Part shown: piece by piece, positions 1 through 21,707 of the stretch | Numbering within the stretch: position 1 is the stretch's first letter | How the letters are laid out: every line of letters begins with the position of its first letter | Position numbers and translations under genes: made by a program | The notes under the pieces: generated by a model | Told to the model about the DNA's origin: nothing | The model's input: the letters and a program-made list of their open reading frames with translations, nothing else | Databases searched by the model: none | DNA from: a virus | Length of the DNA: 21,707 nucleotides | Strand: one strand, 5' to 3' | Virus record (IMG/VR): IMGVR_UViG_3300033153_001636 | Span: 1 to 21,707 of that record

Positions 1-725
1 CCCAATTTGTCCTCTATATCCTTAATTGTCATTTCTTTTTTCACTTTTTCGTTTATTTCTGTATAACCTTTTATTCTACATTCATTTAGTTTTATTTTCG
101 TATTTTTTGGGATTTGGAAAAACTCAAAAATATCTCGACGAACACATACACAATCATCCCCTGTCTTGAACGTGCAATTATCCCATGTCTTGAACGTGCA
201 ACCATACCATGTCTTGAACGTGCAATCAGACCCTGTATCAAACGTGCAACCATACCATGTCTTGAACGTGCAACCATACCCTGTCTTGAACGCACAATCA
301 GACCCTGTATCAAACGTGCAATTATCCCCTGTATCAAACGTGCAATCATGCCCTGTCTTGAACGTGCAATCATCCCCTGTCTTGAACGTGCAATCAGACC
401 ATGTCTTGAACGTGCAACGATTCCCTGTCTTGAACGTGCAACGATACCCTGTATAGAACGTGCAATCATCCCCTGTATTGAACGTGCAATTATCCCCTGT
501 ATCGAACGTGCAATCAGACCCTGTCTTGAACGTGCAACGATTCCCTGTCTTGAACGTGCAAAAAGACCCTGTATCGAACGTGCAATCATCTATGCCCTGA
601 AAATCTAACACTAGATTATTTTCGTTTGAAGAAAAAGTTTTTGTTTTTTCATCCCACAAAAATTTATCTAATTCTAATTTTTGTCCGTTTTGCGAAACCC
701 TTTGTTGTATTTCTAGTTTTGTCAT
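1..725 (-). CDS. Octapeptide (xxCTFxTG) tandem-repeat phage protein, 3' end missing
   Basis: The reading frame starts at an ATG (725-723) and stays open to the left edge, so the C-terminus is missing. The start overlaps the YopX stop as ATGA and has an AGAGGAGGACAA ribosome-binding site. About 45 residues of ordinary N-terminus (beginning MTKLEIQQRVSQNG) lead into 18 consecutive eight-residue units with consensus xxCTF(K/D)TG. A degenerate unit DDCVCVRRDIFEF and a non-repetitive tail (IPKNTKIKLNECRIKGY) follow. The Cys-Thr-Phe ladder is nearly invariant (one Ala), while unit positions 1, 2 and 6 vary. Proteins with such CTFKTG units followed by a V-V-RRD-FE cap are, from memory, scattered among phages and prophages without a known function. 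A short-coil beta-solenoid related in spirit to pentapeptide repeats is my inference. Other frames over the repeats are also open, but only this frame joins a good start, coding-like flanks and the operon. Confidence 0.85.
   Translation of the reverse strand, partial: MTKLEIQQRVSQNGQKLELDKFLWDEKTKTFSSNENNLVLDFQGIDDCTFDTGSFCTFKTGNRCTFKTGSDCTFDTGDNCTFNTGDDCTFYTGYRCTFKTGNRCTFKTWSDCTFKTGDDCTFKTGHDCTFDTGDNCTFDTGSDCAFKTGYGCTFKTWYGCTFDTGSDCTFKTWYGCTFKTWDNCTFKTGDDCVCVRRDIFEFFQIPKNTKIKLNECRIKGYTEINEKVKKEMTIKDIEDKL
159..590 (-). repeat. 18 tandem copies of a 24-nt unit
   Basis: A 24-nt unit, on the minus strand GATGATTGCACGTTCAAGAC plus AGGG, is repeated 18 times without a gap. The TGCACGTTC core is almost identical in every copy, including third codon positions. 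Changes cluster at the codons for unit residues 1, 2, 6 and 8. Since 24 is a multiple of three and the unit lacks stops in several frames, long spurious ORFs appear on both strands. Identity at the DNA level points to recent expansion or homogenisation by slippage or recombination. Confidence 0.95.
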
Positions 726-1162
726 TTGTCCTCCTCTAATAATTCAGGGTTATTATGTATGTCCCCAACTTTTTCCATGAAATTTTCAAGGTCGTCATCT
801 GGCATCCATATAGCACTAATCCATATACGAAGAGAACCGAATAATTTGTTTTCTTCATACCCAAAAACCCCTTTTTTGAAAATAACTTTATAAATTCCTG
901 GGGATCCGTTCCCTTTACTATTTTTAATTTTAATCAAATCATCCTCAAAAATCTTTTTTCCGTTTTTATCTTGTATTCCTGTATATTGTCCTACTGTTTC
1001 AAGGATAACTAAGTATTCTTCCCAAGAGCATATTTCATCATAACCAACTTCTATATATCCAGTTAAAATATAACTCGCTTTTATTTTAATATTCTTAATA
1101 TGAAATCCATAAACCCACTCTCCATTATCTACTCTTTTACCTCTGAATAATATCTCTCGCAT
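722..1162 (-). CDS. YopX family phage protein
   Basis: A 146-residue protein with the hallmarks of the YopX family. The N-terminus is REILFRGKRVDNGEWVYGF, a central QYTGIQDKNGKKIFEDDLI segment marks the small beta-barrel, and the C-terminus W-P-DDDLEN...GDIHNNPELL is typical. YopX proteins are common in phages and prophages of low-GC bacteria; their biochemical role is unknown. The start has an AAAGGAGGAGTT ribosome-binding site, and the stop overlaps the start of the downstream repeat protein (ATGA), so the two are probably translationally coupled. Its length is normal for the family and nothing looks broken. The family call is secure, but no function can be given. Confidence 0.95.
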   Translation of the reverse strand: MREILFRGKRVDNGEWVYGFHIKNIKIKASYILTGYIEVGYDEICSWEEYLVILETVGQYTGIQDKNGKKIFEDDLIKIKNSKGNGSPGIYKVIFKKGVFGYEENKLFGSLRIWISAIWMPDDDLENFMEKVGDIHNNPELLEEDK

Positions 1163-1172
1163 AACTCCTCCT

Positions 1173-1514
1173 TTACCTCTTCTCTTGAATTGTAATTATA
1201 GCAGGATTAACTACGCCTTTAGCTTCTTTTTCATTTACTCCATATCCTTTATTCCATTGTTTTTTAAATTCTTCACCCCTAGAATGACAATGTGAAACAA
1301 TTTGTGCGACACATCCTGCCATAAATTCTGTAATCCCGCCAGCCTTTACAGATTTATCAGCATCACAAATAATTTTATGACAATCAAAATCTTTGTATTC
1401 TTCTAAATCTAATCTTCTCATAATATCTCTCGCAACATCTATGCAAGCTTTTCCGTAAGAATCAGTGTTGTCTCGTTCTTGTTTTTCCCAATCTTTTATA
1501 TTTATTATTGGCAT
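1173..1514 (-). CDS. Conserved phage hypothetical protein (CHSRGEEFKKQWN motif)
   Basis: A 113-residue soluble protein with an AAAGGAGGACAA ribosome-binding site before its ATG. The central part (MAGCVAQIVSHCHSRGEEFK, then KQWNKGYG) and the end (VVNPAIITIQ) match, from memory, a small uncharacterised protein repeatedly found in replication or early operons of phages from low-GC bacteria. The His and Cys residues are not arranged as an obvious zinc site, and there is no signal or membrane segment. It lies 10 bp upstream of YopX and is clearly in the same transcription unit. The existence of the gene is secure; the function is unknown. Confidence 0.85.
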   Translation of the reverse strand: MPIINIKDWEKQERDNTDSYGKACIDVARDIMRRLDLEEYKDFDCHKIICDADKSVKAGGITEFMAGCVAQIVSHCHSRGEEFKKQWNKGYGVNEKEAKGVVNPAIITIQEKR

Positions 1515-1545
1515 TTGTCCTCCTTTGCCTTTTTTTACTTGTCTG

Positions 1546-1623
1546 TTACCAAACCATGCTTAATATGAATATAATCGAACACAAGGCAATTATACCTACT
1601 TTAATGCTATCTAGCGGTTTGAT
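1546..1623 (-). CDS. Possible tiny membrane peptide with ATC start
   Basis: Twenty-five codons reading (M)KPLDSIKVGIIALCSIIF followed by ILSMVW and a stop, i.e. one hydrophobic helix after a short polar N-terminus. An AAGAGGTATAC ribosome-binding site precedes an ATC codon where ATG would be expected. The composition looks like the many one-helix peptides of phage operons, but the non-canonical start makes it doubtful. It overlaps the end of the frameshifted gene upstream. It may be a real gene with a rare start, a mutated gene, or chance. Confidence 0.25.
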   Translation of the reverse strand: MKPLDSIKVGIIALCSIIFILSMVW

Positions 1624-1750
1624 GTATACCTCTTTTCAATCACTTTCGCTAATAATTTGGTTACATGGCACATTCCGCAACTACATGTAGCTGAATATTC
1701 ATGTCCAGTTTCGCCTGCTCTAAAAATAATAATAATAGTGGATTAATCAA
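1611..1750 (-). pseudogene. Frameshifted small Cys-rich (CxCxxCH) protein
   Basis: A TTG start at 1750 overlaps the TGA of the upstream gene (TTGA) and has a perfect AGGAGG five bases before it. The initiating frame reads MINPLLLLFLEQAKL and ends after 29 codons at 1661. The -1 frame entered at TTA-TTT-TTA (about 1723) continues as RAGETGHEYSATCSCGMCHV and then TKLLAKVIEKRY, to a stop at 1611. That second part looks like real protein: it has a compact CxCxxCH metal-site-like motif and biased composition. So a roughly 45-residue gene is interrupted by a one-base shift at an A-TTT-TTA run. It may be a broken gene, a sequencing error or a programmed -1 frameshift. An overlapping open frame on the other strand (1508-1690) has no supporting features. 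Confidence 0.45.
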
Positions 1751-1968
1751 GTGTGCCTCCTGTTTGTTAACAACTCTATAACAGTTGTAACATTGATATG
1801 CTTTTGCGTGTGCAATACTAAGTCTACATCAAGATACTCTTTATATTTTTGAATAAAAGAATTAGATAGCTTATTGCTTCTTATAATATCTCGCCATAAC
1901 GCAAACGGATAATCTTTTTTTCCGTCTCTGAATCCAAGTTGCTTTAAGTTTTTAATTAATTTTGCCAT
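1747..1968 (-). CDS. Small hypothetical phage protein, 73 aa
   Basis: Begins at ATG with an AAAAGGAGGGATCATAA ribosome-binding site and ends in a TGA that overlaps the next gene's TTG. The product (MAKLIKNLKQLGFRDGKKDY at the start) is basic and soluble, with many aromatic residues (ALWRDIIRSNKL, YKEYLDVDLVL). I do not recognise a family. It is the first gene after an internal promoter, so it probably leads the distal part of the leftward operon. Because it follows an antitoxin-like gene I considered a toxin, but it lacks RelE/HigB features. Confidence 0.7.
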   Translation of the reverse strand: MAKLIKNLKQLGFRDGKKDYPFALWRDIIRSNKLSNSFIQKYKEYLDVDLVLHTQKHINVTTVIELLTNRRHT

Positions 1969-2012
1969 TTATGATCCCTCCTTTTGTGTGTGGGTGTTAC
2001 CCAATCACTAAA

Positions 2013-2041
2013 AGGTTATCATATGTTTATATAATTGTCAA
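2013..2041 (-). promoter_or_regulatory. Internal leftward promoter
   Basis: On the minus strand a perfect -35 TTGACA (2041-2036) is followed after 17 bp by TAACCT, or after 15 bp by GATAAC; the -10 is therefore weak. It lies just after the antitoxin stop and points to the 73-aa gene. Downstream, a GGGTAACACCC inverted repeat (about 1992-2002) could be an operator. The -35 is convincing; the whole promoter is less so. Confidence 0.5.
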
Positions 2042-2045
2042 TAGT

Positions 2046-2354
2046 TTATTTTATTTTATAAAAATTAAAAGTAAAGCTATAATTTAAAGCGTTAAGAATA
2101 GCTTTTAAAGTAGATATTTTAAGCTCTCCATTTGCTCTTAAAGCTTTCCATAAACCTTGACGTGTAAGTCCTGCTTTTTTCGCTATCTCGCATACACCAC
2201 GAGCTTTGACAACATCTTTAATTGCCATTAGTAAATAAGATAATTCACCATTTTTTTTATACTCTACTAATGCTTGCTTAAGATGATAAGTCGCTTCTTT
2301 TGGATTATCTTTAAATCTTTTTACTACGTAATTATCAAAATTTCCTGTTGGCAT
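2046..2354 (-). CDS. Orphan HigA-type addiction-module antitoxin / HTH regulator
   Basis: A 102-residue protein. A helix-turn-helix lies at about residues 54-75 (CEIAKKAGLTRQGLWKALRA), followed by the ISTLKAILNAL helix typical of the 'putative addiction module antidote' branch of HigA proteins. The N-terminal half (PKEATYHLKQALVEY...LSYLLMAIKDVVKARG) also fits that branch. Antitoxins of this type normally follow a RelE/HigB-like toxin gene, but the upstream neighbour here is a replication protein and the downstream neighbour is not toxin-like. It is therefore probably a stand-alone phage regulator or an anti-toxin decoy; that role is inference. Ribosome-binding site ATAGGAG, ATG start. Confidence 0.85.
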   Translation of the reverse strand: MPTGNFDNYVVKRFKDNPKEATYHLKQALVEYKKNGELSYLLMAIKDVVKARGVCEIAKKAGLTRQGLWKALRANGELKISTLKAILNALNYSFTFNFYKIK

Positions 2355-2393
2355 TTTAGATACTCCTATTTTTCTTCTTTGACATTTATATAA

Positions 2394-3221
2394 TTAACGA
2401 TTTATTTTAAATGTTTTTGCTATTTCTTCGTCTGTTAAATTCTCTCTTTCTGCCTCTATTCGTTTTCTTTGTTCTTCTATTTTTTTTAGAGTATCACATT
2501 CCTTTGTTTGAATTTTTTTATGGGTATCTATCCAATCTTGCCAATTATTAAACCATGTAGACCCATTTTGAATATACTGCCGATCCTTGTTTTCGCATTC
2601 TTTGATATAATTATTCATAGCTTGTTGTATGCTTTGTTTGTCTTGTTCTGTATGAACACTTGCGTTATAATATCTATATGCACTTTTTTTACCTAGAGGT
2701 TTAGGGTATTGTTCCCAGATAGTTTCAAAATAATCACAGTATGTATTCTTATCATTCTTTACATTCTTTACATTCTTTACATTCTTGTTATTGTAGCGTC
2801 CCGATGGTTTCCCGATGGTGCTTTCATTGGTGCTTTCATTGGTGCTTTCATTGGTGCTTTCGTAGTTAGCAGAATCCTGATAAATGCTATAATTTACAAT
2901 GGTTATCAAGACACCACCTAGTTCTTTCGTTGAGTTTATCATTAAGTGCTGACGTAGTACTCTCATAGCTCTCTTCGTTTGATTTGCGCTATACATCATT
3001 TTTCTATACCCAATATACCAAGATAATCCCTCTCTAATATCTTTATATGTTCTAAATAACTGACCTCTTTTTAGTTTATATTTGCCATAATTTACATCTT
3101 TATGATTAGCGTTCATTAATAACCAATCCCATATTTCTCTTATATAGGGGGATGATTTCATAATTTTTGAATTTTGAATTTTTCTAGATTTTATATAATA
3201 ACCACCAGTTATTCTATTCAT
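2394..3221 (-). CDS. Phage replication-initiation protein (winged-helix N-terminus, DnaD/O-like)
   Basis: I start the gene at ATG 3221 (MNRITGGYYIKSRKIQNS), which has an AAGGA site eight bases upstream. The in-frame ATG at 3251 has none. The first ~110 residues form the winged-helix DNA-binding module seen in phage replication proteins (KSSPYIREIWDWLLMNANH..., YGKYKLKRGQLFRTYKDI). A low-complexity linker contains four NEST units and KNVKNVKNVKNDKN. The C-terminus (YFETIWEQYPKPLGKKSAYR ... NGSTWFNNWQDWID) is the conserved end module of such initiators. The role would be to recognise the phage origin and recruit the host helicase or loader. No loader or helicase gene lies beside it. It is the first protein gene after the strong leftward promoter and the structured leader RNA. 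Confidence 0.85.
   Translation of the reverse strand: MNRITGGYYIKSRKIQNSKIMKSSPYIREIWDWLLMNANHKDVNYGKYKLKRGQLFRTYKDIREGLSWYIGYRKMMYSANQTKRAMRVLRQHLMINSTKELGGVLITIVNYSIYQDSANYESTNESTNESTNESTIGKPSGRYNNKNVKNVKNVKNDKNTYCDYFETIWEQYPKPLGKKSAYRYYNASVHTEQDKQSIQQAMNNYIKECENKDRQYIQNGSTWFNNWQDWIDTHKKIQTKECDTLKKIEEQRKRIEAERENLTDEEIAKTFKINR
2752..2861 (-). repeat. Two microsatellites in the replication gene linker
   Basis: Nearly four copies of a 12-bp unit (plus strand GGTGCTTTCATT, 2817-2861) encode NEST repeats. Four copies of a 9-bp unit (ACATTCTTT, 2752-2787) encode KNV repeats. Both are in-frame multiples of three, so copy-number change would alter only the linker between the DNA-binding and C-terminal modules. 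Confidence 0.9.
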
Positions 3222-3252
3222 TTTAAAATTCCTTTTTTTAGTTAGCCACATT

Positions 3253-3266
3253 TTGTGAATAACTTG
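3253..3266 (-). promoter_or_regulatory. DnaA-box-like site before the replication gene
   Basis: The minus strand reads CAAGTTATTCACAA, containing TTATTCACA (relaxed DnaA box TTATNCACA). It differs by one base from the 14-bp sequence TTGTGGATAACTTG at 6382-6395. Its position directly upstream of the replication initiator suggests an origin or initiator-binding role; this is inference. Confidence 0.45.
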
Positions 3267-3309
3267 AGAACCGTTTAACTCTTTTTATTCATACGTCATG
3301 ATGTTATAT

Positions 3310-3412
3310 TGGCTGAGACGTTAGGAGTTGCACCTAAATTTCCATTCCTTTAATCTAGCCTGTTGTATTAACAGCCTAGCGCTAGCGTGTTCCTAGGTTA
3401 CACTACGTCCCA
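3310..3412 (-). ncRNA. tRNA-like RNA with encoded CCA but no normal anticodon arm
   Basis: On the minus strand a 7-bp acceptor (TGGGACG 3412-3406 with CGTCTCA 3320-3314, one G.U) is followed by discriminator G and an encoded CCA (3312-3310). A two-base linker TA leads to a D-arm (stem GTGT/ACAC, 9-nt loop AACCTAGGA, 3403-3387). A T-arm (TTAGG, loop TGCAACT, CCTAA; 3337-3321) abuts the acceptor, exactly as in tRNA. The middle is abnormal: a hairpin CTAG-G-CTGTT, loop AATAC, AACAG-G-CTAG (3379-3355) and a 17-nt stretch. No 7-base anticodon loop with U33 can be drawn. Position 55 of the T-loop is G, not U. The wobble pair is a G.U only when the minus strand is the RNA. It could be a decayed tRNA, a class-II-like tRNA with an expanded anticodon loop, or a tRNA mimic. 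Confidence 0.5.
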
Positions 3413-3434
3413 ATAATTGTTTATATTAAAGTAG

Positions 3435-3650
3435 AGCAACATAAGCAGAGCAAGGACTTGCACCTTGCATTCCGACACGTAACTATGCCTTGTACAGGAA
3501 TTCCATTATCCTATAATTCGATCACTATTATATGATAAACATAATAGAACCTCCACTGTTGTACTCAAGGTTACTTCCAACTTTGTGAATTAACGACTCT
3601 ATTTGTCATCTATGAATGCGTCTACTATTCCGCCACCTGCTTATGTTACT
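3435..3650 (-). ncRNA. Long tRNA-like RNA: D-arm and T-arm look-alikes around a 140-nt insert
   Basis: The ends (3650-3635 and 3450-3435) form a 15-bp stem (core AACATAAGCAG / CTGCTTATGTT) whose two wobbles are G.U on the minus strand. Just inside, GCGGAATAGTAGACGC (3633-3618) matches the D-arm of class II tRNAs such as tRNA-Leu. GCAAGG-TGCAAGT-CCTTGC (3468-3450) is T-arm-like, with the same G55 as the neighbouring element. CATTC/GAATG (3618-3614, 3472-3468) can close the middle like an anticodon stem, but encloses about 140 nt. That insert contains its own long-range stem (3574-3561 with 3495-3479) and a 7-bp hairpin (3525-3547). No CCA is encoded. It is not a normal tRNA; I see no group I intron core. 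Y-RNA-like or novel phage RNA are possibilities. Confidence 0.45.
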
Positions 3651-3660
3651 GTATTTGAAT

Positions 3661-3744
3661 ATAAAAAAGAGTGCAGGTAGAATTAAAACAATTAAACTAT
3701 TTCAATTAGACCTGTTTGAGTGTAGGTTGTTCCCTGCACTCTTT
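3661..3744 (-). terminator. Long-stem terminator/attenuator in leftward leader
   Basis: A perfect 12-bp stem AAAGAGTGCAGG / CCTGCACTCTTT (3744-3733 with 3677-3666) ends in six U on the minus strand, like an intrinsic terminator but with a 55-nt loop. The loop can form a nested CAGGT...ACCTG hairpin. It also holds CTACACTC (3725-3718), which is complementary over 8 bp to GAGTGTAG (3785-3778), i.e. to the predicted first bases of the transcript. The alternative pairing would give a pseudoknot or compete with the terminator stem, so conditional termination is plausible. Confidence 0.5.
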
Positions 3745-3791
3745 AAAGGAGTTTGATTTCTTAATTGTTCTATCTATCTACACTCACGAAT

Positions 3792-3820
3792 AGTATAGTA
3801 CAATCATATATTAATGTCAA
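3792..3820 (-). promoter_or_regulatory. Strong leftward sigma70-type promoter
   Basis: On the minus strand TTGACA (3820-3815), a 17-bp spacer and TATACT (3797-3792) form a near-consensus promoter. Transcription should start near 3785, then run through the attenuator-like stem and the two tRNA-like elements into the replication gene. Confidence 0.85.
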
Positions 3821-3844
3821 TAAATACTTTTTATAGACGAGAGT

Positions 3845-3873
3845 TTGACTTTTTAATTTTCATTTGATATAAT
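3845..3873 (+). promoter_or_regulatory. Strong rightward promoter of small RNA
   Basis: TTGACT (3845-3850), a 17-bp spacer and a perfect TATAAT (3868-3873). The predicted start near 3880 coincides with the first base pair of the folded RNA that follows. It diverges from the leftward promoter with 25 bp between the two -35 boxes, so a regulator binding there could control both. Confidence 0.85.
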
Positions 3874-3879
3874 AAGGTC

Positions 3880-3966
3880 TGGCGTATAGGTAATGCTGGG
3901 TCGTTCCCAGTCAAACCTTATACATTCTCGTATATTTTTGATCTCTCGCCTATACGCCTTTTTTTT
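3880..3966 (+). ncRNA. Compact three-way-junction small RNA with own promoter and terminator
   Basis: A 10-bp stem GGCGTATAGG/CCTATACGCC (3881-3890 with 3949-3958) is followed by eight T, which gives a termination signal. It encloses two hairpins: CTGGG-TCGTT-CCCAG, and TCAAA-CCT-TATAC / GTATA-TT-TTTGA with loop ATTCTC. There is no ORF with a ribosome-binding site. The promoter start and the U-tract frame an RNA of about 87 nt. I do not recognise the family; the size and promoter strength suggest an abundant regulatory or decoy RNA. Confidence 0.65.
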
Positions 3967-3968
3967 AC

Positions 3969-3997
3969 TTGACATTGAAATTAGAATTTAGTAGAAT
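3969..3997 (+). promoter_or_regulatory. Rightward promoter for the middle region
   Basis: TTGACA (3969-3974), a 17-bp spacer and TAGAAT (3992-3997), starting three bases after the U-tract of the small RNA. The predicted start is near 4004. It should transcribe the structured leader, the leader peptide and the genes from 4250 on. Confidence 0.8.
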
Positions 3998-4011
3998 TAG
4001 ATATTGTAGTG

Positions 4012-4093
4012 ATTTTGATTGTGTCCAACTATTCTAATTTTTCGAATAGTACAAGGCTTAGAAGATTTATTTTTAAGCCCGCAATCATAAAAT
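4012..4093 (+). ncRNA. Three-way-junction leader RNA (riboswitch-like)
   Basis: The outer stem is ATTTT-GATTGTG (4012-4023) with CGCAATC-AT-AAAAT (4080-4093), with one G.U and an AU bulge. Inside are ACTATTC/GAATAGT (4028-4050) and GGCTTA/TAAGCC (4055-4079), the second abutting the outer stem. A small CGAG/CTCG hairpin (4096-4112) follows before the ribosome-binding site of the leader peptide. The architecture resembles a metabolite-sensing aptamer, but I match no known class; it may be a protein-binding leader instead. Confidence 0.4.
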
Positions 4094-4133
4094 TTCGAGA
4101 TTCATATACTCGGATAGAAAAAAGGAAATACTT

Positions 4134-4178
4134 ATGAAACAAACAAAAATACAAATTAAAACACACTGGGTTTGCTAG
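4134..4178 (+). CDS. Putative 14-codon leader peptide
   Basis: ATG preceded by AAGGAAATACTT encodes MKQTKIQIKTHWVC and a TAG stop. Its last codons run through the 5' arm of the long stem at 4159-4222, so a translating ribosome would open that stem. That is the usual geometry of a translation-controlled attenuator, but the peptide has no striking run of a single amino acid. It could equally be a chance ORF. Confidence 0.3.
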   Translation: MKQTKIQIKTHWVC

Positions 4179-4222
4179 CTTATTACTAGTTCTGCCTGCT
4201 TCCAATAGCGAGTATTTCCGCC
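4159..4222 (+). ncRNA. Long-stem RNA element before the helicase fragment
   Basis: Perfect 12-bp arms AAACACACTGGG (4159-4170) and CCCAGTGTGTTT (4211-4222) enclose CTAG-CTTATTA-CTAG and GCG-AGTATTTC-CGC hairpins. No U-tract follows. It ends 28 bases before the ATG at 4250. On the minus strand the second hairpin reads GCGGAAATACTCGC, close to the D-arm-like GCGGAATAGTAGACGC of the 3435-3650 element, so the two may be related and its coding strand is uncertain. Confidence 0.45.
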
Positions 4223-4249
4223 CAGTGTGTTTATAATAAAGGAATAAAT

Positions 4250-4753
4250 ATGAATGAATATCAAAGGTTTTTAAAATCTAAACAAAAAAATATAATAGAC
4301 ACAGGATTTGATATTGATGAGGAACAATTGAATGATAATTTGTTTGATTTTCAAAAATTTCTTGTAAAAATTGCATTAAAAAAAGGAAGATTTGCAATAT
4401 TTGCCAATTGTGGTTTAGGTAAAACTATTTGTCAGTTAGAATGGGCGTATCAAGTAAATAAAAAAGAAAATAAAAAAGTAATTTATTTTAAAGAGGAGGA
4501 GCAAATGCAAAGTAAAAAAATTAAAATCATGGGTATTATTAGTTTGTTTTTAGCAAGCATATTATCATTTTATTTGATATTTTATAAATTAACTCCTTTT
4601 TTATGTAGATTTTTACCACAGTCTAATGAATGGACAAAATTTATAAAATTATTGGTGTATATAATAATAGGTTGGTGTGGGGGGATAACAATACCATTAA
4701 GTTTGTTATTCTTCGCATTTTACTTATTATTTAACTTAAATAATAGAAGATAA
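4250..4753 (+). CDS. Truncated phage helicase N-terminus fused in frame to a membrane protein
   Basis: The first ~80 residues (MNEYQRFLKSKQKNIIDTGF ... LFDFQKFLVKIALKKGRFAI then FANCGLGKTICQLEWA) are the unmistakable start of the large phage DEAD/SNF2-like DNA helicases, including the Walker A motif GLGKT. In intact proteins several hundred residues with motifs Ia-VI follow. Here the sequence jumps after KKVIYF straight into EEEQMQSKKIKIMGIISLFL, a two-helix membrane protein with its own ribosome-binding site. This looks like an in-frame deletion that removed the helicase body. The 167-aa product could bind but not use ATP as a helicase. AAAGGAATAAAT precedes the ATG. A residual function cannot be excluded. 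Confidence 0.75.
   Translation: MNEYQRFLKSKQKNIIDTGFDIDEEQLNDNLFDFQKFLVKIALKKGRFAIFANCGLGKTICQLEWAYQVNKKENKKVIYFKEEEQMQSKKIKIMGIISLFLASILSFYLIFYKLTPFLCRFLPQSNEWTKFIKLLVYIIIGWCGGITIPLSLLFFAFYLLFNLNNRR
4505..4753 (+). CDS. Small two-helix membrane protein (internal start)
   Basis: ATG 4505 is preceded by AAAGAGGAGGAGCAA, a far better ribosome-binding site than that of the longer frame. The 82-residue product has a basic N-terminus (MQSKKIKIM), one hydrophobic helix (GIISLFLASILSFYLIFY), a polar loop (CRFLPQSNEWTKF) and a second hydrophobic region (LLVYIIIGWCGGITIPLSLL, then FFAFYLLF). It was probably an independent gene before the upstream deletion. The family is not recognised; a small inner-membrane phage protein is all that can be said. 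Confidence 0.6.
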   Translation: MQSKKIKIMGIISLFLASILSFYLIFYKLTPFLCRFLPQSNEWTKFIKLLVYIIIGWCGGITIPLSLLFFAFYLLFNLNNRR

Positions 4754-4784
4754 AGAAGTTAAATAGAGGAATAGGAGGGCTAGA

Positions 4785-4976
4785 GTGAGTAAAGAAGTAA
4801 AAGTACCTGTTGAGTGGCTAGAGGGGTTGGTAGAATCAAAGAAACAGGCTGAAAGTGAATATAAAAAAGGATGTGCGAAATTAACACTTGAAGTTGTTGG
4901 GAAGTTATGCGACTTGTTTGCTTATATTGATGATGCTAAAAGTTTAATAGAGAGGGGAAACGATGAAAATAAATAG
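4785..4976 (+). CDS. Small hypothetical phage protein, 63 aa
   Basis: A GTG start after AGGAGGGCTAGA. The product begins MSKEVKVPVEWLEGLVESKK and is acidic and largely helical, probably coiled-coil. The pattern 'VPVEWLEGLVE' near the start resembles short phage proteins placed in middle-gene clusters. No catalytic motif or membrane segment is visible. Its stop overlaps the next tiny ORF by 14 bases, as in compact phage operons. Confidence 0.65.
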   Translation: MSKEVKVPVEWLEGLVESKKQAESEYKKGCAKLTLEVVGKLCDLFAYIDDAKSLIERGNDENK

Positions 4977-5046
4977 TAAATGGTTAACGCTTAAAATTAT
5001 AGATTATGGACTAAAAGTTATTAATAATAATATGAATAGGAGATAA
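4963..5046 (+). CDS. Tiny ORF, 27 aa
   Basis: ATG 4963 with AGAGGGGAAACG upstream encodes MKINSKWLTLKIIDYGLKVI plus NNNMNRR. It overlaps the end of the preceding gene, and its last codons (AATAGGAGATAA) form the ribosome-binding site of the next one. Overlap and spacing fit a genuine phage micro-gene, but there is no homology argument. Confidence 0.4.
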   Translation: MKINSKWLTLKIIDYGLKVINNNMNRR

Positions 5047-5051
5047 TAAAA

Positions 5052-5127
5052 ATGACGCAAGATAAAAAAGAATATATGATAGGTAACGAAATTATCAAAA
5101 AATTTTGAAAAAGAATTAGACGAGTAA
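5052..5127 (+). pseudogene. Tiny ORF with a probable one-base frameshift
   Basis: ATG 5052, preceded by AATAGGAGATAATAAAA, reads MTQDKKEYMIGNEIIKKF and stops at 5108. Removing one A from the A6 run at about 5097 gives MTQDKKEYMIGNEIIKNFEK plus ELDE, stopping at 5127, with coding-like sequence across the join. A homopolymer slip, in the genome or the read, is the simplest explanation. Confidence 0.35.
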
Positions 5128-5147
5128 TTACTACTAATTTATGTAAA

Positions 5148-5169
5148 TTCATGTAAATATTTACATGAA
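5148..5169. promoter_or_regulatory. 22-bp perfect palindrome before ninG-like gene
   Basis: The palindrome, centred on CATGTAAATATTTACATG, is preceded by an extra half-site (ATGTAAAT at 5141-5148). It ends ten bases before the NinG-like start and abuts its AAAGGAGAC ribosome-binding site. It could be an operator for a dimeric repressor, or in RNA a hairpin that affects access to the start. Confidence 0.6.
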
Positions 5170-5179
5170 AGGAGACTAG

Positions 5180-5665
5180 ATGTATCATCCTAAAAAAAAG
5201 AAAGTCAAAACTTCTACACTTAAAAACAAACTTGTTAGAATATTCAATCTATATATCAGATTAAGAGACACATATGATAATGGAATTGTTAAATGTATAT
5301 CTTGTGGCAAATTTTATGTTTTTGAAGCAGTAGATTGTGGACATTTTGTCAATTGTTCTGTTGGAAGTTTACAGTTTAATGAGCAAAATTGTAATGCTCA
5401 ATGCAGAGCTTGCAATCGTTTTCAGGAAGGTAATAATATTGAATATACGCAAGGTATTATGAAAAAATATGGAATAGACATCATAGATAAACTTAGGATA
5501 ATCAAACAAACACATTCACATTTTAAAGCGTTTGATTACGAAATTATGATTAAACATTATGCTGGCGAAGCTTTAAAACTAGTAGAGACTAAAAGCCTAG
5601 ACGATGATACAAAACAAAAAATAATAAAAACGTGCAAAGCTATTGTAAATAAGACTGATATATAG
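5180..5665 (+). CDS. ninG: NinG-like (Rap) recombination protein
   Basis: A 161-residue protein of the lambda NinG/Rap family, which cleaves branched recombination intermediates and assists phage recombination. Family signatures are in order: a basic start (HPKKKKVKTSTLKNKLVR), FNLYIRLRDT, a first Cys pair KCISCGKF (C39, C42), DCGHFVN (52-58), then NEQNCNAQCRACNRFQEGNN (68-87), the zinc-binding HNH-like core. The usual YTQGIMKKYG segment follows. The length is slightly short for the family but complete. Ribosome-binding site AAAGGAGAC; the 22-bp palindrome just upstream suggests individual control. The next gene follows after 17 bp. Confidence 0.9.
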   Translation: MYHPKKKKVKTSTLKNKLVRIFNLYIRLRDTYDNGIVKCISCGKFYVFEAVDCGHFVNCSVGSLQFNEQNCNAQCRACNRFQEGNNIEYTQGIMKKYGIDIIDKLRIIKQTHSHFKAFDYEIMIKHYAGEALKLVETKSLDDDTKQKIIKTCKAIVNKTDI

Positions 5666-5682
5666 AAAACAGGAGGGTATAT

Positions 5683-6042
5683 ATGAGAATAATCACAAAA
5701 AAAGAATTTGAATTATATAAAAAGGAATGTGAGAAATGGTTAGAAGTCTTTGGATTGCAAAGTTGGAATGTTTCTATTATACAAAAAGAAATAGACCCCG
5801 AAGAAGCATTTGGCGCATGTGAATGGGAATATGAGAATAGATGTGCTTCTCTCGTGTTAAATACAAAATGCTATCTTCCTAATTTAGATATAAAAGAAAC
5901 CGCATTACATGAATGCTTAGAATTATTATTATGCCCATTGCAGGACCTGGCTCAATGCAGAAATTGGGATCACTCAGAATGGACAAAAGAAAGACATAGC
6001 GTTATAAATACAGTAGCAAGAATATTGCAATATAAAACATAG
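5683..6042 (+). CDS. Small zincin-like phage protein (HExxE)
   Basis: A 119-residue protein with an ACAGGAGGGTATAT ribosome-binding site. The pattern ALHECLELLLCPL (H76, E77, E80) followed ~25 residues later by KERHSVINTVARIL fits a small, widespread group of phage proteins that look like minimal zinc metallopeptidases. It has the HE...E helix and a C-terminal helix with E/H, but no complete HExxH. The first half (WLEVFGLQSWNVSIIQKEID, and CASLVLNTKCYL) would be the usual beta-sheet part. Whether it cleaves anything is unknown. It belongs to the same middle operon as the NinG-like gene. Confidence 0.7.
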   Translation: MRIITKKEFELYKKECEKWLEVFGLQSWNVSIIQKEIDPEEAFGACEWEYENRCASLVLNTKCYLPNLDIKETALHECLELLLCPLQDLAQCRNWDHSEWTKERHSVINTVARILQYKT

Positions 6043-6051
6043 GAGGGATAT

Positions 6052-6312
6052 ATGCTAAAAATATTGTGGTGCATATTATTCCATCAGAGATATTATAGAA
6101 AAAGAATATTTAACAATGTTATACTTTATCATTGTTAAATATGTGATGTCTACCTAGAGAAATTGAGAAAGTTTTATCTTAACTATGTGGTATGTAAATT
6201 AAAATAAATTAAGGCAGTTTATACAGAATTATTATTAAAAGATAAGACAGAAAAATCCTTTGAAATTGACAAAAATTTAAAAATAGCTTTGGATTATGAT
6301 GCTTCAAAATAA
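6052..6312 (+). pseudogene. Small gene broken by two in-frame stops
   Basis: A perfect AGGAGGGATAT precedes ATG 6052. The frame reads MLKILWCILFHQRYYRKRIF and then NNVILYHC, followed by TAA at 6136. In the same frame ICDVYLEKLRKFYLNYVV then CKLK follows, another TAA, and then IKAVYTELLLKDKTEKSFEI and DKNLKIALDYDASK to 6312. The split HC*IC would make a CxxC-type site if the stop were a sense codon. The last third has very coding-like composition. I read this as a decayed gene or two fused remnants. The first 28 codons may still be translated. Confidence 0.45.
6106..6142. repeat. 13-bp inverted repeat over the stop of the broken gene
   Basis: The arms AATATTTAACAATG (last 13 bases, 6106-6118) and CATTGTTAAATAT (6130-6142) are perfectly complementary with an 11-nt loop. 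No T-tract follows, so it is not a typical terminator; it may stabilise the mRNA end or bind a protein. Confidence 0.6.
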
Positions 6313-6318
6313 ACATAT

Positions 6319-6394
6319 AAGTTATCCACAAGCTGTTTAGGGTAAACTTGTATATAATTACCTATTTTATTTATTGACAGCTTGTGGATAACTT
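6319..6394. repeat. 18-bp inverted repeat carrying two consensus DnaA boxes
   Basis: AAGTTATCCACAAGCTGT (6319-6336) is perfectly repeated in inverted orientation at 6377-6394, with 40 bp between. Each arm contains TTATCCACA, the exact DnaA-box consensus, facing the other. The spacer is AT-rich. A near copy of one arm lies at 3253-3266 before the replication gene. Possible roles are a replication origin, or a control site for the late promoter that overlaps the right arm. Confidence 0.75.
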
Positions 6395-6402
6395 GTTAGT
6401 AT
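6374..6402 (+). promoter_or_regulatory. Promoter for the virion operon
   Basis: TTGACA (6374-6379), a 17-bp spacer and TAGTAT (6397-6402). The spacer consists almost entirely of the right DnaA-box arm, so a protein bound there should block or alter transcription of the terminase-to-virion operon. Confidence 0.65.
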
Positions 6403-6462
6403 GTTGTTAGTAACTTGTTGATAAGATTAAAAAACAGAGAAAAAACAGAGAAAGGAGGGCAT

Positions 6463-6846
6463 TTGGTAACTCCATTGTTTCAAATAGGAAGAAAAAAAAC
6501 AGGCGGCAGAAAAAAAGGGACGAAAAATAAAAAAGTTCTTGGTATTCAAGAAATTATAAATAGAAATTATAATGGTTTTGATGTCGTCGAGAAGATGATC
6601 GAAGTATTGCACACTAGAAAGCTATCGAACGATCAACAATTAGCGTACATGAAAGAAATTGCACAATACACACACGCAAAAAGAAAAGCAATAGAATTAT
6701 CTAACAGCGACGATGAACCGTTAAGAATTGAACACAATGTTTTTCATATTTGTATTGAAGAGCGTATCAACGCATTGAACATAGCCAAAACAGACAAAAA
6801 TTCAAAAAAACTAGCACTCAAAAAAAGCGTTGAAAATAAAGGATAA
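6463..6846 (+). CDS. Small terminase-like protein
   Basis: I choose TTG 6463, five bases after AAAGGAGGGCA; the upstream in-frame start at 6415 has no ribosome-binding site. The 127-residue product begins MVTPLFQIGRKKTGGRKKGT. This is the basic GRKKGTxNK start shared by small terminase-like DNA-binding proteins of podoviruses. A helical part with Q-LAYMKEIAQYTHAKRKAIE and an acidic EHNVFHICIEERI strand near the end follow. In the family the N-terminus binds packaging sites in DNA and the C-terminal part contacts the large subunit. Placement directly before the large terminase supports the call. The sequence is too divergent for a firmer family name. Confidence 0.7.
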   Translation: MVTPLFQIGRKKTGGRKKGTKNKKVLGIQEIINRNYNGFDVVEKMIEVLHTRKLSNDQQLAYMKEIAQYTHAKRKAIELSNSDDEPLRIEHNVFHICIEERINALNIAKTDKNSKKLALKKSVENKG

Positions 6847-6881
6847 ATTGCTAGTTGGTATATATAGAAGAAGAAAAGTAA

Positions 6882-6923
6882 ATGATAAAACTTAGCACTC
6901 TAAAAAATGAAGGTGAAATGTGA
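6882..6923 (+). CDS. 13-codon mini-ORF coupled to the large terminase
   Basis: ATG 6882 encodes MIKLSTLKNEGEM and ends in ATGTGAG, overlapping the GTG start of the large terminase by three bases (6920-6922). It may only couple translation. Alternatively it may be the former N-terminus of the terminase split off by a frameshift, because 'LSTLKNE' reads like coding sequence. Confidence 0.3.
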   Translation: MIKLSTLKNEGEM

Positions 6924-8434
6924 GTATATGCAGTCAATTATCAAGAAAGCAATCAAATAAGTTATATTTAGATGTCTTAGAAGAGAAAGACGCTAAATCT
7001 CTAAGACAGTTGTGTCAACAAGATCTGTTTTTTCTTCTTACTGTTGCTTGCAAGCGTATAGATATAGACCGGGAATGGTTATATCAGAGATGTAGAGAAG
7101 TCGAAGCTAATGCGAACGGATATTTAGACTTGTGGGCGAGAGAACATTATAAGTCAACTATAATCACTTTTGGTAAAACAATTCAAGATATATTATGCAA
7201 TCCTGATCTTACTGTAGGAATATTTTCACATACACGACCAATCGCAAAAGCATTTTTGGATCAAATAAAAAGAGAATTTGAAACCAATGATTTTTTAAAA
7301 AAGTTATTTTCTGACATTTTATATGAGTTTCCGACCAGAGAATCGCAAAAATGGTCATTAGATGCTGGTATTATAGTGAAAAGAAAAACTAACCCAAAAG
7401 AATGTACAATAGAGGCGTGGGGATTAGTAGATGGACAGCCGACAGGGAAGCATTTCAACTTGCTTGTATATGATGATGTTGTTACAATCGCTAGCGTTAC
7501 AACCCCAGAACAAATTCAAAAAACTACAGATGCTTTAGCATTGTCATATAATCTCGGTAGTGACGGAGGAAGACGTAGATTTATCGGTACTAGATATCAT
7601 TACAATGATACTTATAGAGCTATAATTGAGAGAAAGACTGTAATAGTACGGACACATGCGGCGACTGATAACGGTCTTGTAACTGGGAATCCAGTCCTGT
7701 TTAGTCAGAAAGATTTGTTGCAAAAATATAACGATATGGGAGTATATGTATTCTCTTGTCAGATGTTACAGAATCCCTCGGCTGATAAGGCAATGGGTTT
7801 CAAAAAAGAATGGTTGAATCATTATGACAGAATATCAAATACAGAGTGTTGGAATTATTATATTTTGGTTGATCCTGCAGGAGAGAAGAAAAAAGGTAGT
7901 GATTACACTGTAATGTTAGTAATTGCCACTGCTCATGATAATAGTTACTATCTTATAGACGCTATACGTGCAAGATATAATCTTTCAGAACGTACAGACA
8001 AGCTATTTGAGTTAGTGAAGAAATATAATCCTATTCGTGTAGGCTACGAAAAATATGGATTGCAAAGCGATATAGAGCATATTAAGTACGTGCAAGAACA
8101 ATACAATTATAGATTCAATATAGTAGCGCTTAGCGGGCAAATTTCTAAAAACGACAGAATTAGAAGCTTAGTTCCTATTTTCCAAAATAATAGAATGTGG
8201 TTTCCGCATACGTTATATTATATTGACCATGAAAATAAACAAAAAGATTTCATTGATGAGTTTATACGTCTTGAATATGATGCGTTCCCAGTATGCGTTC
8301 ATGATGATATGTTAGACTGTTTGGCTCGCATAACAGACGAAAAATTTGGGATAGAATTTCCTAATTTCGAGCAACTGACAAGCAATAATGATATATACAC
8401 AGCTAAAACAGATTATGATGTACTAATAGGATAG
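6920..8434 (+). CDS. terL: Terminase large subunit
   Basis: A 504-residue packaging motor of the T7/Bbp-like podovirus type. The N-terminal ATPase has a deviant Walker A LWAREHYKST (71-80), Walker B LLVYDDVV (181-188; D185, D186) and the coupling region FIGTRYHYNDTY (221-232). The C-terminal RNase H-like nuclease has its acidic residues in ILVDPAGEKKKGSDYT (D318), VGYEKYG (E377) and CVHDDMLDCLAR (D462/D463). It translocates DNA into proheads and cuts concatemers. GTG start with AAGGTGAA upstream, overlapping a mini-ORF. The length is normal. It is followed by the short conserved protein typical of this gene order. Confidence 0.95.
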   Translation: MSICSQLSRKQSNKLYLDVLEEKDAKSLRQLCQQDLFFLLTVACKRIDIDREWLYQRCREVEANANGYLDLWAREHYKSTIITFGKTIQDILCNPDLTVGIFSHTRPIAKAFLDQIKREFETNDFLKKLFSDILYEFPTRESQKWSLDAGIIVKRKTNPKECTIEAWGLVDGQPTGKHFNLLVYDDVVTIASVTTPEQIQKTTDALALSYNLGSDGGRRRFIGTRYHYNDTYRAIIERKTVIVRTHAATDNGLVTGNPVLFSQKDLLQKYNDMGVYVFSCQMLQNPSADKAMGFKKEWLNHYDRISNTECWNYYILVDPAGEKKKGSDYTVMLVIATAHDNSYYLIDAIRARYNLSERTDKLFELVKKYNPIRVGYEKYGLQSDIEHIKYVQEQYNYRFNIVALSGQISKNDRIRSLVPIFQNNRMWFPHTLYYIDHENKQKDFIDEFIRLEYDAFPVCVHDDMLDCLARITDEKFGIEFPNFEQLTSNNDIYTAKTDYDVLIG

Positions 8435-8446
8435 GGAGGTTATAAT

Positions 8447-8719
8447 ATGACAGGATTGGTGAAAGGTATAGCAGATGCAACAATTAGTCCATTAGTGAGC
8501 GGGATTACTGACACTTTTTTAAAGTCAAAGAAAAAAAAAGATACTGGAGTTCCAGTAGTTCCAAACACCGAGGAGCGAGCTAAGACTATTACAGATACAG
8601 CCAAAGAGGCGCAGTTAAAGAAAAAAACTAAAAGAGGTTTTAGTTCGACATTATTAACAAGTCCGCTAGGCGTGAAAAGCCAGGGAAGAGTAGAACTAAA
8701 AACACTCTTGGGGGAATAA
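8447..8719 (+). CDS. Short conserved podovirus protein between terminase and portal
   Basis: A 90-residue protein after GGGAGGTTATAAT. The N-terminus (LVKGIADATISPLVSGITDT) could insert in or lie along a membrane. The middle is highly charged and Lys-rich, and the end GFSSTLLTSPLGVKSQGR then VELKTLLGE is a signature I recall from small proteins at this locus in Bbp/T7-like phages (the 'STLLTsplGv...KTLLGE' tail). The function is unknown; it may be a minor virion or head-tail assembly factor. An open frame on the other strand (8440-8754) is its shadow. Confidence 0.75.
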   Translation: MTGLVKGIADATISPLVSGITDTFLKSKKKKDTGVPVVPNTEERAKTITDTAKEAQLKKKTKRGFSSTLLTSPLGVKSQGRVELKTLLGE

Positions 8720-8720
8720 T

Positions 8721-10370
8721 TTGGATAAGAAGAATTATACAGCAAGATTAGCATCCTTAACGAATAGCAATAGTACGTTTAGAGCTCATTGGAAAGATAT
8801 ATCAGAGTATTTATTGCCTCGCCGTGGCTTGTATTTGACTGAAACCTCACAAAGTACTTATAATCGTGGTGAAAAAAAAGGTCAAAAAATTATAAATGGA
8901 TTACCAAGTGAATCACTAAAGACATTAGCAAGTGGTCTATATAGTGGTTTGACCCCAAGTTCTACGCCTTGGTTCATGATGACGATTGATGATGAAGAAT
9001 TGAAAGAACAACAAGATGTGAAAACGTGGTTACATGATGTCAGGAGTAAAATGTTAAGTGCATTAGCACAATCAAACTTTTATTCTATTATCGCTGGTAT
9101 ATATACAGAATTAGCCGCATTTGGGACGTCCGCCTTGATTATAGAAGAAGATTTCAATAATATATTAAGATTTAAGCATTTTACGATTGGGTCTTATTAT
9201 TTAGCTAACGATTCGGACCAAAGAGTTAATATATTATACAGAAAATTCACAATGACTGCTAATCAAATGATAGATAAATTCGGCGAAGAAAATGTATCAG
9301 AACAAATACAACAAGCCTTTAAAAATAATGACTTGCAGACTAATTTTGAAATTGTACATTGTATTCAACCTAATACGCAATCAGAAAAATTTAAGAATTT
9401 TGAATATGAATCTGTTTATTTCCAAGAAGGTGCTACATCTCCGGAATTTTTAAAAGTATCAGGTTATCATGAGAAACCTTTTGCCGTAGCACGTTGGGAT
9501 TTAATAGGCGATGGAGTTTATGGGGATAGTTGTCCGGGCATGATAGCTTTGGGTGATATTAAGATGTTACAAAAAATGGAAATTAAAAAGTTAAAAGGCT
9601 TAGATAAGGCTGTTGATCCTCCAATGAATGCTCCATCGAGTTTGAAAAACAAACCTAACACTATCGTGTCGGGAGGTGTTAATTATATTGACCCTGCTTC
9701 TGCTCAACAAAGTTTTACACCTACATACATGGTTAGTTTGGACTATCAAAAAATAGCTTTTGAATTAGATCGAGTAGAGGCGAGAATTAAAAGATTCTTT
9801 TTTAACGAGTTATTTTTCACTGTCTCGGCTCAAACTAAAAACATGACTGCAACAGAAGTAGCTAGACGACACGAAGAAAGAGTTATGATGTTTGGTGCGG
9901 TACTAGAAAGGTTACAATCTGAGTTATTTGATGATATTCTAACCCGTGTATATTCTATATTAGACAATTTCGGAATGATCCCAGAACCTCCTAAAGCATT
10001 AGCCGATAAGCCTTTAGAAATAAGGTATATTTCTCAATTATCACAATCTCAACGTGCTATCCAAACAACAGCATTAGAGCAAGTTACAGCGTTTGTAGGA
10101 AATGTTGCACAACTTAAGCCTGAAACATTAGACAAGATAGATTTTGACGAAACAGTAGACCAGTATGCAGATATGATAGGTGTTCCACCTAAAGTTGTAC
10201 GGACCGATGAAGCGGTATTGGGTATAAGAAATCAACGTGCAGAGCAATTAGCGGCACAGCAAATGGCTGAATCTGGAAAACAGTTAGCAGATACAAGTAA
10301 AACATTATCTGATACTGAACTAAATAAAGATAGTGCGTTAGATGGACTATTGGAGGGCGAAAGTGGTTGA
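8721..10370 (+). CDS. Portal / head-to-tail connector protein (T7 gp8-like)
   Basis: A 549-residue protein starting at TTG 8721 behind GGGGGAATAAT. It has the features of podovirus head-to-tail connecting proteins: FRAHWKDISEYLLPRRG near the N-terminus, LKTLASGLYSGLTPSSTPWF (about 75-95), LAAFGTSALIIEED, the clip-region VARWDLIGDGVYGDSCPG, and MTATEVARRHEERV in the long stem helix. The C-terminus is Gln/Ala-rich. Twelve copies would form the portal ring at one capsid vertex, where the terminase docks and the tail tubular proteins attach. It ends inside the start region of the next gene. Confidence 0.95.
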   Translation: MDKKNYTARLASLTNSNSTFRAHWKDISEYLLPRRGLYLTETSQSTYNRGEKKGQKIINGLPSESLKTLASGLYSGLTPSSTPWFMMTIDDEELKEQQDVKTWLHDVRSKMLSALAQSNFYSIIAGIYTELAAFGTSALIIEEDFNNILRFKHFTIGSYYLANDSDQRVNILYRKFTMTANQMIDKFGEENVSEQIQQAFKNNDLQTNFEIVHCIQPNTQSEKFKNFEYESVYFQEGATSPEFLKVSGYHEKPFAVARWDLIGDGVYGDSCPGMIALGDIKMLQKMEIKKLKGLDKAVDPPMNAPSSLKNKPNTIVSGGVNYIDPASAQQSFTPTYMVSLDYQKIAFELDRVEARIKRFFFNELFFTVSAQTKNMTATEVARRHEERVMMFGAVLERLQSELFDDILTRVYSILDNFGMIPEPPKALADKPLEIRYISQLSQSQRAIQTTALEQVTAFVGNVAQLKPETLDKIDFDETVDQYADMIGVPPKVVRTDEAVLGIRNQRAEQLAAQQMAESGKQLADTSKTLSDTELNKDSALDGLLEGESG

Positions 10371-10665
10371 AAATGTTGCAAATAAACAGGGCATAAAATC
10401 TAAAGAAGAAAAAGAGAAGAATAAACGTAAACAGGAATTAGAAGATATTAAAAGTATATTAAAGACAAAGCCAGGATTACGGTTTTTTAAAAGATTTTTA
10501 AAAGAAGGTCGTCTATTTCAAACGACTTTCACAGGGAACAGTCAAACATTTTTTCTTGAAGGACATAGAAATTTAGGTTTAATTTTCTTCAATGATATTT
10601 GTGAGGCTGCTCCTGATAAAATAGCAAAATTAATGATTAATAAAAAGGAGGATGACGATGGCTGA
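10363..10665 (+). CDS. Bbp19-like phage protein
   Basis: I choose GTG 10363, which has GGAGGGCGAAA directly upstream inside the portal gene; the ATG at 10342 has no such site. The 100-residue product has a charged coiled-coil N-terminus. It then shows the family core LKTKPGLRFFKRFLKEGRLF and TTFTGNSQTFFLEGHRNLGL followed by an acidic-helical end (ICEAAPDKIAKLM). This 'fTGNsqtfFnEGrRnvGl' core is typical of the Bbp19 family, found between portal and scaffold genes of podoviruses. The function is unknown, probably virion assembly. The stop overlaps the next start by eight bases. Confidence 0.85.
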   Translation: MVENVANKQGIKSKEEKEKNKRKQELEDIKSILKTKPGLRFFKRFLKEGRLFQTTFTGNSQTFFLEGHRNLGLIFFNDICEAAPDKIAKLMINKKEDDDG

Positions 10666-11281
10666 GGAAACAAACATTGACCAAAATAACACTGATGTGA
10701 ATGTTGAAAAAGATGCCACAAATACTGATACAACTTCAACTAAAGAGACGTCAGTAGAGAAAGTTAAAGGTTTATTAGATGATGACGGAAAAGCAAAAGA
10801 TGAAGGGGAAAAGGAAGATACTGTAGTAGAGTATCAAGACTTTGAAATACCCGAAAACATTGAAATCAACGAAGAATTAATGAATAAATTTACGTCATTA
10901 GCGAAAGACTCTAAACTTTCTCAAGAGAGCGCGCAGGCTTTATTGAGTTTATCTATGGAAAATGCAGAAAAAGCATTAGCGCAACAACAAGATGAATTTT
11001 TGAAAATTCGTCAAGAATGGCAAAAGAATATTAAAGAAGATATTGAATTTGGAGGTAAAAACTTTCAGGAAAGTATTGTGAGAGCAAAACGTACTCTTGC
11101 AAAGTTTGGATCTGAAGAATTGACTGGAACTTTAACAAATTCAGGGTTAGGCGATAATCCTGAACTAATCAAAATGTTAATTAGGATTGATAAAGTGATA
11201 GGCGAAGACAGTAGCATTGATGGCGATAAGCCTAAAGAGCCATTCGCTAATACATTTTATAAAAATAGTCAACATAATTAA
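10658..11281 (+). CDS. Scaffold-like capsid assembly protein
   Basis: ATG 10658 is preceded by AAGGAGGATGACG. The 207-residue product is very acidic, with a disordered Thr/Asp/Glu-rich first third, the FEIPENIEINEELMNKFTSL helix, and a helical coiled-coil centre (SQESAQALLSLSMENAEKAL). The C-terminus is mixed-charge (KPKEPFANTFYKNSQHN). This layout, including the '...ELINMLIRIDKVIGED' type helix, and the place directly before the major capsid gene are those of podovirus scaffold proteins, which guide prohead assembly and then leave. The assignment rests on composition and position more than on conserved motifs. Confidence 0.8.
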   Translation: MAEETNIDQNNTDVNVEKDATNTDTTSTKETSVEKVKGLLDDDGKAKDEGEKEDTVVEYQDFEIPENIEINEELMNKFTSLAKDSKLSQESAQALLSLSMENAEKALAQQQDEFLKIRQEWQKNIKEDIEFGGKNFQESIVRAKRTLAKFGSEELTGTLTNSGLGDNPELIKMLIRIDKVIGEDSSIDGDKPKEPFANTFYKNSQHN

Positions 11282-11296
11282 ACGGAGGATATTATT

Positions 11297-12292
11297 ATGG
11301 CAACAAAAGGAACAGGTAATTTAACATTATCGGATTGGGGCAAACGTGTTGATCCAGATGGTTCAATTTCTGAAATCATAGAATTATTAAGTGAGGCTAA
11401 CCCAGTATTAGAAGATATGGCATGGTTAGAAGGGAATTTACCAACTGGCCATAAAACTACAGTAAGATCAGGATTGCCAAGTGTAACTTGGAGAATGTTG
11501 AATTATGGTGTGCAACCAAGCAAATCACGAACTGTACCAGTTACTGACACAGCAGGAATGTTGGAAACATATGCAGAAACGGACAAAGACCTAGTAGAAT
11601 TGAATGGGAATGCAGCAGCATTTAGGTTGTCAGAAGATCGAGCATTTATTCAAGCAATGAATCAAGAAATGGCTAGTTCTATTTTTTATAGTAACACCAA
11701 AACCGATCCAAGTCAAATTCTTGGATTATCTCCTAGATATTCATCTTTGAGTGCAGAGAATGGTGGAAACATCATAACTGGTGGTGGTTCTGGAGATGAT
11801 AACGCTTCAATATGGCTAGTAGGCTGGGGTAATAATACTTGTCATGGTATTTTTCCTAAAGGTTCAAAAGCAGGTTTGATGGCAGAAGATTTAGGGCAAG
11901 AAACCCTTACCGATGCCGCTGGTGGAAGATATGAAGGATACAGAACACATTATCAATGGAAGGCAGGTCTTACACTTCGAGATTGGAGATATGTAGTTAG
12001 AATAGCCAACATTGATGTATCTAACTTAACAAAAGATGCGACTTCAAGTTCAGCAGATTTGGTTGATTTAATGCAACAATCAATGGAAACAATCCAAGAT
12101 TTAAATTTAGGAAAACCTATTTTTTACATGAATCGAACTTTACGTTCATTTTTAAGACGTCAAGTTGGGAATAGATCAAATGTAAATCTTACATTTGATA
12201 CTGTTGCAGGAAAAATGATAACTAGCTTTGATGGAATTCCTGTAAGAATGACAGACTCATTATTAAGCACAGAAGCAACAATAACTAGCTAA
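11297..12292 (+). CDS. Major capsid protein (GP7/Bbp17-like)
   Basis: A 331-residue protein after ACGGAGGATATTATT. The start (GNLTLSDWGKRVDPDGSISE, IIELLSEANPVLEDMAWLEG, NLPTGHKTTVRSGLPSVTWR) is strongly conserved in the capsid proteins of Bbp-type and related podoviruses. Later landmarks are YAETDKDLVELNG, the IFYSN...QILGLSPRY region, HYQWKAGLTLRDWRYVVRIA and the FDGIPVRMTDSLL C-terminus. The fold is expected to be HK97-like, forming the icosahedral head. No N-terminal protease-cleaved domain is evident. The gene has the low Cys content and high expression signals expected of a capsid gene. Confidence 0.95.
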   Translation: MATKGTGNLTLSDWGKRVDPDGSISEIIELLSEANPVLEDMAWLEGNLPTGHKTTVRSGLPSVTWRMLNYGVQPSKSRTVPVTDTAGMLETYAETDKDLVELNGNAAAFRLSEDRAFIQAMNQEMASSIFYSNTKTDPSQILGLSPRYSSLSAENGGNIITGGGSGDDNASIWLVGWGNNTCHGIFPKGSKAGLMAEDLGQETLTDAAGGRYEGYRTHYQWKAGLTLRDWRYVVRIANIDVSNLTKDATSSSADLVDLMQQSMETIQDLNLGKPIFYMNRTLRSFLRRQVGNRSNVNLTFDTVAGKMITSFDGIPVRMTDSLLSTEATITS

Positions 12293-12342
12293 ATTCAGAA
12301 ATGAAAGATAGCTAATTATAATTAATTATTTAGGAGGATATT

Positions 12343-12759
12343 ATGTATATAGACAAAGAAAACTTATTTTCAGACGAACAAGCAATCACTGCGACTGCTT
12401 CTTCTACGAATGTAATAGATATGGGACCTTTAGGGATTGCTAAAGGCGACGTCAAAGAAGTAGATGTGTGGGTTCAAGTAGTAGCTCCCTTTGATTCTGG
12501 TGCTGATGATGGAACTTTAGTAGTAGCATTAAGAACTGATAGCGATGCAGTTATTGGGACAGGTGGCGTTGTTTTACATCAAACAGCGGCTATAGCTGAG
12601 GCTGATCTTGTAGCAGGATATCAATTCTCTTTAGGAACTATACCTATAAATGCATTAAGATATTTAGATCTTAATTTTACAGTTGCAGGGTCAGGCAATT
12701 TTACAGCTGGGAATATAACAGCGGGATTAGTATTAGATCGTCAAACTAATGATGTTTAG
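12343..12759 (+). CDS. Bbp16-like capsid cement/decoration protein
   Basis: A 138-residue protein with TTTAGGAGGATATT upstream. The start (YIDKENLFSDEQAITATASS then TNVIDMGP), the central VDVWVQVVAPFDSGADDGTL and the LRYLDLNFTVAGSGNFTAGN end are those of the Bbp16 family. Members sit next to the major capsid gene and stabilise the outside of the head. The all-beta composition fits a jelly-roll. It follows the capsid gene after about 50 bp of AT-rich spacer without clear features. Confidence 0.9.
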   Translation: MYIDKENLFSDEQAITATASSTNVIDMGPLGIAKGDVKEVDVWVQVVAPFDSGADDGTLVVALRTDSDAVIGTGGVVLHQTAAIAEADLVAGYQFSLGTIPINALRYLDLNFTVAGSGNFTAGNITAGLVLDRQTNDV

Positions 12760-12768
12760 GAGGTTATT

Positions 12769-12945
12769 GTGAAGTATATTTGTATAAAAAAATGTCAATA
12801 TCCGGCTAATGGAAGAATTTACAACGTAGGTGAACCTTTTGAAACTAGCAAGGGTAAAGTTCCAAGTCATTTCAAAAAGATTGAGATAAAAAAGGTAGAA
12901 ACTAAGGTAGAAGCTGAAACTAAGGTAGAAGCTAAAACTAAGTAA
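12769..12945 (+). CDS. Small hypothetical virion-region protein, 58 aa
   Basis: GTG 12769 after TTAGGAGGTTATT encodes MKYICIKKCQYPANGRIYNV then GEPFETSKGKVPSHFKKIEI and a tail of KVETKVEAETKVEAKTK. The first half, with its CIKKCQYP and 'GRIYNVGEPFE' pattern, resembles short proteins found next to capsid cement genes. The tail is a tandem VEAKTK-type repeat encoded by an 18-nt unit. It is probably a head completion or accessory protein, or simply a basic linker peptide; the function is unknown. Confidence 0.65.
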   Translation: MKYICIKKCQYPANGRIYNVGEPFETSKGKVPSHFKKIEIKKVETKVEAETKVEAKTK

Positions 12946-12952
12946 TTATTAA

Positions 12953-12988
12953 ATCAAGAGGTGGGGGATAAAACTCTCGCCTCTTGAT
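12953..12988 (+). terminator. 15-bp hairpin between head and tail genes
   Basis: ATCAAGAGGTGGGGG (12953-12967) pairs fully with CTCTCGCCTCTTGAT (12974-12988) around an ATAAAA loop; three G.U pairs exist only in plus-strand RNA. There is no U-tract (AATTGCTTT follows), so it is more likely a processing, stability or pausing hairpin than a full terminator. It separates the highly expressed capsid genes from the tail genes. Confidence 0.65.
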
Positions 12989-13007
12989 AATTGCTTTGGA
13001 GGAAAGA

Positions 13008-13595
13008 ATGTCTAGTAAGGTGCAGATTTGTAATTTAGCTATTGCAAGAATAGGCGGAAGTTCTATTAATAGTTTAAATGAAGCCCAAAAAGAATCTATT
13101 GAATGTAAAAGATTTTATGATGTTTCAAGAAAAGCCGTATTGCGTACGCATAAATGGGGATTTTCTATAAAACAAATTACACTAGCGTTGACTACAGAAA
13201 CTTATTTAGATTATACTTATGCTTATGCTTACCCTATAGACGCATTATTAATTCATAAAATTTATAATCCTACATCTAAAGATAAAAAATTAGAATATGT
13301 TATTAGGGCGTCATCTTCGTTATCGTCTAAGGTTATATTAACAGATGAGGAAGATGCTCAAATTTTATATACTGCGAATGTCGAAAATACTAACTCGTTT
13401 GATTCTTTATTTTTAGAGGCATTAAGCTGGAAATTGGCAGCTGATTTAGCTCAACCTGTTAGAGGTGATGAGAATTTGCAGAATATATGTTTACAAAATT
13501 TTTTATTAACAATATCACAAGCGCAAACAAATGATTCAAATGAAGGATATCAACCTCCTAATGATAATAATTCGTTTATAGATGCGAGGATTTAA
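13008..13595 (+). CDS. Tail tubular protein A (T7 gp11-like)
   Basis: I choose ATG 13008 after TTTGGAGGAAAGA; the in-frame TTG at 12984 has no site and lies in the hairpin. The 195-residue product has the family start VQICNLAIARIGGSSINSLN, ECKRFYDVSRKAVLRTHKWG and FSIKQITLAL, then YPIDALLIHKIY and LFLEALSWKLAADLAQPVRG. Twelve copies would form the ring below the portal that connects head and tail nozzle. Its stop directly abuts the next start (TAAATG), as is usual for the gp11/gp12 pair. Confidence 0.95.
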   Translation: MSSKVQICNLAIARIGGSSINSLNEAQKESIECKRFYDVSRKAVLRTHKWGFSIKQITLALTTETYLDYTYAYAYPIDALLIHKIYNPTSKDKKLEYVIRASSSLSSKVILTDEEDAQILYTANVENTNSFDSLFLEALSWKLAADLAQPVRGDENLQNICLQNFLLTISQAQTNDSNEGYQPPNDNNSFIDARI

Positions 13596-15995
13596 ATGGT
13601 AATATCTATTCTAAAAAATACTTTTGTTGGTGGCGAATGGTCGCCTACGTTATATGAACGCACAGATTTGCAAAAATATTATACTGCTTGCAAGTTGATG
13701 AAAAATTTCATGGTTCAACCTCAAGGTGGGGCAATAAAACGAGGTGGTACTAGATTTATTTCTGAGGCGAAATATTCTGATAAAGCAGTAAGATTGATCC
13801 CATTTCAATTTTCTGTTACACAGTCATATATGCTTGAATTTGGCGATAGGTATATGCGCGTATATAAAGACAAAGGTCAAGTTTTGTTAGATACTACACC
13901 AACGGCATATAATGCTGGCACAACTTATAGTATAGGCGATTATGTTGTGTATAGTTCAATTAATTATTATTCAAGAGTTGATAGTAATTTAGGGAATCAG
14001 CCAGACAGTAGCACTACTAAATGGTATGCACTAACGGATACTATTGTAGAAATTCCAACACCTTATACAGAGGATATGTTAAGTTTAATTAAATATACGC
14101 AATCTGCTGATATATTATATTTAACTCATCCAGATGTTGCTCCACAACAATTACTTAGATTCGATAATGATGAGTGGCAGATAGAAAATATTAGTTTTGG
14201 TGGTACAATTAGTCCACCTACAGCATTGACTATGACAGGAGCAACTAATGAATATACTGTAACATCTATTTCTGCTGATGATGGAAGTGAGTCTATTATT
14301 GCTAGTAGCACAACAGGGACGCCCGGAAATACTTTAACGTGGACTGGGGCAAGTGGTGCGACTTACTATAAAGTATATGAAATAGTAAATGGAATATCTT
14401 TTTATCTAGGCTTGGCAGAAACTACATCATATGTAGTAGATGCAGGAGCAGAACCAGACTTAAACGCTATCGCTCCTGAATCTATCACAATGTTTAATTC
14501 AACCGATAATTATCCAGGGTGTTGTGCTTTTTATCAACAACGATTATTATTCGCACGCACTAATAACAAGCCACAAACTTTTTGGGGTTCTGTAACTGGG
14601 TCATACACAAATTTTAATAAATCTATAATCCCAAAAGATGATGATGCTTATGAGTTTACTATAGCCTCAGGCGAAGTTAATGAAATTACATCGCTTACAC
14701 CTTTAACTGATTTAATAATTTGTACTAAAGGGGCAGAATGGCGTGTAAATTCAGGAACAACAAGCTCTATAACGAATACAAATATTAATTTACAGCCTCA
14801 AAGTCGATATGGAAGTGATGATTTAAAGCCTTTAATAATAGGAAATAATGTAATGTTTGTAGAAAATAGTGATGATTTGGTAAGAAATTTATTATTTGTT
14901 TTAGATAGAGAGGCTTACCAAGGAAGTGATTTAAATATTCTAAGTAAACATTTAGTAGAAAATTATAATATTTTATCATGGTGTTATCAGAAAGACCCAT
15001 ATAAAACAATATGGTGTGTAAGAAACGATGGCGGATTGCTAGGATTTTCATATGATTTAGAAAATCAGATTACTGCATGGCATCAACATGATACGGATGG
15101 CAATTTTTTAGATATAGAAAGCATTATCAATGTTGATGGAGATACTAATGTTTATATAGTAGTAGAAAGACGAATTAATGGGTCGTTAGTTAGATATATT
15201 GAAATTTTAGAAAATCCATTAACTACTGAGGATATAAGAGATGCTTTTTATGTTGACAGCGGCTTGTCATTAGATATTCCTGTAGTAATTAGTAATACGA
15301 CACAAGCTGACCCAATAGTAGTTACGGTTACAGCGCATGGTTTTAGTAATGATGATTTAGTAGATATGTCTGATATAAAAGGAATGATTGAACTAAATGG
15401 TAACCAATATAAAGTAGCTAATGTTACTACTAATACTTTTAGCTTAAAAAATATAAATAATGATGATGATATAGATGGTACTAATTATAATGAATATCTA
15501 GGAGAAGGTAAAGTCAGAAAGGCTATTACTGTAATATCAGGATTAGATCATTTAGAAGGGGAAGAAGTAAAAATATTAGCAAATGGGAATGTAGTGTCTG
15601 GTAAAATTGTAATAAGTGGATCAATAACAATTCCTAGCGCATCATCACGTATTCATGTAGGCTTAGCATATATAGCAGATTTAACACCTTTGGATTTTGT
15701 AACTCAGGTAAATAGCGGAACTATACAAGAAAAAATAAAACAAATTAAAAATGTAGTTATTGAGTTACAAAACACACGGGAATTATTTATTGGTCCAGGA
15801 CCAGACAATCTAATTGAAGTTAAATTCAGGATAGATGAAAAATATGGGTTACCTGTTGAATTGTTTAGCGGAACAAAAGAAATTAATTTATTAGATGAAA
15901 TAGGTAGAAATATAAACGTGTTAATGAGAAGCATTAATCCGTTACCTATAACAGTTTTATCTTTAACAGGCAGGTTAAATGTTGCAAAAAGATAA
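13596..15995 (+). CDS. Tail tubular protein B (T7 gp12-like nozzle)
   Basis: A 799-residue protein with the family opening LKNTFVGGEWSPTLYERTDL, KNFMVQPQGGAIKRGGTRFI and RLIPFQFSVTQSYMLEFGDR. YPGCCAFYQQRLLFARTNNK, PQTFWGS and the beta-propeller core (LIICTKGAEWRVNSG, GSDDLKPLIIG) come next. A small inserted beta-domain at about residues 575-640 (VVTVTAHGFSNDDLVDM then NGNQYKVANVTTNTFSL) resembles FCCH-like modules seen in tail proteins. It forms the hexameric nozzle at the tail tip. GCGAGGATTTAA serves as ribosome-binding site, suggesting coupling to the preceding gene. Confidence 0.95.
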   Translation: MVISILKNTFVGGEWSPTLYERTDLQKYYTACKLMKNFMVQPQGGAIKRGGTRFISEAKYSDKAVRLIPFQFSVTQSYMLEFGDRYMRVYKDKGQVLLDTTPTAYNAGTTYSIGDYVVYSSINYYSRVDSNLGNQPDSSTTKWYALTDTIVEIPTPYTEDMLSLIKYTQSADILYLTHPDVAPQQLLRFDNDEWQIENISFGGTISPPTALTMTGATNEYTVTSISADDGSESIIASSTTGTPGNTLTWTGASGATYYKVYEIVNGISFYLGLAETTSYVVDAGAEPDLNAIAPESITMFNSTDNYPGCCAFYQQRLLFARTNNKPQTFWGSVTGSYTNFNKSIIPKDDDAYEFTIASGEVNEITSLTPLTDLIICTKGAEWRVNSGTTSSITNTNINLQPQSRYGSDDLKPLIIGNNVMFVENSDDLVRNLLFVLDREAYQGSDLNILSKHLVENYNILSWCYQKDPYKTIWCVRNDGGLLGFSYDLENQITAWHQHDTDGNFLDIESIINVDGDTNVYIVVERRINGSLVRYIEILENPLTTEDIRDAFYVDSGLSLDIPVVISNTTQADPIVVTVTAHGFSNDDLVDMSDIKGMIELNGNQYKVANVTTNTFSLKNINNDDDIDGTNYNEYLGEGKVRKAITVISGLDHLEGEEVKILANGNVVSGKIVISGSITIPSASSRIHVGLAYIADLTPLDFVTQVNSGTIQEKIKQIKNVVIELQNTRELFIGPGPDNLIEVKFRIDEKYGLPVELFSGTKEINLLDEIGRNINVLMRSINPLPITVLSLTGRLNVAKR

Positions 15996-16455
15996 TATAG
16001 TAATAACAAAAACAACATATGAACATATTTGTTATATTAAAACTCGACTTAGATTTGAAGATATAAAAGAAATATACGATATTACTGGAAAAAATAATAC
16101 AGAAGGTTTAGATTATTCGTTTTATATGTCTAGCAAATCTTGGACTTTATTAAAAGATAATACACCTATTTTTGTATGTGGAGTGGCTTCAAAATCTTGT
16201 ATATCTGATATAGGATTAGCTTGGCTATTAGGAACGCCTAAGGTTAAAGATGTAAAATTTAAGTTAATAAGGCAAAGCAAAAAGTATATAAAAAAAATGC
16301 TAGAAGATTATAAAATGTTAGAAGGTTGGGTAAGTTATGAAAATAAACTATCAAAAGATTGGTTAAAATGGTGTGGGTTTAAAATAGAAAAAGCAGAGAA
16401 AGTAGGTTTTAAAAAAGCGTTATTTCATAGATTTTATATGACAAAGGAGACATAA
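15979..16455 (+). CDS. Internal virion protein A-like (T7 gp13-like, DUF2833 type)
   Basis: A 158-residue protein whose ATG lies 17 bases inside the end of the nozzle gene, after CAGGCAGGTTAA. The pattern SFYMSSKSWTLLKDNTPIFV, CGVASKS, IGLAWLLGTPKVKDVKFKLI and the end ENKLSKDWLKWCGFKIEKAE is that of the small gp13-like proteins with a GNAT-type acetyltransferase fold (Trp-Leu-Gly-Thr and 'W-L...W-GF' motifs). In T7 gp13 helps assemble the internal core and is not kept in the mature virion. Enzymatic activity is unproven. Spacing to the next gene is one base. Confidence 0.85.
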   Translation: MLQKDNIVITKTTYEHICYIKTRLRFEDIKEIYDITGKNNTEGLDYSFYMSSKSWTLLKDNTPIFVCGVASKSCISDIGLAWLLGTPKVKDVKFKLIRQSKKYIKKMLEDYKMLEGWVSYENKLSKDWLKWCGFKIEKAEKVGFKKALFHRFYMTKET

Positions 16456-16456
16456 G

Positions 16457-16951
16457 ATGTGTAGTCCGGCAGTAGCAGTACCCTTATTAATAGCAGGAGC
16501 AGGATTAAAAGCATTTAGTGCGTATTCACAACAAAAATCTAATAATCAAGCATTAGAATATAATGCAAATTTGTTAGAGACAAATGCTAAGACTAGAGAA
16601 TTACAATCTATTAATGTTGAAAAGATTGGTGCTATTAAAAAATCAGAATTAAAAGGTGATGTAAGCATGTTTAAGTCTGCGCAGCGTTCGGCATTTGGTG
16701 CGTCTGGTGTTGTTGTAGACGAAGGAAGTGCATTTGATGCTATACAATCAACAGAAATACAAGGTGCTCAAGATGCCCTTACTTTGCAATATAATATCGA
16801 TCAAGAGTCTTTTGGCTATAAGTCAGAAGCTGAAAATTTAAAAAAACAGGCTACAGGACTAAGAAAACGTAAACGATCGCCTGAATTAGCAGGTTTAACG
16901 TCTTTGTTAGGAAGTGGCATTCAAATAGCATCACAATCAGCATTTAGTTAG
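16457..16951 (+). CDS. Internal virion protein B-like (T7 gp14-like)
   Basis: A 164-residue protein after AAAGGAGACATAAG. A hydrophobic Ala/Gly-rich N-terminal helix (VAVPLLIAGAGLKAFSAYSQ) leads into a long Gln/Asn/Glu-rich helix. The conserved FKSAQRSAFGASGVVVDEGS (about 72-91) motif and YNIDQESFGYKSEAENLKKQ follow, with a glycine-containing C-terminus. This is the layout of the ejection protein that forms a pore or conduit in the outer membrane in T7-like phages. Presence of gp14-, gp15- and gp16-position proteins supports a host with an outer membrane; this is inference. Confidence 0.85.
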   Translation: MCSPAVAVPLLIAGAGLKAFSAYSQQKSNNQALEYNANLLETNAKTRELQSINVEKIGAIKKSELKGDVSMFKSAQRSAFGASGVVVDEGSAFDAIQSTEIQGAQDALTLQYNIDQESFGYKSEAENLKKQATGLRKRKRSPELAGLTSLLGSGIQIASQSAFS

Positions 16952-16960
16952 AGGTAAAAT

Positions 16961-18652
16961 ATGGCAATTATTCCAAAATCTCAAAGAAGAGTAACAGAGT
17001 TAAGTAATATTCCGTCTTCTGCATTAAGAAAAGATGTTGCTACTCCTGCACAATTTGGATCTGAAATAGATCAAGTAGCTCAACAAATAGGACCACAAAT
17101 AGAACAAGCAGGATTGCAAGCGTTACAAAAAAATAAAATAACTAAAAGAAAAGCTCTTATTAGAGATTCAGTTAATGAGTTTAATACATTTTCTAGGGAA
17201 TATAACTCTAGTGTTTACGATAAGAAAGCCCAAGATGCCATAGATATATATCCAGAGGCACAGAAAACTTACGAAGATACTAAAGATAAAATGGTCGCTG
17301 AATTTGGGAATCCTATAGAAAAAGAAATATTTTTAAGTAACATAAACTCTAGTGTAAATAATAGTTTAGGTAATATTTTAAAACATCAAGAAAGTCAAAT
17401 TTCTGCGTATGAAGATGTAACATTAGACGCTCAAAATCAAAATTTTATAGATAATGCTATTCAGAATAGATTTGAACCAGACTATATTAAACAACAAGAG
17501 GAAGGACTTGTTGCAAATACAAGATTTAAAAATGATAAATATGGATTAGAAGGGAAAGTTGCTAAACAAAATGTAGATATGGCCATTAATAATTTTAATG
17601 TTAAAGTGTTAGAATCTTTTGATAGTCCTAGCAAATCTAACGAATATTTAAAAGATAACTGGAATAAATTTTCTCCTGCGGTAAGAACGGAATTACAAGA
17701 AAAAATAAACAAAGAAATGGAAGAAATTTTTATTAGAGAAAAAAGTCTAGAATTATCTACATCTGGGTTAACTTTAGAACAACAACTGCAACAGGTAGAT
17801 AAAATTAAAGATCCAAAACAAGCTAGCGCAGTAAGACGAAATGTTAAAACTAGGAATAATGAAAAAGAAGCTATTAGGAAATCTGAACAGAAACAATTTG
17901 AAGAGCAAGAATGGGACAAATTATTTGAAAATCCGCTAATTTATAACATACCCATTAAACAGATAGATTCTACTACTCAAAAACAAATGCTTAATTTTAA
18001 GAATAAAGCTATTAATGAATATAAGCAAGCTAATGGTGTCGGTGTGGCTGATTCTACTGACTATATATTATATAATGAGTTAATGTCGATGTCTGATAAA
18101 GAGTTTTTAGAGGTTAATCTTAATGACCATATTAGCAAGCTCAACGCTACAGATTTTAAATCATTAGTTAATAATCAAAGAAATTTGCGTAGAAAAGACA
18201 ATGAAGCTTTCAGGGTCCGTACTTATCAACAACAAGCTAAATCTAAAATACAAGGTATGAAAGAATTTGATGCAAGAAAAGGAAAAGAAAAAAAAATCAA
18301 TAATGTTAATCATTATTACGAACAATTTAATAAATCTTTAGAATCTATCCCTGAAAATGAACGAACAGAAGAACGAGTAGGAAAATTAATAGATGGCTTG
18401 TTATCTCCTGTAAGCGTTGAAAGATTTGGGATTATACCAGATAAAACATATTTCAGGTTTGAAGTTCCTTATTTAGAGAGTATAAAAAAACAAAAAGAAA
18501 TATTAGGCGAAAACATCCCACAAAATTTACAGAAAATGAGTAATGTAAAATTTGATGAAAGACAATCTAAATATTATGTTGATTATGATAATATACGAGA
18601 AATATACAATACTTTTGGCGAATTAGAATCAAGGTGGACAAAAAATGACTAA
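16961..18652 (+). CDS. Internal virion protein C-like (T7 gp15-position ejection protein)
   Basis: A 563-residue, almost entirely helical, Gln/Lys/Glu-rich protein after AGAGGTAAAAT. The start AIIPKSQRRVTELSNIPSSA and the segment FGSEIDQVAQQIGPQIEQAG are typical of ejection proteins at this locus in Bbp-like phages. Long coiled-coil segments follow (residues about 60-130 and 250-330). There is no catalytic motif. In the T7 model gp15 stacks on gp14 and gp16 to form the periplasmic tunnel. Its last codons overlap the next start by eight bases (ATGACTAA). Confidence 0.8.
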   Translation: MAIIPKSQRRVTELSNIPSSALRKDVATPAQFGSEIDQVAQQIGPQIEQAGLQALQKNKITKRKALIRDSVNEFNTFSREYNSSVYDKKAQDAIDIYPEAQKTYEDTKDKMVAEFGNPIEKEIFLSNINSSVNNSLGNILKHQESQISAYEDVTLDAQNQNFIDNAIQNRFEPDYIKQQEEGLVANTRFKNDKYGLEGKVAKQNVDMAINNFNVKVLESFDSPSKSNEYLKDNWNKFSPAVRTELQEKINKEMEEIFIREKSLELSTSGLTLEQQLQQVDKIKDPKQASAVRRNVKTRNNEKEAIRKSEQKQFEEQEWDKLFENPLIYNIPIKQIDSTTQKQMLNFKNKAINEYKQANGVGVADSTDYILYNELMSMSDKEFLEVNLNDHISKLNATDFKSLVNNQRNLRRKDNEAFRVRTYQQQAKSKIQGMKEFDARKGKEKKINNVNHYYEQFNKSLESIPENERTEERVGKLIDGLLSPVSVERFGIIPDKTYFRFEVPYLESIKKQKEILGENIPQNLQKMSNVKFDERQSKYYVDYDNIREIYNTFGELESRWTKND

Positions 18653-21600
18653 TCCTTTAACTGAAGGCTATAGCGAAGTGCCTTTAGAAAAAGAAACTAC
18701 AAATACGAATCCTTTAACACAAGGGTATAAACAGTTACCTATTAATGAAGTAACGTCTAATGAACCTATTAATTTGACACGTGATAATATAACTAATGAT
18801 ATGCTAAAGGGTCTTTTTGATACAGATGGCGAAACTTTTGATACTGCGGTTCGTGTTGATAGGGGAAATATAGAATGGGCTTTAAATACTTATAAAGGAT
18901 TAGCTCCTGATCTTGCGGCTAAGGTTCAAAAAATAGCTAATAAAGAACAATTACCTTTCGAGAATATTGCTAGTAATAAAGAAGTATGGGGACAATGGGA
19001 CGAAGCACAAAATATTTATAATTCTCTATTAGAAAGAGACGATAGTGGTAAGTTTATATATCCTTATACGGCTGAATGGCTATCTAATCCTGATAAGATG
19101 GTCGTGTCTAAAGATGACGTGAACGCATTGAAAGAAATAGAAAAACGGCTAGATAGGCAAGGTCAACAAAATGAAGGATTTATAAAGCAAAATATGCGCG
19201 CTTTTAAATATGGATTACATCGATCTGTAGCAGATGTAGCTAAAGTTCCGGCATTGCTATATACATCTGCTACAGAAGTAGGGGAAGATTTCCTAGATAT
19301 TGATATAAATACAAATCCTCCTGACTGGTTGCTTAATAATCCTATTTCAAAACATTATACAAAACTAGCTATGGAAGTTATGCCTGTTGATTTAGAAAAT
19401 AACATAATAGACTATATAAAACAAGGCGATATTCAAGGTGCAGCAAATAATTTAGTATTACAAATGTCGGCTAATTTACCTAATACTGTAACAGCAATAG
19501 CATCATTTTTTGCTGGCGTTCCTGGTTTAGGTCTAGGTATATTAAGTGCTACTGCAGGAGGGTCCGCTTTTGCTGAAGGTTTAGCAGAAGATAAAACTCC
19601 TGGACAAGCAGCTTTCCAAGGTATTGCTAGTGGTGCGGCAGAAGGATTTTTTGAAAGTATAGGTACTTTTGGGATATTAAAATCTTTACAGAAAGGAGTT
19701 GCATCTAAACTAGGAAAAGAAGTAAGCAGAAAGTTTATAGTTGAGGTTGTGGATAACTTTTTAAGGTCTGGACTTCAAGAAGGTGGCGAAGAAGTTGCAA
19801 CAGAGTCAGTTCAATCATTTGCTGATTATATAACAGGGGATAAACAAGCATTTCAAGGAATATTTGGGAATTTAGTTAATTCATTTTTAGTAGGTTTTGG
19901 TTCTGGTGGTATGTTAGGTGGCTCAGGCATAGCGCTTAGTCATGCTTCAAAACAATTAAAATTTACTAGAGAGAAGAATAATTTTGAACAATTAGACACA
20001 GCAGTAGCAGAATCTAAAACTAAGCAACGATCGGAAGAAACTATTAAAGAATTTATCGACCAAAAGAATCAAAAATTAAATACTGATCCTAATATATATT
20101 TAGATAATCAAGGGATGATAGATTACTTTCAAAAGAAACCTAAAGAATTTAATGAGTTTGCAGAAAAAATGAATATCGACAAAGACTTGAACGAATTATA
20201 TAAAACAGGTGCAGATATTCCAGTAGATAAAGGTAGTTTTTTAAGTTCTTATGCCGGCACAGAATTAAAACAAGATTTAGATAAATTTATTAAGTTTGAG
20301 GCTAGTGGAATATCAGAAGAAAATCAAGCTGAATTAAAAACACAAGTTGACGAACAAATACAAACACTTCAAGATAGATTAAATACATTGCAACCTGAAC
20401 AACAAAGACCTGCACAAGTAGAAACCATTAGAACTCAATTAATAGAAAGTGGACAGAAAGCGAAAGATGTTGATGCTCAGTTAGGAGTATTCTTATCAGG
20501 GGCAAAGACTTTAAGTCAAGAAAGAGGAGAAACAGTTGATGAGTGGTTTAATCGGGTTAATCCTAAATTAAATATAGGAAAAATTACAGATGTTGATTTA
20601 AAACAAGAAGATTCTGTATTAATTGAAGAGGCTAGGAAGTATAAGACAGCTGATGATTTTATTAAAAGTCAAAAAATAATTCATCATGGGACAGCAGAAA
20701 AATTTGATAAATTTGATATAAACAAAACGGCTGATGGGACTATATGGTTTACTGATAATAAATCAAAAATAGAAAAAGGCGAAGTTTCAGCTACTGGAAA
20801 AGGCGAAATAATGGATCGTATTATAGAAGAAGCTAGTTTAAAGTTAGGGGGATGGGAACAGTCTGATAAATATAGCACTAATGAATTAATTAATCAGGGA
20901 TACGATGGGTTGAAATTAGAAGATAAAGATGAAGTTACTTATCAAATATTTAATCCTGAAAAACTAAAAACCAAACAACAATTAATAGATATTTGGAATA
21001 AAACACAAGAAAAACCAGAGACTTTAAAACAAAAGGAAACTATAAAAGGCGGTATTAAATTTACAGATAGCAAAGCTATAATAAACCTATTCGAATCTTC
21101 TAATATGTCGACTTTTTTACATGAAACCGCACATATATTTTCAAAAGATATTCAAAAATTAATAAAAGAAGGCAAAGCTAGTGATGAATTAAAAGCTGAT
21201 TATCAAACTATGCTTGATTTTGTTGATGGAAAATTTGATGTAAAAGGCGAAGAAAAGTTTGCTAGAGGATTTGAGGCATATCTAAGAGAAGGAAAAGCAC
21301 CTAGTATAAAACTTGCAAATGCGTTTGAGAAGTTTAAACAATGGTTAACAAATATATACAGAAGTATTAAAGATTTAGATATTAAAATAAACCCTGAAAT
21401 TAAAGGTGTATTTGATAGATTATTAGCTTCTAAAGAAGAAGTAGAAGAAGCAGAAATATATTATAATATGCGTAAAAATTTATCTGAACATACAAAATTA
21501 AATAAAAAACAAACAGCTAATTTAGAGAAGAAACAAGATAGCTTCGAGACTGAATCTTTAAAAAAACAATCAACTAAATCTATAAAAGCATACGAGAAAG

Positions 21601-21707
21601 CTATAGGTGGAAAACAAGTTTATAGAGATAAAGCAACAGCGGAGATTACTAATATGCCAGTATATAAAGCTATGTACGATGCTATAGATAACGGAAGTTT
21701 AGACGCT
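18645..21707 (+). CDS. Polyvalent ejected virion protein with ADP-ribosyltransferase-like and zincin domains, 3' end missing
   Basis: Starts at ATG 18645 (AAGGTGGACAAAA upstream) and stays open for 1021 codons to the right edge. Layout: two short tandem motifs TNPLTEGYSEVPL and TNPLTQGYKQLPI (2-37), then a helical region. Hydrophobic Gly/Ala-rich segments follow (about 275-310, VTAIASFFAGVPGLGLGIL, and about 408-432, SFLVGFGSGGMLGGSGIAL), then coiled coil. A compact ADP-ribosyltransferase-like domain (about 679-790) has IHHGTAEKFDKFD, IWFTDN (700-705), GYDGLKLED and YQIFNPEKLK. A zincin-like domain has HETAH (826-830) and EEKFARGFEAYLREGKAPS with E877 as likely third ligand. These domains are those of phage 'polyvalent' proteins. 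The position matches T7 gp16, so it is probably packaged and ejected first into the host, where the enzymes may modify host targets. No transglycosylase domain is seen in the part present. Confidence 0.85.
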   Translation, partial: MTNPLTEGYSEVPLEKETTNTNPLTQGYKQLPINEVTSNEPINLTRDNITNDMLKGLFDTDGETFDTAVRVDRGNIEWALNTYKGLAPDLAAKVQKIANKEQLPFENIASNKEVWGQWDEAQNIYNSLLERDDSGKFIYPYTAEWLSNPDKMVVSKDDVNALKEIEKRLDRQGQQNEGFIKQNMRAFKYGLHRSVADVAKVPALLYTSATEVGEDFLDIDINTNPPDWLLNNPISKHYTKLAMEVMPVDLENNIIDYIKQGDIQGAANNLVLQMSANLPNTVTAIASFFAGVPGLGLGILSATAGGSAFAEGLAEDKTPGQAAFQGIASGAAEGFFESIGTFGILKSLQKGVASKLGKEVSRKFIVEVVDNFLRSGLQEGGEEVATESVQSFADYITGDKQAFQGIFGNLVNSFLVGFGSGGMLGGSGIALSHASKQLKFTREKNNFEQLDTAVAESKTKQRSEETIKEFIDQKNQKLNTDPNIYLDNQGMIDYFQKKPKEFNEFAEKMNIDKDLNELYKTGADIPVDKGSFLSSYAGTELKQDLDKFIKFEASGISEENQAELKTQVDEQIQTLQDRLNTLQPEQQRPAQVETIRTQLIESGQKAKDVDAQLGVFLSGAKTLSQERGETVDEWFNRVNPKLNIGKITDVDLKQEDSVLIEEARKYKTADDFIKSQKIIHHGTAEKFDKFDINKTADGTIWFTDNKSKIEKGEVSATGKGEIMDRIIEEASLKLGGWEQSDKYSTNELINQGYDGLKLEDKDEVTYQIFNPEKLKTKQQLIDIWNKTQEKPETLKQKETIKGGIKFTDSKAIINLFESSNMSTFLHETAHIFSKDIQKLIKEGKASDELKADYQTMLDFVDGKFDVKGEEKFARGFEAYLREGKAPSIKLANAFEKFKQWLTNIYRSIKDLDIKINPEIKGVFDRLLASKEEVEEAEIYYNMRKNLSEHTKLNKKQTANLEKKQDSFETESLKKQSTKSIKAYEKAIGGKQVYRDKATAEITNMPVYKAMYDAIDNGSLDA

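Follow-up and report, generated by a model that had tools for sequence, protein, structure and literature searches.

Among the closest described systems is tmRNA (SsrA), in which acceptor and T-arm close the molecule and a closing helix, instead of an anticodon stem, leads into a structured body. The phage RNAs described here have the same arrangement, but differ from tmRNA in an intact 3-bp D-stem with a Leu-like loop, a 6-bp T-stem, G55 and the lack of an encoded CCA. In addition, their acceptors vary freely, without a conserved acceptor identity, and their bodies are unrelated between members. Bacterial tRNA-Leu (RF00005) has an almost identical D-arm together with U8, a 7-bp acceptor and mostly A73, whereas the phage RNAs lack the anticodon arm and CCA and carry a 6-bp T-stem with the loop UGCAAAU in place of UUCRANY. 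The bacterial Y RNA YrlA resembles the element analyzed here, element B, in its tRNA-like module and its long end-to-end stem; the layout is different, as the tRNA-like part of element B forms the ends and the variable part lies inside. G55 instead of pseudouridine 55 is also found in the T-loop of the staphylococcal cell-wall tRNA-Gly, which, unlike the phage RNAs, is a real tRNA with an anticodon and serves as a glycine donor. ROOL and GOLLD are likewise unannotated RNAs of phage tRNA clusters and sometimes lie side by side with the family (locus L185 carries ROOL), but ROOL is an ornate RNA of 574 nt without a tRNA frame. Rfam 15 holds no family covering tRNA-framed phage RNAs, and we found no mention of the motif in the open-access literature; an earlier account may exist elsewhere.

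Element B in its viral genome

Element B is encoded in an IMG/VR virus record of 21,707 bases (GC content 32%), which was analyzed as a whole and is called the window. With a terminase (6920+) and a head protein (11297+), the latter about 62% identical to those of phiV10-type phages, the window is a podovirus-like genome. A divergent intergenic region of about 1 kb (3252-4249) contains element B on the minus strand, downstream of a promoter match and upstream of a DnaD-like gene (Table 1). No ORF of 60 or more amino acids overlaps the element. The promoter match could drive element B, the neighbouring element A and the DnaD-like gene. This setting, in an early leftward region on the strand opposite to the terminase operon, is unlike that of the other members described below. 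The early region is not conserved among terminase relatives (12, then 160 loci compared), and a search for relatives of the DnaD-like gene found none.

Table 1. Positions of element B, its parts and neighbouring features in the window.
Feature	Position	Strand	Basis
Sigma-70-like promoter match (11/12)	3792..3820	-	consensus match only
Element B, tRNA-framed RNA, 200 nt acceptor to acceptor	3443..3642	-	pattern match, fold
5' side of 8-bp outward acceptor extension (partner 3435-3442)	3643..3650	-	pairing
Acceptor 5' strand, AAGCAGG	3636..3642	-	7/7 pairs with 3443-3449; pair positions covary in relatives
tRNA-Leu-like D-arm, GCG-GAAUAGUAGA-CGC = GCGGAAUAGUAGACGC	3618..3633	-	near-invariant in family
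Variable body, 149 nt, replacing anticodon and variable arms	3469..3617	-	length class 186-216 nt for whole elements
T-arm, 6-bp stem GCAAGG (3468-3463)/CCUUGC (3455-3450), loop UGCAAGU (3462-3456), G55	3450..3468	-	model R1 match 3450-3470, 18.4 bits
Acceptor 3' strand, UCUGCUU	3443..3449	-	7/7 pairs with 3636-3642; pair positions covary in relatives
Element A, tRNA-like RNA: 7-bp acceptor, D-arm, 21-nt anticodon-region loop, 5-bp T-stem, loop UGCAACU, G73, CCA	3310..3412	-	strict tRNA parse

One of the seven acceptor pairs of element B is G.U, and U8 and G9 sit between acceptor and D-arm. Including the outward extension, the acceptor helix comprises 15 bp; at least eight extra outward pairs are rare in the family described below (3/158 elements). 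These results confirmed the anatomy given in the original prediction, namely a tRNA-like, structured minus-strand RNA that has a long outer stem, a class-II (Leu-like) D-arm, a G55 T-arm and a large insert, although the insert, given there as 140 nt, is 149 nt long.

The minus strand folds at -65.4 kcal/mol (z -3.8), and none of 200 shuffles was as good. The tRNA-like core lies 1.3 kcal/mol above the minimum-energy fold. Because the plus strand reaches a similar z of -3.9, the single fold gives no polarity. The minus strand, which had been read from wobble pairs in the outer stem, was the right one, but it is the motif family that gives the polarity.

ARAGORN with default settings and Rfam gave no match at element B, and RF00005 gave none in the window at E values up to 10. 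No tmRNA was found at element B by Rfam or ARAGORN; a low-threshold match (-ps80) was obtained only at 9961-10310. Rfam group I intron models did not match inside the insert at E values up to 10. An insert of 149 nt is too small for the catalytic core of a group I intron. A link to Y RNAs had been raised as well, and a Y RNA identity of element B was rejected: a Ro60/TROVE gene was present in 0 of 40 records (the window and 39 carrier phages) in a search that detected it in Deinobacterium as positive control, and no Rfam Y RNA matched.

A family of tRNA-framed RNAs in phages

For the identification of relatives, we used a search pattern derived from element B, GGAAN{2,3}GTAGACNCN{138,168}GGTGCAANYCC. 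It constrains the T-loop and a portion of the D-arm, whereas the acceptor and most of the T-stem, including its outer part, are left free. As acceptor and outer T-stem are absent from the pattern, their pairing can be tested fairly. The pattern matched once in the window, in none of 100 window shuffles and in 55 viral contigs; with a gap of 28-58 nt, at least 120 stretches matched. A full 7-bp acceptor at the fixed register was present in 77% (37/48) of the distinct long-gap matches and in 73% (77/106) of the distinct short-gap matches listed, both unselected. Slid registers yielded no perfect acceptors apart from nine at -1, all of them in genuine tRNA-Leu genes, whose T-stem has 5 bp, and swapping the acceptor partners between elements left only about 2-3 fully paired. 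We also aligned 35 long members and found double-sided changes at 12 of the 16 pairs, amounting to 166 cells in comparison to 43 in shuffles. The members had been preselected for full pairing, which makes their 100% pairing a matter of construction; RNAalifold returned precisely those 16 pairs. Conservation without compensatory changes, named in the original prediction as the outcome that would speak against it, was not what we observed: such changes are abundant.

Altogether, at least 158 distinct G55 elements were counted in the loci collected. In 148 of them, the acceptor has 7 bp and the T-stem below it 6 bp, and roughly 100 distinct acceptor sequences with full pairing occur among the 158. 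The T-loop is UGCAAAU in 148/158 elements and an A directly follows the acceptor in 103/158, whereas CCA is encoded in 3/158. There are two main length classes, 78-129 nt and 186-216 nt, and element B with its 200 nt belongs to the second. We defined the family by a D-arm of the form UGG-N-GGAA-NAG(G)UAGAC-N-C following a 7-nt acceptor, by a 6-bp T-stem with the loop UGCAANU, and by a 7-bp acceptor helix adjoining that stem. Element B has the corresponding D-arm (UGGCGGAAUAGUAGACGC), with a D-loop shorter by one G as in loci L185 and L187, the T-arm GCAAGG-UGCAAGU-CCUUGC and the 7/6 geometry, with AAGCAGG/UCUGCUU pairing directly outside the T-stem. Element B is almost certainly a genuine RNA and a member of this phage family, which is widespread. 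What the original prediction had missed is that element B has many counterparts in phages and belongs to a group whose ends are largely host-typed.

A covariance-model search of phage DNA, suggested there as a check, was performed with a model (R1) built from 22 short members with the window left out. In the window, R1 recovered only the two halves of element B (22.0 and 18.4 bits) and element A, and it splits other long members into halves likewise. In 1.5 Mb of terminase-linked control phage DNA, it gave one tRNA-like match. This match (L088 3420-3561, plus strand) lies in a prophage-like locus of an alphaproteobacterial MAG and shows a 6-bp T-stem, a near-complete 7-bp acceptor, a normal UUCGAAU T-loop and an insertion.

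The D- and T-loops are near-invariant across the family. The anticodon arm is absent, and inserts of 26-30 nt leave no room for one. The bodies range from 26 to about 165 nt; they are unrelated between subfamilies and alignable within subfamilies of 3-5 sequences. A 6-bp closing helix with its 3' arm ending 2 nt before the T-stem was found in 42/143 members (5.8 in shuffles). This signal peaks sharply at offset 2, where the dinucleotide is AU in 120/143, and the topology is that of tmRNA, not of tRNA. Element B, whose body is known from one sequence only, has no closing helix at offset 2; a 5-bp candidate at offset 4 (UGACA/UGUCG) is energetically costly. Two further observations concern tRNA sequences. 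One family member (L177 4885-5123, minus strand) contains a complete tRNA-like match in its body (RF00005, 34.6 bits), i.e. a tRNA nested in a tRNA frame, and five loci (L277, L290, L291, L309 and L331) carry real phage tRNA-Leu genes with an intact anticodon arm that also have G55 (UGCAANU), some of them encoding CCA.

Most members are encoded on the same strand as their neighbours (upstream 123/148, downstream 114/142). In 41 loci, a terminase large subunit gene follows downstream, and in many a late activator of the ArpU type or a related one lies just upstream, while other members lie within tRNA clusters of large virulent phages. The D-arm motif is present in one copy in most records and in seven copies in one. 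Terminators follow 22/137 members in comparison to 0-2 in shuffles, and promoters are not enriched. The same-strand operon setting, together with downstream terminators and the lack of an own promoter, fits processing from a longer transcript. Members, mostly unannotated, occur in Listeria phages B025 and P100, Lactobacillus phages LP65, ATCC 8014-B2 and Lb338-1, and others. In a related phage (L010), we also noted a type II hammerhead ribozyme at 7257-7321 (minus strand), about 2.7 kb upstream of the terminase.

Ends, bodies and possible function

Comparison of members from different phages points to a close relation between the ends and the host. Listeria phages P100 (Herelleviridae), LP-037 (Homburgvirus), vB_LmoS_188 and B025 have ATACTCG/CGAGTAT and GCAAGG/CCTTGC in common (ATACTCG...GCAAGGTGCAAATCCTTGCCGAGTAT), combined with unrelated bodies. 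The L. plantarum phages Lenus, Iacchus and ATCC 8014-B2 and Lactobacillus phage Sha1 have GTGCTTG/CAAGCAC and GTAGGG/CCCTAC in common (GTGCTTG...GTAGGGTGCAAATCCCTACCAAGCAC), and a Lacticaseibacillus set has ATCGCTG/CAGCGAT and GTCGGG/CCCGAC (ATCGCTG...GTCGGGTGCAAATCCCGACCAGCGAT). Among 124 fully paired elements, 36 pairs are identical in the whole acceptor and T-stem but less than 55% identical in their bodies; 0.19 such pairs are expected under independent draws, though this figure takes no account of shared ancestry, and related pairs enter the count more than once. The reverse is seen as well: the body in L267 recurs without change in L265/L266, where the acceptor is quite different. Since identical ends carry unrelated bodies and vice versa, ends and bodies move separately.

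Acceptor and T-stem are nearly, not strictly, host-typed, with a Tenericutes phage carrying L. plantarum ends and a Levilactobacillus brevis plasmid carrying nearly the same 3' end as exceptions. The ends of element B itself were matched in no other viral contig searched, and the host-typing pattern comes from the other phages. A divergent member is present in P100, A511 and relatives (L365 26403-26543, minus strand; P100 126403-126543), where it lies in a gap beside tRNA-Asn in a tRNA cluster. Both of its loops are altered together (D-loop GAAAAAATAT, T-loop TGAAAAT), as expected if the two loops touch.

Overall, element B is best read as a phage RNA that is processed and tRNA-capped, with host-matched ends and an effector body that can be exchanged. 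We hold this reading with about even confidence; the mechanism within it is more tentative. Host tRNA maturation enzymes, acting on the tRNA-like end, would excise the RNA from a longer phage transcript, which would result in a stable, tRNA-capped non-coding RNA protected by its frame, with the body as effector. Recognition by RNase P and RNase Z in the absence of CCA is assumed here, and the 8-bp outward extension of element B could hinder 5' cleavage. The ends would be matched to a predicted partner specific to the host. This partner would most likely be an RNA that the host encodes and that is shaped like the phage RNA, or else a protein binding such an RNA, and the phage RNA would replace it or act as its decoy. 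Such matching is probable because unrelated phages infecting one host have the same ends, which differ altogether from host to host, with the bodies being exchanged independently. The simplest candidate is the similarly shaped host RNA, as the enzymes known to handle tRNAs are so well conserved among related Firmicutes that they would not select different acceptors there. Shared ends could also arise by recombination between co-infecting phages.

Several other explanations have to be weighed against this reading. The layout of acceptor, D-arm, closing helix, body and T-arm matches that of tmRNA, and the elements might be aminoacylated with Leu identity and act on the ribosome through an active part in the body. 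The Leu-like D-arm and the A after the acceptor in 103/158 elements would suit leucylation, and LeuRS is known to ignore the anticodon. We nevertheless consider this unlikely: CCA is encoded in 3/158 elements only, G55 is present, the acceptor/T stack has 13 bp like tRNA-Sec and not 12, bodies of 26 nt could not accommodate an mRNA-like part, and the ARAGORN tmRNA match in the window was low-threshold only and elsewhere. A decaying tRNA-Leu gene with an insertion would explain why the D-arm is almost identical to that of tRNA-Leu, and real phage tRNA-Leu genes with G55 do exist; such a relic is, however, highly improbable, being contradicted by the covariation, by pairing that is kept through about 100 acceptors, by the near-invariant D- and T-loops and by a 7+6 geometry of its own.

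The other two alternatives place the function in the DNA or in cis. The conserved D- and T-arms might serve phages of the same host as sites of homologous recombination for exchanging cassettes, with host-typing merely reflecting a shared gene pool, and identical ends with unrelated bodies, as well as the reverse, are what such a DNA-level exchange site would produce. Covariation and U.G pairs, in contrast, show selection on RNA pairing, and the sharing extends across virulent Herelleviridae and temperate phages that infect one host, with ends that change wholesale with the host; this explanation therefore also appears improbable. A cis-acting leader element, serving as processing punctuation or as a packaging or late-operon signal and having no trans function, agrees with the terminase downstream in 41 loci and the late activator upstream in many. 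Its probability is rather low, as element B and the terminase operon are on opposite strands, large phages carry the element in tRNA clusters, the D-arm motif is repeated in some phages, up to 7 times, and the variable bodies would be left unexplained.

As to expression, the most highly transcribed unannotated region of Listeria phage cka15 lies near tRNA genes (PMC12282133). We searched this region (26236-26727; L366 1737-2228, minus strand) and found no family member; it was rejected as expression evidence for the family, being a different RNA. The divergent member of P100, A511 and relatives occupies another place in the tRNA cluster.

Returning to the tRNA-capped RNA with host-matched ends, it is possible, if short of probable, that phages carry an unrecognised class of tRNA-framed RNAs whose ends are matched to a host RNA or defence component and whose effector bodies are exchangeable. 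If true, this would mean that unrelated phages and the host they have in common are engaged in an RNA arms race. The family would add a new phage RNA class that is present in well-studied phages yet absent from Rfam, and its nearly host-typed ends and exchangeable bodies lead to a testable statement on the host partner. It also bears on phage tRNA mimicry beyond codon supply and points to unexplored phage-bacterium contact at the RNA level.

Element A and further features of the window

Element A was the only match of a strict G55 tRNA-parse scan of 2.03 Mb on both strands. Its R1 score of 21.4 bits compares with 36-41 bits for real tRNA-Leu and 55-78 bits for short family members. A search for relatives gave 6 pattern matches, none with tRNA pairing, and thereby doubles as a negative control. 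The original prediction had regarded elements A and B as related, which was only partly right. They do have the G55 loop in common, but element A differs in its 5-bp T-stem, its D-arm, its CCA, the lack of relatives in the search and the low R1 score, and it is a separate CCA-bearing tRNA-like RNA.

The intergenic region of element B harbours three more closed elements (3666-3744, 3881-3957 and 4159-4232), each with a perfect stem of 10-12 bp around 50-57 nt and a z of about -4 to -6. The one at 3881-3957 resembles a small RNA with a terminator in that a promoter match on the plus strand lies just ahead of its start and eight T come after it. Directly adjacent, the gene at 4250-4753 (plus strand) encodes an N-terminal helicase fragment (Walker A region) that runs into an unrelated membrane-protein-like tail, and is apparently truncated or recombined. 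An inverted repeat of about 20 bp with two inverted DnaA-box sequences (TTATCCACA) at 6320-6395 is a possible replication origin. At the very start of the window, 3-725 (minus strand) encodes a protein built of TGxxCTF repeats, with overlapping frames open on both strands.

What the first reader, a model, noticed from the sequence alone, without database searches (positions are those of the whole stretch)
18645..21707. gp16-position ejected protein is a polyvalent effector with ART-like and HExxH zincin domains
In T7 the last ejection protein carries a transglycosylase. Here the same slot holds a >1000-residue protein with hydrophobic conduit-like segments, an ADP-ribosyltransferase-like domain (H-G-T at 681-683, WFTDN, YQIFNPEKL end) and a zincin with HETAH plus the ARGFEAYLREGKAPS helix. 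Known family knowledge: polyvalent proteins deliver several enzymes with incoming phage or plasmid DNA to disarm host defence. Inference: this phage injects them through the T7-like ejectosome. The missing C-terminus may hold further domains.
Basis: partly seen in the sequence, partly recalled or inferred. Interest (0 to 1): 0.8.

Follow-up and report, generated by a model that had tools for sequence, protein, structure and literature searches.

The report
Phage-injected enzyme with swappable payload
This is the front part of a giant protein that a short-tailed phage probably injects into bacteria with its DNA; it carries an ADP-ribosylating enzyme in a fixed slot next to a zinc-peptidase-like domain, and related phages carry quite different enzymes, or none, in that same slot.

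Summary
ORF 18645-21707 (1021 aa, cut by the contig end) lies after gp14-like and gp15-like internal-virion genes of an epsilon15/BPP-1-like podovirus. It has LPD22 (Pfam, E 6e-10), an ART domain (residues 677-775; H681/W701/D754 invariant in 22 rows) and a zincin-like domain (HETAH 826-830; E870, E877 invariant). AlphaFold models residues 655-960 at pLDDT 89.6. The best PDB folds for the ART part are ARTs: AcrIF11, tankyrase, diphtheria toxin, RES toxins. Profile comparison places it in ART-PolyVal (99.5%, E 3e-22). Polyvalent proteins are known (Iyer 2017), so the protein is a new member.

What appears new is the layout. In 79 five-prime-complete relatives a shared N-region (~614 aa) is followed by a payload of 0-1360 aa, then the zincin, then ~1234 aa. 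Payloads include ARTs, PBECR nucleases, acetyltransferases, a zeta toxin, ParB, or nothing. Isolated Vibrio phages about 93% identical in flanking DNA have unrelated payloads there. The window's ART is 70-78% identical to ARTs in otherwise different phages, one sharing no other detectable gene.

Ejection, catalysis, the target and self-cleavage are inferred, not shown.

The parts
18645..21707 (+). ORF of the gp16-slot polyvalent protein, residues 1-1021, C-terminus missing at contig end
   Evidence: full-length relatives of 2126 and 2214 aa in L002 and L021
18645..20609 (+). N-terminal chassis region (residues 1-655), helical, shared by all 79 five-prime-complete relatives (HMM match ends at median residue 614)
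18894..19169 (+). LPD22 domain (PF18834), residues 84-175
   Evidence: E 6.2e-10, 39.6 bits against cutoff 28.6; pLDDT mostly above 90
19488..19544 (+). strongest hydrophobic segment, residues 282-300, possible membrane helix
20565..21046 (+). payload slot: stretch where DNA similarity to L002 stops (69.7% identical to its left, 73.8% to its right)
20673..20969 (+). ART domain, residues 677-775, short H-W-D type; H681, W701, D754 invariant in 22 rows
21030..21467 (+). zincin-like domain, residues 796-936
21120..21134 (+). HETAH (HExxH), residues 826-830
   Evidence: 49/49 rows
21249..21305 (+). EEKFARGFEAYLREGKAPS helix, residues 869-887; E870 and E877 invariant, candidate third zinc ligand
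21468..21707 (+). start of the conserved C-terminal chassis (about 1.1-1.3 kb aa in full-length relatives)
16961..18652 (+). gp15-slot ejection protein, 563 aa; overlaps the gp16-slot ORF by 8 bases; no transglycosylase found
16457..16951 (+). gp14-like internal virion protein (PF24072)
   Evidence: E 1.9e-7; phrog_418 E 2e-24
15979..16455 (+). internal virion protein (phrog_308)
   Evidence: E 4.9e-34
8721..10370 (+). portal / head-tail connector, 38% identical to phage epsilon15

Best explanation
A polyvalent ejection protein with an exchangeable payload. The N-terminal ~620 residues and the C-terminal ~1.2 kb aa are a conserved chassis that probably helps build the DNA-ejection conduit. Between them, directly in front of a zincin-like domain, is a slot that holds a mobile effector module; in this phage it is a compact ADP-ribosyltransferase of the ART-PolyVal family. 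Most likely the protein is packaged in the capsid, ejected ahead of the DNA, and brings the ART into the cell, where it would use NAD+ to modify a host protein, perhaps one of defence or transcription. The zincin next to the slot probably processes the protein, freeing the payload. Shown by computation: domains, fold of the ART, gene order, fixed slot, payload exchange. Inferred: virion location, ejection, catalysis, target, self-cleavage.
For: LPD22 E 6.2e-10. ART: HMM 30.4 bits (cutoff 31.2) on the segment, while relatives about 70% identical pass the cutoff (33.9 and 37.2 bits in L102 and L105); profile match to long ART-PolyVal domains 99.5%, E 2.6e-22, with HGT, WFT/YFT and YDG aligned; AlphaFold pLDDT 89.6 with ART-superfamily proteins as the best folds. 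Zincin: HExxH plus E870/E877 49/49. Ejection slot: gp14-like and internal-virion homologues directly upstream, same order in BPP-1, PfDIW6 and Vibrio phages and in N4, whose gp50 is annotated virion RNA polymerase. Fixed slot: N-region in 79/79, payload 0-1360 aa, HExxH to C-terminus 1186-1328 aa in the central 80%. Exchange: PS25B.1 and 1.021.A are 93% identical in DNA on both sides but unrelated between bases 1824 and 2758; PS25B.1 and 1.185.O have 98% identical payloads on a 75-84% identical chassis; MZH0603 has no payload. The window's ART DNA is 73-77% identical to L101/L102/L103, and L103 shares no other tested gene.
Against: No mass spectrometry or infection data for this protein or its close relatives were found; the BPP-1 study identified only the two main capsid proteins. 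The usual catalytic tyrosine of the H-Y-D type is W701 in this subfamily. No zincin structure was matched, and payload cleavage has not been tested. Zincin presence in the survey follows partly from how relatives were found. The window protein is truncated.
Confidence: 0.7

Rival explanations
1. The payload is delivered uncut and the zincin is itself an effector that cleaves host proteins, or a degenerate structural domain, not a processing protease.
For: Full-length transfer is reported for N4 vRNAP, ArdC and TraC1, which carry such domains (Iyer et al.). The zincin is kept even where the slot is empty (MZH0603, ctRVW222, L064, L065, L089), so it cannot serve only to free a payload.
Against: All five ligand/catalytic-type residues are invariant, which argues against a purely structural role. 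Its fixed place directly behind the variable slot fits processing.
Confidence: 0.4
2. The ART fold is there but has lost catalysis and now binds NAD+, nucleic acid or a partner.
For: W701 stands where the family has Y, and the domain is shorter than the 140-position Pfam model. BFVD and PDB matches speak only to fold.
Against: H681, W701 and D754 are invariant across a subfamily that spreads as a separate module, including 138-150 aa stand-alone ORFs; spread with fixed active-site-like residues suggests an active enzyme.
Confidence: 0.25
3. The payload acts in the producing cell (toxin or superinfection exclusion by a prophage) and the slot is only a convenient fusion point in a late gene.
For: Some payload families are toxin-like (zeta toxin, PBECR nucleases), and Iyer et al. 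raise superinfection roles.
Against: Fusion to an ejection-type protein in all 79 relatives and in other ejection clusters (L101 next to a lysozyme domain, L102 beside an internal virion protein) points to delivery.
Confidence: 0.1

Closest known systems
Phage-type polyvalent proteins with ART-PolyVal and MPTase domains (Iyer et al. 2017, PMC5512222)
   Same: Very large protein encoded among virion genes, LPD22, ART of the H-Y/W-D type, HExxH zincin, proposed injection with DNA
   Different: Short ART with W for Y; constant slot between a fixed N-region and a fixed zincin plus C-region, with payload exchange traced between close relatives; no such slot was described in the passages of that paper that were read
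Bordetella phage BPP-1 Bbp10 (L004 9673-15831)
   Same: LPD22, homologous zincin (38% identity), same gene slot, similar length (2052 aa)
   Different: Payload is PBECR1 nuclease-like instead of ART; its gp15-slot protein Bbp11 carries an SLT transglycosylase, absent here
Coliphage N4 virion RNA polymerase gp50
   Same: gp16-type slot after gp52/gp51; N-domain, central enzyme, HExxH domain, then a helical C-region; HExxH to C-terminus ~1270 aa against a median of 1234 aa here
   Different: Payload is an RNA polymerase; sequence profiles of the C-regions do not match significantly (P 0.014-0.019, probability 2-3%)
T4 Alt (injected ADP-ribosyltransferase)
   Same: ART ejected with phage DNA and acting on the host, as reported in Iyer et al.
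   Different: R-S-E type ART, stand-alone protein, myovirus
Anti-CRISPR AcrIF11 (PDB 6kyf)
   Same: Top Foldseek match to the ART part (E 0.05, probability 0.99); identified as AcrIF11, an ART, from own knowledge (the PDB title says only anti-CRISPR protein)
   Different: Stand-alone protein made after infection; 14% identity; shared fold does not show shared target

Membership tests
ART-PolyVal (PF18760) | Profile match above the curated cutoff | tested here: inconclusive
   Window segment 30.4 bits against 31.2, but close relatives L102 and L105 at 33.9 and 37.2 bits
ART-PolyVal (PF18760) | Homology to accepted members over the whole domain with active-site blocks aligned | tested here: met
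   hhalign A2 against A7: 99.5%, E 2.6e-22, 109 columns
ART-PolyVal (PF18760) | H in strand 1, Y in strand 2, D in strand 5 | tested here: inconclusive
   H681 and D754 invariant; W701 instead of Y in all 22 rows. L021, a full-score member, also has W here
ART superfamily | ART fold | tested here: met
   Model pLDDT 89.6; best Foldseek and VIA rows are ARTs, Z 5.7-6.8 over ~95-105 residues. Z is moderate, but the top rows are consistently ARTs
Zincin-like MPTase of polyvalent proteins | HExxH plus a downstream Glu in a second helix | tested here: met
   49/49 rows; HExxH helix and E870/E877 helix in the model
Zincin-like MPTase of polyvalent proteins | Structural match to a solved zincin | tested here: inconclusive
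   The ART filled the structure search lists; profile search of PDB sequences gave nothing significant
Zincin-like MPTase of polyvalent proteins | Proteolytic activity | not testable with these tools
   needs biochemistry
Polyvalent proteins (Iyer et al.) | Two or more unrelated enzymatic or LPD domains in one large protein encoded by a mobile element among virion genes | tested here: met
   LPD22 + ART + zincin in a virion gene cluster
gp16-type ejection protein | Gene follows gp14- and gp15-type internal virion genes | tested here: met
gp16-type ejection protein | Present in virions and ejected | not testable with these tools
   no proteomics found for this family

The most novel reading that the evidence does not exclude
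Podoviral last-ejection proteins share a general payload-bay chassis (N conduit, payload, zincin, ~1.25 kb aa C-region). The N4 virion RNA polymerase would be one instance of it, with RNA polymerase as the payload, and the zincin would be the module that releases or positions whatever is loaded; the ART here, PBECR nucleases, acetyltransferases and others would be interchangeable payloads selected by local host defences.
Probability: 0.3. Interest if true: 0.8.

Novelty: new variant of a known kind. Interest (0 to 1): 0.56.

Why it matters
Polyvalent proteins were proposed as injected multi-enzyme weapons, but what each payload does has been hard to test. Here nature supplies near-isogenic pairs: isolated Vibrio phages with the same ejection chassis and different, transferred or absent payloads. 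Comparing them on laboratory hosts with defined defence genes would show directly what an injected payload buys. A fixed slot with clean borders also suggests a natural protein-delivery chassis. The conserved adjacency of slot and zincin gives a concrete hypothesis for how the payload is freed.

Tried and rejected
Homology of the C-terminal chassis to the N4 vRNAP C-terminal domain: same order and length, but profile-profile probability only 2-3%, P 0.014-0.019, also after deepening the N4 alignment to 72 sequences; left as an analogy. The cyanophage A4 pre-ejectosome structure 9k3a appeared among the VIA rows (Z 6.0, residues 1420-1600); the searches for its paper found nothing, and neither ART profile matches it by sequence, so it is only a lead. 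Fold search of the N-region model gave no match. No solved relative of the whole protein or of L002 by sequence. The short ART was not found in plasmids or in bacterial genome contigs with the pattern used, and in named phages only as a weak match. Idea that the zincin replaces the missing transglycosylase: rejected, since BPP-1 and PfDIW6 have both. Six viral loci that my first ORF parser missed do carry HExxH.

Full report
What is there. The window is a 21.7 kb virus contig of an epsilon15/BPP-1-like podovirus: portal 38% identical to epsilon15, terminase, major capsid protein, gp11/gp12-type tail genes and three small internal-virion or ejection-type genes. The last ORF, 18645-21707, overlaps the preceding gp15-slot gene by 8 bases and runs off the contig.

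Domains. Residues 84-175 are LPD22 (E 6.2e-10, above cutoff). The ART-like segment scores 30.4 bits against a cutoff of 31.2 when scanned alone. It is nevertheless a true member: relatives about 70% identical pass the cutoff, and a profile of this short subfamily matches a profile of full-score ART-PolyVal domains at 99.5% probability, E 2.6e-22, with the HGT, W/YFT and YDG blocks aligned. An AlphaFold model of residues 655-960 built on 67 rows has mean pLDDT 89.6. Its best solved matches are an anti-CRISPR protein (6kyf, AcrIF11 from own knowledge) and tankyrases by Foldseek and RES toxins, diphtheria toxin, MbcT and PARPs by VIA, Z 5.7-6.8. H681, W701 and D754 are invariant in 22 rows; the family's usual strand-2 tyrosine (Iyer et al.) is tryptophan here. 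The zincin-like domain has HETAH and two invariant glutamates in the next conserved helix (49/49). A solved zincin match was not obtained, because the ART filled the structure search.

The missing end. L002 (2126 aa, 53% identical in the N-part, 66% in the zincin) and L021 (2214 aa) show that about 1.1-1.3 kb aa follow. No Pfam enzyme domain was found there in L002 or in the phage relatives scanned; L002 has one hydrophobic segment near its C-terminus.

A fixed slot. I collected 94 proteins from named phages and viral contigs, the window's included. In all 79 with a complete start, the same N-region HMM matches and ends at median residue 614. From there to the zincin the distance varies from zero to 1360 aa, while HExxH to the C-terminus is 1186-1328 aa in the central 80% of complete proteins. 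Payload domains recognised include ART-PolyVal (21 of 50 viral-contig payloads scanned), LPD3, PBECR3, MuF_C, acetyltransferase, zeta toxin and PBECR5. In named phages they are PBECR1 in BPP-1, PBECR5 in Cobetia phage Carin1 and Acinetobacter phage Ab9, acetyltransferase in Vibrio 1.185.O and Ab9, LPD23 in Pseudomonas phage AF, and ParB in one Manatee Spring phage. Five proteins have an empty slot. Slot borders are HMM ends and so approximate.

Exchange. Vibrio phages PS25B.1 and 1.021.A match at 93% in DNA over bases 1-1823 and again from 2759 (2264 in 1.021.A), with nothing alike between; their proteins are 97% and 96% identical on the two sides. PS25B.1 and 1.185.O share a 98% identical payload on an 84%/75-79% identical chassis, and MZH0603 has none. 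These are isolates, so assembly error is unlikely. Payloads are also shared between distant chassis, for example L084 and ctQRb9: payload 67% over 271 aa, chassis 24-27%. The window itself fits: DNA similarity to L002 is continuous at 70% up to base 20564, stops, and resumes at 21047. Its ART DNA is 73-77% identical to L101, L102 and L103, whose other genes are 25-30% identical or not detectably related. In L101 the ART sits behind a phage lysozyme domain, and in L102 in a 385-aa ORF beside an internal virion protein.

How it most likely works. Synteny makes this a last ejection protein; N4 gp50, annotated as virion RNA polymerase, occupies the same slot and is described as expelled into the host (PMC12633501). 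I infer that the chassis contributes to the conduit and that the payload is carried in. The ART would then act on a host protein using NAD+. The zincin might cut next to the payload, as Iyer et al. propose in general, but it is retained when the slot is empty, so it must also do something else or act elsewhere. The target is unknown; a defence or transcription target is a guess guided by AcrIF11 and T4 Alt.

Known or new. Polyvalent proteins, their ARTs and their zincins are described (PMC5512222). The passages of that paper I read, and my limited searches of an open-access library, did not turn up the constant slot with exchangeable and absent payloads. I therefore rate it a new variant of a known kind. 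The resemblance to N4 vRNAP in order and length is striking, but sequence profiles do not support common descent.

Limits. Relatives were found through zincin and ART patterns, which biases statements about their universality. E-values from small local searches are relative. The AlphaFold runs could not cover the zincin alone or the C-region. No experiment supports ejection or activity for this family.

Noticed in passing
window 16961-18652: The gp15-slot protein (563 aa) has no SLT transglycosylase, unlike BPP-1 Bbp11 and PfDIW6; no domain was found either in L002, L021 or Vibrio PS25B.1. How these virions pass the cell wall is unclear.
   Followed up: partly
window 13596-15995: The gp12-like tail tube protein carries an E1_FCCH domain (residues 579-641, E 1.8e-9), annotated also in relatives from Vibrio phages.
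   Followed up: no
L101 6657-10229: A gp16-slot protein with an N-terminal phage lysozyme domain followed by two tandem ARTs, one 78% identical to the window's.
   Followed up: partly
L116 7914-8330 and L120 7896-8348: Stand-alone 138-150 aa ORFs consisting of little more than the short H-W-D ART, in other viral contigs.
   Followed up: no
L125 9524-20026 (phage N4 gp50): HExxH-to-C-terminus length (~1270 aa; 1217-1369 in 72 N4-like relatives) nearly equals that of the window's family (median 1234), though profiles do not match significantly.
   Followed up: partly
PDB 9k3a chain B, residues 1420-1600: Cyanophage A4 pre-ejectosome chain appears among the ART-like fold matches (Z 6.0), suggesting an ART-like domain in a solved ejectosome.
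   Followed up: partly
window 2394-3251 (-) and 5180-5665 (+): DnaD-like helicase loader or replication initiator and a NinG/Rap-type endonuclease to the left of the virion genes.
   Followed up: no
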